NCBI GenBank assembly: GCA_013178005.1
Contig: JABLXL010000033.1
Coordinates: 1-51,418, forward strand
Length of the DNA: 51,418 bases
Origin: Actinomycetota bacterium
GTDB lineage: Bacteria; Actinomycetota; Geothermincolia; Geothermincolales; RBG-13-55-18
Reading direction: 5' to 3'
Shown: one piece after another, positions 1 to 51,418 of the stretch
How the letters are laid out: every line of letters begins with the position of its first letter
Numbering within the stretch: position 1 is the first letter of the stretch
The notes under the pieces: model-generated
Databases searched by the model: none
What the model was told of the DNA's origin: nothing
The model's input: only the letters and a program-made list of their open reading frames with translations
Translations under genes and position numbers: made by a program

Positions 1-131
1 CCGAAGCAAGGCGGAAAAGAAGCAGCCGGGGCGGGCGCTGGTCGCTCGCCCATGACCATGGCGCGGTCCAGAGACCCATGGCGCGAGGCCATGAAGGCCT
101 TTCGCGATGCGTGAAAGGAAAGGGGGACGCG

Positions 132-911
132 ATGGCGGAAATGCTGGACATGGAGATCGAGATGGAAGGAGATGGCAAGGCGACAGCGAGGACGGAAAAA
201 GTCGGGGAGATGTACACGTGGCACGAGGGGATGCCCTGGAATCCGGTGGAGCGGGTCATCCTGGAGCGGCGCAGCGTGCGCAAGTACAAGGACAAGCAGG
301 TCCCGGAGAAGCTGGTGCGTCGCATCCTGGAGGCGGGGAGGTTCGCGCCCTCGGCGGGGAATTCGCAGCCCTGGCGCTTCATCGTCGTGCGTGACCGAGA
401 GATGATCGAGGATATGGAGAAGTATGCTCGCCTACGGTGCCGCATGATAAGATTCTTCATAAACTGGCAGACGAGCCCGCTGGGAAAACTCGCCTGGGTA
501 TATGCGCAGATTGGCGCGAGGTTATTGCCGAATCTCCTGCACCCCATACCCTTTGGCGCCATAAGCCTCATCGCCGATGGAAAGCTCAAGCTGTTCCATG
601 GCGCCCCCACTGTTATCCTCATCCTCATGGATGAGCGTGGGGCGGCGAAACCGCCCATAGATGTGGGCATCTGCGGCCAGAATATGGTGCTCGCCGCCCA
701 TAGCCTGGGCTTGGGCACCTGCTGGGTGGGCTTCGTGGAGATCTTCAAGTTGCGCACAAAGTGGAAAAAGAAACTGGGAATTGAATGGCCTTATCGCCTG
801 GTGGAAGCAATAACTTTGGGATATCCCATGGGAAAACCTGACGGGATGATCGAGCGCGAGCTGCAGGAGATCGACTGGTGGGAGGACGGCGTGAAGAGGA
901 CCGTCTTCTAG
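132..911 (+). CDS. Nitroreductase family FMN oxidoreductase
   Basis: A 259-residue flavoprotein predicted to reduce nitro compounds, quinones or related acceptors in the cytosol with FMN and a reduced electron donor. The sequence shows the family's N-terminal FMN-binding pattern RRSVRKYKDKQVP (residues about 46-58), APSAGNSQPWRF (72-83), and the C-terminal GLGTCWVGF segment. I chose the ATG at 132, not the in-frame ATG at 78, because a purine-rich AAAGGAAAGGGGG sits just upstream of it. The first 40 residues are acidic and precede the domain. Nineteen bases downstream lies a two-cluster ferredoxin gene on the same strand, so the two are probably co-transcribed and the ferredoxin may be the electron partner. 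The substrate cannot be told from sequence. Confidence 0.88.
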   Translation: MAEMLDMEIEMEGDGKATARTEKVGEMYTWHEGMPWNPVERVILERRSVRKYKDKQVPEKLVRRILEAGRFAPSAGNSQPWRFIVVRDREMIEDMEKYARLRCRMIRFFINWQTSPLGKLAWVYAQIGARLLPNLLHPIPFGAISLIADGKLKLFHGAPTVILILMDERGAAKPPIDVGICGQNMVLAAHSLGLGTCWVGFVEIFKLRTKWKKKLGIEWPYRLVEAITLGYPMGKPDGMIERELQEIDWWEDGVKRTVF

Positions 912-930
912 GAAAGCGAGGGAGACGGAG

Positions 931-1263
931 ATGGCTTTTCTCAGCTTCAAGGAGAGGATGACCATACCGACCTACGATGACCCGGAGCGCTGCACCTCGG
1001 GTCACGTGGTCATCGACCACGATAAGTGCAATGGTTGCGGGAACTGCGTCCTCATCTGCCCCGGCGCGAGCCTTTACGTTGCTGGTGTCGGGAAGGACAA
1101 GAAGGCGTACATGATCGATAAGCCGGTGCCCGACTGCCTTTCCTGCAACGATTGCATGGCCATGTGCAAACGGGGCGCCATCAAGGTCAACGTCATTTAC
1201 GACTTCGGGGGCTTCTACAAGGTGCTGCACCGCGGCGAGCTTGCCCCTCCGCGCAACTTCTGA
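931..1263 (+). CDS. 2[4Fe-4S] ferredoxin
   Basis: A 110-residue electron carrier. Two CxxCxxCxxxC motifs are visible: CNGCGNCVLIC (Cys 33, 36, 39, 43) and CLSCNDCMAMC (Cys 69, 72, 75, 79), which should hold two [4Fe-4S] clusters. About 30 residues precede the first motif and 30 follow the second, longer than minimal clostridial ferredoxins. The start has GGGAGACGGAG directly upstream. It follows the nitroreductase gene closely and ends facing the oppositely oriented reductase gene. The likely role is to deliver low-potential electrons to the neighbouring flavoprotein; this is inferred from adjacency only. Confidence 0.9.
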   Translation: MAFLSFKERMTIPTYDDPERCTSGHVVIDHDKCNGCGNCVLICPGASLYVAGVGKDKKAYMIDKPVPDCLSCNDCMAMCKRGAIKVNVIYDFGGFYKVLHRGELAPPRNF

Positions 1264-1526
1264 GGGGCCCGGCCTTGTTCTTCGCCGGCTATAGGGACGC
1301 GGGGCGAGGTCTTCCCTCCCCGCGCTGGGGACAGGGATTGGCTCCAGCCCCTTCGGATGCACGGAAGGGCGGCGGTGAACAAAATTCAGCCCCCGCACAT
1401 CCTTGGCTTCGTGGGAACGCGGTGCGCGGCCTTCAATCCGCGCACAAGGGACGCGGCTTTTGCCGAGCCCCTTCAGATGGCCGGGATGGCGATAACGGAA
1501 AAGACACAGCCCTTTGGCGGGCCCCC
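1264..1526. repeat. Degenerate tandem repeat between convergent genes
   Basis: This gap between the ferredoxin and reductase stop codons contains roughly 120-130-base units that resemble each other loosely. The segment AGCCCCTTCGGATG near 1350 recurs as AGCCCCTTCAGATG near 1467. The segment GCACATCCTTGGCTTCGTG near 1396 resembles TCACATCTTCGGCTTCATG near 1527, which is the 3' end of the reductase gene. The last unit therefore lies inside coding sequence and earlier units look like decayed copies of it. No T-tract hairpin was found. Confidence 0.4.
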
Positions 1527-2630
1527 TCACATCTTCGGCTTCATGTCCGGGCGGTGCCGGTTTGCCAGCCACCAGTCGTAAAGCACGGGGTAATAATCCT
1601 TGATGCGGGGACAGGAAATGCCGGTCCCCTCGAGCATCTCCAGGGTGTTGGTGGCGTCGAAGAGCCCGACGTGGTTCACGTAGGTCATAGAGTCGGGCGG
1701 GATGTTCACCAGCTTGAATATCCAGCCGAGCCTGGTGGCCAGGAAATCCACCAGCCGGGTGGGGATGGTCACGGTCGGCTTCCTGCCCGTGGTGAGCTCG
1801 TAGACGGCCTCGAACATCTCACGCGCGGTGGGGGGGTCGGGGTCGACTACATGGAAACACCTGCCAATGGAGGCGGGGTTGCGCGTGATGGCGGTGACTG
1901 CGTCGGCGATGTAGTCCACGGGGACGAAGTTGGGGCGCGCCTTGCCCTCTCCCAGGTTCACGGGCGGGATCCTGAGCTTGCCGAGCGTCCGCAGCACGCC
2001 GAAAGTCAGGTAGATGTTGTCGAACTTGTCCGTCTCCCCCGTCTTGGAATCGCCCAGGACGCCGGCGGGGCGGATGATGATCGCCGGCAGTCCTTCTTCC
2101 ATGGCGCGCCGCACCTCCACCTCACCCCAGAACTTGGTGGCGAAGTAGTTGTTGATGAGCTCCTGGCCCTCGTCGAGCTCGTCCTCGTAGATGACCCCCT
2201 CGCGCTCGGCGTGCACCACCACCGAGCTGAAGTGGACGAGGTGGGAAAGGTTGGGGCAGGCCTTGCAGAACGAGACCACGTGGCGCACTCCCCAGTAGTT
2301 GACCTTCCTGGCCAGGCCCTCGGGGACGAAGAGGTCGAAGGCGCCCGCCAGGTGCCAGACCTCGGTGGCGCGGCCGGCGAGCTCGCGGTAGAGGTCGGGA
2401 GAGAGGCCGAGCATGGGATCGGTGACGTCGCCCGGGAAGGCGCGCAGGCTCCCGGGCGCGGCCTTACCCTCCCGCTCGAGCTCCGCGATGTCCTCTTTGG
2501 CCCTGGAGAGGAATTTCTCCTGCACCAGGAAGTCGAACTTCGCTGTGGGGTCGTCGGCGAGGATGCTGCGCACCTGCCAGCGGCCGAGAAACCCCGGGTA
2601 TCCGGTAAAGAAAAGAATCCTTTCCGCCAT
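1527..2630 (-). CDS. NAD(P)-dependent SDR reductase, thioester-reductase/epimerase type
   Basis: A 367-residue extended short-chain dehydrogenase/reductase, probably cytosolic, that reduces or epimerises an unknown substrate. The N terminus has the nucleotide-binding TGYPGFLG motif (residues 9-16). The catalytic Ser and the YxxxK pair are visible as VHFSS and NNYFATKFWGE. The layout resembles the NAD-binding domain of fatty acyl-CoA and carboxylic-acid thioester reductases (male-sterility type), which would fit the nearby lipid genes, but an epimerase remains possible. I start at 2630 because GGAGGGAGACC immediately precedes this ATG; an in-frame start 39 bases further upstream lacks such a site. 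Its 3' end resembles the repeats in the adjacent gap. Confidence 0.8.
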   Translation of the reverse strand: MAERILFFTGYPGFLGRWQVRSILADDPTAKFDFLVQEKFLSRAKEDIAELEREGKAAPGSLRAFPGDVTDPMLGLSPDLYRELAGRATEVWHLAGAFDLFVPEGLARKVNYWGVRHVVSFCKACPNLSHLVHFSSVVVHAEREGVIYEDELDEGQELINNYFATKFWGEVEVRRAMEEGLPAIIIRPAGVLGDSKTGETDKFDNIYLTFGVLRTLGKLRIPPVNLGEGKARPNFVPVDYIADAVTAITRNPASIGRCFHVVDPDPPTAREMFEAVYELTTGRKPTVTIPTRLVDFLATRLGWIFKLVNIPPDSMTYVNHVGLFDATNTLEMLEGTGISCPRIKDYYPVLYDWWLANRHRPDMKPKM

Positions 2631-3203
2631 GGTCTCCCTCCTGCCGTATTGAAAGACGCGGAGGCCCAATCACCCCTCCGTACTCGACGGCAAGACGAGC
2701 ATATCAGTTACGAAGCGTATATTGAAGCCTTCGTTGTATGGTCGCGTGTCGCCCTCTTACGAGGCAGAGGCGTCGCCGCGTGAATCGGAAAACACGAAAG
2801 GGTGTTTGTGATCGGATCTTGTGGGAGGGCTATGGCGGACGCCCAGCCGTACGAGACAACAGTCCGCGGAGGCGGGAGGTTAAAGGGAAAGCACGGGCGG
2901 CATGGAGGTGGTTGAAAGTAAAGGGACTGGGTGACGGTGACGGGCGATCGCGGTGAAGGCATGGAATCGAAAGCATATGAGGAATACGTCTGCGTGACTG
3001 AGGAAGGTTGTGGATCTGGGCCGTTTCCGATGGGGGCTTAAGGCGAGAGGCAATGACAACCAATGGGAGGTGCCGGTTGTTCGAAATAGGGGCGCCGGTT
3101 GAGGAGGCGGATGAGAACCTGGACGCATGCCGGAGGCCCCCCTCGACGGAAACATTTCTCGGGAAACGCGGTTTAAAGCGAGTGAGGGCGAAGGAGGGTT
3201 CTT
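2631..3203. other. Divergent intergenic region, no gene seen
   Basis: About 570 bases separate the minus-strand reductase from the first plus-strand SDR gene. The short open frames here have arginine-rich, low-complexity translations and no ribosome binding sites, so I do not accept them as genes. It must hold promoters for both flanking genes, but I see no convincing -35/-10 pair. Confidence 0.5.
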
Positions 3204-4064
3204 ATGGCTATTGGGATAGGACGTCACCGGAGGGAGCCGGGTTGGTTGAAGGGCAAGGTGGCCCTGGTGACCGGCGCCGCCTCGGGCCTGGGGAGGGGGA
3301 TCGCCCTGGCCCTGGCGCGGGCAGGCTGCGACCTGGTCCTGGTCGACATCAACGAGGCGCGGCTGCGCGATACGGCCGCGGCGATCGAGGGTGCGGGGCG
3401 GAGATGCCTGGCGAAGAGGGTCGACGTCTCCTCGCGCGCGGAGATGGAGAAGCTCGCGGAGGAAGTCCTCTCGGAGTGGGGCCGGGTGGACGTGCTGGTG
3501 AACAACGCCGGGGTCGGGGTGGGCGGGGAACTGGTAAATATCCCCATGGACGACATCGAGTGGATCACGGGGATCAACCTCATGGGAGAGATCTACGGCG
3601 CCCGTCTCTTCCTCCCCCAGATGATCGCGAGGGGGGAGGGGCACGTGGTGAACGTGGGCTCCCTCTCCAGCCTGGTGGTCCTGCCCTTCCATATCGCCTA
3701 CACCACCACCAAGTTCGGCATCGCCGGGTTCACCGAGGCGTTGTGGGCGGAGTGCCGGCGCCACGGCGTGGGGGTGACCCTGGTCTGCCCCGGCGCGGTG
3801 AGCACCAACATCGCGGAGGGGACGCGAGCCCACCCGGGAAGCGAGCGCCAGAAGGAGATGACGGAGGAGTTCGAGCGCATGCTCGAGGAAAAGGGGATGG
3901 ACCCCGAAGAGGCCGGGGAGAAAGTCGTGGAGGCGGTGCTTTCAAACCGCTTTCTCTTGATCCTGGGGCGGGAGGCCTACATCCTTTACTACCTGCGCCG
4001 TCTCTTCCCCGGCCTAATGCGCCGGGTAGTCGCTTTCCTGACCGCCTACGCCTCGAAACAGTAG
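3204..4064 (+). CDS. SDR family NAD(P)-dependent dehydrogenase
   Basis: A 286-residue classical short-chain dehydrogenase. Motifs in order: the cofactor motif TGAASGLGRG near residue 24, the structural NNAG near residue 100, the catalytic Ser in NVGSLSS, and YxxxK in AYTTTKFG. A C-terminal hydrophobic stretch around ILYYLRRLFPGL is longer than in many family members and may contact membrane or lipid substrate. AAGGAGGG is placed correctly for the ATG at 3204. The next gene downstream is a clear paralog. Substrate is unknown; a fatty alcohol, sterol-like or acyl substrate fits the neighbouring thiolase. Confidence 0.88.
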   Translation: MAIGIGRHRREPGWLKGKVALVTGAASGLGRGIALALARAGCDLVLVDINEARLRDTAAAIEGAGRRCLAKRVDVSSRAEMEKLAEEVLSEWGRVDVLVNNAGVGVGGELVNIPMDDIEWITGINLMGEIYGARLFLPQMIARGEGHVVNVGSLSSLVVLPFHIAYTTTKFGIAGFTEALWAECRRHGVGVTLVCPGAVSTNIAEGTRAHPGSERQKEMTEEFERMLEEKGMDPEEAGEKVVEAVLSNRFLLILGREAYILYYLRRLFPGLMRRVVAFLTAYASKQ

Positions 4065-4320
4065 GGAGATGCGGCAAAGGAGAATGGAAATAAGTACCGA
4101 TAACGGTATGCTCCTTTGCTTAGCGGTATTCCAATGCAAAGGAGATGAAGGCATACGTTCACTTATAAATGCCGCCGTTTCGCGAAGCGTATGCGCGTCG
4201 TCCCTTCAGAATATAAAAGTGGAGATACGACCCCGATCCAATGCATACATGGTATAACGACCGTAGCTGAGCAAAGGGGTTAATGGTGGTTCCGACAACA
4301 TGGCAGGACAGGAGGGGATT
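4065..4320. promoter_or_regulatory. Repeat-rich leader upstream of second SDR gene
   Basis: The gap holds several small inverted repeats. GCAAAGGAG at 4074-4082 is inverted as CTCCTTTGC at 4111-4119 and repeated directly at 4136-4144. TACCG and CGGTA (4095-4108) form a small hairpin. GCATACG (about 4152) pairs with CGTATGC (about 4188). AT-rich promoter-like sequence (AATATAAAA, near 4209) follows. Such symmetry suggests a regulator binding region, but no known operator is recognised. Confidence 0.35.
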
Positions 4321-5172
4321 ATGAAAAAACTGGACGGCAAGAGGGCGGTGATCACCGGGGCGGCATCCGGGTTGGGGCGGGCCACGGCGGTGGCTCTAGC
4401 GCGCCGGGGGTGCCATGTGGGGGTGGTGGACATCGACCTGGAGGGGGCCGAGGAAACGTTGGGGATGGTCAGGGCCGCAGGGGGCTCGGGAGAGATCTAC
4501 GAGCTTGACGTGCGGGTGGCCATGGACTGGGAGGCCATGGCCGAGCACTTCTTCTCGAGCTGGGGCGGGGTGGATCTGCTGGTGAACAACGCGGGAGTGG
4601 TGTCCACGGGATACGTGGGAGACATCCCCCTTGAGGACTGGGAGTGGATCTTCTCCATAAATTTCTGGGGGATGCTCTACGGCTGCCACTTCTTCCTGCC
4701 GCGCATGAAGAGGCAGGGCCACGGGCATATCCTGAACGTGGCCTCCGCGGCGGGCATCTTCAACCTGCTGGAGATGGCGCCCTACAATACCACCAAGGCC
4801 GCCGTCATTTCCCTGAGCGAGACCTTGAGGGAAGAGCTGGCGCCGGAGGGGATCGGGATCACCGTCCTCTGCCCCATGTTCTTCAACACCAATCTTTTGA
4901 ACACCATGCGCTACACCGACGAGTTCGAGCCGGAGTTCGCCCGCACCACCTTCGAGCACGCGCGCATGACCGCGGACGAGGTGGCGGAGGCGGCGATCAG
5001 GGCGGTGGAGAAAGGGAAGCTGTATTGCGTCCCCCAGTTCTCGGGCAGGTTCCTCTGGGTGATAAAGAGGTTCAGCCCGGGCGTCTTCCAGGGGGCCGTG
5101 GCCTTCGGCAACCGTTTCTCCTGGGGCAAGAAGGTCTTCATGTGGATGGCCCGCAAGGGGCTCCTGCAATAA
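4321..5172 (+). CDS. SDR family NAD(P)-dependent dehydrogenase (paralog)
   Basis: A 283-residue classical SDR, clearly related to the gene ending at 4064. The cofactor motif TGAASGLGRA, NNAGVV, the catalytic Ser in NVASAAG and YxxxK in PYNTTKAA are all present, and the C terminus is again hydrophobic and basic. I prefer the ATG at 4321, since AGGAGGGG precedes it, over an in-frame ATG at 4300 without a site. The 255-base gap from its paralog has its own repeats, so the pair may be separately regulated. The last 27 bases of this gene recur about 260 bases downstream. Substrate unknown. Confidence 0.88.
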   Translation: MKKLDGKRAVITGAASGLGRATAVALARRGCHVGVVDIDLEGAEETLGMVRAAGGSGEIYELDVRVAMDWEAMAEHFFSSWGGVDLLVNNAGVVSTGYVGDIPLEDWEWIFSINFWGMLYGCHFFLPRMKRQGHGHILNVASAAGIFNLLEMAPYNTTKAAVISLSETLREELAPEGIGITVLCPMFFNTNLLNTMRYTDEFEPEFARTTFEHARMTADEVAEAAIRAVEKGKLYCVPQFSGRFLWVIKRFSPGVFQGAVAFGNRFSWGKKVFMWMARKGLLQ

Positions 5173-5432
5173 AGCCTGTAGGAATATTATGGTAAGCACT
5201 GCCAACCAGGCATGATCCCGCGGGGCGACCCGGTGGCCGGGAAGATTCCCTGGCGGCAGGGCTTGGGTCCTCATGGCTTGCATGCAAGGGACAACTTCAA
5301 TAGGCATGCCGCCACCTTCCTGAGAGGCCTCTCACGTGAGGCGTGATCCCGTTGCCAACCTGGGCGCAAAGGAGGAGGCCGCCGCGCCAAGGCGGAGGTG
5401 CTCATGGATGGCCCGCAAGGGGCTCCTGCAAT
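5144..5432. repeat. Direct repeat of the SDR gene 3' end
   Basis: The 27 bases at 5144-5170, which encode the last residues of the SDR (…WMARKGLLQ), recur exactly at 5406-5432 in the non-coding gap, 262 bases later. Fragments such as GCCAACC and ATGATCCCG are also repeated between. The second copy has no start or gene around it and looks like a leftover of a local duplication. The rest of the gap up to 5509 holds no gene. Confidence 0.7.
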
Positions 5433-5449
5433 GAGGCTGGTAAGCCCGC

Positions 5450-5476
5450 CGAAAAGAGAGGGGCGAGCTTTCGCCC
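5450..5476 (-). terminator. Possible terminator of the thiolase gene
   Basis: On the minus strand, GGGCGA and TCGCCC (5461-5476) form a 6-bp stem with a 4-base loop, followed by the pyrimidine tail CTCTCTTTTC. It lies about 35 bases beyond the thiolase stop codon. The tail is only moderately T-rich, so this is tentative. Confidence 0.4.
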
Positions 5477-5509
5477 GCCCGTTATGCTTTTCTACGCGTC
5501 GGCGTTCGT

Positions 5510-6691
5510 TTATACCCTCTCCCAGAGGGTGGCGTTCCCGTTTCCGAAGCCGCCGCAGAGGGTGGCCACGCCGTACTTGGCGTCGGCGAAATCCGTCTTC
5601 ATGATGTTGTTCAGGGTGATGACGATGCGGCACCCGGACTCGCCCAGGGGATGGCCCAGGGCCAGCGCGCCGCCCCAGACGTTGATGTTGTCGAAGGGGG
5701 CGTTGTGCCCGATTCCCAGCTCGCGGATGACCGCCAGGGACTGGGTGCCGAAGGCCTCGTTCAGTTCCCACACCCCGATGTCCTTCACCGTCAGCCCCTT
5801 GCGGGCCAGCAGCTTCTGCACCGCGGGCACGGGACCTATGCCCATCACCGTGGGGTCGCAACCCGCCATCACGCCGCCCGCGTACTTGATGGTGTAGGAA
5901 AGGCCGAGCTCGTCCGCCTTTTCGCGGCTCATGAAGAGGGCGGCGCAGGCGCCGGTGGTCAGGGGGGAGCTGATGGCCGCGGTGACCACCCCGTCGGGGC
6001 GGAAGGCCGGAGCCATCTGCGCCATCTGCTCCAGGCTGGGGTTGTCCCTTATCCACTGGTCGCGGTCGCACATGAACTCGTTGCCGTTCTCGTCCAGCGC
6101 CTTCACCGGCACGATCTCGTTCTTGAACTTGCCCGCGTCCCTGGCCGCCGCCGCCTTGAGGTGGCTGTGGTAGGCCATGAGCTCGGCGTCCGCGCGGGAG
6201 ATGTTATATATCTCGGCGATTTTCTCAGCCGTGGGGCCCATGGGCAGCTCGGCGGGGTTGTAGTACTCGGCGATGCGCGGGGGGAAGTCCATGCCCATAG
6301 CCATGGGCACGTTCATCATGTCCTCTACGCCAGAGGCGATGAAGATGTCGCCCTCCCCGGCCATGATGGCGCGGCAGGCGTGCTCGATGCAGGACATCCC
6401 CGAGGGGCACTGCTGGTTCACGCCGTTGGTGGGGACGCTTTCGGGCATGCCCGAGGCCAGCCACCCGAGGCGGGCGATGTCGTTCTGCATCCCGGTCTGA
6501 TTCGCGGTGCCGCAGAACACCGCTTCCACGTCCTCCGGCTTCACCTGGGGGTTGCGCTCGAAGAGCGCCTTGTACACGTAGGTGAGCAGCTCATCCGGGC
6601 GCAGGTGCCTGGCCCAACCCTTCTCGGCGTGGGCCCTGAAGTTGGGGGTCCTCACCCCGTCCACCAGGACGGCCTCTCTGATCTCTGCCAT
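5510..6691 (-). CDS. Thiolase family acetyl-CoA acyltransferase
   Basis: A 393-residue, full-length thiolase that condenses or cleaves acyl-CoAs through a Cys nucleophile. The sequence begins with the typical REAVLVDGVRTP. The nucleophile lies in NQQCPSGMSC (near residue 90), the catalytic His in ALGHPLGESG, and the C-terminal activating Cys in CGGFGNGNA. All three catalytic elements are intact, unlike the thiolase-like protein at 45725. The ATG at 6691 has AAGGAAGG upstream. With the two SDRs nearby it could serve beta-oxidation or chain building; the direction cannot be decided from sequence. Confidence 0.93.
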   Translation of the reverse strand: MAEIREAVLVDGVRTPNFRAHAEKGWARHLRPDELLTYVYKALFERNPQVKPEDVEAVFCGTANQTGMQNDIARLGWLASGMPESVPTNGVNQQCPSGMSCIEHACRAIMAGEGDIFIASGVEDMMNVPMAMGMDFPPRIAEYYNPAELPMGPTAEKIAEIYNISRADAELMAYHSHLKAAAARDAGKFKNEIVPVKALDENGNEFMCDRDQWIRDNPSLEQMAQMAPAFRPDGVVTAAISSPLTTGACAALFMSREKADELGLSYTIKYAGGVMAGCDPTVMGIGPVPAVQKLLARKGLTVKDIGVWELNEAFGTQSLAVIRELGIGHNAPFDNINVWGGALALGHPLGESGCRIVITLNNIMKTDFADAKYGVATLCGGFGNGNATLWERV

Positions 6692-6783
6692 GTCTGATCT
6701 ACCTTCCTTTCCGCTTCGTTTCCGGGCTTTCCGCAAGCCCCGGTCCACTTACACCCTCCATTTAGTTACCAAGGGGTAGCGAT

Positions 6784-6789
6784 ATTATA
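6784..6789 (-). promoter_or_regulatory. Candidate -10 for the thiolase gene
   Basis: TATAAT on the minus strand about 95 bases upstream of the thiolase start. No good -35 hexamer is found at 16-18 bases, so the assignment rests on the -10 alone. Confidence 0.35.
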
Positions 6790-6910
6790 ACAGATTCCGA
6801 CAACCCCGGTTCGGCGTTCCGTGGGGACGGCAGCGGGTATCCTCCGGGGAATTTGCGCGCTGGACGAACCGCGTCCTCCGCCTTCAAGAAGGGCGTGAAT
6901 GACGCCCAGC

Positions 6911-7951
6911 CTAGCAGTAAAGCGCCCGCCGCTCCGGCTCCATGGCGTTGAAGGCCGCTTCCGCCTCCTCCGGCGGCAGGGCGCGAAGCTCCCCGTCCGC
7001 ATCCTGAATGATGCAACCTGAACCATGCAGGATGCGCACGTTTTCCCTCGTGTCCTCCCGGTTTCCCCAGCAGATCAACTGGCAGTTGCCGCAGGTCAGG
7101 TACTGGCGATATCCCTCTAGCGCCGTATGCATGAACCCGCCGGGTATGGGAGGGCGCCTGTGGTACGAATCCACGGCGCGGAAGAACTCCTTCAGTAGAT
7201 TGTCGTGATCCTCGGGGTCGGGCACGGCGAAGCGTCCGGGGGACCAGGTGGACCACTTCCCGGACCTGGCGAGCCCGTTGAAGCCTCCGCAGGTGAAATC
7301 GCAGAGAAGGAGGTTCCTGCGGGCCGCGTGACTGAAGGTGACGCCTCCCAGGGTAACGGAAGTCTCCCGTTTATTGTCGAACATACCCAGGGCGCAGCTC
7401 TTGTAGCAGAGCTTGCAATTATCGCAGAACCCCTTTCCCCGGGGGATTGGCTCGGTCGGCTCGAGGTCAGCGTCGGTGACGGCGGTGCCCAGGATTACGG
7501 CGGTGCCATGCCCCTCGAGGCCAACGTTTCCAGACCATCCGTAGGAGCCCACGCCGGAGCGCACGGCGATGTAGCGGTGGCTTATGTCGGGGTGCAGCTC
7601 TAACTGCCAGTCTTCACTGTCCCGGCGGTACTTCAGGTTGGCAGCTGTCCCCTTGGCCTGGAAGCCCTCCTTCTTGAGCATCTCCGCCAGCTCCCAGGAC
7701 AGCTCCTTGGAGCGAAGATTGGTTCGGATGTTGTCCTCCTCGTGTCCGAGGCGGTCCTCCTTGGCCAGGAACGCGCGTATCTTGTCCCGGTCCAGGGGCA
7801 ACGCGAAGCTCACCGCCGAGCGCGCCCCCTCCATGCGGTAGGTTATATCGGCACTCGGCGGTCCGCCCGCCAGCGTCTCCAGGGTGGCTATTCCCACCGC
7901 CAGCGCCCCGCGCTCCATCAGGAATTCCTCTATCATGGATTCCAAGGGCAT
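6911..7951 (-). CDS. QueG-like 4Fe-4S double-cluster oxidoreductase
   Basis: A 346-residue soluble iron-sulfur protein. The C-terminal half has CDNCKLCYKSC (CxxCxxCxxxC), then CDFTC and CGNCQLIC. This cysteine layout resembles epoxyqueuosine reductase and the corrinoid-dependent reductive dehalogenase relatives, which carry two [4Fe-4S] clusters. The N-terminal half is consistent with the cobalamin-binding region of that superfamily, but I cannot confirm a B12 site. The second motif lacks the usual following proline, so it is probably not a genuine QueG. GGAGGGGGCC precedes the ATG. It lies 90 bases after the flippase gene on the same strand and may be co-transcribed with it. Confidence 0.72.
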   Translation of the reverse strand: MPLESMIEEFLMERGALAVGIATLETLAGGPPSADITYRMEGARSAVSFALPLDRDKIRAFLAKEDRLGHEEDNIRTNLRSKELSWELAEMLKKEGFQAKGTAANLKYRRDSEDWQLELHPDISHRYIAVRSGVGSYGWSGNVGLEGHGTAVILGTAVTDADLEPTEPIPRGKGFCDNCKLCYKSCALGMFDNKRETSVTLGGVTFSHAARRNLLLCDFTCGGFNGLARSGKWSTWSPGRFAVPDPEDHDNLLKEFFRAVDSYHRRPPIPGGFMHTALEGYRQYLTCGNCQLICWGNREDTRENVRILHGSGCIIQDADGELRALPPEEAEAAFNAMEPERRALYC

Positions 7952-8041
7952 GGCCCCCTCCTTTCAGGCAGATCGCCCGCGCGCAATCCCTCCGTCAATG
8001 ATAAACGGTCCGTCCTCTTCGCGGCAGCCGGCCGCGGGCTC

Positions 8042-9499
8042 TCATGCATCGACACGCCGGCGGTTGGGGACGAGGGAACGGAAGAGGCGCCTGTCCTCCT
8101 GGTCGAAAGTGCGCAGGAGGAGGAGGGCCGCCAGGTAAACAAGAAAGAAGGCCACGACCATCTCCAGCGGCGGGAGGACGTCGCGCAGGGGCAGCATGGA
8201 CAGGGCGGCGGTCGCCGACGCTGCCAGGGGTTTCCACTGCCTGAAGATACGGGGGCTCACGTGCAGGTGCTTCCAGGAGAAGAAAGCGGTGAAGGCGAAA
8301 AGGCACGCCTCGGCCACCAGGGTGCTCACGGCCGCCCCCACCAAACCCAGGGCGGGAGCGAGCAGCAGGCACAGCCCGGTGTTTATGGCCGCGCAGAGCA
8401 GGATGGCGATGACGCTGAAACGCTGCTTGTACTGGGAGTTGAGCAGGTCGATGAGGGGGATGTAGGCGAAGCTGAAAAGGGGGATGGCCGCCAGTATCCA
8501 GAGCGCCGGGGCCGCCTCCACGTAGGACCGTCCGTAGACCGAGGAGATGATCCGCGGCGCGTACACGGCCAGGAGCCCCGAGAAGGGCAGGCTCAGGCAG
8601 GCGAGGTATTTCACCACCAGGCGGATGGCGTCGCGATGGCGCCCGTCACGGGACTTCCCTATCCTGGCCAGGAAGGGGAATACGGCGGTCATGCAGGTGG
8701 CGGGGATGATGGCCAGCATCCAGATCACGCGGTAGGCCGAGCTGAACAGGCCCGCCTCCTCGTTGCCCTTGAAGAGCGACAGGAGTACGGTGTTGGCGTA
8801 CCCGAAGAGGAAGGTGAGCACCCCGATGACCCCGAAGGGGAGGGCGCCGATGACCATTTTCTTCCAGAAAGCCAGGTCGAAGGTGAAGGCCGGCTTTCCC
8901 ATCTTGCGGGTGAGGATGATGAAGTCCATGGCCATGGACACCGTTGCCCCCACCATCATGGCGAAGGCGATTCCCATCAACCCGTAACCGTTGAAGAGCA
9001 GCGCTGTGCCCACCCCGAAGGTGAGCAGGATATCCACCACGTCCACCAGGGCCTGGTATTTCATGACCTCGAAGGCCTGGAAGATGGCGTCGAAGAAGCG
9101 CCGCAACCCCGTGAAGACCAGGAGGCTGAGGCCTATGAGGAAGAGGGGCAGGCGCCCGTCGGGCGACCGGGGAGAGAAGAGCAGGATAAACGCCACCAAC
9201 CCCGCGCTCGCCAGCCCTGTGAGGAGGCGCAGCACGGAGAGGTCTCCGATGTATTTGGCCACGTCCTCGCGGTGATGGGCCAGCTCGCGCACCACCATCT
9301 TCGGCAGGCCCATCTCCCCCACGATGACCAGGATGGAGGCAAGGGAAAGGGCGAAACTGAAGGCGCCGAAGCCCTCCGTCCCCAGGTGCCGGGCGATAAG
9401 GATGGTGAACAGGGGCATGAGGACGGCGCGGAAAGTCCCCCCGCCCACGATCAGGATTATGTTCTTCGCTATGCGCTTCGCGTCGCTCAAGTCGTGCAT
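8042..9499 (-). CDS. Oligosaccharide flippase (Wzx/MATE-like membrane protein)
   Basis: A 485-residue polytopic membrane protein with about 12-14 hydrophobic segments spread over its length, starting with MHDLSDAKRIAKNIILIVGG. This pattern is typical of Wzx/RfbX-type flippases that move lipid-linked sugars across the membrane. The open frame extends upstream to 9775, but that extension is Arg/Gly-rich and has no membrane segments, so I start at the ATG at 9499; the ribosome binding site there is weak. A promoter at 9775-9803 predicts a leader of about 270 bases. No glycosyltransferases are in the window, so the exported glycan is unknown. Confidence 0.85.
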   Translation of the reverse strand: MHDLSDAKRIAKNIILIVGGGTFRAVLMPLFTILIARHLGTEGFGAFSFALSLASILVIVGEMGLPKMVVRELAHHREDVAKYIGDLSVLRLLTGLASAGLVAFILLFSPRSPDGRLPLFLIGLSLLVFTGLRRFFDAIFQAFEVMKYQALVDVVDILLTFGVGTALLFNGYGLMGIAFAMMVGATVSMAMDFIILTRKMGKPAFTFDLAFWKKMVIGALPFGVIGVLTFLFGYANTVLLSLFKGNEEAGLFSSAYRVIWMLAIIPATCMTAVFPFLARIGKSRDGRHRDAIRLVVKYLACLSLPFSGLLAVYAPRIISSVYGRSYVEAAPALWILAAIPLFSFAYIPLIDLLNSQYKQRFSVIAILLCAAINTGLCLLLAPALGLVGAAVSTLVAEACLFAFTAFFSWKHLHVSPRIFRQWKPLAASATAALSMLPLRDVLPPLEMVVAFFLVYLAALLLLRTFDQEDRRLFRSLVPNRRRVDA

Positions 9500-9774
9500 C
9501 CTCGCGTCGCGTTTTCGTCTTTCCCAGCGGGAACCCCGGACGAATCCGGCATGGCACCAGCCGTCGATCTTACCCGCTTCCCTCACCCGCCGGAGGTCGC
9601 CGCTGGCTGCGCTCGTACGGTCCCCTGGTCGCCTCCCCGGCGCCTTCCCATGGCGCGCAGCATGTCCGTCAGCCTGGCCGCGTCCCGCCGGCCGCGCTCC
9701 CGCGTCCTGGCGTGAGCCGCCGGGTCGGGGATTGTCGCCGGAAGGAGACCTCCGCCCCACGGGCAATCCGTCCA

Positions 9775-9803
9775 AGTATCCGCCGAGCGCTATATCATGT
9801 CAA
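9775..9803 (-). promoter_or_regulatory. Sigma-A-type promoter for the flippase gene
   Basis: On the minus strand there is a consensus TTGACA (-35, 9798-9803), a 17-base spacer and GATACT (-10, 9775-9780). Transcription would begin near 9768, about 270 bases before the chosen start codon. Confidence 0.5.
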
Positions 9804-9912
9804 TCGGATATATCATCCAGAACTTGACCCTCGCGGGGATCCGACCGGTCTTTCGTGCTTCATGCTGACTGTGCCTTGAACCGCTCAAGGACTGTAGCCG
9901 CCTGCACAACCT

Positions 9913-10083
9913 CGGAGAGGACGGGCCGTGAGGTCGGGGCGGGCAACCAGGGGGTAAGGGACACGAGACGATTTGGACTACCTGGAGATTCGATCATGGG
10001 TAAAGGGTGCCTACACCTTGGCGGAGAGGACAAGCCGCTAGGTCGGGGCGGGCAACCAGGGGGTCAGGGACACGAGACGGTTT
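9913..10083. repeat. Pair of 62-bp direct repeats in an intergenic region
   Basis: Copies at 9913-9974 and 10022-10083 (109 bases apart) differ at about six positions and share the core GTCGGGGCGGGCAACCAGGG followed by a GGGACACGAGACG tail. They lie in the roughly 700-base gap (9500-10220) between the divergent flippase gene and the membrane-anchored hypothetical gene. No protein or known RNA is visible in the gap. Confidence 0.8.
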
Positions 10084-10220
10084 CGTCCCCCCGGCAAGCC
10101 TTGTATCATGCAGTCAGGGCCTTGCCTTGACGGGATCGACCGGCCGGTGCCTGTGGGGAGACGACAATCTTCGGGCGCACGGAGGCCGATAGTACATCCG
10201 GGGAGCCGTAGGAGGGCATC

Positions 10221-10703
10221 ATGATCGTGTTATTCGTCCTGTTGGTGGTGCTGGTCGATATCGTCATCACCATGGCTTTCCTGACCAGGTGGATCAAGAG
10301 CCTGCGGGTGGAGGCCGTGGAAAGGATGAAGGAGATGACGGAGGGGGAGACCGTTTACCACGTCGAGGACTGCAATTTCTTCGGGCGCGCGTCGAAGGGC
10401 TATTGGCAGTGGCGCGGAAACGGACTGCTGGCGCTGACCGACCGCGGCCTGCGTTTCCGCCAGCTCGTCCCGAGAACGGAGATCTCTATCCCCATCGGGG
10501 CCATATCGAGCGTATCCGATCCGAGCTCTTTTCTCGGAAAATCCAGGATGAAAAAGCTGCTGCGGGTGGATTTTCAAGGAGAGGGCGGGGAGGAGGACGC
10601 GTGCGCGTGGCTCCTTCCCTCCCTGGAGTGGTGGAAGGAGGCGTTGGAAGCGCTCCGCTCAGGAAAGGAGCCCCCCGCCGCCCTCTGGGAGAGCGGCCCT
10701 TAG
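10221..10703 (+). CDS. Membrane-anchored hypothetical protein
   Basis: A 160-residue protein of unknown function. One N-terminal membrane helix (MIVLFVLLVVLVDIVITMAF) is followed by a soluble domain of alternating strands ending in a helix rich in Trp and Glu. The soluble part (GNGLLALTDRGLRFRQL, then EISIPIGAISSV) looks like a PH/GRAM-like fold: 'a value, then a threshold line of beta strands'. That is only a resemblance. TAGGAGGG lies at the right distance from the ATG. It opens a run of four small uncharacterised genes before the phosphate regulon. Confidence 0.75.
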   Translation: MIVLFVLLVVLVDIVITMAFLTRWIKSLRVEAVERMKEMTEGETVYHVEDCNFFGRASKGYWQWRGNGLLALTDRGLRFRQLVPRTEISIPIGAISSVSDPSSFLGKSRMKKLLRVDFQGEGGEEDACAWLLPSLEWWKEALEALRSGKEPPAALWESGP

Positions 10704-10826
10704 AAAGCGGAGGCCCGTTCGAGCCCCGGCGTATTTGGCAGCTCCATTCCCGCATGACGGGCGAAAATGCCCCCACTTCCCGATCCCATGCAGACCCAAT
10801 ATGCCTGACTCAGCCGGGCAAAGGGT

Positions 10827-11138
10827 CTAACCGTAAATCATCGAAACGCGCTCACCCGGTTCTCTCCCGGTCTCGTTGTCCCTGGCATGTATGAGCTCGT
10901 CCTTGAGCGCGGATAAGAGATGGGTCTGGCGGAGCGACTCGCGCTGCAACCTGTCTATGGTCCTGCGGAGGTGGAAATAAAGGTCAACATCTTCCTGGTG
11001 GCGCGATTCCGTCCTGGCCATGACGCCCAGGGATATGTTGGCCAGCTTGGCCATGAACAGCAGGTCGCAGAGTACTTTGCCGTTCGCTTCCTCGAGTTCC
11101 TGTAAAAAGTAGGACACCTTTAGATATTCCTTGACCAT
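10827..11138 (-). CDS. Small helical hypothetical protein
   Basis: A 103-residue, almost entirely helical protein, charged and without cysteines other than one, with heptad-like Leu spacing in HLRRTIDRLQRESLRQTHLL. GGAGGC precedes the ATG. No family recognised. It is transcribed in the same direction as the phasin-like gene at 11314 but is separated from it by a strong hairpin. A structural or adaptor role is possible. Confidence 0.65.
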   Translation of the reverse strand: MVKEYLKVSYFLQELEEANGKVLCDLLFMAKLANISLGVMARTESRHQEDVDLYFHLRRTIDRLQRESLRQTHLLSALKDELIHARDNETGREPGERVSMIYG

Positions 11139-11235
11139 GCCACGCCTCCGTTCGTTGTGGGTGCCGACAGGTAAAAATGCTCGCGTTCAAAGATCTGGTA
11201 CCGGCTGACCATATGCGAACCCTTCCTCTACAGGT

Positions 11236-11261
11236 GGCCGGGGCCCATTTGGGCCCCGGCC
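11236..11261. terminator. GC-rich 12-bp hairpin
   Basis: GGCCGGGGCCCA pairs perfectly with TGGGCCCCGGCC around a TT centre. It lies just beyond the stop of the minus-strand phasin-like gene, so it probably ends or stabilises that transcript. No T-tract follows on either strand, so classical intrinsic termination is not assured. Confidence 0.5.
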
Positions 11262-11313
11262 CGTTGCGGCGTGCTAGAGCCTGACCGTTGCTCGGGTTTC
11301 ATGTGCAGCATGG

Positions 11314-11736
11314 TTAATCGCTCTTCGCAACCGGCTTGGTCGGCTTCTCCCCCTGTTTACCCTGCCCGCCGGTGAAGTATGGAAAAATACCCCACAGCGA
11401 CATCCACGCGCGCAGGAGTTCGGCCTGCGCCTCACCCCAGGGAGCGGAAGCCCACGCGAACGGCGGGAGAAGGCCTTTGGTGTTTTCCGCGTTTTCCTCG
11501 AGGATGGTCAGTGCCTTCTCCAGGTCGCGCTGAAACTCTTCTCTCCCGCTCTTCACGTTCGACATCCACGCGGTGAAGAGCGCATCCAACTCGCTGCGCA
11601 TCTTGCCGTTCTGTTCCAGGGCCATCGCCCAGCTTTTCTGCATCTGGTCCAACGCGATATCGACGGACCACAGGGCCGTCTTGAAGTAACTCCTCATCCC
11701 TTCCATAATTGTTTTCTCCCAGGTATCGGCATTCAT
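11314..11736 (-). CDS. Phasin-like helical protein
   Basis: A 140-residue amphipathic helical protein with regularly spaced aromatic residues (SYFKTALWSVDIALDQM, and later TAWMSNVKSGREEF). It ends in a Pro/Gly/Trp-rich and Lys-rich tail (GGQGKQGEKPTKP). The size, helical content and tail resemble phasins, which coat polyhydroxyalkanoate granules. This is a resemblance only, and no PHA synthase is in the window. I start at 11736 because AAGGAGAGG precedes that ATG; an in-frame start 33 bases upstream has no site. Confidence 0.6.
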   Translation of the reverse strand: MNADTWEKTIMEGMRSYFKTALWSVDIALDQMQKSWAMALEQNGKMRSELDALFTAWMSNVKSGREEFQRDLEKALTILEENAENTKGLLPPFAWASAPWGEAQAELLRAWMSLWGIFPYFTGGQGKQGEKPTKPVAKSD

Positions 11737-11850
11737 CTTCCTCTCCTTCCCGTTTCCTGATCCGCTCATCCTTTAACGCGGAACTTGGCGGTTATGGCCT
11801 GCGCGGGAAACGATCCCGTCGTTGTCCCCGCTCGTCCTTTACGCGACACG

Positions 11851-12147
11851 CTAATCAACCTCACTCTGGTAATATGCGTCTTCGTATGAGTAGCCTTCAT
11901 TTTCGTGTGAGTCTTCTTCGTAGTCGCGCACCGGACGCCCGCGGCGCCTCAGTTCGTCGAAGCACGGCTTTTCCAGGAGCTCCTGGCCATCCTGGCCGTA
12001 GGCCTCTTCCGGATCCGCCCATTCCTCCACCCGAACGGCGTTGACATGGGGAGACGTGCCGGCGAACGGCGCGGAGAGGAAATCGTCCATATCCGTCATC
12101 TCGTGATGCCCGCAGAGATTGTCGTCAAGAAAATCGGCCGTTTTCAA
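11851..12147 (-). CDS. Small acidic hypothetical protein, TTG start
   Basis: A 98-residue acidic protein with a Tyr/Glu/Asp-rich C terminus (EGYSYEDAYYQSEVD). The start decision is clear: AAAGGAGGTGAAGGAA, nearly the full anti-Shine-Dalgarno complement, sits immediately before a TTG at 12145-12147, whereas the in-frame ATG at 12198 has none. No domain is recognised; low complexity suggests partial disorder. Pho-box-like repeats lie about 65-90 bases upstream, so it may belong to the phosphate regulon with the divergent phosphatase. Confidence 0.65.
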   Translation of the reverse strand: MKTADFLDDNLCGHHEMTDMDDFLSAPFAGTSPHVNAVRVEEWADPEEAYGQDGQELLEKPCFDELRRRGRPVRDYEEDSHENEGYSYEDAYYQSEVD

Positions 12148-12210
12148 TTCCTTCACCTCCTTTCGGCACGGATTGCCATCCACACTCTCAAGGATCATTA
12201 AGAGGGGCGT

Positions 12211-12239
12211 GGTTTACACCTGGGTTTACGGTTGGTAAA
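12211..12239. promoter_or_regulatory. Possible Pho box between divergent genes
   Basis: Read on the minus strand, TTTACC, TAAACC and TAAACC occur with 11- and 12-base spacing. They resemble the clearer TTTACC/TTTAAC arrays upstream of the kinase-like gene and pstS. The position, between the alkaline phosphatase and the small acidic gene, is right for phosphate control, but the repeats are fewer and less regular. The remaining gap up to 12566 holds no gene. Confidence 0.35.
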
Positions 12240-12566
12240 GGTCTTTAGAAATTCAGGTTGAATTTGTCGTCGGCGGATGCCCAAATCAACGACAGCATTG
12301 TGCTCACCGTGGATGGACCTCCTGCGAAGCAGTGTGGGTGCAATCCTTAATTGATCGGTAAATCAGGCTTCACCTCACCGCAACCCAAGCTTAAACTACG
12401 CGCCCTAAGCTCGGGGCCGTAGGCGGGGAAATTCGAGGTGGTGCGGAAGGAGGTGGTGTGCGCGCAAGCGGAGCGACGAAGAACCCCTTATCCACGACGC
12501 ACACAATGGCAAAGCGCGCAAAAGAGAGAGGAGGAGAGGAACGCTAAGCAGAGAGGAGTAGAAGAA

Positions 12567-13985
12567 ATGCGTTCGCTTCCAAAATATCGCAGAAGAGCAT
12601 GGGCTTACCTGGCCCTGGCGGTCGCCCTGGCCCTTTTTGCCTCGATCACAATGAGGATGTTCGAAATCGACAGCGCACACGCTTTGGGTCTGGGCAGCCG
12701 CAAGGTCAAGAACATTATTTTAATGATCAGCGACGGTTGCGGGTATAACCATATCGAGGCGACTGACTATTACGAAGCGGGAAGGAAGAAGGCCCAGGCC
12801 TATGAGCATTTTCCGGTTAGGCTGGGCATGAGCACCTACGAATACGAACTGGTCGATGGCGCCTACAAGCTCCTGGGCTACGACCCCCGCCGCGCATGGA
12901 GCGAGTTCGAATACGTGAAAGAGAACGCCACTGATTCCGCTTCCGCCGCCACCGCCATGTCCACAAGCTTCAAAACGAAGAACGGTGCCATCGGGGTGGA
13001 CGTCACTGACCGTCCGCTCTCCCATCTCGCACAGCGGGCGGAAGAGCTGGGAATGGCGACCGGCGTCATAACCAGCGTAGAGTGGAGTCACGCCACGCCA
13101 GCCGGGTTCGTCGCCCACAATCCTTCGCGGAACAACTACGAGCAGATTGCCAGTGAAATGATTAACAACAGCGCCACCGACGTGATCATGGGCTGCGGGC
13201 ATCCATGGTTCGACGACAACGGCCGGCCCAAGGCATCCCCCGGCTACAAATACGTCGGCGGCCAGGCGACCTGGGACGCCCTCGTTGCGGGCACCGCGGG
13301 CAAGGCGGTTGACGCCGACCACAACGGCATCATGGACGACGCGTGGAAGCTGATACAAGACCGCGCGGAGTTCCAGGTCCTGGCCAGCGGCCCCACTCCC
13401 AAGAGGGTGTGCGGCACCGCAAAAGCGTACACCACCCTGCAGCAGGGGCGGTCCGGCGACGGCAATGCCGCCCCCTACATCGTCCCGCTCACCCAGAGCG
13501 TGCCCACGCTGGAGGAGATGACCAAGGGCGCCCTGAACGTCCTCGATAACGACCGCGACGGGTTCTTCCTCATGATCGAGGGAGGCGCGGTCGACTGGGC
13601 CAGCCACGCCAACCAGAGCGGCCGCATGATCGAGGAGGAGATGGACTTCAACCACGCCGTTGATGCCGTTATCGACTGGGTGCGCCGCAACAGCAACTGG
13701 GCCGAGACCCTGCTGGTGGTCACGGGCGATCATGAGTGCGGTTATCTCTGCGGCCCCGGATCCGCCGCCGCGGGCAGGATACAGCCCGTGGTCAACAACG
13801 GCCGCGGCGCACTCCCGGGAATGGAATGGAACAGCGACGAGCACACTAACGCCCTGATCCCGCTCTACGTCAAGGGTTGGGCCTCCATCCATTTCTACCG
13901 TTACGCCAACGAGTTCGACCCGGTGCGGGGGCTTTACATCGACAACGCCGAGTTGGGAAAGTTGTTGTTCGGATTGCTGCGTTGA
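12567..13985 (+). CDS. phoA: Exported alkaline phosphatase
   Basis: A 472-residue metal-dependent phosphomonoesterase that releases phosphate from organic esters outside the membrane. The N terminus has basic residues and a hydrophobic segment (AYLALAVALALFASI), i.e. a signal peptide or anchor. The PhoA-type active site is complete: DGCGYNH metal ligand, TDSASAATAMST with nucleophile Ser near residue 124, EGGAVDWASHAN and VTGDHECG metal ligands, and DEHTNALIP near the end. GAGGAG precedes the ATG at 12567. The phosphate sensor and transporter genes follow on the same strand, so phosphate-starvation induction is very likely. Confidence 0.93.
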   Translation: MRSLPKYRRRAWAYLALAVALALFASITMRMFEIDSAHALGLGSRKVKNIILMISDGCGYNHIEATDYYEAGRKKAQAYEHFPVRLGMSTYEYELVDGAYKLLGYDPRRAWSEFEYVKENATDSASAATAMSTSFKTKNGAIGVDVTDRPLSHLAQRAEELGMATGVITSVEWSHATPAGFVAHNPSRNNYEQIASEMINNSATDVIMGCGHPWFDDNGRPKASPGYKYVGGQATWDALVAGTAGKAVDADHNGIMDDAWKLIQDRAEFQVLASGPTPKRVCGTAKAYTTLQQGRSGDGNAAPYIVPLTQSVPTLEEMTKGALNVLDNDRDGFFLMIEGGAVDWASHANQSGRMIEEEMDFNHAVDAVIDWVRRNSNWAETLLVVTGDHECGYLCGPGSAAAGRIQPVVNNGRGALPGMEWNSDEHTNALIPLYVKGWASIHFYRYANEFDPVRGLYIDNAELGKLLFGLLR

Positions 13986-14005
13986 TGCCGTTATCCCCCC
14001 AAAAA

Positions 14006-14033
14006 GAGAAGGGGCCCCCGGGGGCCCCTTCTC
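14006..14033. terminator. 28-base perfect palindrome after phosphatase gene
   Basis: GAGAAGGGGCCCCC is followed directly by its complement GGGGGCCCCTTCTC, about 20 bases beyond the phosphatase stop. On the plus strand it is followed by AAAC. An A-run precedes it, so on the minus strand a T-run follows. It probably ends the phosphatase transcript or works for antisense transcription. Confidence 0.55.
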
Positions 14034-14060
14034 AAACATGGCAGGAAAGGTGGTCGTCCA

Positions 14061-14171
14061 TGGTCTTATATCCCGAGCCGGTGCCGGAAATGCGGAAGAT
14101 ACAAAGAGAGCGAAGCGCGCCGGAAATCGGGCTTCCCTGGTCTTGTGTCCCGAGCCGGCCGGCAATGGCGG
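14061..14171. repeat. Pair of ~34-bp direct repeats before phoP
   Basis: TGGTCTTATATCCCGAGCCG at 14061 recurs as TGGTCTTGTGTCCCGAGCCG at 14138, each followed by a similar CCGG…ATG…CGG stretch. The second copy lies about 40 bases before the phoP promoter, so it could bear on its control, or it may simply be another local duplication. Confidence 0.7.
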
Positions 14172-14177
14172 GACATT

Positions 14178-14207
14178 TTGACGCTGATAAGATAAGAATA
14201 ATATAAA
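14178..14207 (+). promoter_or_regulatory. Promoter of the phoPR operon
   Basis: TTGACG (14178-14183), an 18-base spacer and TATAAA (14202-14207). Transcription would begin near 14214, which coincides with an in-frame ATG and is a reason to prefer the GTG at 14250 as the start codon. Confidence 0.5.
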
Positions 14208-14249
14208 GGCGGTATGATGATGGTCGAAGCGCCGGCGAGAGGACAGGTT

Positions 14250-14954
14250 GTGAAGAGGATCCTTATCATCGAGGACGAGAGGCCCCTGGCCGAGGCGGTG
14301 CAGTACAGCCTGGAAAAAGAAGGCTATGAGGTGGATATCGCCCTCGACGGGGAAAGGGGCTGGGAAAAGTTCACGGGAGGCAGCTACGATCTGATCCTCC
14401 TGGACCTCATGCTGCCCAGTATCGACGGCATGGAGATCTGCCGCCGCGTGAGGAGCTCCGGTTCCACGCCCGTGATCATGCTCACCGCCAAGGACTCCGA
14501 CGTGGACAAGATACTGGGGCTGGAGATGGGGGCGGACGATTACGTCACCAAGCCCTTTAACATGCGCGAACTGGTGGCGCGGGTGCGGGCGGTGCTGAGG
14601 CGCGCGGCCGGCGAGGGCGAGGCGCAGGCGGCCAAAGGCAAGCAGCTGCGGGCGGGGGACATAGTCCTGGACTCCGAGCGGCACGAGGTCAAGGTGGGCG
14701 GCAGGGTGGTGGAGATGCCGCTCATGGAATACCGCCTGCTGGAGCTCTTCATGCGCAACCCGGGCAAGGCCTTGGGGCGCGAATACCTTCTCAATAAGGC
14801 CTGGGAAGGGGACTTTTACGGACAGACCAAGACCCTTGACGTGCATATCAGGCGCCTGCGCGAAAAGATAGAGGAGGACCCGGCCAACCCCAGGCACATC
14901 ATCACCGTGCGCGGGGTGGGCTACCGTTTTGAGGCGGCTGAGGCGGAAACATGA
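14250..14954 (+). CDS. phoP: OmpR/PhoB-family phosphate response regulator
   Basis: A 234-residue transcription factor. The receiver domain (residues 1-120) has the acidic pocket EDE, phospho-acceptor Asp 52 in LLDLMLP, and TKPF with the conserved Lys. A winged-helix DNA-binding domain follows, ending in the typical ITVRGVGYRF. It should bind the TTTACC-type repeats upstream of pstS. I choose the GTG at 14250 (GAGAGG upstream, normal family N terminus) over ATG codons at 14214-14220, which coincide with the predicted transcription start. The gene overlaps the kinase gene by four bases (ATGA). The assignment to phosphate rests on linkage to pst, phoU and phoA. Confidence 0.9.
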   Translation: MKRILIIEDERPLAEAVQYSLEKEGYEVDIALDGERGWEKFTGGSYDLILLDLMLPSIDGMEICRRVRSSGSTPVIMLTAKDSDVDKILGLEMGADDYVTKPFNMRELVARVRAVLRRAAGEGEAQAAKGKQLRAGDIVLDSERHEVKVGGRVVEMPLMEYRLLELFMRNPGKALGREYLLNKAWEGDFYGQTKTLDVHIRRLREKIEEDPANPRHIITVRGVGYRFEAAEAET

Positions 14955-16732
14955 AGAGCCTGAGGCGCGTCCTCATCTTCAGGTACACGCTGGTCGTGGC
15001 CCTGGTGCTGATATCCGTAGCCTTGTCGGTGATTGTGCCCGTTAAATCCTTCACCATCTCCCGCGAGGAGGATGCCCTGGAGGACCAGGCGGAGCTCTTC
15101 GCCCGCATATTCCAACCCTTTTTCACGCCGGAAGGCGAACTGGCGAAGGAAATGGGCGACCTCGACGCTCACCTTGAGGGCCTGGCCTCGGACCTGCCGA
15201 CGCGCCTGACGGTCATCGACGCCTCTGGCCGGGTGCTGGGAGACTCCGATTTTCCCGCCGAGGAGATGGAAAACCACGCCGGAAGGCCGGAAGTGGCCTC
15301 GGCCTTACAGGGACGCACGGCGTCGTCCCGCCGCGAGTCGCGCACCTTGGGAAAGACCTTCATCTACGCCGCGTCGCCGGTGCTTGTCGAGGGGCGAGTG
15401 GTGGGGGTGGCGCGTGTGGCACTGGAGGAGGAAGACGTCAGCCCGGCGATCTTCGGGGTATGGTTGATAATCATCGCCGCCTTCGGGGTCTTGCTCCTGG
15501 TGATCGTGGCCGCAAGCCTGTGGACGGAGAGGTCCCTCACCGGGGAGCTCGCGGCCATGCGGGAGGCGGCGGCGGGACTGGCTTCCGGGGACCTGGAGCG
15601 CCGGGTGGCCGAGCCCGGGGTAGAGGACTTCAACGCCCTGGCGAGGGAGTTCAACGCCATGGCGGACGAGATAAGGCGCAGGATCGAGGAGGCGGGCAGC
15701 GAGAGGGGCAAGCTCGAGGCGGTGATCGAAAACATCTCGGCGGGGATCATGGTGACGGATTCGGAGGGGCGTGTCGCCATGCTCAACCGCGCCGCGGGCA
15801 AGATCCTGGGCTTGGGAGAGAGCGACGCGTTGGGACGTCGCGTGATAGAAATATTTACCAGTAGAGAACTGGACGCCATCGTGTCGCGGGCCACCGGGGG
15901 AGAAAGCGTCGAGGAGGAGATAGAGCTCCTGTACCCATCCCACATGGTGCTCAGGGTAAAGGCCAACCCGGTGCTGGGTTCTGACGGGAAAGTGGTTTCC
16001 GCCGTGAGCGTGATCGAGGACGTCACCGACCTCATGCGGCTCAACCGCATGCGACAGGATTTCGTCGCCAACGTGTCCCACGAGCTGCGCACCCCGGTTG
16101 CCTCCATCAGGGCCCTCGCCGATTCCCTTAGGGACGGGGCGCTGGACGACCGGGAGAGGGCGGGGCGTTTTTTGCATGACCTGGGTCGAGAGGCGAAGAG
16201 GCTTTCGCAGCTCATCGAGGACCTGCTCACCCTGAGCCGGCTCGAGGCCAAGGAGACCTCGCTGCAGCTCGAGGAGTTCTCGCTGCGGGAGCTGGTCAGG
16301 GATTGCCTGGAGGACAAGTCAAAGTTGGCCGAGGGGTTCGGCGTGCGTCTAGAGATGAACGAGCCGCGGGAGGACCTGACCGTGGTGGCGGACCGCGGCC
16401 TGATCAGGACGGCCCTCAACAACCTGGTGGACAACGCCATCAAGTACAACCGGCCGGGCGGCAGGGTGAGCGTGAGCGTCAGGGAGGGAGAAGGCGGGCG
16501 CGCGGTCATTTGCGTGGAGGACACCGGCATCGGGATACCCCGCGAGGAGATGCCACGCGTTTTCGAGCGCTTCTACCGCCTCGACAAGGCGCGCTCGCGC
16601 GAAACGGGGGGCACCGGGTTGGGGCTATCCATCGTGAAGCACATCGCGGACCTCCACGGCGGCGCGGTAGAGGTTCGGAGCGTGGTGGGTGAGGGGTCGA
16701 CCTTCACTATAACCCTGCCGCGTCGCGATTGA
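14951..16732 (+). CDS. phoR: Membrane sensor histidine kinase, PhoR type
   Basis: A 593-residue two-component sensor. Two membrane segments (residues about 10-33 and 158-182) flank an extracytoplasmic domain of about 120 residues. Then come a HAMP linker, a PAS domain, the H-box FVANVSHELRTP with phospho-accepting His near residue 377, and the ATPase domain with N-box NNLVDNAIKYN, G1 EDTGIGIP and G2 GGTGLGLSIV. The architecture matches Gram-positive PhoR. It is translationally coupled to phoP. Its ATPase domain is clearly homologous to the small protein encoded next. Confidence 0.93.
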   Translation: MKSLRRVLIFRYTLVVALVLISVALSVIVPVKSFTISREEDALEDQAELFARIFQPFFTPEGELAKEMGDLDAHLEGLASDLPTRLTVIDASGRVLGDSDFPAEEMENHAGRPEVASALQGRTASSRRESRTLGKTFIYAASPVLVEGRVVGVARVALEEEDVSPAIFGVWLIIIAAFGVLLLVIVAASLWTERSLTGELAAMREAAAGLASGDLERRVAEPGVEDFNALAREFNAMADEIRRRIEEAGSERGKLEAVIENISAGIMVTDSEGRVAMLNRAAGKILGLGESDALGRRVIEIFTSRELDAIVSRATGGESVEEEIELLYPSHMVLRVKANPVLGSDGKVVSAVSVIEDVTDLMRLNRMRQDFVANVSHELRTPVASIRALADSLRDGALDDRERAGRFLHDLGREAKRLSQLIEDLLTLSRLEAKETSLQLEEFSLRELVRDCLEDKSKLAEGFGVRLEMNEPREDLTVVADRGLIRTALNNLVDNAIKYNRPGGRVSVSVREGEGGRAVICVEDTGIGIPREEMPRVFERFYRLDKARSRETGGTGLGLSIVKHIADLHGGAVEVRSVVGEGSTFTITLPRRD

Positions 16733-16845
16733 ACGCGGAAACCCAGCGGGAACCTCCATGCTCCCAAGCCGGCTTCAAGGCTTGGAGCGATAAAGACAAC
16801 GCTCTTGCGAGCATTCGGGCAACCAAGTCGTGTACAGGTAGAGAT

Positions 16846-16893
16846 TTTACCTCGATTTCACCTTCGATTACCTGCTTTTAACCCGTTTTTAAC
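16846..16893 (+). promoter_or_regulatory. Five-site Pho-box array before the kinase-like gene
   Basis: TTTACC (16846), TTCACC (16857), ATTACC (16867), TTTAAC (16877) and TTTAAC (16888) follow one another at 11, 10, 10 and 11 bases, i.e. one face of the helix. This matches the direct-repeat PhoP/PhoB boxes of Gram-positive bacteria. A possible -10, TTGAAT, lies at 16904, about 10 bases beyond the last box, so the boxes would take the place of a -35. The gene starts at 16978. Confidence 0.7.
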
Positions 16894-16977
16894 TTCCGTT
16901 CGTTTGAATTTGGGTTGGTGCCCAGCCGATTCGCGAAGGCGCGGGCACCGAAAACGGAAAGGAAAGGAGGGAAAAAC

Positions 16978-17466
16978 ATGATGGTCGAGGAAATCGTGGT
17001 GAAAGAGCTCATCGAGGAATGTCTCGAGCGTAAGCGTGAAAAGGCCATGGAAAAAGGCGTCCGCCTATGCGCCGCGGAGGAAGACCGCGGTGCGGCCTGC
17101 CGGGCTGACCGCAAGCTGCTTCGCGCCGCTTTGGGAAACATGGTGGAAGCGGCCATCTTCTACAGCCGCTCCGGAAGCGTTATCACGGTCGGATGCCGCA
17201 GCGACGACATGCGCGAGGGCATCTACGTCGCCGGCGACAACGGCTGCATACCCTTCGATGAGCTGCGCACCATGCGCGACCTCTTCTGCCGCCCGACCAT
17301 GCCCGAGACAAGGGACGTAGAGGAGCTTCAAATGCCAATGACCTGCGTTTCCGTGGTCAAAGACATCGCGGACCTGCACGGCGGCATGGTCGGGGTGCGA
17401 AGCATGGAGGGAGATGGATTGACCCTGACCCTCTACCTTCCCCGCGCCCAGCGGGGAGTGGCTTGA
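16978..17466 (+). CDS. Stand-alone degenerate histidine-kinase ATPase domain
   Basis: A 162-residue protein that aligns along its whole length with the C-terminal ATPase domain of the adjacent PhoR. The segment KDIADLHGGMVGVRSMEGDG corresponds to PhoR's KHIADLHGGAVEVRSVVGEG. It has no phospho-accepting His region, no membrane segment and no sensor domain. The nucleotide motifs are altered: the N-box reads GNMVEAAIFYS without the key Asn, G1 reads GDNGCIP, and the G2 glycine loop is replaced by MPMTCVSVV. ATP binding is therefore doubtful. AAAGGAGGG precedes the ATG, and a five-site Pho-box array lies upstream. I infer a phosphate-starvation-induced partner or decoy for PhoR; no described family is recognised. 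Confidence 0.78.
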   Translation: MMVEEIVVKELIEECLERKREKAMEKGVRLCAAEEDRGAACRADRKLLRAALGNMVEAAIFYSRSGSVITVGCRSDDMREGIYVAGDNGCIPFDELRTMRDLFCRPTMPETRDVEELQMPMTCVSVVKDIADLHGGMVGVRSMEGDGLTLTLYLPRAQRGVA

Positions 17467-17825
17467 GGCGGCAGACCGTTGGGGGTGACCTGGTGTCATG
17501 GCGCGATCGGGGAAGCCGGGCTGCGCTCGCGCGATCCCCGTCTATTCGCACCAACGGCCCCCTCAATCCTACCGCTACCCACCAACACGACTCGGCGTGG
17601 CGCGGAATGAAGATCTAATCCAATGGCAATCTACCCTCGGGAGTGCCTTATCCCGCCTTAACGGCGTTGCCCCGGGAACACCCGGTTCCGAGGTCGGGCT
17701 CACTTAAGGTACAGGCTTGTTCCCGGCCCGTACACCCCGCCCATACTCCAGCCGCTTACCCAGCCGTCCTGCCCTATGACCTCGCGGAAGCGTGATGGAG
17801 ATCGTTCCCGGGGAGCCGCTTTCGA
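17467..17825. other. Non-coding gap before the pst operon
   Basis: About 360 bases without a credible gene; open frames here are short and lack ribosome binding sites. The pst Pho boxes begin at 17826. Confidence 0.5.
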
Positions 17826-17901
17826 TTTACCTTCCGTTTACCAAGCGTTTATCGGGTTTTTAACCACGAGACACCCGTTTTTAATCCAAGGCGCCTGTAA
17901 T
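17826..17901 (+). promoter_or_regulatory. Pho-box array and promoter of pstSCAB-phoU
   Basis: TTTACC (17826), TTTACC (17837), TTTATC (17848) and TTTAAC (17859) are spaced exactly 11 bases apart. After one weak position, TTTAAT follows at 17880. A plausible -10, TGTAAT, lies at 17896-17901, 10 bases after the last box, again without a standard -35. This is the layout of an activator-dependent phosphate-starvation promoter. Confidence 0.75.
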
Positions 17902-17975
17902 GGGTTCGACGGACGGAGCATGGACGAAAGCGGAAGAAGCAACGGTTTATGGAGGAAAACAGAAGGAGGAAAAGC

Positions 17976-18842
17976 ATGACGAGAAGGAAGAGCCTGGGTA
18001 TCGCGACGGCGCTTTCGCTGGCTGTTGTCCTCGCCCTGGTCCTCGGAGCTGCCGGATGCGGAGACAAGGGCGGGGAAAGCCCGGCGGAGCCGGAGAAGCC
18101 GAAGCTCTCCGGGACCCTCAACCTCTCCGGCTCCACCACCGTGCTGCCCCTGGCCCAGGAGGCGGCGGACATGTTCATGGACGAGAACCCCGACGTGACC
18201 GTTAACGTGCAGGGCGGCGGTTCCAGCGTGGGAATCTCCAACGTGGCCGAGGGCGTGGTGGACATCGGCAACGCCTCGCGCGGCCTGAAAGATGAGGAGA
18301 AAAGCCTGGGTCTGGTGGACCACGAGATCGCCCTCGACGTCATCGTGGTGATCGCGCACAAGGACGTAGAGGTCGATGACCTCACGGCGGACCAGGTGTT
18401 CGGCATCTTCAGCGGCAAGATCACCAACTGGAAGGAAGTGGGAGGAAAGGACGCGCCCATTACCGTGGTGGTGCGCGACGAGGCCTCCGGAACCCGCGAG
18501 ATGTTCGATGAGAAGGCGCTGAAAAAGGAAAAGCCCAAGGAGGGCGCCATCGAGTGCAACAGCAATGGCGTCATGCGCCAGACCGTATCCAGCACCCCGA
18601 ATTCCATCGGCTATATCTCCCTGGGTTACCTGGACGGTTCCGTGAAAGCCCTTAAATATGGGGGGGTGCAGGGCAGCAAGGAGACGGCGGTCAACAAGAC
18701 CTACCCCCTCTCCCGCTACCTGCACATGTTCACCAAGGGAGAGGCCACGGGGCTCGCCAAGGCCTTCATCGACTTCGTCCTCTCGGACCGGTTCCAGGAC
18801 GAGGTGGTGGCCAAGGAATACATTCCCATGACCGAGATCTAG
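17976..18842 (+). CDS. pstS: Phosphate ABC transporter substrate-binding lipoprotein
   Basis: A 288-residue lipoprotein that captures inorganic phosphate outside the membrane and passes it to PstCA. The signal peptide ends in a lipobox (LGAAGC, Cys about residue 29). The mature part shows the PstS signatures SGSTTVLPLAQ, GGGSSVGI and RDEASGTREMF for phosphate binding. AAGGAGG precedes the ATG at 17976. It opens the pstSCAB-phoU operon and directly follows a Pho-box promoter. Confidence 0.95.
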   Translation: MTRRKSLGIATALSLAVVLALVLGAAGCGDKGGESPAEPEKPKLSGTLNLSGSTTVLPLAQEAADMFMDENPDVTVNVQGGGSSVGISNVAEGVVDIGNASRGLKDEEKSLGLVDHEIALDVIVVIAHKDVEVDDLTADQVFGIFSGKITNWKEVGGKDAPITVVVRDEASGTREMFDEKALKKEKPKEGAIECNSNGVMRQTVSSTPNSIGYISLGYLDGSVKALKYGGVQGSKETAVNKTYPLSRYLHMFTKGEATGLAKAFIDFVLSDRFQDEVVAKEYIPMTEI

Positions 18843-18905
18843 GGTTCCTCCTACGTTCCGGACGACTTGATCTCGGCAGTCGTAAAGAGGCAAGGGGGGT
18901 CGGAC

Positions 18906-19763
18906 TTGCAGGGAATAGACAGGGAATGGATAGTCAGGAAGACCCTGTTCGTCATGGCCATGATGGCGGTGCTGGGCGTACTGCTCATCGTCTTCTTCGT
19001 GGCCAGGGAGGCCATGCCCGCCTTCACGCAAGCCGGCCCCGCAAACCTCTTCTCGTCCGCCTGGGATCCCGCGGGCGGCCGCTACGGCATGCTCATCTTC
19101 ATAACGGGTACGCTTACGACCACCGTCGGGGGGCTTCTCCTGGGCGCCCCCCTTGCCATCGGCTCGGCACTGTTCCTGACCCAGATGGCCCCCCGGCGGG
19201 TTCGGTCGTTCTTCACCAGGGTCGTTGAGCTCCTGGCCGGCGTGCCCTCCATCGTCCTGGGTTGGCTGGGTTTTACGGTCATGGTCCCCTGGATCAGGGA
19301 GGCGACCGGCAGCCCAGGAACGGGAATACTTGCCGCCTCCATCATCCTTGCCATCATGGTGCTCCCCACCATCACCGCAATATCCAAGGACGCGCTGGAA
19401 GCGGTTCCCAGGTCATATCTGGACGCTTCGCTGGCCATGGGGGCCACCCGCTGGCAGACCGTTCGCAGGGTGCTCATCCCGTCGGCCAAGCCCGGACTGC
19501 TGGTGGCGGTGATCCTGGGCATGGGCCGGGCCATCGGCGAGACCATGGCTGTGGCCCTGGTCATCGGCCCGGCGACCGCCTACCCCACTTCCCTGACCTC
19601 CCCCACCCATACCCTGACCACCAAGATCCTCATGGAGATGGGGGAATCGACGGGCGTGCAGCGCTCAGCGCTCTTCGCCATGGGCCTGGTGCTGCTGCTG
19701 CTCTCCATGGCCTTGATCGTCCTGGTCAGGGCGGTTACGCGCGAGCGGAGGGAAGCGGCGTGA
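18906..19763 (+). CDS. pstC: Phosphate ABC transporter permease PstC
   Basis: A 285-residue inner-membrane permease with about six hydrophobic segments and the family's loop and motif pattern (LLAGVPSIVLGWLGF and the EAA-like PRSYLDASLAMGATRWQT). It pairs with PstA to form the phosphate channel. I place the start at the TTG at 18906 because AAGGGGGG lies just upstream; an earlier in-frame TTG at 18867 has no such site. The stop overlaps the pstA start (GTGA), indicating coupled translation. Confidence 0.9.
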   Translation: MQGIDREWIVRKTLFVMAMMAVLGVLLIVFFVAREAMPAFTQAGPANLFSSAWDPAGGRYGMLIFITGTLTTTVGGLLLGAPLAIGSALFLTQMAPRRVRSFFTRVVELLAGVPSIVLGWLGFTVMVPWIREATGSPGTGILAASIILAIMVLPTITAISKDALEAVPRSYLDASLAMGATRWQTVRRVLIPSAKPGLLVAVILGMGRAIGETMAVALVIGPATAYPTSLTSPTHTLTTKILMEMGESTGVQRSALFAMGLVLLLLSMALIVLVRAVTRERREAA

Positions 19764-20752
19764 GCGGCCTGGAGGTCAAGACGGTGGAAGAGGAGGGCTT
19801 GCGCGTGGAAGTGGCGGCCGGGCTCTGTGAGAGCAGGGACGAACGGCTGGAAAGGGTTATCAGGCAACATATCGAGAGGCATAAACGCAGGGCCGCCGCG
19901 GCCGACCGCGCCTTCACCGCAGCGACCTGGGCGGTGGCGGCGGTGGCTCTGGGCATACTCGCGTTCATCGTTATAACTATCTTCGCGCGCGGCCTGGGCA
20001 CCGCCCTGAATCCCGGATTCCTGTTCGGTAAGCCCCAGGCCATAAAGGAGGGAGGGGGCATATGGCCCATGGTGGTCTCGTCTTTCTACCTGGCCGCGCT
20101 CACCGTGGCCATGGTGGTGCCGGTGGGAGTGGGGGCCGCAGTCTACATGTCGGAGTTCGCGCGCGAGGGCCGGGTGACCAGGCTGGTGCGCTTAGGTGCG
20201 GACGTGTTGTCCTCGGTCCCCTCGGTGGTGTTCGGCATATTCGGAATGGTGCTGTTCGTGGTCTATCTGGGGCTGGGATATTCGCTGCTGGCGGGAGCCC
20301 TCACCCTGACACTGCTCAACCTGCCCACGGTGATGCGCACCTCCGAGGAGGCGCTCAGGGCCGTGCCCGTCTCGTACCGCGAGGCCTCCCTGGCGCTGGG
20401 CGCCTCGCGATGGGAAACGGTGAAGCGGGTGGTGCTGCCGAGCGCCGCCCCGGGCATCACCACCGGCGCCGTGCTCGCGGTGGGCAGGATCGTGGGGGAG
20501 AGCGCCGCGGTCATCTACACGGTGGGGATCTTCGTGCGCAAGATACCGGTTTCTCCCCTGCAGCCGGCAGCTCCCATGGCTGCCCATATCTGGCACACCT
20601 ATACCGAGGGGGCGCTGGTGTCGGACTGGATGAGGATCGCCAACGGGGAGGCGGCATTTCTCCTCCTGTTGGTGTTGGCGTTGAACCTTGGCGCGCGGCT
20701 GTTGACGCGCGCCCTGGCGAAGAAGACGGGGACGGTGAAGGGGAATGAATGA
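19760..20752 (+). CDS. pstA: Phosphate ABC transporter permease PstA
   Basis: A 330-residue inner-membrane permease, partner of PstC. About 50 charged residues precede the first membrane segment, an N-terminal cytoplasmic extension not always found in PstA. The permease core includes VLSSVPSVVFGIFGM and the EAA-loop PVSYREASLALGASRWET. The GTG at 19760 overlaps the pstC stop and has GGAGGGAAG upstream. The 3' end is part of a 122-base local duplication that also includes the start of pstB. Confidence 0.92.
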   Translation: MSGLEVKTVEEEGLRVEVAAGLCESRDERLERVIRQHIERHKRRAAAADRAFTAATWAVAAVALGILAFIVITIFARGLGTALNPGFLFGKPQAIKEGGGIWPMVVSSFYLAALTVAMVVPVGVGAAVYMSEFAREGRVTRLVRLGADVLSSVPSVVFGIFGMVLFVVYLGLGYSLLAGALTLTLLNLPTVMRTSEEALRAVPVSYREASLALGASRWETVKRVVLPSAAPGITTGAVLAVGRIVGESAAVIYTVGIFVRKIPVSPLQPAAPMAAHIWHTYTEGALVSDWMRIANGEAAFLLLLVLALNLGARLLTRALAKKTGTVKGNE

Positions 20753-20870
20753 GGTTGCGTGCGGGGCATGCGGCAGATTCGAGTTGGAGGGGGTAAGCCT
20801 CTTCTATAACGGCTTCAAGGCCCTGGAGGGCATCGACCTCAGGGAAGACGGGGACGGTGACGGGAAATGA
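20745..20870 (+). pseudogene. Truncated duplicate of the pstB 5' end
   Basis: A 41-codon frame starting within the last bases of pstA and ending on a TGA that overlaps the ATG of the full pstB. It repeats the first 34 codons of pstB ([20 protein letters not shown] against [20 protein letters not shown]), then runs into a copy of the pstA 3' end. The two copies are 122 bases apart and differ at about eight positions. Its initiation region is as good as that of pstB, so the peptide may be made. It carries no Walker motif and cannot be an ATPase. Confidence 0.75.
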
Positions 20871-21661
20871 CTGAGGTTGCATGCGGGGCATGCGGAAAAT
20901 TCGAGTTGGAGGGGGTAAACCTCTACTATAACGGCTTCAAGGCCCTGGAGGGCATCGACCTCAGGATAGAGAGGTGCAGCATAACCGCCTTGATCGGGCC
21001 CTCGGGATGCGGCAAGTCCTCGGCCCTGCGCTGCCTCAACCGCATGAACGACCTCATCCCGGGCGCCAGGGTGGAGGGCCTGGTATCGCTGGACGGAGAG
21101 GACGTCTACCAGCGCGGGTATGACGTGGTGGAGTTGCGCAAGCGCGTTGGCATGGTTTTCCAGAAGCCAAACCCTTTTCCCAAGTCCGTTTACGAGAACG
21201 TGGCCTACGGACCAAGGCTTTTCGGCATAAAGGACAAGGAGACCCTGGACGACATCGTGGAGAGCAGCCTGGTCAGCGCGGCCCTCTGGGACGAGGTGAA
21301 GGGAAAGCTGAAAAGCTCCGCGCTGGCCCTCTCGGGAGGCCAGCAGCAGCGGCTGTGCATCGCCCGCGTGCTGGCGGTGCAGCCCGAGGTGATCCTCCTG
21401 GACGAGCCCTGCTCCGCCCTGGATCCCATTGCCACCCAGCGTATCGAAGACTTGTTGGTGGAGTTGAAGTCCAGGTACACCATAGTGATAGTGACGCACA
21501 ACATGCAGCAGGCGGCCAGGGTCAGCGATTACACCGCCTTCTTCATGATCGAACAACAGGGCGATCCGGGCAGGGTAATAGAGTACGACACGACCAACGC
21601 CATTTTCACCAACCCGAAGGACGAGCGCACGGAGCGTTACATAACCGGGAGGTTCGGATGA
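20867..21661 (+). CDS. pstB: Phosphate ABC transporter ATPase PstB
   Basis: A 264-residue ATPase that powers phosphate import through PstCA. Walker A is GPSGCGKSS (near residue 45), the signature is [13 protein letters not shown], Walker B is [13 protein letters not shown], followed by the switch His in [10 protein letters not shown]. An N-terminal CGACG motif precedes the usual beginning of the domain and is not typical of PstB. The first 40 codons are duplicated upstream. phoU follows after 28 bases. Confidence 0.95.
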
Positions 21662-21689
21662 AGCCCGCCGGCGGGAAAGGGAGAGGTAC

Positions 21690-22349
21690 ATGGAGCTGAG
21701 AAGGGATTTTCACCAGCGGCTGGACGAGCTATACGCGGAGACCCTGCGCATGGGAGGCGACCTCCTGGAGACCATCGAGAAAACGCGCATCTGTTTCGCT
21801 ACCCTGGATCGTGGCCTGGCGGAGGAGATAATCGCCGGAGACGACCTCTTCGACGCCTACATCGACCGCATCGAGGAGGGAGGGATGGAGCTTATCGCCC
21901 TGCAGGCTCCCGTGGCGGTGGACCTGCGCAGGATAATGGTGATCATGCGCATGGCCCAGCATTTCGAGCGCATGGCCGACCTCTGCGAGGACATCGCCCA
22001 GGCGGTCAGGCACCTTCCCTCGGATTCCGTGAGCTCCTGGATGCGGGAAGCCATCGACGAGATGGCGCGCCGCGCCGTGCGCCTGGTGGAGCGCTCCATC
22101 GAATGCTTCAAGGAGCGCAGCGTGGAGATGGCCATGGAGCTCGACGCCATGGACGACGCCGTGGACAAGCTGCACCGCAAGTTCTTCAAGGAGTTCGACC
22201 GCGGGCGCGAGGAGGACCTGGAGGTGGCGGTGCGCGTGGTCATGGTGGCGAGGTTCTTCGAGCGCATCGCGGACCACGCCGTGGACATCGGGGAGCACGT
22301 ACGTTTCATGGTGGAGGGCACCATAAGCCCGAACCCCCAAAGCCGTTAG
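21690..22349 (+). CDS. phoU: Phosphate signalling protein PhoU
   Basis: A 219-residue cytosolic helical protein that couples PstSCAB activity to PhoR and represses the Pho response when phosphate is plentiful. Both three-helix PhoU repeats are visible: the first contains PVAVDLRRIMVIMRMAQHFERMADL, abridged as PVAVDLRRIMVIMRM…, and the second contains RVVMVARFFERIADHAVDIG. It begins with SD GGGAGAGG and an ATG at 21690. The operon ends with it; a perfect 125-bp tandem repeat begins six bases after the stop. Confidence 0.94.
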   Translation: MELRRDFHQRLDELYAETLRMGGDLLETIEKTRICFATLDRGLAEEIIAGDDLFDAYIDRIEEGGMELIALQAPVAVDLRRIMVIMRMAQHFERMADLCEDIAQAVRHLPSDSVSSWMREAIDEMARRAVRLVERSIECFKERSVEMAMELDAMDDAVDKLHRKFFKEFDRGREEDLEVAVRVVMVARFFERIADHAVDIGEHVRFMVEGTISPNPQSR

Positions 22350-22355
22350 CCTATT

Positions 22356-22605
22356 CTGCTATTTTCAGGTTCTCTCGTTTTTGGGGGGTGAAGACAACAC
22401 ATCCTTCTCCCCTCAGCCGGTGCCAGCTGAGCAAGAACACCGATTGAAATTCGAGATTCGAGACCTGACCCCGTTTGCTACTGCTATTTTCAGGTTCTCT
22501 CGTTTTTGGGGGGTGAAGACAACACATCCTTCTCCCCTCAGCCGGTGCCAGCTGAGCAAGAACACCGATTGAAATTCGAGATTCGAGACCTGACCCCGTT
22601 TGCTA
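22356..22605. repeat. Perfect 125-bp tandem repeat, two copies
   Basis: Copies at 22356-22480 and 22481-22605 appear identical, so the duplication is recent. Each includes GAAATTCGAGATTCGAGACC and CTGACCCCGTTTGCT. The motif CGAG(A/G)CCTGACCCC also occurs at 31707-31720 in another intergenic region, so part of the unit may be a dispersed element. From recollection, such sequences flank single-strand (Y1-type) transposase relics in other genomes; no transposase is present here. Confidence 0.85.
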
Positions 22606-22949
22606 AGTTACCCGTAAGTATTATAATACTCCCGTTCTCAATGGAGAGGCAGGTCGTGGCTCTCCCGCTGGCAAAATGATCCACACGATAAAGAAGGGCG
22701 TTGTCTCATACGCATGCCCCCCTGGGGGGATATGCGCGGAAAAACACGTATCGAGGCATCGCGCAAGAAGCATGACGGCGCGGTGCTAATAGCTACCGGG
22801 AGCTAGAGGACATCCCCCGTTCGGAGGACGCGGCCGAGAAAAGGAGAGCCTACAATGAATGCCGCGCCGTTGCGGCGGTACCTGGGCGTTTCAAGGCGAG
22901 CGCTCAAGGGGACGAAGAAACATGTTGGGAGGTATAGGAGGAACGGTAT
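22606..22949. promoter_or_regulatory. Upstream region with palindrome and TATAAT
   Basis: AGTATTATAATACT (22617-22630) is a perfect 14-base palindrome that contains a consensus TATAAT (22622-22627); a weak TTTGCT lies 17 bases before it. Transcription from here would give a leader of about 310 bases for the gene at 22950. A repressor site over the -10 is possible. No other gene was found in this gap. Confidence 0.4.
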
Positions 22950-24032
22950 ATGGCGAACGTCAACGTATGTCCGCATTGCGGCGTACCGCTATATATCTCC
23001 AGCCAGCACAAATGGCTGGACAACGGGGTTATCCAGCCCGCGCGCGAATCCACCCAACGGCTGGTGTTCTTCGAGTGCGGCAACCTCGATCCTCTCTTCG
23101 AGGGCATAGGGGAGCTTATAGGCGTGCCGGTGGAGCGTATGGTCATAGACGCCTCGCGGAGGTCCACCAAGAAGTACATGGAAAAGGTGGTGCCCGACGA
23201 CGTCAAGGAGATGATACGCTCGGGCGATATGGACCTCAACCTGGTGTTCGACTCCACCTTCATCATCTGGCGGGCCATGGGGTACGGGAAGCTGACCCTG
23301 GAGGACGTGCTCTACCGCCGTGAGAAGGACGACTTCATAAGCGTCCTGGCGGAAAGGCCCTACTCCGTCCCGCTGGCGGTGGGCAATTTCGCCGGCTCCA
23401 TAGAGGCGATAATTGGAAGAGAGCCGGGGATCGAATACGAGGAGACCACGCCGGGAGTCTACCGCATCAAGATATTCGAGGCGGAAAACCCGCCCGAGCT
23501 AAAACAGAGACTGCGCTGGAAGGACTACGAGAAGCCCTTGAAGCCGGGGGACATATCCTTTGATCGCTGCCCCGGCTGCGGGGTGCCCGCCGCGCTTTCC
23601 GCCTATAAGTGGGACCAGGCCAACGGCTCCATTCGGAATTCTCTCACCGGCCGCCGCATGGTCATGACCGGTCCCTCCATGATAGACCCCATATTCGACG
23701 AGCTGGAGGGGGAGCTGGGGGAGAGCGTGCCCCGCGTGGTGGTGGAGGCGCAGAAGAGATTCGTCAAATCGGGTTTCTTCGCCGTGGAGGAGGTCGCCAG
23801 CGAGGAGAACATGCGCGTGCAGCTCGCGCTGCGCGGGCTGGGAAACCTGAGAGAGCTGAAGATGGGGCGGCGAGGGGTGAGCCTATGCCTGGAGAACAGC
23901 ACCCTCCACCTGTTGGGGGTGGGACTGGCCCAGGGTTTGTTCGAAAAGGCCTTCGGGGTGGAGAGCGAGGTGGAATGGGAGCTCCGCGACGACGGCGACC
24001 TCGAGGTGAGCGTTTCCCCCAAGCCGGACTGA
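22950..24032 (+). CDS. Uncharacterised tandem-domain CxxC protein A
   Basis: A 360-residue soluble protein of unrecognised family. It consists of two related halves of about 180 residues. Each half opens with CPxCGVP (CPHCGVP at residue 7, CPGCGVP at about 208), followed by a WxxxxG element, a DP(L/I)F motif, V(E/P)R(M/V)V(I/V)(D/E)A and a C-terminal GxxxGxxExxxG-like stretch. The two CxxC pairs could together bind one zinc or another metal. The C-terminal part of each half loosely resembles V4R-type small-ligand-binding domains; this is unproven. AGGAGG precedes the ATG. A paralog lies 500 bases downstream. Confidence 0.75.
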   Translation: MANVNVCPHCGVPLYISSQHKWLDNGVIQPARESTQRLVFFECGNLDPLFEGIGELIGVPVERMVIDASRRSTKKYMEKVVPDDVKEMIRSGDMDLNLVFDSTFIIWRAMGYGKLTLEDVLYRREKDDFISVLAERPYSVPLAVGNFAGSIEAIIGREPGIEYEETTPGVYRIKIFEAENPPELKQRLRWKDYEKPLKPGDISFDRCPGCGVPAALSAYKWDQANGSIRNSLTGRRMVMTGPSMIDPIFDELEGELGESVPRVVVEAQKRFVKSGFFAVEEVASEENMRVQLALRGLGNLRELKMGRRGVSLCLENSTLHLLGVGLAQGLFEKAFGVESEVEWELRDDGDLEVSVSPKPD

Positions 24033-24535
24033 TCCGCCGCCAAATTGGGATAAACTGGTTATCCGTCGTGTTTTCCTGCGGGCGTTTCGTCCAGCGCGAT
24101 CCAATCCCTCGCGATCACGCCGCCCGAGGCGCGCGCAGGCCAACCGGCCGCGTCGCATACCTGTAGCTCCCCTCGTCCGATATCGGTTCTTCCCCTGTGA
24201 GACAGCGCATCAATTGCAGATAACCGAAAAATATCGAAGATCACAAAATGCAGTGACCTGCATTTTAGGATATGGGCTTCACCGCTTAGAAATTCACCCT
24301 GGAAACGTCACCCATTTCTACGAAGTGCGATAATGCGGCGCTATGGTGACGTTTCCCATGGTCAGCTGCTGTATCCTATGCTGGTCATTGTTCTTAACAA
24401 GAAGCGAAATAGATGCATGTCCGCGTCGCCCTTTCCTGACGTACCCAATCAAGGGTCGATTTCACGGCCGGTTTTGATACAATCATGGTAAAAGGTTACG
24501 AGTCCCGGGATGACGATTACATAGGGGCGTTTGGA
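24033..24535. other. Intergenic region with two inverted repeats and extended -10
   Basis: AAAATGCAG at 24245-24253 pairs with CTGCATTTT at 24258-24266 around a 4-base loop. GGAAACGTCACC (24301-24312) is inverted exactly at 24345-24356. An extended -10 (TGATACAAT, TACAAT at 24478-24483) lies just before the second paralog. The first hairpin may end transcription from the upstream gene; the second could be an operator or relic of a small mobile element. Confidence 0.5.
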
Positions 24536-25609
24536 TTGCAGAATATCGAGCTTTGCGGGGAATGTGGCGTTCCCTCCTACGTCGTGGAAGAACTCCTGTG
24601 GCTGGATAACGGCGTGGTGGTGCAGCGCAAGGACAAAGGCCACCGCCTGGTGATCATAGAGTGCGAGAACCTGGATCCCCTTTTCGCCATGGTGGGCGAG
24701 GCCATGGGGGTGTCCATCGAGCCCTATGTGGTGGAGAGCCGGCGGCAGAGCGCGAAGGATTTCGTGGAAAAGTTCCTTCCCGAGGGCTTCCCCGAGATGT
24801 TGCGGAGCGATCCCTCTTTGCTGGAGGGTGCCGTGGCGGCGCAGTTCGAGTCCACCCGCTATATGGGTCTGGGTCTGGGCAGGCTGGAGGAGATGCGCTA
24901 CCGGGACGAAGAGGACGACTACGCGGTAGTGGAGATCAGGGACCCATTCTGCTTGCCCCTCTGGATCGGGAACCTCCTCGGGGGCGTCGAGGCCATAGTG
25001 GGCGGGGACTGGTGGTACGAATACCTGGATGCCCCGCCCGGAAGCTGCCGCGCCCGTTTCTTCAGGTCCAGCCACCCCGTGGAGTCGAGGAGCCGTTTCC
25101 AGAGGAGGGAATACCGTTACATGCCGGGCGACGTGAGCCTGCAGCGCTGCGGGAAATGCGGCGCGCCCGCGGTGCTCTTCAGGTTCGTGTGGGAGCTGGA
25201 CCGAGGCTTCATCAGCAGCGCTTACACAGGGCGCAGGGTGGCCATCAACGGCGAGACGGGGTTGCGGGAAGCTTTCTCCGCCATGGAGGTGGAGCTGGGG
25301 GAACCCATCAAGCGCGCGGTGGTGGACGCGCAGCGCCGTTTCATCAAGGGAGGCTTCTACTCCATCGAGGGGCTGTTGAGCGAGGCCGATTTCCGCACCC
25401 AGTTCGCGTTCCGTGGCCTGGGCAACCTGCGGAGGTTCGCCATGGGTTCGTCGGGCCTATACATGGAGCTGGAGAACTCGACCCTGCACCTCATGGTGGT
25501 GGGCTTCGCGCAAGCCCTCTTCGAGCTGGCCTTCGGAAAAGACAGCTGGGTGGAGTGGGAGCTCGACGAGGATGAGAAGTTGACCGTCAAGGTGAGCCCC
25601 ACCGGTTGA
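24536..25609 (+). CDS. Uncharacterised tandem-domain CxxC protein B
   Basis: A 357-residue paralog of the protein at 22950, with the same two-half layout: CGECGVP near residue 7 and CGKCGAP near 205, then matching WLDNGV, ENLDPLF, and, in the second half, RAVVDAQRRFIKGGF and MELENSTLHLMVVGFAQALF, quoted here in part. I propose the TTG at 24536, because the two proteins then align from their first residue and a -10 element ends at 24483; an ATG at 24485 would add 17 residues but lacks a ribosome binding site. Function unknown. The second halves are more alike than the first, suggesting a conserved core role. Confidence 0.72.
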   Translation: MQNIELCGECGVPSYVVEELLWLDNGVVVQRKDKGHRLVIIECENLDPLFAMVGEAMGVSIEPYVVESRRQSAKDFVEKFLPEGFPEMLRSDPSLLEGAVAAQFESTRYMGLGLGRLEEMRYRDEEDDYAVVEIRDPFCLPLWIGNLLGGVEAIVGGDWWYEYLDAPPGSCRARFFRSSHPVESRSRFQRREYRYMPGDVSLQRCGKCGAPAVLFRFVWELDRGFISSAYTGRRVAINGETGLREAFSAMEVELGEPIKRAVVDAQRRFIKGGFYSIEGLLSEADFRTQFAFRGLGNLRRFAMGSSGLYMELENSTLHLMVVGFAQALFELAFGKDSWVEWELDEDEKLTVKVSPTG

Positions 25610-25731
25610 AAAAGCCGGGTCCCGGCATGTCTTCCCGCCCTGCTCCGCCACCTTCCGCGCGCCTTCCGAACAGGCTGCGCGGTTTCCACGGTCCACCGCG
25701 AGGCGACCGCGCCGTCGAGAGCGGACCGGGT

Positions 25732-25737
25732 TATAAT
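25732..25737 (+). promoter_or_regulatory. Candidate -10 upstream of gltX
   Basis: A consensus TATAAT 77 bases before the gltX start. No good -35 is seen at the usual distance. No T-box features (such as GGTGGNACCGCG) are seen in this leader. Confidence 0.35.
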
Positions 25738-25813
25738 GGTGCGGGAAGGCCGGCGCCGACCGGTCTTTCTTGCGCGCTTTGGATAAAACAGGAAGACAGG
25801 GGGTGAATGCCGG

Positions 25814-27262
25814 ATGATCAAGGTCAGGTTCGCGCCTTCCCCCACAGGGCGCCTCCACCTCGGCTCCGCGCGCACCGCCCTGTTCAACTGGCTTTTCGCG
25901 CGCGGCCAGGGCGGTAAGGTGGTGCTGCGCATCGAGGACACCGACCCCGCGCGGTCCAGCCGCGAGCACGAGGAATCCATCCTCGAGGACCTGCGCTGGC
26001 TGGGGCTGGACTGGGATGAGGGGCCCGACGTGGGGGGGCCGTGCGGCCCGTACCGCCAGAGCGAGCGAGGCGGGATATACCGCGAGCACGCGTCCCGGCT
26101 GCTGGATTCCGGGAAGGCCTACCCCTGCTACTGCACTCCGGATGAGCTTGAGGAAGGCAAGCGGCGGGCGCTGGCGGAGGGCAGGACGCCCGTGTACGGC
26201 GGGGCCTGCCGGAACCTCTCCCCCCGGGAGCGGAGGGAGAGGGAAGCGGAGGGGAGAAAGCCCGCCCTGCGGTTCCGCGTGCCGGAGGGAGAGGTCGCTT
26301 TCCAGGACCTGCTGCACGGGTATGTACGTTTCCCCCCCGGGGCGGTGGGCGACTTCATCATCCTGCGCTCGGACGGGAGCGCGGGGTTCAACTTCTCCGT
26401 GGTGGTGGACGACGCCGTCATGGGCATCACCCACGTCATCCGGGGAGAGGACCACCTCGCCAACACCGCCAGGCACGTGCTCCTCTTCGACGCCCTGGGA
26501 TACCAGCCACCCCTGTACCTACATCACTCGCTGCTGCTTGGCCCCGACGGGTCCAAGATGAGCAAGCGCCACGGGGCCACCACGGTGCGCGAATACCGCG
26601 AGGCGGGATACCTTCCAACGGCCCTCGCCAACTACCTGGCGACGCTTTCCTGGTCGCCACCGGAAGGCCGGGAGGTCCTCGCCCTGGACGAGCTGGTGCG
26701 CCTTTTCGACATAGGGGACCTGTCCAGCTCCCCCACCGTCTTCGACCGCGCCCGCCTCGACTGGCTCAACGGCAAGCACTTACGCCGCCTGGACAAGGAT
26801 GAGCTCTTCGCCCTGGCCGCCGAATTCGCACCCGGCTGGGCGCGCCACCCGCGCTTCCCCCTCATGGTCGAATCCGTTCTGGATAACCTTACCACCTTGA
26901 GCGAACTGCCGCGTTACCTCGAACCATACGGGGAGCCGGTCACGCCAACCGAGACCGCGGCGGAATGGCTGCACGGGGAAGCGGCGCGGAGGATACTCGA
27001 GAAGGCCCTGGAGCTGGTGGAGTCGACGCCCCTGGTGAGCCTGGACGGGTGCCGCGAGGTCATAGGTTCCCTCAAACAGGCCTTCGTGGACCGGGACATC
27101 AAGGCGAAGGAGATACTCATGCCCCTGCGGGTCGCGTTGACCGGCAGGGAACACGGCCCGCCCCTGCCCCACCTGCTCTTCGTGCTCGGAGCGAAGGAAT
27201 GCGCGGCCAGGATACGCGCCGCCCTCGCGGGAGAGGCCGGCAAGCCGGCGAGGCCTCTGTAG
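25814..27262 (+). CDS. gltX: Glutamate--tRNA ligase
   Basis: A 482-residue class I aminoacyl-tRNA synthetase that charges tRNA-Glu. FAPSPTGRLHLGSARTALFN holds the HIGH-type motif (HLGS), and KMSKRHGA is the KMSKS-type loop. Cysteines in YPCYCTP and GGACRN match the zinc-binding insert of some family members. A C-terminal helical anticodon-binding domain completes the usual length. It leads the gltX-cysE-cysS-rlmB cluster, an arrangement common in Gram-positive bacteria. Confidence 0.96.
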   Translation: MIKVRFAPSPTGRLHLGSARTALFNWLFARGQGGKVVLRIEDTDPARSSREHEESILEDLRWLGLDWDEGPDVGGPCGPYRQSERGGIYREHASRLLDSGKAYPCYCTPDELEEGKRRALAEGRTPVYGGACRNLSPRERREREAEGRKPALRFRVPEGEVAFQDLLHGYVRFPPGAVGDFIILRSDGSAGFNFSVVVDDAVMGITHVIRGEDHLANTARHVLLFDALGYQPPLYLHHSLLLGPDGSKMSKRHGATTVREYREAGYLPTALANYLATLSWSPPEGREVLALDELVRLFDIGDLSSSPTVFDRARLDWLNGKHLRRLDKDELFALAAEFAPGWARHPRFPLMVESVLDNLTTLSELPRYLEPYGEPVTPTETAAEWLHGEAARRILEKALELVESTPLVSLDGCREVIGSLKQAFVDRDIKAKEILMPLRVALTGREHGPPLPHLLFVLGAKECAARIRAALAGEAGKPARPL

Positions 27263-27396
27263 GCGAGATCATGATCCGCCTGACAAGAGCTGCCAGCAAA
27301 TCGTCGCGCCGGCGGCCACGTGCCTTTATCCCTGCAGGCGCGGCCATGATTCGCCTGACATACGCCCTTAAAACTTCCAGCCCAGGCCTTTATAAT
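27263..27396 (+). promoter_or_regulatory. cysE leader with direct repeat and promoter
   Basis: ATGATCCGCCTGACA at 27271 recurs as ATGATTCGCCTGACA at 27346, 75 bases apart. A TATAAT at 27391-27396, with TTAAAA 17 bases before it, makes a likely promoter giving cysE a short leader. The repeat could bind a regulator or be another local duplication. Confidence 0.45.
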
Positions 27397-27425
27397 GGGC
27401 TTTGCGCGACCCATTGGGAGGAAAG

Positions 27426-28187
27426 ATGCTGGAGACCTTGAGGCAGGACATAGAGGCGGTGCGCGACCGCGATCCCGCGGCCCGCAGCACCCTGGAGATC
27501 ATCCTCGCCTACCCCGGGCTGCACGCCCTGTGGATGCACCGGGTGGCCCACTGGCTCTGGGAGAAAAAGGTGCCGGTGGTCCCGCGCCTCATCTCCCACC
27601 TCAACCGCTTCCTGACCGGCATCGAGATCCACCCGGGCGCGAAGTTCGGCAAGGGCGTTTTTATCGACCACGGCATGGGGGTGGTGATAGGCGAGACCTC
27701 GGAGGTGGGGGACTACGTCACCCTCTACCAGGGCGTCACCCTGGGGGGCACGGGCAAGGAGAAGGGCAAGCGCCACCCCACGGTGGGAAAGAACGTGGTG
27801 ATCGCGGCGGGAGCCAAGGTGCTGGGCCCCATCACCATCGGCGACGACTCCAAGGTGGGGGCGGGGGCGGTGGTGATCCGGGACGTGCCGCCCCGATGCA
27901 CGGTGGTGGGCGTGCCGGGGAAGGTAGTTGTCCAGGAGGGAGAACCGGTGGTGGACCTCCACCACGAGGCCATCCCCGACCCGGTCATGGACCGCATCGA
28001 GGCCTTGGACGGCATGATCCGCAAGCTGGAGGAGCGCCTGGTGCGCACCCAGCTGGAGCTGGAGATCGCCGAGGAGAAACTCCGCCGGGCGGAAAAGGAG
28101 TTGTACCAGGTGGAAGAGAGCTTGGGCGATAGGTTGGGCAAGGGCGGGGAGGAGCCGTCCGGCGGAAGCGGGGGGGTGGCGGTGTGA
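27426..28187 (+). CDS. cysE: Serine O-acetyltransferase
   Basis: A 253-residue enzyme that acetylates serine with acetyl-CoA, the first step of cysteine synthesis. The helical N-terminal part is followed by the left-handed beta-helix with hexapeptide repeats: [25 protein letters not shown] and [13 protein letters not shown]. Catalytic Asp-His (IDHG) is present. The C-terminal 60 or so residues are a charged, coiled-coil-like helix ([20 protein letters not shown]) and a Gly-rich end, longer than in Bacillus-type CysE and lacking the usual terminal Ile that docks into CysK. GGGAGG precedes the ATG at 27426. It overlaps cysS by four bases. Confidence 0.94.
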
Positions 28188-29692
28188 GCCTCGTCCTCCA
28201 CAACACCATGACCCGGCGCAAGGAGGAGTTCCGCCCCCGCGAGGAAGGCAGGGTGCTCATGTACGTCTGCGGCCCCACCGTCTATAACTATATCCACGTG
28301 GGCAACGGCCGGGCTTACCTGGTCTTCGACGTCATCCGCCGCTATCTGCGCTACAAGGGTTACGAGGTGTTCTACGTCCAGAACTTCACCGACGTGGACG
28401 ACAAGATAATCAACCGCGCGCGGGAGGAGGGGAAAACCCCCCAGGAGATCGCGCGCTTCTACGAGCGCGCCTTCCGCGAGGACATGCGCGCCCTGAACGT
28501 GCTGCCCCCCGACGTCTCTCCCCGGGCCACGGAGACCATTCCCCAGATGCTGGAAATGATCAAGGCCCTGGTGGAGAAGGGCCACGCCTACGTGGTGGAC
28601 GGGGACGTGTACTTCAGCGTGGAGAGCTTCGAGGGCTACGGGAAGCTCTCCGGACGCTCCCTGGAGGAGATGAGAGCGGGGGAAAGGGTGGAGGTGGACG
28701 AGCGCAAACGCCACCCCATGGACTTCGCCCTCTGGAAGTCCTCCAAGCCTGGCGAGCCGGCATGGGAGTCGCCCTGGGGGATGGGCCGCCCGGGATGGCA
28801 TATCGAATGCTCCGCCATGTCCCTGCAGCACCTGGGCATGGGTTTCGACATCCACGGCGGAGGCCAGGACCTCATCTTCCCCCACCACGAGAACGAGATC
28901 GCGCAGTCGGAGGCCTACAGCGGGGAAAGCCCTTTCGTGCGCTACTGGGTGCACAACGGCTTCGTGAACATTCGCGAGGAGAAGATGTCCAAGTCCCTGG
29001 GGAACATCATCCTGGTGCGCGACATCCTCAAGCAGTACCCGGCGGACGCGGTGCGCCTCCTCGCCCTCCAGACCCATTACCGCAGCCCCATAGACTTCGG
29101 ACCGGAAGCGCTGGAAGAGGCGAAGCGCGCCCTGGAGCGCCTGGAGAACTGCCTTTTCGCCCTGGACTCCTTCATCGCCAAGCCGCCTCCGCGGGTGGCG
29201 CCAGCTCGCACCCAGAGGGAGGTGGAGCTCTCGGACTCCTTCTTCGACTTCGAGAGGCGCTTCGAGGAGGCCATGGACGACGATTTCAACACCGCCCGGG
29301 CCATGGGGGTGATCTTCGAGCTGGTGAAGGAGCTGAACACCTACCTGGACGAGCAGCAGCATTTCCAGACCCCCGCCTCGCCCATGGTGGCGAGCCACGG
29401 CAGGGATACCCTGATCAAGCTGTGCCGGGTGCTGGGGCTCTTCGCGCCGCCCCCGGAAGGCGAGGAGGTGGAAAGGGCGGCGGAGGAGCCGGTCGCCGGA
29501 GCGGAGGATGGCGATGCCTTCCCAGCCGCCGAGGGCCTGGTAGAGCTGCTCCTGGAGGTAAGGGCGATGGCGCGGGAGAGGAAGCAGTTCGAGACCGCCG
29601 ATTTTATCCGTTCCCGCCTGCGCGAGATGGGCATCCGCGTGGACGACCTGCGAGAGGGGCAGCGCTGGAAATTCGTGGGAAGAGAAGAATAA
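28184..29692 (+). CDS. cysS: Cysteine--tRNA ligase
   Basis: A 502-residue class I synthetase that charges tRNA-Cys. [17 protein letters not shown] contains a zinc Cys and the HIGH-type motif. The zinc and active-site elements WHIECSAMS and FPHHENE and the KMSKSLGN loop are all in place. The GTG at 28184 overlaps the cysE stop, so translation of the cysteine-synthesis and cysteine-charging genes is coupled. The gene ends about 60 bases before a duplicated segment that carries the rlmB ribosome binding site. Confidence 0.96.
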
Positions 29693-29754
29693 GGCCGTTG
29701 TGGCGTAAACCCCCGTTGATCCATGCGCCGTCGCTTCCCTTGCCGTGTAAGAGC

Positions 29755-29944
29755 GGGTGGCCACGAGACGAGGCACCAGCGCCGGAGCCCTGCCGGAGCG
29801 AGTATCGGGACGAGGAAGGTGCGGGTGAGACGAAGCGCGCTCCGCGGCGGTGTCGTTCACTCCCTCCTGGTATGGGTGGCCACGAGACGAGGCACCAGCG
29901 CCGGAGCCCTGCCGGAGCGAGTATCGGGACGAGGAAGGTGCGGG
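29755..29944. repeat. Two 71-bp direct repeats before rlmB
   Basis: Exact copies lie at 29755-29825 and 29874-29944, 119 bases apart. Each ends in GAGGAAGGTGCGGG. In the second copy this is the ribosome binding site of rlmB, whose TTG start follows after one base. In the first copy the equivalent position runs into a stop codon. The duplicated segment is therefore a leader that includes a start site. Confidence 0.85.
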
Positions 29945-29945
29945 A

Positions 29946-30686
29946 TTGAGATACGAACAGGTTGAGGGAAGGAGGGCGGTGCTGGAGGCCCTGAGAGGCA
30001 GGCGCGCCGCATACGAGCTGCTGGTTGCCGAGGGAATGCAGCCCGCGAGGATCCTGGACGAGATAATGGCCGCGGCGCGTGAGCGGCGCCTGGGGGTGAC
30101 TCACCTGCCGCGCCGCGAGATCGAACGCCTCGCCTCCTCCGAAAATCACCAGGGGGTCATCCTCAGGGTGGAACCATACCGCTATGCCACCTTCAAACGC
30201 GTTTACCAAGAACTGGAGAAGAAAAAGGACTCCTTCGTGGTGCTCCTGGATGGAGTTACAGACCCCCGCAACCTCGGCAACGTGGCCAGGACTTGCGAGG
30301 CGGCGAGAGTGGACGCGCTCATCCTGCCCCGCAGCCGCGCGGCGCCGGTAACTCCGGCCGTTTTCCATTCCTCCTCGGGGGCCGTGGAAAACCTTACCAT
30401 CGCCACCGTGCCCAACCTGACTAGCGTGATACGGGAGTTGAAGAAGCTGGGCCTGTGGGTGGTTGGCGCGGACGCCGGGGCGAAGCAGACGTGTTTCGAG
30501 TCCGACCTCACGGGGCCGCTGGCCTTGGTGATGGGGTCGGAGGGGGAGGGGTTGCACCGCCTGGTGCGCGAGACTTGCGATACCCTCGTGCGCGTGCCCA
30601 TGTTCGGAAAGGTCTCCTCCCTCAACGTTTCCGCCGCCGCGGCTATCATCATCTACGAGGCCCTTCGGCAGCGGAAAAAGTTGTAG
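29946..30686 (+). CDS. rlmB: 23S rRNA 2'-O-methyltransferase, RlmB type (SpoU family)
   Basis: A 246-residue enzyme that methylates a ribose in 23S rRNA using S-adenosylmethionine. An N-terminal substrate-binding region of about 80 residues precedes the knotted SPOUT domain with motif 1 DPRNLGNVARTCEAA, motif 2 ALVMGSEGEGL and motif 3 VSSLNVSAAAAI. The TTG at 29946 follows the repeat-borne GAGGAAGG site; starting earlier would translate the repeat. Its place after cysS is conserved in Gram-positive genomes. The exact target nucleotide cannot be read from sequence. Confidence 0.92.
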   Translation: MRYEQVEGRRAVLEALRGRRAAYELLVAEGMQPARILDEIMAAARERRLGVTHLPRREIERLASSENHQGVILRVEPYRYATFKRVYQELEKKKDSFVVLLDGVTDPRNLGNVARTCEAARVDALILPRSRAAPVTPAVFHSSSGAVENLTIATVPNLTSVIRELKKLGLWVVGADAGAKQTCFESDLTGPLALVMGSEGEGLHRLVRETCDTLVRVPMFGKVSSLNVSAAAAIIIYEALRQRKKL

Positions 30687-31074
30687 GAACAATCAGGCTT
30701 GAGCGTGAAGAACGCGCGAGGATGTGCCGCCCACGCGCATGCTGAGGAGACCGGTTGAGGGATGGCTCTGTACCTATGGGCGGCGAAGGTTCCCCGCGGT
30801 GGCGGAGAATCCAGACGATATCGCCGGCTCCTTCATCCATCCCCTGTAGAGCATGGACGCAGAAGCGCGTAGAACTATTGTTCACATCGCTTACGTCTTC
30901 CTCTGCCGGTGCGGGCGGTCATATCTCGCCCTTCCGTGAGCCTGTGGATGGTATGCTTATGCGGATATGTGTTCACAGGCACCTTCGCGGGTTGATGACG
31001 GTCTGGGGATGACGAGACGGGCCCTGGATGGTCAGAGGAACAGGACGCATGGCGGGAAAGAAAGAGCGTGAGGG
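30687..31074. other. Gap between rlmB and yacP-like gene
   Basis: About 390 bases without a recognisable gene, RNA or terminator. The longest frame (about 85 codons from 30755) has a Ser/Pro/Arg-rich, non-conserved-looking translation and no ribosome binding site. Confidence 0.45.
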
Positions 31075-31590
31075 ATGAGAGCCCTGCTTGTGGACGGGTA
31101 CAACCTCATATATGCCCACCGCGAGCTGTCGCGCCTTGTGGGATCGGATATGGACGCCGCCAGAGAGGGGCTGGTGAGGGAGCTCATGCCCCTTGCGGCG
31201 CCGGGGCGGTACGGCCTGGTGATGGTGGTTTTCGACGCCGCGGGCTCTCCCAACCCCGAGCCGGTCTTCGAGGAACGGGGAGGCGTCACGGTGGTGTTCA
31301 CGCGCAGGACGCAGTCGGCTGATTCCTTCATCGAGAAGGCAGCCCGGCGCATGACCTCACGCGACGAGGTGAGCGAGGTGGTGGTGGCCACCTCCGACCG
31401 CGTGTTGTCCAGCCTCGCCTCCGGTTTCGGGGCGCGGGCCATCGACGGGATCTCCTTGCTGGAAAGGGCGCACGAGGCGGCGGAGGAAGCGCGCGAGGAG
31501 ATAAGGAGGGCCGCGCCGCGCCGCGTGCCCCTCGAGGAAAGGGTCGGGGAGGAGGTGCGCCGCCTCCTGGACGAGATGCGCTACGGATGA
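31075..31590 (+). CDS. YacP-like NYN (PIN-like) domain ribonuclease
   Basis: A 171-residue protein of the NYN family, whose Bacillus member YacP (Rae1) cleaves mRNA on the ribosome. LLVDGYNLI at the start, SADSFIEKAA in the middle and VATSDR near the end supply the acidic residues expected for metal-dependent nuclease activity. A charged helical tail follows. GTGAGGG lies near the ATG. Its position after rlmB fits the conserved cluster, though an extra 390 bases separate the two. Confidence 0.88.
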   Translation: MRALLVDGYNLIYAHRELSRLVGSDMDAAREGLVRELMPLAAPGRYGLVMVVFDAAGSPNPEPVFEERGGVTVVFTRRTQSADSFIEKAARRMTSRDEVSEVVVATSDRVLSSLASGFGARAIDGISLLERAHEAAEEAREEIRRAAPRRVPLEERVGEEVRRLLDEMRYG

Positions 31591-31739
31591 ACATGTCCCG
31601 ACCCCGGTGCGGATGAGATGCGTGAATGTGCCTGATGGATAGCTGGCGCCGCCTCCGATGCGATTGCCCCTTTGAAACAAGCCCTGGCGCTGTTCCGGAC
31701 ATAAAACGAGGCCTGACCCCAATGTCTGGACCTCAATGT

Positions 31740-31768
31740 CTGACATGTCAGCGGCCAGGAATTATAAT
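31740..31768 (+). promoter_or_regulatory. Promoter of tRNA-Thr
   Basis: CTGACA (31740-31745), a 17-base spacer and a consensus TATAAT (31763-31768), ending 11 bases before the tRNA. The -35 lies in a perfect palindrome, CTGACATGTCAG. Confidence 0.65.
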
Positions 31769-31779
31769 TGTCGCTGAGG

Positions 31780-31854
31780 GCCGGTGTAGCTCAATGGTAG
31801 AGCGTCCGCCTTGTAAGCGGTTGGTTGGAGGTTCGATTCCTCTCACCGGCTCCA
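31780..31854 (+). tRNA. tRNA-Thr (anticodon TGT)
   Basis: A complete cloverleaf: acceptor GCCGGTG pairs with CACCGGC, the D-loop is TAGCTCAATGGTAGAGC, the anticodon loop CTTGTAA carries TGT at 31812-31814, and the T-loop is GGTTCGATTCC. The discriminator is T (31851) and CCA is encoded (31852-31854). It reads threonine codons ending in A, and possibly other third bases by wobble. No other tRNA lies nearby. Confidence 0.96.
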
Positions 31855-31913
31855 GTTCTTTTAACCCTTCCAGCGCCGGCCCTTACCGCCCCGCCTTGCT
31901 CTCCCCCAGGGCT

Positions 31914-32897
31914 TTAATGAAGACTGCGCTCCTCGCCCCGCTTTGCACCCCCAGCCCTTGCGAGGCTCGGGGCACGCCTCTTCCCCCTTCCCGTGCCGGC
32001 TCTTAAGGACCCGCCCGGATTTTTCTCTGCGCCCTCCTCCTTGCGCAGGGAGAGGATGACCGAACCCCCGATGATGAACACGAAGGAGGCCAGTCTCAGC
32101 AGGAACATCCCCGCGCTGCTGGGCATGGGTTCGTGCATGGCCAGGATGCCTATGATGATAGGTATGAGGTTGGACATGCCGGTGGTGATAGGGACCACGA
32201 TTATGGCCTTGCCCCGCTGCATGGCCGTCTGGTCCAGGACCAGGGTGACGATGGGCAGGAGTATTATGAGATAAAGGTAAGGGGAGAGGAGAGCATGGCG
32301 AAAGCCGTGCTCCCAGAAGCGACTGCCGAAATCGTTCCACCCCAGCTTGATGATCACCGCCGTGAGCCCGATAAGCACCCCCGAGGCCACGGCGATGAGG
32401 TTGGGCGCCTGGTCGCCCTTGTTGGTGAAACCGCGATGCAGGGATATGCCCGCAACGACGAAGAAGAAGATGACGAAGAACCACAGCACGAAGGGGTTGT
32501 AGGAAAAAGCTTTGGCCGAGACACCGATGAGGCTTCGTCCCAACATGACCAGGCCCACCACGATGGTGCCTATTCCCAGCCAGTCAGAGAGGGTGGGCCG
32601 CTCCCCGAGCTTGGTTATGGCCAACACGGCCAGTACCGCGATGCCCGCGGTGTTGATGGGCTGTACCACGGAGAGGGGGGCCAGCCCCACCGCGATGGCC
32701 TTGATGAAGGTCCCGGCGAACTCGAGGCCCTGGGCCTCCAGCCAGGGACGACAGGAGATGAAGGCCTTCACCGTTTCCAGCGCTTTCTGCGAACCTATGA
32801 GCGGCAACTTGTCCAGCTCGCGCTTCTGCATGTAGCCGCTGTAGTTGATCATGGTGGTGGCGATCACGGCCAGAATCACAGCCAGTACGAGAACCAT
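31914..32897 (-). CDS. NIPA/EamA-like (DMT superfamily) transporter
   Basis: A 327-residue membrane protein with nine or ten hydrophobic helices and a Lys/Arg-rich 40-residue tail. The early segment ISCRPWLEAQGLEFAGTF and the later VQPINTAGIAVLAVLAITKL resemble NIPA-type magnesium or EamA-type metabolite transporters of the drug/metabolite superfamily. Substrate is unknown. GGGAGGTCG precedes the ATG. The gene runs toward the tRNA on the opposite strand; the 300-base gap upstream of it contains no gene that I accept. Confidence 0.78.
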   Translation of the reverse strand: MVLVLAVILAVIATTMINYSGYMQKRELDKLPLIGSQKALETVKAFISCRPWLEAQGLEFAGTFIKAIAVGLAPLSVVQPINTAGIAVLAVLAITKLGERPTLSDWLGIGTIVVGLVMLGRSLIGVSAKAFSYNPFVLWFFVIFFFVVAGISLHRGFTNKGDQAPNLIAVASGVLIGLTAVIIKLGWNDFGSRFWEHGFRHALLSPYLYLIILLPIVTLVLDQTAMQRGKAIIVVPITTGMSNLIPIIIGILAMHEPMPSSAGMFLLRLASFVFIIGGSVILSLRKEEGAEKNPGGSLRAGTGRGKRRAPSLARAGGAKRGEERSLH

Positions 32898-33199
32898 CCG
32901 CGACCTCCCGGCTTCTTTTTCTGGCGTTATTCTAAGGGTTGGTAACGGGGGGAAGGAAGGCCTTTTGCCCGTGAGGCGGGTTTACGGGCCGGGACAGCAA
33001 TGATGCGACACCTCAGGGGATGATCCTCCGTTCTGAAGAGAGCATGTTTTTCCTTCCCTGCCGCCACCTGCGGCCTCCCTTGATCTGGCAACCTCTTCCA
33101 TAAGCACAAGACAGCGATAGGCGGCATGAACATGTCGGAAATCCAAGGTTCCATCCCCTCGAGGGCCATTTCGACCGCATGGCCGGCCACGGCGAGCCG

Positions 33200-35686
33200 T
33201 CAGTCGGAACCCCCCACCGCGTTGCGTCGCGGCGCGTCCGCGCCGTTGATCCTCCCGGCCACGATGGCCAGCACGCTCGGCAGCACCAGGATGGCTCCGA
33301 GCAGGGCGCCCAGCAAGCCCACGGTGGTGGTGAAGCCGAAACGCTGCATCATCCCCATGTTGGAGAGGCCCAGGATGAAGAATACTCCCATGGTGGTCAG
33401 AGCCGCCGCCACCAGGGCCCTTCCCACGTGTTTCACGGTGTTGCGGATGGCTTCCTCCACGTCGGAGCCGTTGACGTGTCTCTCCTCGCGGAAGCGGTGG
33501 GTGATGTGGATGCCGAAGTCGATGCCCGCTCCTATCACCAGGGAGGCCACCATGACCGTCATGAGGTCCAGCGGCCATCCCAGGGCGAAGAGGAACAGCA
33601 GTTCCGCCGCCATGCCGCAGACCACCACCACTAAGGTGCAGATGCCGTAGATGAAGGACTTGAACACCAGGATGAGTACCAGGGCGCAGAGCAAGAGGGC
33701 CAACCCCGAGGTCTCTAGCTGGGTGGGGACGATGTTCCCCAAAAGGTCCGCCACCAGCACCGTGAAACCGGTGGAGGAAAACCTGAGGCCGGATTTCTCG
33801 GCGACCGCCGCCGAGCGGTCACGCAAGATGTTCGTTTTCACCCGCATCTCATCCTCGGTTTCCGGGAAGCCGGAATTGAGCATGATCATAGCCACATACT
33901 CGCCGTCTTTCTCTCCCACGAAGGAGCCCACGGGCATGCGCAGGGAGAGTTGTTCCACCACCGCGGTCACTCCTTCCCTGGTATCGGGAAGCTTTCCGTC
34001 GGGGGAGGCCATGAGGATGTAGTCGGCTATGGAGCTGATCCTGTCCCGCGCGAAATAGTATTCGCTCTCGGGGAGATTGCGGGGATCAAGGGGGATGGAA
34101 TCCTCGAGTTCCAGAATGGCGGCGAGGTTTTTCGGGTCGTATATGTCTCCCCAGGCCAGTATGACATCTGAGTTCTGCGGCCCGAAAATTTCGGTGATCA
34201 TCTCGCTGGCCTTCATGCTGGGCATATCCTCGGGCATCATCTTGCGCACGTCCGCCCCGGTACGCACGTTGAACACCGCGAAAGTCGCGAAGGCGACGAG
34301 AGACAGGGTGACCAAGGCCACCGCCCAGTGGTTGTGCTCCGACAGCATGGCCATTCTCACCAGCACGTTGTCGATGGCTGTGCCGTAGCGGGAATCGCGC
34401 CGCCGCCGCCGCATCTTCTCCAGGTGCGCCTGTTGTTTCTCCTCGCGCTTGCGGCGATCGCGGATAACGATGATGGCCGGCAAGAGGGTGAGGGAGAGCA
34501 GGAAGCTGAAAGCGATACCCATCATGCATAAGAGACCGAAGTCTCGCATGGGGGGCATGTCGGTTATCATGAAGGACGAAAAGCCGAAGAGGGTGGTGAT
34601 GGCGGTGAGAAAAACGGCCACCCCCACCGTTTTGACCGAGGTGGTGGCGGAGAGGTCCACGCTCGCGCCCCCCTCCCTCTCCTCGTAGTAGCGGCTGAGG
34701 ATGTGGATGACGTAGGCGATGTTTATGCCGAGCATGAGGGGCATTATCGCCACGCTCATGGTGGTATAGGTTATGCCCGCCCATCCCATCACCCCGATGA
34801 TCCAGAAGATGGCCACCAGGATGATGAGCAGCGGCAGCCCGATGTCCGAGAGGCGCCGGAAGGTGAGGTACAGGATGAGCATGACGAAAAGAAGGGCTAT
34901 GAGCATGAGCTTGCTCGTCTCCTTCTGCATGAACTCCTGGGAGTCCTTCTGGAAGGAGGCGTCGCCGGAATAGTAGACGGAAACGCCCTCGATGCCAGCC
35001 AGCTTCCCGGAAACGTACGACTCGAGATCCTTCGCCAGCGCCGTCAGCGCGTTCTCGCTCAGGTCCGGGTCGAGCTGGAACCTCAACATGGTCGCGGTCG
35101 CGTCATCCGATATCATCCCCGCTATCCGTTCCCGGTTCTCCTGGAACACGGCAAGGATCCCCGCCCTCTGTTCCTCGTCAAGGCCGCCCGTGAAGGCCGC
35201 CATGAGGTCCAGAAAAGGAGAATCGGGGCGCGGGTCCAGGTAGAAATCGAGGAACTGCGTCAGGGAGGCGTCGTCAACGGCGCCCGGATCGATGGGGGCG
35301 TCGATCCCCACCGCCGCGAGCATCTCCGGAAGGCGGTACTTGATGAAATCAAGGTAGGTCTCCACCTTCAGCACCGATCCCCCGGGCACGCCGTTTTCCT
35401 CCGCGTCTGATGGGTCCATGGAGAGCAGGGCGCGCGCCACCTCCGGATCGGCGACGTTTTCGGCGGTGACGAGGGCGATCTCGCTGGAGACGCCCCCGAA
35501 AACGTCCTTGACCTCGTCCCAGGCCTTGATGGAGTCGTAATGTTTGGGCATCATGGCCTCCTGGCTGAGCTCGGTGCTCAGACGGGGGAAGCCAGCCATG
35601 AGGAAGACGGTGACCAGGGCGGTGATGGCGATCACCAGCCATGGGCGTTTCTCCGATTGTGAGGCCAGGAACTCGAAGATCTTCAT
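33200..35686 (-). CDS. RND superfamily (MMPL-type) exporter
   Basis: An 828-residue membrane protein with the RND layout: one N-terminal helix, a large extracytoplasmic domain, a cluster of five helices, then a second large domain and another cluster. The second helix clusters carry IMPLMLGINIAYVIHIL and VASLVIGAGIDFGIHITHRF, sterol-sensing-like motifs typical of MMPL/HpnN-type lipid or hydrophobe transporters that use proton flow. No periplasmic adaptor or outer channel gene is adjacent, which fits a Gram-positive MMPL protein working alone. GGAAAGG precedes the ATG. The cargo is probably a lipid but is not known. Confidence 0.85.
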   Translation of the reverse strand: MKIFEFLASQSEKRPWLVIAITALVTVFLMAGFPRLSTELSQEAMMPKHYDSIKAWDEVKDVFGGVSSEIALVTAENVADPEVARALLSMDPSDAEENGVPGGSVLKVETYLDFIKYRLPEMLAAVGIDAPIDPGAVDDASLTQFLDFYLDPRPDSPFLDLMAAFTGGLDEEQRAGILAVFQENRERIAGMISDDATATMLRFQLDPDLSENALTALAKDLESYVSGKLAGIEGVSVYYSGDASFQKDSQEFMQKETSKLMLIALLFVMLILYLTFRRLSDIGLPLLIILVAIFWIIGVMGWAGITYTTMSVAIMPLMLGINIAYVIHILSRYYEEREGGASVDLSATTSVKTVGVAVFLTAITTLFGFSSFMITDMPPMRDFGLLCMMGIAFSFLLSLTLLPAIIVIRDRRKREEKQQAHLEKMRRRRRDSRYGTAIDNVLVRMAMLSEHNHWAVALVTLSLVAFATFAVFNVRTGADVRKMMPEDMPSMKASEMITEIFGPQNSDVILAWGDIYDPKNLAAILELEDSIPLDPRNLPESEYYFARDRISSIADYILMASPDGKLPDTREGVTAVVEQLSLRMPVGSFVGEKDGEYVAMIMLNSGFPETEDEMRVKTNILRDRSAAVAEKSGLRFSSTGFTVLVADLLGNIVPTQLETSGLALLLCALVLILVFKSFIYGICTLVVVVCGMAAELLFLFALGWPLDLMTVMVASLVIGAGIDFGIHITHRFREERHVNGSDVEEAIRNTVKHVGRALVAAALTTMGVFFILGLSNMGMMQRFGFTTTVGLLGALLGAILVLPSVLAIVAGRINGADAPRRNAVGGSD

Positions 35687-36568
35687 AAGCCATTCCTTTC
35701 CGTGAGCCCGACGGCGCGCTTACCCGCCGCGCGGAACCCGTAAACCCGCCATACGCGCCGTGTTACTCCAACGCTCCCATTCAATCCTATACCCGCACTT
35801 CCTCCCGTTTCGGCGGGACCTCTCCCGGCGCCCATTGCCTCACGAGGGCGGGTTCCGGGGCGCCTTTTCCATCCCGGCGCTGGCGGCGTGAAAAAACCAC
35901 GAAGCCCAGCCAGTTCCTCCGCGTAACCGTTCGACATGGGCGACCCGCCTGATAGCCTTCCGAACGGGTGCGCGGGGTATCCGGAACGCGCGCTGTCGCG
36001 CAGCGAGGCCCCATGGCGTTCGGGTTCATTCCGACAGCCGTTTATTATTACTCGAACTCGCCCTCGCGCAACTTGAGGGAGGCGGGTCCGACCGCTCCCC
36101 CTTCCCCCGGCGAGGTAATTTAGTGAACGGTTACTCCGCACTCGCATAGGATATTGTTTTAGGGCATCCCGGTCAACCGCGGGAGCGGACGGTGAGGGCT
36201 ACCCACCGTTTATGCGGGAAAGCCCCGGCATCTGTCACGGCTCGACCAGCATGGAGGGTGGATGATGCTTCCCGACCCGGGGCGGGAAAAGGGGAAAAGC
36301 GGCGGTGTTGCTTCGCGGGCGCTATCATGGGGTTCTGCCATGAAGCCGGACGCGTCGGCCGGTAACGATAGCCGATTTCGAAGGCGCAGGGGCGCGAGGG
36401 CTGGACATGGCGGCCCTTGGGGTATCATCTATTATTACGCGCGCAGGTACGCGCTCAGCCGGCTGGCGCGGGAAGCTGGGGGGACGCGTTGGGGGCAAAA
36501 GGAATTAGGTTGAGGACCGCTTTTAAGCGCTGAGCGCCAGGGGTATCGAGGGAGCGAAGGGCGGTACG
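35687..36568. other. Long divergent intergenic region, nothing recognised
   Basis: Nearly 900 bases between the RND gene and mnmA. Open frames on both strands translate to Arg/Pro/Gly-rich sequences without ribosome binding sites. I looked for RNase P, tmRNA, SRP and 6S signatures and saw none. AT-rich patches near 36045 and 36430 could be promoters. Confidence 0.45.
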
Positions 36569-37639
36569 GTGAAGAGCGTAGTGGTGGCCATGAGCGGGGG
36601 CGTGGATTCCACCGCGGCGGCGGTCGGCCTCCTCGAGGAGGGATGCCGGGTCGTGGGGGTCACCTTCCGCCTATGGGAGGAAATGCCAGCGGGCGAGCCC
36701 GTTGCGCGCCGCTGTTCCCTAGCCGCGGTGGAGAGAGCGGCCGGGTTGGCCGCGAGCCTGGGGATTGAACACCAGGTGGTCGACCTCAGGGAGCGCTTCC
36801 TATCCATGGTGGTGGAGCCATTCGCGCGCGAATACCTGGGAGGGAGAACCCCGAACCCGTGCGTGGAGTGCAACCGCTGGGTGAAGTTCCCGACTCTCCT
36901 GGAGGTCGCGGACGCTCTGGGCGCCGACCTCATCGCCACCGGACATTACGCGCGCGTTTGCCTGGGGGATGACGGCAAAGCCTCCCTGGCGCGCGCCGGG
37001 CACAAGGCCAAGGACCAGTCGTACGCGCTCTACCGCCTGGGACAGGAGGTCCTCTCGCGCTGCGTGTTTCCTAACCAGGACGCGGATAAGGAGGAGGCGC
37101 GGCGCAGGGCCTTATCCGCCGGCTTGCGCGCCGGCCGTGGAGACGAGAGCCAGGAGATATGTTTCCTGTGCGGCGCGGATTACCGGAGTTTCCTCTCCCG
37201 CCGTCACCCGGAGGCGATGAACCCCGGCCCCTTGCTGGATACCTCGGGGAGGAAAATCGGGGAGCACGAGGGGATCGCTTTCTATACCATAGGGCAGCGG
37301 CGGGGACTGGGGGTGTCGGCGCCCCATCCCCTCTACGTGGTGGAGATAGATCCGGCGAGGAGGGCGGTGGTCCTGGGGTCAAGAGACGAGGTGCCGGGGA
37401 GCTGGCTGCGCGCGGAGGACGCGCATTGGGTGAGCGGGGACCGGCCCGGGGGCGAGATCGAGGCGGAGGCCATGGCGCGCTACAACGTTGCGCCCAGGCC
37501 TTGCCGGGCGCGCTTGTGGGGTGACGGGTTCGAGCTCGCGTTTACCGAGAGGGTGTGGGCCCTCACCCCAGGCCAGCACGCCGTGCTTTACCGGGGAGAT
37601 GTGGTGCTCGGCGGCGGCGTGATCGCCGAGGCGCGCTGA
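36569..37639 (+). CDS. mnmA: tRNA 2-thiouridine(34) synthase
   Basis: A 356-residue enzyme that activates tRNA with ATP and adds sulfur to the wobble uridine of tRNA-Glu, -Gln and -Lys. AMSGGVDST is the PP-loop near residue 8. The catalytic cysteines are in NPCVECN (near 97) and EICFLCG (near 197), and GHYARV and YTIGQRRGLG are family signatures. The GTG at 36569 has a modest purine-rich site upstream. No cysteine desulfurase lies adjacent, although one often does. Confidence 0.95.
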   Translation: MKSVVVAMSGGVDSTAAAVGLLEEGCRVVGVTFRLWEEMPAGEPVARRCSLAAVERAAGLAASLGIEHQVVDLRERFLSMVVEPFAREYLGGRTPNPCVECNRWVKFPTLLEVADALGADLIATGHYARVCLGDDGKASLARAGHKAKDQSYALYRLGQEVLSRCVFPNQDADKEEARRRALSAGLRAGRGDESQEICFLCGADYRSFLSRRHPEAMNPGPLLDTSGRKIGEHEGIAFYTIGQRRGLGVSAPHPLYVVEIDPARRAVVLGSRDEVPGSWLRAEDAHWVSGDRPGGEIEAEAMARYNVAPRPCRARLWGDGFELAFTERVWALTPGQHAVLYRGDVVLGGGVIAEAR

Positions 37640-38023
37640 CCCGACGCGGGGATTCGTCGTCGCCGGAATCGCGTTCATTGAAGCTCGTGCGATGCGGCGG
37701 TCCAGGTGTTAGGGCATGTTACTTCATCACTTGTGGAAAACACAATGCAGCGTCTTCGGCGTCCTCTGAATGCTATGAGCGAAGAAAGGCCCCGGCCGCA
37801 ATCGGGAACCCGGGAGGGGTGCGGTTCGGGAAAAGGTCGGAATAGAAAACCCATGCATTGCCGATCTTTCTCTACCGCTACTCACCCGAGCTTTTAGTTC
37901 GAATGCACTTGCTGGATACCTCTGGGAGCAGGGGAAAAGGTTGGGATATGAATATCGCGGCGTCCACGGGTTAGTGACGCACAACGGCAGCAATATCCAT
38001 ATTATGGTAACACACAAAGACTG
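37640..38023. other. Convergent gap with an mnmA-derived fragment
   Basis: No gene seen. CTTGCTGGATACCTCTGGGA at 37908 matches CTTGCTGGATACCTCGGGGA in the mnmA coding region (37231) with one mismatch, suggesting a small duplicated or relic segment. A few AT-rich bases precede the thiM stop. Confidence 0.45.
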
Positions 38024-38860
38024 TCAGGCGTTTCCGCCGTCCTCGATCTTCACCCGGAGTCCCTCCAGGGGAGCGTGCCCCGCCGCGAGAGCGTGAGTCT
38101 GGTTGTAGAGCTCGACGTGGAAGGAGCCGGGTCGCCCGCCCGAGACGTCGGCGGCGCGCTCTCCCGCCAGGCCGAAGAGGCCCAGGGCCGCCGCGGCGGC
38201 CTCGAGGTAGGGTTCCCCGGAGGCCAGCATCACGGCCACGGCGGTGGTGGCCATGCAGCCGGTGCCCGTCACCCCGCCCAAGAGCTCGTGGCCGTTGCTC
38301 ACCCTCGCCAGCCGGACGCCGTCGCTCACCACGTCCACCGCCCCCGTCACCGCCACCACGCATCCCAGGGAGGAAGCCAGGCCGGAGGCCATCCCTGCGG
38401 GGTCCCCGGAGAAGGAGACGGAATCCACCCCGCGTATCTCCGCAGCCTCTCCCGCCAGGCAGGCCACCTCGGCCGCGTTGCCGCGCACGGCCGCGAAACG
38501 CACCTCCTCCAGCAGGCGGTGGGCCACCCGGGTGCGGTAGGAGGTGGCGCCCGCTCCCACGGGGTCCAATACGACGGGCACGCCGGCGCGGTTGGCGGCC
38601 CTGCCGGCGGCGCACATGGCTTCCTCCAGCTCGGGGTAAGGCGTCCCCATGTTCAGCACCAGCGCGCCCGCCTGGGAGGCCATCTCCTCCACCTCCGCCG
38701 TGGCGTGTGCCATCACCGGAGAAGCCCCCAGGCATAGGGTCAGGTTGGCGGTCTCGTTCATAACCACGAAGTTGGTGATATGGTGGATAAGTGGGCGCCT
38801 TGCGGCCACCCACTCCAGCCTCTCGGCTAGAAAACCCGCGACGTTGAAATCCTCGCTCAC
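38024..38860 (-). CDS. thiM: Hydroxyethylthiazole kinase
   Basis: A 278-residue ribokinase-like enzyme that phosphorylates the thiazole moiety for thiamine salvage. Signatures include PLIHHITNFVVMNETAN at the N terminus, GTPYPELEEAM, VLDPVGAGAT, and the anion-hole/catalytic GVTGTGCMATTAV with its conserved Cys. The GTG at 38860 has GGGAGGTAG upstream. A TATAAT for this strand at 39004-39009 would give a leader of about 135 bases. I looked for a TPP riboswitch (CTGAGA and ACCTGA elements) and found none. No thiE or thiD is adjacent. Confidence 0.93.
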   Translation of the reverse strand: MSEDFNVAGFLAERLEWVAARRPLIHHITNFVVMNETANLTLCLGASPVMAHATAEVEEMASQAGALVLNMGTPYPELEEAMCAAGRAANRAGVPVVLDPVGAGATSYRTRVAHRLLEEVRFAAVRGNAAEVACLAGEAAEIRGVDSVSFSGDPAGMASGLASSLGCVVAVTGAVDVVSDGVRLARVSNGHELLGGVTGTGCMATTAVAVMLASGEPYLEAAAAALGLFGLAGERAADVSGGRPGSFHVELYNQTHALAAGHAPLEGLRVKIEDGGNA

Positions 38861-39003
38861 CTTCTACCTCCCGATGTTGTAGTCTGTGTTATTCGTAGCT
38901 GGAAATCTCTACCTCCACGCTCTGTGCGGGGCCGCGAACCATTACCTGCCAACCGATTCCCCGCGCCTGGACGGGATATTGCCGCTCCCAGGGTGGTTTC
39001 CCT

Positions 39004-39009
39004 ATTATA
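39004..39009 (-). promoter_or_regulatory. Candidate -10 for thiM
   Basis: Consensus TATAAT on the minus strand about 145 bases before the thiM GTG; the -35 position is not recognisable. Confidence 0.35.
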
Positions 39010-39073
39010 AAGGCCATCGACCGAATTTACCCTTTGCCCCTCGTAAACGGGATCTTTCGCCCCGAGCAGTGGG

Positions 39074-39514
39074 TTACACGATCGCCAAAAGCCGTCGACC
39101 GGAGTTCTCCCTCAGTCCTCTTCCTTGTCTCCGAGCAGCGAGGCCACCGTCTCCAAGAGCTGGTCGGGGTCGGCCGGCTTGTCCAGGGTAGGCCGCGTAC
39201 TCCATGGACCTCCCCGTTTCCAGCTCGTAGCGGCGCCGGCTCACCTCCTCCCGCACCGAGGTCAACACCACCACGGGAATCCCGGACCAGCGTTCGTATC
39301 GAGGGTCCCTGAGCATGTCCATGACGGCGAATCCATCCACGTGGGGCATGAGGAGGTCGAGGATCACCAGGTCCGGGTTCTCCAGCTTGATCTTCTCCAG
39401 GGCCTCGGAGCCGTCCTTGGCGGTGACGATCTCGTATCCTTCTTCCTCCAGGATCATGGAAACCACGTCGATGACGTCGGGGTCGTCATCCGCGAGCAAT
39501 ATCTTCTTCGCCAT
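39074..39514 (-). CDS. Receiver-domain response regulator, frameshifted near its C terminus
   Basis: The open frame codes 146 residues. Residues 1-107 are a normal single receiver domain with acidic pocket DDD, phospho-acceptor Asp 53 in VILDLLMP and the conserved Thr/Ser in VLTSVRE. After MEYAAY the frame turns into Gly/Arg-rich sequence. Dropping one G from the GGG at 39186-39188 restores YLDKPADPDQLLETVASLL, with the conserved Lys-Pro, and a stop at 39112-39114. A one-base insertion (real or a sequencing error) is the simplest explanation. GGGAGG precedes the ATG. It probably works with the histidine kinase upstream. Confidence 0.82.
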   Translation of the reverse strand: MAKKILLADDDPDVIDVVSMILEEEGYEIVTAKDGSEALEKIKLENPDLVILDLLMPHVDGFAVMDMLRDPRYERWSGIPVVVLTSVREEVSRRRYELETGRSMEYAAYPGQAGRPRPALGDGGLAARRQGRGLRENSGRRLLAIV

Positions 39515-39616
39515 TCAAGTCCTCCCGTTTCCCTTAATCCTCCCAGCAATAATCCCTACCAGCCTCGACGGGATACCGCCGCCGCCATTCAAGTCCTCCC
39601 GTTTCCCTCAATCCTC
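39510..39616. repeat. Duplicated leader of the response regulator gene
   Basis: Thirty-three bases that carry the ribosome binding site and start of the response regulator (39510-39542) recur with one mismatch at 39584-39616, 74 bases upstream. The extra copy keeps an ATG, giving a 10-codon frame (MAAAVSRRGW) on the minus strand before the real gene. The rest of the gap to 39913 holds no gene. Confidence 0.75.
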
Positions 39617-39913
39617 ACCGCGTTCCCGCCCGTCTTCCGCCCTGCCGCGCGTCCCCTCGAGCGGTTGTCCAGTTCCCTCCAGATTATATACTCTCCCTTC
39701 CCCTTCGTCGGGGCAGGGGAGCGGGGCGGGCTGGTTCAGCAATGTAAGCTCGCCCGCGTCAATGTAGGCCTCTACGTGGACGCCCAGGCCGCGAACGCGA
39801 CCGGGCGGGAAGACCGGTTCCGGTGGACTTCCGCGCCGCCATCCAGCCCTTGGAGGGAGACATCGTCGCCCGGCCAACCCGCCCTTTGCCTGGGGAAAAA
39901 GATGATGTCGTGT

Positions 39914-41191
39914 TCAGACCCCGGAGGCGTGAGGGATCGACATCCATTTTTCCTCCAGGGAGCAGGTCACGCCCACCGGGATGGTGAAACTAACCAGGGT
40001 GCCCTTGCCGGTCCTGGGCACGGGGCTCTCTATGCTTATTTCCCCGCGGTGCATGTCCACGATGCGTTTGCAGATGGAAAGCCCAAGCCCGGTGCCCTCG
40101 GTCGCCTCCGGGTCCCCCTTGTAAAACTCCTCGAACACGTGGGGCAGCTTGTCTGGGGCTATCCCCGTCCCCTCATCCTCCACGCTGACCCTGACGGCGT
40201 CTCCCTCACGCATGGCGCGTATGGTTATCCTGCCGCCCCGCGGCGTGTAGCGTACGGAGTTTGAAACCAGGTTGAGGATGAGCTGCTGCAAACGGATGTC
40301 GGAGGCGAAGACCTCCGGAAGAGGGCGCCTTATCTCCGTTAAAACCACGATGCCCTTGGGCTCGGCGAGCTCGTGGGCCATCTCCACCGCCGCGGAGAGG
40401 ACCTCCTCCCAGGAAACGGCCTTGAACTCCGCCACCACCTGCCCGCTCTCGATGCGCGATAGCTCCAGGAGGTCGCTGATGAGCTCCATCATCCCGTCGA
40501 TGCGGTGTATACTGCGCTTAACGCCGGTCATCATTCGCTCGTCCAGGGAGTCGGAGCCCTTGCGCAGGATCATCTTCAGGTAACCCTGCACCGCCACCAG
40601 CGGTGATTTGAGGTCGTGGGCGACCATGGACAGAAAGCTCAGGAAGTGGCGGCGCTCGTCCATGGCTCGGGCCAAGTCTCGGCGCGCCTCCTCCGCGTCC
40701 CTCGCCAGGCTGTCTCTCGTCTCCGCCATCTCCAGTATCATCCCAGCCATCTCGGCCAGGGAATCGAGGAAATCCAGCTCCTCGCGGTCGAACCTCCTCT
40801 TGTGCGAGAAGAAAAGGCACATCACGCCTCGGACCTGCTCGTGGTTGCGGAAGGGAAGGTATATTATGGAAGATATCCCCGCCTTGGCCAGTTCCTCCCG
40901 GGACGTGATCCTGGGATCACGCTGCGCCTCCCAGATCAGCAGGGACTTGCCTTTGAGGACCTGCCGCATGGCCTCGGGCGCCAGCAGGCGGTCGGCCGCG
41001 GCCCCTTTTTCGCCGACGCCACAGCTCAGGCGGTGTTCAACCCCCTCGCCGCCGGGGCCCACGGTGAAAAGGGAGCAACCCTCCGCCCCGGTGCCGCGGG
41101 CGGTGGATTCCACAAGCGCCCTGATGACGTTGTCCACCCCTCCGGCCGCCACCACCGAGCGCGCTATCTCCTGGATGATCTGCCTGCGCAC
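39914..41191 (-). CDS. Cytosolic GAF-domain sensor histidine kinase
   Basis: A 425-residue soluble kinase. A GAF domain (about residues 10-160, CSLFTVGPGGEG and VRGVMCLFFSH) senses an unknown small molecule or redox state. The dimerisation/phospho-transfer region has SMVAHDLKSPLVAVQG with His 192, and the ATPase domain has NLVSNSVRYT, EDEGTGIAP and EGTGLGLSI. All catalytic motifs are intact. The GTG at 41191 has GAGGACGGCG upstream. The single receiver gene downstream on the same strand, about 400 bases away, is the likely partner. Confidence 0.88.
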   Translation of the reverse strand: MRRQIIQEIARSVVAAGGVDNVIRALVESTARGTGAEGCSLFTVGPGGEGVEHRLSCGVGEKGAAADRLLAPEAMRQVLKGKSLLIWEAQRDPRITSREELAKAGISSIIYLPFRNHEQVRGVMCLFFSHKRRFDREELDFLDSLAEMAGMILEMAETRDSLARDAEEARRDLARAMDERRHFLSFLSMVAHDLKSPLVAVQGYLKMILRKGSDSLDERMMTGVKRSIHRIDGMMELISDLLELSRIESGQVVAEFKAVSWEEVLSAAVEMAHELAEPKGIVVLTEIRRPLPEVFASDIRLQQLILNLVSNSVRYTPRGGRITIRAMREGDAVRVSVEDEGTGIAPDKLPHVFEEFYKGDPEATEGTGLGLSICKRIVDMHRGEISIESPVPRTGKGTLVSFTIPVGVTCSLEEKWMSIPHASGV

Positions 41192-41422
41192 TATATCGCC
41201 GTCCTCGCCCTGGCCTGGTGCGATCGTGGTGTGAAGTGTGACGCCCCTGTTGCGATACTGATACGAGGTTGATTCCTATTATACATGCTCTACACGCGAG
41301 GAACATGCTTCGACGCGCGCGGGATCCGCCCGCGCGAACGGTCGGCGCGGTCCTTCCCTGGTATACTTGAGGAAAGCGGGAGAGGGCCGCAGGGAAAGGC
41401 GGCCCAGGGACCGTGTGCCTGC

Positions 41423-41442
41423 GGCAATTGGCTATAATTGCC
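41423..41442 (+). promoter_or_regulatory. glpD promoter with operator-like palindrome
   Basis: GGCAATT and AATTGCC form perfect 7-base arms around GGCTAT. The right half overlaps a consensus TATAAT (41433-41438) about 30 bases before the start codon. A repressor binding here would block the promoter; no regulator gene is adjacent. Confidence 0.5.
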
Positions 41443-41469
41443 AAGTAAGGACGGAAGGAGCGCAGGAAG

Positions 41470-43119
41470 ATGTTCTCGTCACAGCAGCGGAAAAAGTCGA
41501 TAGAAGACGCCCAGGCCAAGGTCTTCGACGTGCTGGTGATCGGCGGGGGAGTAACGGGGGCCTGCGCGGCGCGCGACGCCGCAAGACGGGGTCTCGCCAC
41601 CGCCCTGGTGGAGAAGAACGACTGGGCCTTCGGGACCTCCTCGCGTTCCTCAAAGTTGGTGCACGGGGGTCTCCGCTACCTGGAGCTCTTCGATTTCAAG
41701 CTGGTCTTCGAAGCCTGCCGGGAGCGCCGGCGCCTGCTCCTCAACGCCCCCCACGTGGTCTGGCCTCAGCCCTTCATCTTCCCCGTCTACAAGGGGGACA
41801 AGAACCCCCTTTTCGTCATCGCCATGGGGCTCTGGCTGTACGACATCCTGGCCCTTTTCCGCAACGTGCAGAACCACCAGCTGCACGGCAAGAAGCGCAT
41901 CCTGGAGGTGGAGCCGGAACTTGACGCTTCGCGCCTCAAGGGAGGCGGCCAGTTCTACGACTGCTCCACCGACGACGCCCGGCTCACCCTCTCCCACGTG
42001 CAGTCCGCCTACCTGGAGGGGGCGTTGTGCCTGAGCTACGCGAGGGTGGTGAATATGCTGCGGGAGGGCGGCGCGGTCAGGGGCGCCAGAATGCGCGACG
42101 AGGTGGGGGGCGGCGAATTCGACATCGAGGCCAGGGTGGTGCTCAATTGCACCGGACCCTGGACGGACGCCGTCTGCCGCCTGGACGAGCCAGATGCCCT
42201 GCCCAAACTGCGCCCCACCAAGGGTTCCCATGTCATCGTCCCCTGGGAGCGCGTTAAGGCGCACAACGCCTTGCCCATCATCTCCCCGCGCGACCAGCGC
42301 CTGCTCTTCCTGGTGCCATGGGGGGACTACGCGCTCATCGGCACCACGGACACCGACTACGATGGCGATTACGACGAAATAAGGGCCTCGGGGGAGGACG
42401 TGGACTACATCCTCGAGGCGGCCAACCACGCCCTCCCGAGGGCGCGCCTGGAGCGCGGCGACGTCATCAGCACCTACGCCGGCCTGCGGCCCCTGGTGGT
42501 GGAGGGGGGCGGCAGGGACGTCAAGGAAAGCCAGGTGTCCAGGGAGCATTCCATCTACGAGAGCCACTCGGGCCTCATCTCCATCGCTGGCGGCAAATTG
42601 ACCACCGCCCGTTCCATGGCCGAGGAGCTGGTGGACCTGGCGGCGAGACGCCTCGAGGAGCGTTTCGGCGTGCGCGCCGGCAGGTGCGACACCAAAAGGG
42701 CCCCGGTGTTCGGGAAGGACGGGAGGGATTTCTCCCGACGCCTGGAGAGGGCGGCGCGCGAGGTGCGCCTGGACGGGGACGTCATCGACAAGCTGCAGCT
42801 ACTGGGCACGGGAGCGGTGAGGGTTCTGGGGATGCTTTCCGAGGACCCGTCACTATCAAGGAGGCTGGGAGAGGATATTCCCTACATCGAGGCGGAGGTG
42901 GTCTACGCGGCGCGCGAGGAGATGGTGGTCGCCCTGACCGACTTCATGGTGCGGCGGAGCTTTATCTACTACGAGAACCGCGACCAGGGCCTCGGTTGCG
43001 CGGAGCGGGTGGCGCAACTGCTGGGAGGCGAACTGGGCTGGGACGCGGAGGAGAGAAGGCGCCAGGTCGAGGAGTACCGGCGGGTGGTGGAGCTCTCGCG
43101 CGCCTACCGGGACGAATAA
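41470..43119 (+). CDS. glpD: FAD-dependent glycerol-3-phosphate dehydrogenase/oxidase
   Basis: A 549-residue flavoprotein that oxidises glycerol-3-phosphate to dihydroxyacetone phosphate. VLVIGGGVTGACAARDAARR is the FAD-binding motif, followed by GTSSRSSKLVHGGLRYLE, a hallmark of this family. Later, STYAGLRPLV and SIAGGKLTTAR fit the active-site region. A C-terminal helical domain of about 140 residues completes it. It could pass electrons to a membrane quinone (GlpD) or to other carriers (GlpA). GGAAG precedes the ATG. A methyltransferase gene follows after 50 bases. Confidence 0.9.
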   Translation: MFSSQQRKKSIEDAQAKVFDVLVIGGGVTGACAARDAARRGLATALVEKNDWAFGTSSRSSKLVHGGLRYLELFDFKLVFEACRERRRLLLNAPHVVWPQPFIFPVYKGDKNPLFVIAMGLWLYDILALFRNVQNHQLHGKKRILEVEPELDASRLKGGGQFYDCSTDDARLTLSHVQSAYLEGALCLSYARVVNMLREGGAVRGARMRDEVGGGEFDIEARVVLNCTGPWTDAVCRLDEPDALPKLRPTKGSHVIVPWERVKAHNALPIISPRDQRLLFLVPWGDYALIGTTDTDYDGDYDEIRASGEDVDYILEAANHALPRARLERGDVISTYAGLRPLVVEGGGRDVKESQVSREHSIYESHSGLISIAGGKLTTARSMAEELVDLAARRLEERFGVRAGRCDTKRAPVFGKDGRDFSRRLERAAREVRLDGDVIDKLQLLGTGAVRVLGMLSEDPSLSRRLGEDIPYIEAEVVYAAREEMVVALTDFMVRRSFIYYENRDQGLGCAERVAQLLGGELGWDAEERRRQVEEYRRVVELSRAYRDE

Positions 43120-43171
43120 GCGCGGTCCGCGGGGGCGAAACTGGCGCGATAGGCATGAGGAGGAACCGGAT

Positions 43172-43879
43172 TTGGGATACTGGGACGATTTTACAGGCGA
43201 GTATGAGAGCCTTTTCGACCGGGACCCCATGTACGCCGATGCCCTGAGGCTCATCGTGGAGCTGGTGGGGGACGCGAACCGCAAGCGCGTGCTGGACCTG
43301 GGCTGCGGCTCCGGGACCCTGCTTGCCCGCATAGCCGACGAGAACCCCGACGCCGAGCTTTACGGAATCGACCCCTCGGAGCGCATGGTCCAGGGCTGCG
43401 TCAACCGTTTCCGGGAGACCCCCAACGTGCACATAGCCATCGGCTCCGCCCTCAGGGTGCCCCTGCCTTCCGATTACGTGCACTGCGTGGTATCCAACCT
43501 CGCGCTGCACCACGTCCCTCCCGAAGACAGGACGGCCTGCGCAGCGGAGCTCGCGCGTCTGCTCAAGGCGGGCGGCAGGCTCATCTACGCCGACATGTTC
43601 TGCGACGTCGACGGGCCCGTAGACGACCCGACGAGGGCGAGGGATATCATCCATAAAATGGTAGGGAAGTCCCTTTATGACCTCGAGCACGGCGCCTTCG
43701 AGACCATGCTCCTGCACATCGGGGACATCCCCGCGGTGATAAAGGGAGAAGGCGAACACTTCACCACCGACGCCGCCTGGAGGGAACACCTGGCGGTGGC
43801 GGGGTTCCACCGCTTCGAGGTCATCCCGGTGGAGCCGGCGGAATTCGGCTACCGCATCCTTGTCGCCGTGAGGAAGTAG
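43172..43879 (+). CDS. Class I SAM-dependent methyltransferase
   Basis: A 235-residue methyltransferase. VLDLGCGSGTLLARIA is the SAM-binding motif I (near residue 40), ELYGIDPSE supplies the acidic residue for the ribose, and VVSNLALHHV is the usual motif after strand 4. GAGGAGGAACC precedes the TTG at 43172. The substrate is unknown. It may be co-transcribed with glpD. Confidence 0.87.
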   Translation: MGYWDDFTGEYESLFDRDPMYADALRLIVELVGDANRKRVLDLGCGSGTLLARIADENPDAELYGIDPSERMVQGCVNRFRETPNVHIAIGSALRVPLPSDYVHCVVSNLALHHVPPEDRTACAAELARLLKAGGRLIYADMFCDVDGPVDDPTRARDIIHKMVGKSLYDLEHGAFETMLLHIGDIPAVIKGEGEHFTTDAAWREHLAVAGFHRFEVIPVEPAEFGYRILVAVRK

Positions 43880-43988
43880 GATTCCTGCGGCGAAATCCAG
43901 GGTGGGCTCGACCGTCCTCATCCCGTTGGCAGCCGGAAGCCGGAACGCACGCGTATCGTGCGGACATCCGATCTCCTGGAACCCAGCC

Positions 43989-45401
43989 CTATTCCAGCCC
44001 CTCCATGGTGCAGGTGCATTCCTTCCCCAGCACCCTGGCCTCCGCCAGGTTTCCCGCCACGATGGGTATGTCCAGGGGGTGGCTGTAGGGAGGGGCGTAG
44101 GCCAGGTCGAGGACGGAGAGGTCGCTTGCGGTGAGCCCCGCTGAGACGCACACGGCGAGGACGTCCAGACGCCTTTCCGCCACGGCGGAATAATCCCCCA
44201 CCACCTGGGCGCCCAGCACCCGACCCGTGTTCTCCTCCACCGTCACCTTCGCGGTCATGCGTCCGCCGCCCCGGTAGTATCCGGGGAGCACCGCGTCCTC
44301 CAGGGTGACGGACCGCGAGGCGAGGCCGGCCTCGCGAGCCTCCGCCTCGCTGAGCCCTGTCTTCCCCGCTGTCATCTCGAAGGCCTTGAGGACGAAGGTG
44401 CCCAGCACCCCGGGGAACCGGCCCTCGCCGCCGGAAGCGGTCTCCGCCGCCGCGCGACCCTGCTTGCGCGCGGTCGAGCCGAGGGGCAACCACGCCTCCT
44501 CGCCCGAGACCAGGTGGCGGGTGGTGGCGCAGTCTCCGCAGGCCAGGATGTCGGGGGCCGAGGTGCGCATGGCCTCGTCCACCCTTATGGCGTCCCTCGC
44601 GCCCAGCTCTATTCCCGCCCGGCGGGCGAGGTCGCTTACGGGGCGGATGCCGATGGACAGCAGGACCATGTCGGCCTCCAGGTCCCCTTCGCTGGTGGCC
44701 ACCCCGGCCACGGAGCCGCCCCTGTCCATGATGCCCTCGACCTTGGCTCCCAGGCGCAGCCTCACCCCGTTTCTCTCCAGGTGCTCACCCAGTTTTCCTG
44801 CCAGGTCGGGGTCCAGGGGAGGGAGCACGTGGTCGGCCATCTCCACCAGGTCGACCTCCATGTCCAGGCGGCGCAAGGCCTCGCACATCTCCAGCCCTAT
44901 CGCTCCTCCGCCCACGATCACCGCGCGGCGGGGAGCTCGCAAGTCGATGAAGGATTTCATCTCCAGGGCGTGGGTGAGGGAGCGCAGCACGAATACTCCC
45001 TCCAGCTCCCGACCCGGGATGGGGGGCACGAACGGGGCCGCCCCCGTGGCGATGATAAGCCGGTCGTAGTCGATGGAGGACTCGCTCACTCCCTCCAGGT
45101 CGGCCACGCGAATCCTCTTGTTCCCGGGGTCGATGTCGTTCACGCGGTGGCGCAGGAAGACGCGGATATTCTGCCTGGACTCAAACTCGTCGGGAAGGCG
45201 CGCCAGGAGCCGGCGCCAGTTGGGGCTGTGGCCTCCTATGAAGTAAGGAAGCCCGCAACCGGCATAGGAGATGAATTCGTCCTGGTCGTAGATCTCGATC
45301 TCGGCGTCAGGACAGCAACGCCTGGCCTTGGAAGCGGCCGTGGCGCCGCCAGCCACTCCGCCGATCACCACTATCCTGCGCGGTTTCTCCATCTCCGTCA
45401 C
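43989..45401 (-). CDS. CoA-disulfide reductase/NADH oxidase-type flavoprotein
   Basis: A 470-residue single-cysteine pyridine-nucleotide-disulfide oxidoreductase. The FAD motif is VVIGGVAGGATAASKARR, the redox Cys lies in SYAGCGLPYF, as in CoA-disulfide reductases, and the second nucleotide motif is VIVGGGAIGLEMCEAL. The C-terminal dimerisation domain is complete. The likely role is to reduce CoA or persulfide disulfides, polysulfide or oxygen. The GTG at 45401 has GGAGGAAGGG upstream. It ends convergent with the methyltransferase gene. Confidence 0.9.
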   Translation of the reverse strand: MTEMEKPRRIVVIGGVAGGATAASKARRCCPDAEIEIYDQDEFISYAGCGLPYFIGGHSPNWRRLLARLPDEFESRQNIRVFLRHRVNDIDPGNKRIRVADLEGVSESSIDYDRLIIATGAAPFVPPIPGRELEGVFVLRSLTHALEMKSFIDLRAPRRAVIVGGGAIGLEMCEALRRLDMEVDLVEMADHVLPPLDPDLAGKLGEHLERNGVRLRLGAKVEGIMDRGGSVAGVATSEGDLEADMVLLSIGIRPVSDLARRAGIELGARDAIRVDEAMRTSAPDILACGDCATTRHLVSGEEAWLPLGSTARKQGRAAAETASGGEGRFPGVLGTFVLKAFEMTAGKTGLSEAEAREAGLASRSVTLEDAVLPGYYRGGGRMTAKVTVEENTGRVLGAQVVGDYSAVAERRLDVLAVCVSAGLTASDLSVLDLAYAPPYSHPLDIPIVAGNLAEARVLGKECTCTMEGLE

Positions 45402-45724
45402 CCCTTCCTCCTTCCGCTTGGCGTTGGGCTACCGGGGTCGAGGGTCTTGGGCGCGGTGGCCAGCCGGAAACCCCAGGTCGTATGCCGGTACCGCCTTCGT
45501 CCCATCAGCCCAAGATGGGTGGCTGGCAACAACCTCCCTGCTTTCCCCGGTATCAATTTTCCAAATATTACTATTATAAAATGGCCGCAAGCCGTGAGTG
45601 CTCGCCGCCGTGCGGCGTGGGGTCCCCCGGGAGCCGCCGCGCAAACACCTCACGTTCACTAGCTCCGGTTACCCGGTGGTATAATGCTCTCAGTCTCGGT
45701 TTTATCATTCCCCCGGGAGGAAGC
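45402..45724. promoter_or_regulatory. Divergent promoter region
   Basis: Contains TATAAT on the minus strand at 45573-45578, in an AT-rich island, for the flavoprotein, and TATAAT on the plus strand at 45680-45685 for the thiolase-like gene, with TTCACT 19 bases before it. Otherwise no gene was seen in these 320 bases. Confidence 0.4.
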
Positions 45725-46918
45725 ATGGAAACGGCGCGCGAGGTTTACATAGCCGGCGTGGCCATGACCGACATCGGCTGGCATGAGGAGGACCCGCACG
45801 AGATGGGGGCGCGGGTCTGCGCCGAGGCCATGCGGGACGCCGGTCTGCTTCCCTCGCAGGTCGAGGGCCTCATCTCCACCCCACACGGCTACATGGCCGA
45901 CACGCGCAAGATGGTCACCCAGAGGATGGCCGACTACCTGGGCATGGAATGCGGCCTCATGCTGGACGTGGACAGCGGAGGCAATTCCACCTCCGTGGCC
46001 GTGCACGTCGCCCGCGACCGCATCCGGGAGGGGAGGATAGGCTCGTGCCTGGTCTTCGCCGCCCAGCGGGAGGCGCCTCCCAATCGCATCAAGGAGGACA
46101 TCCTCGGGCACTTCCACCTCATCAAGGCGGCCAACTCGCTATACGATTCCTACCAGGCGGCCTTCGGGGTCATCAGCCCCCTGCCCTTCTACGCCATGGC
46201 CGTGCAGAGGTACATGCACATCCACTCCGTGTCGCCGGAGGATATCGCGTACGTGGCGGTGCTCTTGCGGGAGCACGCCCTCAAGCACCCCCAGGCGGCC
46301 TACAGGGAACCCCTCACCCTGGAGGAGGTCATGGAGAGCAGTTACGTCTCGCCCCCCATCCGCCGCCTGGAGTGCTCGGAGATGCACGACGGCGCGGCGG
46401 CGGTGCTCCTGGTGGGCGAGGAGCTGGCGCGAGGAAGCCCGCGGGCGGTGCGCATCGCGGGCATGGCCGAGGCCCACGACCCCACCAGCTTCGTGCCCTA
46501 CCGGGGCGAGATATCCCGCTTCCCCTGCGTGGGCCGCGCCGCCCGCGCCGCCCTGGAGGAGAGCGGCCACGCGCTCGGCGACGTCGACGTCGCCGAGGTC
46601 TACGGCGCCTTCGCGGGCATGGAGCCCATGATGTACGAGGAGCTCGGCTTCTTCGCCCCCGGCGAGGCCCCGTCGGCGGTGAGGGAGGGTCGCACCACCC
46701 ACGGCGGCGAGGTGCTCATCAACCCCAGCGGCGGCAGGCTCTCCCTGGGACACCCCGCCTACGTCACTCCCCTGCTGGAGTTCACCGAGGTGGTGCGCCA
46801 GCTCAGGGGAGAGGCGGGTGAGCGGCAGCGTCCCAGCGCCAGGGTGGGGCTGGTGCACACCGAACAGGGATTCATCAACGGCTCCATCGTCGCCGTCCTC
46901 GAGCGGAAAGGCGCGTGA
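45725..46918 (+). CDS. Thiolase-like protein lacking the nucleophilic Cys (lipid-transfer type)
   Basis: A 397-residue member of the thiolase superfamily. The position of the usual nucleophile reads DVDSGGNSTSVAV, with Ser/Gly and no Cys, and the C-terminal Cys is absent. The later NPSGGRLSLGHP with the conserved His is present. Such Cys-less thiolase-like proteins pair with DUF35 OB-fold/zinc-ribbon proteins, as in the actinobacterial Ltp2 and ChsH2 aldolase that cuts steroid side chains. The next gene is such a DUF35 protein, so an aldolase or acyl-transfer complex is likely. GGGAGGAAG precedes the ATG at 45725. Confidence 0.85.
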   Translation: METAREVYIAGVAMTDIGWHEEDPHEMGARVCAEAMRDAGLLPSQVEGLISTPHGYMADTRKMVTQRMADYLGMECGLMLDVDSGGNSTSVAVHVARDRIREGRIGSCLVFAAQREAPPNRIKEDILGHFHLIKAANSLYDSYQAAFGVISPLPFYAMAVQRYMHIHSVSPEDIAYVAVLLREHALKHPQAAYREPLTLEEVMESSYVSPPIRRLECSEMHDGAAAVLLVGEELARGSPRAVRIAGMAEAHDPTSFVPYRGEISRFPCVGRAARAALEESGHALGDVDVAEVYGAFAGMEPMMYEELGFFAPGEAPSAVREGRTTHGGEVLINPSGGRLSLGHPAYVTPLLEFTEVVRQLRGEAGERQRPSARVGLVHTEQGFINGSIVAVLERKGA

Positions 46919-46919
46919 C

Positions 46920-47306
46920 ATGGACACCAGGCCATATATGCAGGACAAGGCCGCGGAGGAATTCTTCGCGCTCCTCGCGCGGGGGGAGTTCCGCACCACG
47001 CGCTGCCGTGGGTGCGGGGAGACGCACTACCCCCCGCGCGTGGTCTGCCCCGCCTGCCTGGGCGAGGACATGGAATGGGTTGATTTGCCGAGGGAAGGCA
47101 CGCTGGTCGCCTTCACGCAGCAGAGGGACGCCATGCGCTGCCGCAGGCCGGAGGTCCTGGGCCTGGTCGAGCTGGAAGGCATTGGCAACGTATTCACCCG
47201 CATCGACGCGCCCCTTGAGGACCTGCGCATCGGCACGCGGGTCGCCTTCGACACCTGGACTTCCCCCGACGGCGTCGTCCTGCACCAGTTCCGCCCCCGG
47301 AGTTAG
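46920..47306 (+). CDS. DUF35 zinc-ribbon/OB-fold partner protein
   Basis: A 128-residue protein with an N-terminal rubredoxin-like zinc ribbon, CRGCGETHYPPRVVCPACLG (four Cys in two pairs), followed by an OB-fold of about 75 residues (VAFTQQRDAM, GLVELEG, IGTRVAFDTW). It begins one base after the thiolase-like gene's stop codon, so the two are coupled. In characterised examples the DUF35 protein binds acyl-CoA and completes the active site of the thiolase-like partner. No enoyl-CoA hydratase-type partner is adjacent. Confidence 0.9.
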   Translation: MDTRPYMQDKAAEEFFALLARGEFRTTRCRGCGETHYPPRVVCPACLGEDMEWVDLPREGTLVAFTQQRDAMRCRRPEVLGLVELEGIGNVFTRIDAPLEDLRIGTRVAFDTWTSPDGVVLHQFRPRS

Positions 47307-47660
47307 CCCGGCAATTAAATATCGCTGCTAATTAAATGCAATGACCGGAGTTGGGATGTCGCAGATCAGCAAGCGTGATTCGATCAGGTAGCGTTGCGTT
47401 GTCAACGCCGTCGCCAATAAGACATCTCACGAGAAGCACGCATCACGGGGATCATCAATGCGAAAGGCTTTGATCATGCCGGAAAGCATAAGGGCGCTTG
47501 CCACGCCCCCAAAGTGGGCACCTGCAATCGACTTGAGATGCAGACACCCCCAAGGAGCGTTCAGCCCCGATACCCCGGTTGTCTTTAAAAAAACCGGTGC
47601 TCATCAAGGCAAACCGAAATCTTGGCCGCCTTAGAGGGACGGGTCCATGATGCCGCCCTT
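47307..47660. other. Gap between DUF35 gene and molbindin
   Basis: About 350 bases without a gene. CCGGTT and AACCGG near 47577-47600 could form a small hairpin with a run of A between, but it is not a convincing terminator. No molybdenum-cofactor riboswitch was recognised. Confidence 0.4.
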
Positions 47661-47870
47661 TCAGTCGACCCCGATCATCACGTTGGTCGCCTTGATGACC
47701 ACGTATACCTCCTTGCCTTCGACAAGGCCGAGGCTCTCGGCGGAAGCCTTGGTGATGATGGAGACGATCTCTTCGCCTCCAGCAAGCTGCACTTTAACCT
47801 CGGTGTTCACCGTGCCCTGGGTGACCGCCTTCACCTTACCCTTGAGCACGTTCCTCGCGCTCAACTTCAT
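47661..47870 (-). CDS. mop: Molbindin (TOBE/Mop domain protein)
   Basis: A 69-residue single TOBE domain: KLSARNVLKGKVKAVTQG at the start and VYVVIKATNVMIGVD at the end are typical of Mop-type molbindins. They oligomerise in the cytosol and bind molybdate or tungstate for storage and homeostasis. GGAGGTGAGAGC precedes the ATG at 47870. It lies 134 bases beyond a tungstate-binding protein gene on the same strand, which supports a molybdate/tungstate role. Confidence 0.9.
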   Translation of the reverse strand: MKLSARNVLKGKVKAVTQGTVNTEVKVQLAGGEEIVSIITKASAESLGLVEGKEVYVVIKATNVMIGVD

Positions 47871-48004
47871 GCTCTCACCTCCCAAGAAAAGAGCTGATAA
47901 TAACCGATGATCATTCACCTTATTTGTTTATTCCCATCCGCCTTGCGTTCAAACCTCTGGATAGCCGGACCAGGCCCTGGCCTCCGCCGATCACCCGCCG
48001 CCAC

Positions 48005-48844
48005 TCACTCGCAAAGGTAGAACAGGTGGCGACCGTAGCGATCGACACCGAAATCGCGGATCAGGTCCCCGGTTCCTTTCTCGAAAAGAAAGGCCGCGAA
48101 CTCGCGGGCTCCCTCCACGTTGGCGTCTGGGAATAGAGCCGGATTGGTGACGATCACGGAGTAAACGTTGAGCAGTCCCGGGTCTCCCTCCACCATCACC
48201 TCCAGGTCCAACGCCTCGTCCAGGACGACAAAGGTCGCACGGTCGGATAGGGTGTAGGCGCCCTCCTCTTCGGCCAGTCTCAGGGTGTAACCCATCCCCT
48301 GGCCGCTCTCACGATACCAGTCACCTGCGGGGAGAATTCCCGCCCGCTCCCATACGCTCAGTTCCATGGCATGGGTTCCCGAGGCGTCGCCGCGCGAGAG
48401 GAAGGACGCCCCGGAGCGGCTGATGCGGGTAAAGGCCTCCGCCGCGTCCGCCATGCCCCTGATTCCAGCCGGATCATCGGATGGTCCTACTATGATGAAA
48501 TCGTTATGCATCACCTCACGCCTGCTCTCGCCGAAGCCGGCCTGCATGAATTCGACCTCCGCCTTCGGCTCGTGGGTGATGGTGACGTCGGCCTCGCCCT
48601 GGCGCGCCATGAGCAGGGCGGCGCCGCTGCCCACGGCCACCGCTTTTACGCGGTAGGGGTGGCTTTTCTCGAAGCGCTCGATCAGCGCGTCCAGGAGCCC
48701 GGAGTCGAGTACGCTCGTGGTGGTGGCCAAGATGAGCTCGCTCCTCTCCCCTTCGGGAATGGAGGGTGATCCGCAACCGCAGACTCCGAGAGAGACCGCC
48801 GCGGCGACCAGGAGGGCGACAAGCAGGACCGCCCTTTTTCTCAT
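48005..48844 (-). CDS. tupA: Tungstate-binding lipoprotein, TupA type
   Basis: A 279-residue exported binding protein. The signal peptide ends in LGVCGC, a lipobox. ILATTTSVLDSGLLDALIER is the anion-binding start typical of TupA and its relatives, and VGSGAALLMARQGEADVTITHEP follows (abridged here as VGSGAALLMARQGEADVTIT). It captures tungstate (or molybdate) outside the membrane. No TupB permease or TupC ATPase is in the window, so it would need a transporter from elsewhere. Its ATG overlaps the stop of the upstream lipoprotein gene (ATGA). Confidence 0.88.
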   Translation of the reverse strand: MRKRAVLLVALLVAAAVSLGVCGCGSPSIPEGERSELILATTTSVLDSGLLDALIERFEKSHPYRVKAVAVGSGAALLMARQGEADVTITHEPKAEVEFMQAGFGESRREVMHNDFIIVGPSDDPAGIRGMADAAEAFTRISRSGASFLSRGDASGTHAMELSVWERAGILPAGDWYRESGQGMGYTLRLAEEEGAYTLSDRATFVVLDEALDLEVMVEGDPGLLNVYSVIVTNPALFPDANVEGAREFAAFLFEKGTGDLIRDFGVDRYGRHLFYLCE

Positions 48845-49377
48845 CGCTCGATCGCCATCCTCACGATGCGGTGTATCCAGTAAAACCCATCTTCGCTTCC
48901 CACCACCAGACGCACTGGGCCCTGTTCCCTGGGAATCGGTGCTCCGTCCTCAGCCCAGGCTAGGATGGTGTCAGGCCGCATGGCCATCTCGTAGCTGATC
49001 CTCGCCACGTAGCCATCCCAGGCTTCAATCCTTATCTCGACGAACGGTTCCTCCACGCCCTGGCCCCGCAGGACGTCCCGTAGGCGGACTCCAGTCCATA
49101 CCCCCGGTTTCTCCATGCCGTTGGAGCGCACGAGCACCGCCTCCACGTCTACGTTCTCATAGCGCCGGATTTCCTCGATGTCGATGTCGGGGTGCTGTCC
49201 CAGGGGATCGGATATCGCGATGGTTCTGCATTCCTCGTACATCCCCTCCAAGCGCTTCTCGCTCTCCAGCAACGGTGGTCTCCCTTCCCCTTCGCCGCAC
49301 CCGCAGCTGGAGGCGAGCAGGAAAGCCATGGTTACCAGGGCTGCCGGGAGGAAGATATGCCTTCGCATACCGCTCAT
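48841..49377 (-). CDS. Exported lipoprotein with sulfite-oxidase-like (Moco-domain) fold
   Basis: A 178-residue lipoprotein: a hydrophobic signal ends in LLASSCGC, then a single globular domain. TGVRLRDVLRGQGVEE, WDGYVARISYEMA and GPVRLVVGSEDGFYWIHRIV match the order of segments in the molybdopterin-binding domain of sulfite oxidase/YedY proteins (GVPL…LL, DGY, PLRLV…G…WV). The Cys that ligates Mo in real enzymes is not visible, so this may be a non-enzymatic relative. GGAGGTGAGGG precedes the ATG at 49377, which overlaps the upstream gene's stop. Coupling to tupA suggests an oxyanion-related function. Confidence 0.7.
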   Translation of the reverse strand: MSGMRRHIFLPAALVTMAFLLASSCGCGEGEGRPPLLESEKRLEGMYEECRTIAISDPLGQHPDIDIEEIRRYENVDVEAVLVRSNGMEKPGVWTGVRLRDVLRGQGVEEPFVEIRIEAWDGYVARISYEMAMRPDTILAWAEDGAPIPREQGPVRLVVGSEDGFYWIHRIVRMAIER

Positions 49378-50912
49378 CCCTCACCTCCAAGGTAGCGCGC
49401 CAAGGGGATGATCACCAATCCCAGAGGCCAGGCGACCATCGGCGCCCGCACCATCCACCACACCAGCGAGGTTATATCCTGGCCGGTTAAATACTCGAAG
49501 GCAGCAACCAGCGGGGAGACGTCGTCACCGGGCTCTACTGCTTCAGGTGGTGAGTTGTTTTCAGGGGTCGGTTGAGGTGATGGTTGTGGGCCCGATTGTG
49601 GGGATGGCGCCGACTGTGGCGCGTAATCGGACGGTAGCGCCGGTTCGCTCACCGCGCCGTAAATCGCCAGAGATCCCTCGGAAACCTCGCTCGCGATTGG
49701 GGTTCGCTCTCCGGCCGGCATGGGCAATATTCCCACTGCGTAGACCATCCTGGCACAGAGCGGGGTGTTGGCGTCACCTCCCTGGTCTTTATTCCCGGGC
49801 ACGCTCTGGGGGACGATCAAGCGCAGGCTGCCCTCGTCGCCCCTGAGGGAGCTCCCGTTCTTATCGTAGGCCAGGATCGTCCGTAAACCTCCGGGGTAGG
49901 TTTCCCTTACCTGGGACATGGTGAGAGAAACGGTGTAGCCGTCGCGAGCCCTGACCTCCACCCCGGTCGCTTCCGGGGCGACGCTCAATCTTTCCTCCAG
50001 CAGATATGACAGGGACACCCCGCGGTAATCGGCCTCGTAATAAGTGAACGGCTCCTGCGATTTCAGGAAAGTGTAATGGCCCGCGAAGGAGGGCATAGTC
50101 ATGAGGTCGGACATGGTGAAGATGAAAACGCCTGGAGCCGCGCGGCACTTTTCCCGAACAGGTGCGCAGATCGTCAGGGTGGATGCCAGAACAACCGCGA
50201 GTGCGACCGCTGCTATTTGGGGCAAACGCGCTCTTTTCCTTCCCTTGCCCACACGGGAGATGATGCAGGCACCCAACAGCAGCAACCCGGCGATGAGGAG
50301 CGTAAGGGGCAGGATGGCCGAAAATGGTTGGGCGGTAGGGACGTCGCCATAAATCCACAACTCGTCAACAGGAACCCGCTTGGCGTCGGGAGCCTTTGCT
50401 CCCCCCCTCAAGGGGCCGATCTCTATCAGCCTGAGGTTGGAGACCCAGGATGGCTTGTTTATCTCCCCTTCGTCATATTGCGGCATCACGAGGCGGAGGG
50501 GTCCGCTGCCGTCGGGCTCCGGCTGCAGCGTCTCGCCGTTCATCTCCCAAGCGAGTAGGGGAAGGAGCCCTTGCGCGTTGGCGCGCTTGAGGTCGTCCAG
50601 GGTGAGCACCGAGCCCACCGCCGGCCAGAAATAATCGTCCGGGGCTATCAGCCGCACCTCAGCGCTATCTGTGTCTATCCCGTATTGCTCGAGAAAAGTG
50701 TGGAGCACGATCCCCTTGACCTCGGTCTCCTCGACCGTCCGCCAGTTATTTATGCTGCGATAGGTCACCCGCACGGAAGGCATGGAAGTGATTTCATCGT
50801 AAGTGACCACGATATGGTCCTCACCCTTCGTGCCGTGAAGGACGAAAAGCGCCAGGGACACCACTATGAGCAGGGACGCGAAGATAAGCAGGCATAGCCG
50901 TTTCCGGCCCAT
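49374..50912 (-). CDS. Membrane protein with two sulfite-oxidase-like domains
   Basis: A 512-residue membrane protein, first gene of the tupA operon. A helix at residues 8-25 anchors an outer domain (about 30-190) with WRTVEETEVKGIVLHTFLEQ and GPLRLVMPQ. Helices near 200 and 235 follow, then a second, similar domain (about 265-410) with YRGVSLSYLLEE, RDGYTVSLTMSQ and GSLRLIVPQ, a Pro/Ser-rich linker, and a C-terminal helix. Both domains resemble the one in the next gene and lack an evident metal-ligating Cys. GGAGGGTAC precedes the ATG. Function unknown; it may be a scaffold or a capture partner. Confidence 0.68.
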   Translation of the reverse strand: MGRKRLCLLIFASLLIVVSLALFVLHGTKGEDHIVVTYDEITSMPSVRVTYRSINNWRTVEETEVKGIVLHTFLEQYGIDTDSAEVRLIAPDDYFWPAVGSVLTLDDLKRANAQGLLPLLAWEMNGETLQPEPDGSGPLRLVMPQYDEGEINKPSWVSNLRLIEIGPLRGGAKAPDAKRVPVDELWIYGDVPTAQPFSAILPLTLLIAGLLLLGACIISRVGKGRKRARLPQIAAVALAVVLASTLTICAPVREKCRAAPGVFIFTMSDLMTMPSFAGHYTFLKSQEPFTYYEADYRGVSLSYLLEERLSVAPEATGVEVRARDGYTVSLTMSQVRETYPGGLRTILAYDKNGSSLRGDEGSLRLIVPQSVPGNKDQGGDANTPLCARMVYAVGILPMPAGERTPIASEVSEGSLAIYGAVSEPALPSDYAPQSAPSPQSGPQPSPQPTPENNSPPEAVEPGDDVSPLVAAFEYLTGQDITSLVWWMVRAPMVAWPLGLVIIPLARYLGGEG

Positions 50913-51082
50913 GTACCCTCCTTTCCAAACACGGGAGGCCCGCCCGTTTCCCGGCGAACCCTATCGGCCTCCGGCCATGGCTTGAGCTTTAGGCCGGGGG
51001 GCTCGGAGAGCATCTCAATACGTTCAATCTATTACCAGACCTCGTTGCGTTGTCAATACCACCTTGTCGTTAGCACGTTGTC
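50913..51082. other. Upstream region of the tupA operon
   Basis: About 170 bases between the operon and the integrase-like fragment. AT-rich stretches (near 51015-51035) could hold the operon promoter; nothing is clear enough to name. Confidence 0.35.
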
Positions 51083-51355
51083 GTGGCGCTGTTCCTGGTT
51101 TGCGCCGTTCCCGGATTACGCGGTGTACGTAAGTGCGTAATCCCCTCATGGAATCTTTCTCCGTATGTACGGAGGAATGCGGACCCGGGAGCTGCCGTCT
51201 ATGATCCGATGATCCAGGACGGGCAGATCAACGAGGTCTTTCGGGAGTGGGTCCATGAGTGCAATCACGAAAGACCTACCAGAGTTTGGGCACCACGTCC
51301 CGTCAAGTGGTGTAAGAAGCTCCATCATGCCATCCATTTCGCGATGACGGCCTAG
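51083..51355 (+). pseudogene. Integrase/transposase C-terminal fragment
   Basis: The second half of this 90-codon frame (DGQINEVFREWVHECNHERP then TRVWAPRPVKW) resembles the end of the DDE integrase core of IS481/IS3-type transposases (NxxxxEWxxxYNxxRPHxxL). The catalytic Asp residues and the rest of the domain are absent. A 10-base inverted repeat (AGGTCTTTCG at 51234, CGAAAGACCT at 51268) lies within it. It is most likely a decayed mobile element at the edge of the window. The last 60 bases hold nothing I can name. Confidence 0.45.
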
Positions 51356-51418
51356 ACGGCCGCCGGCACGAGTTCCCTCACCTCCTTCTCGGCATCTGTA
51401 ACATCACCCTCGATCACG

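Follow-up and report, generated by a model that had tools for sequence, protein, structure and literature searches.

The window analyzed here, that is, the whole 51,418-nt stretch of DNA, belongs to Ca. Geothermincolales, judged by its nearest named relative, Ca. Solincola sediminis. It carries a phosphate locus with the gene order phoA, phoP, phoR, a gene for a stand-alone CA domain, and pstS-pstC-pstA-pstB-phoU (Table 1). The names phoP and phoR rest on synteny with the pst genes, and the profile scores of both lie below the equivalog cut-offs. A preliminary description of this DNA had singled out the small gene between phoR and pstS, which is the subject of our analysis.

Table 1. Features of the phosphate locus, in window coordinates, and the basis of each assignment
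Feature	Position	Strand	Basis
phoP, OmpR/PhoB-type response regulator	14214..14954	+	Pfam Response_reg and Trans_reg_C; NCBIfam YycF/PhoB-like, below cut-off
phoR, intact membrane sensor kinase (HAMP, PAS, HisKA, HATPase_c)	14951..16732	+	PnpS/WalK/PhoR-like, below equivalog cut-offs
Array of five Pho-box half-sites, period 10-11 bp	16846..16894	+	PWM from pstS promoters of other genomes; shuffles
pstS-type core promoter: ACCCGTTTTTAA, then -10-like TTGAAT (16904-16909)	16880..16909	+	Same register in pstS promoters
Strong Shine-Dalgarno AAAGGAGGG	16963..16971	+	Sequence
Stand-alone degenerate PhoR-type CA (HATPase_c) domain protein, 162 aa	16978..17466	+	ORF, profile, alignment, predicted fold
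Pho boxes of the pstS promoter	17826..17866	+	PWM scan
pstS	17949..18842	+	PF12849; synteny kept in relatives
pstC	18867..19763	+	ORF; gene order kept in relatives
pstA	19829..20752	+	ORF, start within a longer frame; order kept in relatives
pstB	20867..21661	+	ORF; order kept in relatives
phoU	21690..22349	+	PF01895; order kept in relatives

Pho-box-like repeats can also be found on the plus strand at 12367-12399, 5' of the gene for alkaline phosphatase (about 12540-13985). Minus-strand repeats of the same kind (12209-12241, triple score 19.0) lie just 5' of an ORF on that strand (11851-12198) that is divergent from phoA and would encode an acidic protein of 115 aa without a Pfam match. Homologs of this ORF were found in none of 19 relatives, so it may not be a gene.

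The stand-alone ORF opens with ATG, and AAAGGAGGG lies 6 nt ahead of it. The PF02518 (HATPase_c) profile matches residues 44-157 of the protein (E = 1.4e-6; 29.1 bits against a cut-off of 26.4), the Pfam search gave no HisKA match, and the first residue falls after the DHp of PhoR. The protein aligns end to end with the CA domain of the neighboring PhoR (window 16265-16729) at 39% identity, just as the preliminary description had claimed, and in a similarity search PhoR CA domains, including that of its own neighbor, ranked nearest after the orthologs. That description had also reported the loss of the phospho-accepting His region, the N-box Asn, and the G2 loop, and our alignment agrees: relative to PhoR, the N-box Asn has become Ala58 and the GGTGLGL loop of G2 is gone. 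In addition, the G1 Asp is replaced by Gly86, a position at which a one-residue register shift (to Asp87) is possible. Hence every hallmark of an active histidine kinase that we looked for (phospho-accepting His/DHp, N-box Asn, G2 GxGxGL loop, and G1 Asp) is missing, as is, by profile and by predicted fold, the DHp four-helix bundle with its His that marks ChpT and Spo0B.

The same positions were compared among six copies of the gene, namely, the main copy from each of five genomes and a second copy from one of them, G014. The Mg-binding Asn of the N-box is A/A/I/M/A in the main copies and D in the second G014 copy, and other residues have taken the place of the G2 GTGLGL loop throughout the six. 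The G1 Asp is retained only in G012 and in the first G014 copy, being lost from the other three main copies. Because this residue is lost in the window copy yet present in two orthologs, the ATP motifs appear from the alignment to have been lost stepwise. The charge of the lid segment also differs, from a net +1 in PhoR to -3 to -5 in four of the five main stand-alone copies and neutral in the fifth. Other features are retained, among them Phe103 and Arg105 in the F-box and residues D44, L47, A51, N54, A59, G66, and S125. The final strand also persists, as does LH-G within the DLHGG motif.

AlphaFold2, run with seven sequences from the window and related loci, modeled the stand-alone protein as the alpha/beta sandwich typical of a CA domain (pLDDT 81, pTM 0.79), and pLDDT dropped below 50 only in the former lid (residues 108-116) and the last residues. 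In structural comparisons using Foldseek and VIA-align, the best match was the pseudokinase DivL, which superposed over 142 residues at 2.0 A with Z 21.6; ordinary CA domains came next, at Z of about 17-21. DivL was also the best sequence match in the PDB (1e-8). A shared fold is no proof of a shared function. Taken together, alignment and model predict a protein that has lost ATP binding and catalysis and has kept the CA fold. The altered pocket might still bind a ligand, either a different nucleotide or a metabolite, which would make the protein a separate sensor. This idea gains something from the two orthologs with a G1 Asp and from SspH, a HATPase-only protein that needs its pocket residues to work (PMC9137472). 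We consider it improbable, however, in view of the Asn and G2 losses common to all copies, the loss of the G1 Asp from most main copies, and a replaced lid that is modeled so poorly.

Upstream of the gene lie five TT(W)AMC-like units, which begin near positions 16846, 16857, 16868, 16878, and 16889. We scored them with an 11-nt Pho-box PWM trained solely on pstS promoters of relatives that do not have the stand-alone gene. The top pair match in the window on either strand, 21.3 at position 16844, lies 5' of the stand-alone gene, above the 15.6 of the pstS promoter, and the best triple is at 16865. None of 1,000 dinucleotide shuffles of the intergenic region reached 21.3, which bears out the earlier reading of five Pho-box half-sites between phoPR and pstS. 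When the intergenic regions of all five genomes were each shuffled 1,000 times, the counts of shuffles that equaled the real score were 0, 6, 0, 0, and 1. The best match of the searched stretch was likewise 5' of the stand-alone gene in G002, G014, and G012, and in G003 the pstS promoter scored first and that of the stand-alone gene next.

In the genomes compared, the boxes of both the stand-alone gene and pstS are followed by a ACCCGTTTTTAA-like sequence and then, in the same register, by a TTNAAT-like -10 element. No sigma-70 -35 box was found in the promoter of the stand-alone gene; activator-dependent Pho promoters usually do not have one. The established PhoP site in Streptomyces consists of 11-nt direct repeats, the DRu definition for actinobacteria (PMC7866108), and units of this kind lie upstream of the gene in all five genomes. 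We conclude from the sequence of these elements that the gene has a Pho-type (pstS-type) promoter, and its expression would be expected to rise in phosphate starvation.

With regard to conservation, homologs at the same position, for which the preliminary description had suggested a search, were found in four other Ca. Geothermincolales genomes (G002, G012, G014, and G003). The five carriers, few in number and uncultured, span three genera: G002 groups with the window genome (G000), G012 and G014 form a second genus, and G003 represents a third. The gene sits between phoR and pstS in every one of them (phoPR-X-pstSCAB), and the five main proteins can be aligned over 162 columns with no internal gap, the orthologs being 40-54% identical to the window protein. 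The strong ribosome site that the preliminary description had noted recurs as AAAGGAGG in each of the five main copies. Seven relatives in which the region is resolved (G005, G006, G007, G009, G010, G011, and G013) have phoR followed by pstS and so manage without the gene, which counts against assigning it a feedback role. One non-carrier shares a genus with two carriers. G001, of the same genus as the window genome, is uninformative on presence, as its contig begins inside pstS. The named relatives are metagenome-assembled genomes. A search of 396 genomes across the phylum gave no ortholog outside the family at E <= 1e-28, a threshold at which convergent copies elsewhere would have gone unseen, and a scan of genome contigs recovered three known orthologs only.

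In G014, a second, more degenerate tandem copy lies directly 3' of the first (L022:4622-5098). It shows 33% identity to the window protein, has Pho-like boxes scoring 16.8 and a weak ribosome site, and could be either decaying or specialized. A second, diverged pstS-pstC-pstA set adjoins the first in G012 (L023:9800-12353), G003 (L024:2489-4930), and G007 (L025:627-3051). Elsewhere in the window genome, on contig C26, a short HATPase_c ORF of 189 aa (L069:2394-2963, minus strand) lies near a 660-aa sensor kinase; its N-box Asn and G1/G2 motifs are apparently intact, and it may be a further kinase domain that stands alone or has been truncated. A stand-alone match in G024 (C28:50971-51435) is in fact a sensor frame that is broken and contains N, and was rejected as an ortholog.

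A phylogenetic tree united the stand-alone copies in one clade (100/99 ultrafast bootstrap/SH-aLRT, with the long-branched second copy left out), apart from 19 PhoR domains and with internal branching that matches the genera. Support for the PhoR group was 60/67, so that the tree does not place the stand-alone clade within PhoR. Given a single clade that branches by genera, no ortholog outside the family, and seven relatives without the gene, the simplest history would be that the PhoR CA domain was duplicated once in the family and the copy then inherited vertically, with some loss.

Pairwise dN/dS values (NG86) for the gene were 0.184/0.911 = 0.20 between G014 and G012 and 0.362/1.225 = 0.30 between G000 and G002, and the PhoR CA domain gave 0.233/1.176 = 0.20 and 0.180/0.628 = 0.29 for the same pairs; with dS near saturation, these ratios are rough, though far from 1. 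They indicate that the gene is maintained under purifying selection. Patchy presence, motif loss, and the still more degenerate second copy in G014 could also be expected if phoR had been duplicated in tandem and the gene were a functionless remnant in decay. We hold this to be highly improbable, since the frames stay open and nearly constant in length across about 50% protein divergence, the ribosome site and Pho-box promoter are conserved, and dN/dS is only 0.2-0.3. An assembly frameshift of a full kinase was ruled out: an intact phoR ends 245 bp upstream, and each ortholog, from an independent genome, has a frame of its own. The sequence-level findings that the preliminary description would have taken as contrary to its proposal did not appear, in that no ortholog has intact ATP motifs, each has a separate phoR just upstream, and dN/dS is far below 1.

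How might such a protein act? With neither a DHp nor an ATP site, it could not act as a kinase does, and a binding role is what is left. Since it has the CA fold of PhoR, the PhoR surfaces touched by PhoR's own CA domain are the first candidates, and since a pstS-type promoter should switch on once PhoP~P is high, feedback is the natural reading. We therefore favor, at about even chances of being right, a PhoR-derived feedback modulator of the phosphate-sensing complex that is made from a PhoP-type promoter, works by non-catalytic binding, and is likelier to restrain than to activate. In such a scheme, a copy of the PhoR CA domain would have been duplicated and cut down, losing ATP binding and catalysis and keeping its fold. 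Starvation would raise PhoP~P, and the protein would be produced from its PhoP-type promoter. It would then bind the phosphate-sensing complex, most likely at the DHp or PAS surface that PhoR's own CA domain uses, with PhoP or PhoU as alternative partners. An occupied DHp or PAS surface may in turn limit or reshape the kinase/phosphatase output of PhoR. Both the partner and the sign of the effect are inferred. Precedents exist for such contacts: Sda and KipI are thought to block the CA-DHp contact in other kinases (PMC12189002), and a ThkA-type PAS-CA contact has been discussed (PMC4211667). Moreover, PhoU1 shifts the mycobacterial kinase SenX3 towards phosphatase and is itself induced by SenX3-RegX3 (PMC12301784).

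A target other than PhoR seems unlikely to us. As a decoy, the protein could sequester either the response regulator or the PhoU connector and change the output downstream of, or beside, the kinase. The pseudo-kinase ChpT retains a functionally degenerate CA domain beside a domain that handles response regulators (PMC9981736), and PhoU is the known connector to PhoR (PMC12501420). Both phoP and phoU are present in the locus. Response regulators dock mainly on DHp helices, however, and these the stand-alone protein does not have at all. Slightly less likely still is an activator or stabilizer that binds PhoR and favors its kinase state or blocks PhoU-driven switching to phosphatase, giving positive feedback and a sharper switch. 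Accessory proteins such as CvnF8 can stimulate kinases (PMC13343842), and positive feedback would fit the promoter evidence equally well, but the known one-domain regulators derived from two-component systems and wired alike, FixT and Osp, are inhibitors. It is by analogy with these two that we favor a brake.

FixT (Caulobacter, Sinorhizobium) and Osp (Rhodobacter sphaeroides) resemble it in wiring, as one-domain proteins of two-component origin that feed back on a kinase (PMC7078487, PMC9430884). The gene osp is switched on by the response regulator of its own system (PMC9430884), and the stand-alone gene likewise appears to carry a promoter site for its own response regulator, judged here from the Pho boxes of five genomes. 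Both FixT and Osp, however, are receiver-domain proteins of demonstrated inhibitory action, whereas the window protein is a CA domain by profile and predicted fold whose inhibition we infer. It could tentatively be seen as the first kinase-derived counterpart of FixT and Osp, a pseudo-CA domain, split from PhoR by duplication and controlled by PhoP, that would take the place of the real CA domain and in this way inhibit or reset the kinase from which it came; we rate this specific version as somewhat short of even.

Other systems resemble it in part. HATPase-only proteins are common in Streptomyces, and SspH, like the window protein, is an actinobacterial single HATPase domain; unlike it, SspH requires its N-box Asn54 and Asp84, whereas none of the copies studied here has the Asn and the window copy also lacks the Asp. 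The available part of the SspH paper gives no tie to a kinase operon (PMC9137472). DivL (Caulobacter), the closest solved structure and PDB sequence match, is a kinase fold repurposed for regulation, but it has a PAS and a DHp (Tyr for His) and another role, and its CA domain is reported to be dispensable. In RetS-GacS, one protein uses its kinase region to keep another kinase from autophosphorylating (PMC12148439), although it does so through a DHp-DHp heterodimer, and the window protein has no DHp. PhoU and the DUF1127 small proteins that act on PhoR/SenX3 are accessory tuners of a phosphate sensor, and PhoU1 is starvation-induced, but their folds are unrelated and not kinase-derived. The split kinases CheA3/CheA4 also divide the work of a kinase between separate chains (PMC3591291). 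Their catalytic domain is active, in trans, whereas the stand-alone domain is predicted to have lost catalysis and has a complete PhoR beside it.

The open-access literature, outside which most subscription journals fall, turned up no pseudo-domain consisting of a CA alone that derives from its parent system, lies next to it, and seems to be under its control. On phosphate in these organisms, the same literature yielded nothing useful. To that extent the statement in the preliminary description that no such component had been described stands, but relatives in design do exist in FixT, Osp, SspH, DivL, and RetS. Feedback on two-component systems by free receiver domains is known, and so are pseudokinases with a DHp (DivL, RetS). 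A free, catalytically dead kinase domain that feeds back on the very kinase it came from would, if true, be new as far as we have found. Its wiring would resemble that of FixT and Osp, with the part itself coming from the kinase.

Follow-up and report, generated by a model that had tools for sequence, protein, structure and literature searches.

A putative multi-unit PhoP operator precedes a gene for a stand-alone, apparently inactive PhoR-type ATP-binding domain in an uncultured Actinomycetota class

We analyzed a stretch of 51,418 nucleotides (contig JABLXL010000033.1, assembly GCA_013178005.1), hereafter the window, from an Actinomycetota bacterium. The window carries a phosphate locus in which an array of Pho-type sites lies between the stop codon of phoR and a small gene, termed gene X. 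The features of the locus are listed below.

11851-12147, minus strand: small acidic ORF of unassigned function
12211-12263, minus strand: third Pho-type array, before the small ORF (matrix, layout)
12567-13985, plus strand: alkaline phosphatase gene (PF00245, E 2e-51)
14214-14954, plus strand: phoP-type response regulator gene, PhoB/RegX3 class (family matches; nearest solved relative RegX3, 2oqr)
14951-16732, plus strand: phoR-type sensor kinase gene (HAMP-PAS-HisKA-HATPase_c), putative source of X (family matches)
16846-16893, plus strand: array of five direct-repeat Pho-type sites (sequence; matrix rank 1 in the window and the sampled genome)
16904-16909, plus strand: -10-like hexamer TTGAAT, separated from the fifth site by exactly 10 bp (TAA-N14-AAT pattern)
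16963-16971, plus strand: ribosome-binding site AAAGGAGGG of gene X (sequence)
16978-17466, plus strand: gene X, for an apparently inactive CA (HATPase_c) domain that stands alone and is paralogous to the PhoR C-terminus (PF02518, identity, tree, model)
17824-17901, plus strand: pstS Pho-type array with the -10-like hexamer TGTAAT at 17896-17901 (matrix, layout)
17976-18842, plus strand: pstS (TIGR02136 above cut-off)
21690-22349, plus strand: phoU-like gene with which the pst genes end (translation judged by eye)

The names phoP and phoR were given because of matches to PnpS/PhoR and RegX3 together with the pst neighbourhood; the matches of the kinase to the PnpS and PhoR models were below their cut-offs. 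The permease, ATPase and phoU-like genes after pstS were assigned by eye from their translations. Beyond phoU, relatives more than 60% identical to the window gene at 22950-24032 (read as 360 aa) were found in 8 of 20 loci; the gene is in several pieces in locus L042, and weaker copies occur nearby in some loci. The third array, divergent from the alkaline phosphatase gene, has the same layout of a box, 10 bp and a -10 hexamer. In the relative G002 an array in a similar setting (L032:4392-4431, minus strand) precedes another small acidic ORF.

The array at 16846-16893 consists of TTTACC (16846-16851), TTCACC (16857-16862), ATTACC (16867-16872), TTTAAC (16877-16882) and TTTAAC (16888-16893), and the steps between site starts are 11, 10, 10 and 11 bases, exactly as an earlier note on this DNA had described. 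We scored it with a unit matrix of 8 bases trained on main pstS promoters, taken from 11 other genomes, scanning for chains of five units with steps of 10-12 bases; no window or X promoter entered the training, and the window was used for base composition only. The five units form tandem direct repeats of about 11 nt, as in a PHO box, with a chain score of 45.6 bits, and their recognition by the relatives' pstS matrix means that the motif is shared with the pstS promoters of the lineage. The pstS array scored 33.4 bits and the minus-strand array at 12211-12263 scored 31.7 bits, and the best chains in 60 simulated windows (first-order Markov) had a mean of 8.0 (sd 4.3) and a maximum of 22.3. 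The identification as a Pho-box array was thereby upheld. In 800 kb from 40 further contigs of this genome, the top five-unit score was 28.4. In 80 stretches (1,572,426 bases) plus the window, the array ranked first, the best five-unit score outside the window was 28.2, and 10 five-unit chains outside it scored at least 20, several of them plainly AT-rich. Ranks 1 to 3 in this sample, about 45% of the genome, were taken by the three window arrays with both five- and four-unit chains (best four-unit chain outside the window, 24.4). The highest-ranking four- and five-unit chains of this sample thus lie in one locus, and the random scatter of hits that the earlier note had named as fatal to its proposal was not seen there. 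With three-unit chains (800 kb, 40 contigs) the array was still first, and two sites elsewhere (24.7 and 21.3) scored above the 12211-12263 array (19.3). We also searched the whole genome for three units at exact 11-base steps, a pattern that the 16846-16893 array does not fit because of its 10-base steps. The search gave five matches with at most one mismatch compared with one for a reversed-pattern control; both zero-mismatch matches were overlapping parts of the pstS array. The array does not on its own define the consensus of the lineage, as the earlier note had suggested it does, since the consensus also comes from the pstS promoters of relatives. From these sequence comparisons, the array is most likely an activator-type PhoP operator with its promoter, an already known type of element.

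The earlier note did not mention the -10-like hexamer downstream of the fifth site. From the TAA of the last box core to the AAT of the hexamer there are exactly 14 bases (TAA-N14-AAT, that is, a box, 10 bp and an NNNAAT hexamer) in all five X promoters and in all 12 main pstS promoters compared; this spacing was spotted by eye in these promoters before counting, and the count is descriptive, not a blind test. Any other TAA-AAT spacing from 4 to 26 occurred in at most 2/5 X and 6/12 pstS promoters. The layout fits an activator-dependent Pho promoter in which the last repeat would lie over the -35 region. Between 16700 and 18000 we found no house-keeping promoter with a TTGACA-type -35 element, a search of weak discrimination with only 0.3 expected in shuffles. 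A search of 11700-18100 for RNA elements before X or pstS gave no Rfam family at threshold, a hairpin after X folded no better than shuffles (z -0.67), and a terminator after X was rejected, the single terminator-like site in 16700-18000 being on the minus strand.

Boxes were present directly upstream of X in all five loci, none of which had been used in matrix training. The four-unit scores were 35.7 for the window, 24.3 for G002, 27.8 for G014, 36.9 for G012 and 29.6 for G003. In G002 the array is weak: it has only three boxes, a fourth unit falls on the -10 hexamer, and the score of 24.3 is not above the background best of 24.4. With Pho-type boxes and a common layout at 5/5 orthologues, the link drawn earlier between the array and the regulation of the adjacent gene was supported.

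Among ten further arrays, five had the TAA-N14-AAT spacing; those without it in strict form were the array of a second stand-alone gene in G014 (X2, below), the second pst array of G003, two arrays near phoP of G009 and one of G010. Second pst operons are present in G012, G003 and G007 (L034:14372-18323, L035:3020-6930 and L036:2160-6051), with Pho-type arrays ahead of them (L034:14179-14219, L035:7121-7161 and L036:6252-6292). Three genomes without X have Pho-type arrays near phoP (L037:13289-13328 and 13461-13500, L039:12855-12894, L040:6467-6508). One of these faces phoP (L037, minus strand) and the rest face away, and autoregulation or control of divergent genes is possible.

The product of gene X is 162 aa long, and its sole Pfam match is HATPase_c (PF02518; 29.1 bits against a cut-off of 26.4, E 1.4e-6) at residues 44-157. 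A DHp domain with a phospho-accepting His is absent. X shares 39% identity with the CA domain of PhoR, whose gene lies immediately upstream. The predicted model of X had a CA fold (pLDDT 80, pTM 0.78; the lid at 108-116 and the tail were poor), so that X combines a Bergerat-type fold with the family match expected of a CA domain. The top solved match of the model was the pseudokinase DivL (Z 20.9, 142 residues, 1.9 Å), tied with the VanS CA domain (Z 20.4); the CA domains of VanS, ThkA and DivL all gave Z of 19-21, and RetS was also among the matches.

Full-length orthologues of X were found in the same family in G002 (54%), G014 (54%), G012 (52%) and G003 (41%), and X lies between phoR and pstS in all five genomes that carry it. 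We regarded 12 of the 15 family genomes as informative, having phoR and pstS contiguous; G001, a member of the same genus as the window (pstS match starting at contig base 1), G004 (about 8 kb between phoR and pstS) and G008 (a 7,177-base contig with no pst match) were left out. X was present in 5/12 and had no match at the locus in 7/12, and is therefore dispensable. A short HATPase frame of 141 aa lies close to the contig end of G001:C116. Among the matches listed for 59 genomes of the phylum, no matching frame below 200 aa was found besides the X orthologues, this frame and X2 of G014. A scan of named genomes placed three X loci in Zod_Metabat.1188, SURF_21 and Ca. Solincola sediminis, the last of which belongs to Ca. 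Geothermincolaceae. X2 is a strongly diverged stand-alone CA gene after X in G014 (L033:8613-9101); its array (L033:8481-8520) is missing the usual -10 spacing, and in G012, judged by eye, apparently only a short X2 remnant remains before pstS.

In a tree of 31 rows, the six stand-alone copies (five X and X2) fell in one clade (97/99), which adjoins PhoR of the window and of G002 (94/76). The copies lie within a larger clade (97/93), together with the PhoR proteins of the family, one PhoR (G015) that belongs to a different family in the order, and three kinases found elsewhere in the phylum. The tree was built without the outgroup kinase L025, which has a stop in its stretch, and without an RsbW row, and in it X was placed with PhoR CA domains; HK_L026 and X2 have very long branches, and the placement of X2 is unsure because of its branch. 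By this tree the X copies are one clade within Ca. Geothermincolaceae (Actinomycetota), and the simplest reading is a single origin by duplication of the PhoR CA domain followed by later losses, for example in G007. The gene that the earlier note had treated as unknown is thus, by family match, identity and tree, a PhoR-derived ATP-binding domain.

Residues of the ATP site were compared with those of PhoR, taking the N-, F-, G1- and G2-box residues in X and PhoR to have their usual functions; near the lid, the columns compared are sensitive to how the sequences are aligned. The N-box Asn that coordinates Mg was absent in 6/6 stand-alone copies and present in 8/8 aligned PhoR proteins; it is replaced by A, A, I, M and A in the five X and by D in X2. 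The G2 box GTGLGL was altered in 6/6 copies. X accordingly departs from the residue pattern of a CA domain at both the Asn and the G2 box. The first Phe of the F box is Arg or Gln in the stand-alone copies, compared with eight PhoR CA domains. Of the six copies, only the X of G014 and G012 keep the Asp of the G1 box (DNGRG); X2 and the X of the window, G002 and G003 have lost it, and the G003 copy retains the G1 glycines. Four residues (D101, C104, D129 and G139) were invariant in the five X and never found in the eight PhoR. The reading frame of X is open and full length in 5/5 copies, and pairwise dN/dS (four pairs each; simple counting, with synonymous sites partly saturated) was 0.20-0.29 for X and 0.12-0.28 for the PhoR CA domain. 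Because these ratios go together with the residue losses, X appears to be under constraint of a different kind from that on an ordinary kinase domain.

Taking together, at the level of sequence, the array and its -10 layout, their conservation, the relation of X to PhoR, the lost ATP-site residues and the constraint on X, we consider it probable that a PhoP operator drives X and that X is a non-catalytic feedback modulator derived from the CA domain of PhoR. Under phosphate limitation, phosphorylated PhoP would bind the multi-unit operator (PhoB/RegX3 class) head to tail, its last site taking the place of a -35 element, and would bring RNA polymerase to the -10 hexamer that follows after 10 bp, by which gene X would be switched on. 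Predicted PhoP binding and phosphate induction, taken jointly, are claims in which we have high confidence. X would have arisen by duplication of the PhoR CA domain and then lost its catalytic residues, becoming a Pho-induced pseudo-CA protein that competes for CA-domain surfaces and modulates its parent system through PhoR or PhoU. By one route, X would occupy the CA-docking face of the PhoR DHp domain as a brake and lower the response. By the other, it would titrate PhoU as a decoy, relieving PhoU action and raising the response. In E. coli, docking and coupling analysis led to the proposal, in the part of the report available, that PhoU contacts the PAS and CA domains and may restrain CA (PMC4423584), and for this reason X might titrate PhoU; the contact tested in that work, on which the PhoU route for X rests, is with the PAS domain, a domain missing from X. 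We hold in even balance the suggestion that X acts on PhoR/PhoU signalling, with an effect of either sign. The sharpest form of the proposal, that the strongest operator of the sampled genome drives a dead stand-alone copy of its own sensor's CA domain as a built-in feedback decoy for the PhoR DHp domain or PhoU, is offered tentatively, as a little short of that.

The Pho promoter might be correctly read while the CA domain of X is active or binds nucleotide, sensing ATP or phosphorylating a separate partner in trans. X does have the CA fold, the G014 and G012 copies, which may bind nucleotide, have kept the G1 box, and that of G003 has the G1 glycines, so that this reading has some basis; however, the Mg-coordinating Asn is lost and the G2 box changed in every stand-alone copy, the window copy has lost the G1 Asp, and X itself has no DHp domain, and we judge it unlikely. 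X could also be a decaying fragment of a kinase duplication, its array a leftover or one that serves only neighbouring transcription. Such decay would agree with the seven informative genomes that are missing X, the weak G002 array, the very long branch of X2 and its array without the -10 spacing, and the apparent remnant in G012. An open, full-length frame in all five copies, the dN/dS values, a ribosome-binding site of its own and the strongest array in the sampled genome speak against decay, which we consider improbable to a similar degree.

Tandem binding at about 11 bp is common in the OmpR family, and the repeats might therefore bind another regulator of this family with 11-bp direct repeats and not PhoP; the identical layout ahead of pstS in the 12 family genomes compared, and the fact that the top three five-unit arrays in the genome sample all lie within the phoPR-pst locus, make this very unlikely. 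A chance alignment of T-rich hexamers would have to be considered for an array that was picked by eye, and AT-rich stretches elsewhere reach 20-28 bits with five units, but the simulations, the genome sample, the boxes of the orthologues and the common layout refute it as far as computation allows, and we give it almost no credence.

The array itself thus fits well into a known kind, the multi-unit PHO box, and the new element is what it controls. The open-access titles and abstract openings that we searched described neither a stand-alone PhoR CA domain nor the Pho regulon in this class of Actinomycetota. With the operator come a tested matrix and a promoter layout by which the Pho regulon of this uncultured class becomes predictable. 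X, as a natural single-domain protein, allows a direct test of how PhoR-PhoU signalling is tuned and of which CA surfaces matter. The locus points to a phosphate response that may turn a piece of its own sensor into a regulator; if true, this would be a type of two-component regulator derived from a kinase CA domain only.

The PhoB pho box of E. coli has a 10-bp distance to the -10 element, and its core is CTGTCAT; the operators described here have more units. They share with it the 11-nt direct repeats (PMC4415409) and a predicted position over the -35 region, where the E. coli box has been modelled (PMC3348028), according to the portions of these papers available. The PHO boxes of Streptomyces coelicolor PhoP, described in the accessible text as 11-nt direct repeat units of GTTCACC in simple and complex operators (PMC4415409, PMC7866108), are likewise head to tail, precede pstS, number several per operator and resemble the present ones in their core (here TTTAACC or TTTACC). 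Unlike those boxes, as far as described there, the present ones have an A/T-richer core, mostly four to six units, two 10-bp steps in the 16846-16893 array and a 10-bp distance to the -10 hexamer that is kept in 17/17 X and main pstS promoters.

DivL and RetS are pseudokinases derived from histidine kinases that act on signalling and have kept the DHp domain. X resembles them, and ChrS of Corynebacterium glutamicum, as an apparently dead relative of a kinase that could act on signalling, and differs from DivL and RetS in being a CA domain alone, without DHp. ChrS, a pseudokinase with a frameshift in its CA domain according to the text available, is the reverse of X, a kinase whose CA is broken (PMC9491836). 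Separate modulators of a sensor kinase, as X is proposed to be, are represented by the small DUF1127 proteins that bind and modulate PhoR (PMC12501420) and by CvnF8, an accessory protein with a GAF domain that binds and modulates a sensor kinase (PMC13343842); in the parts of these reports available, unlike X, neither is described as a CA domain or as derived from the kinase that it regulates.
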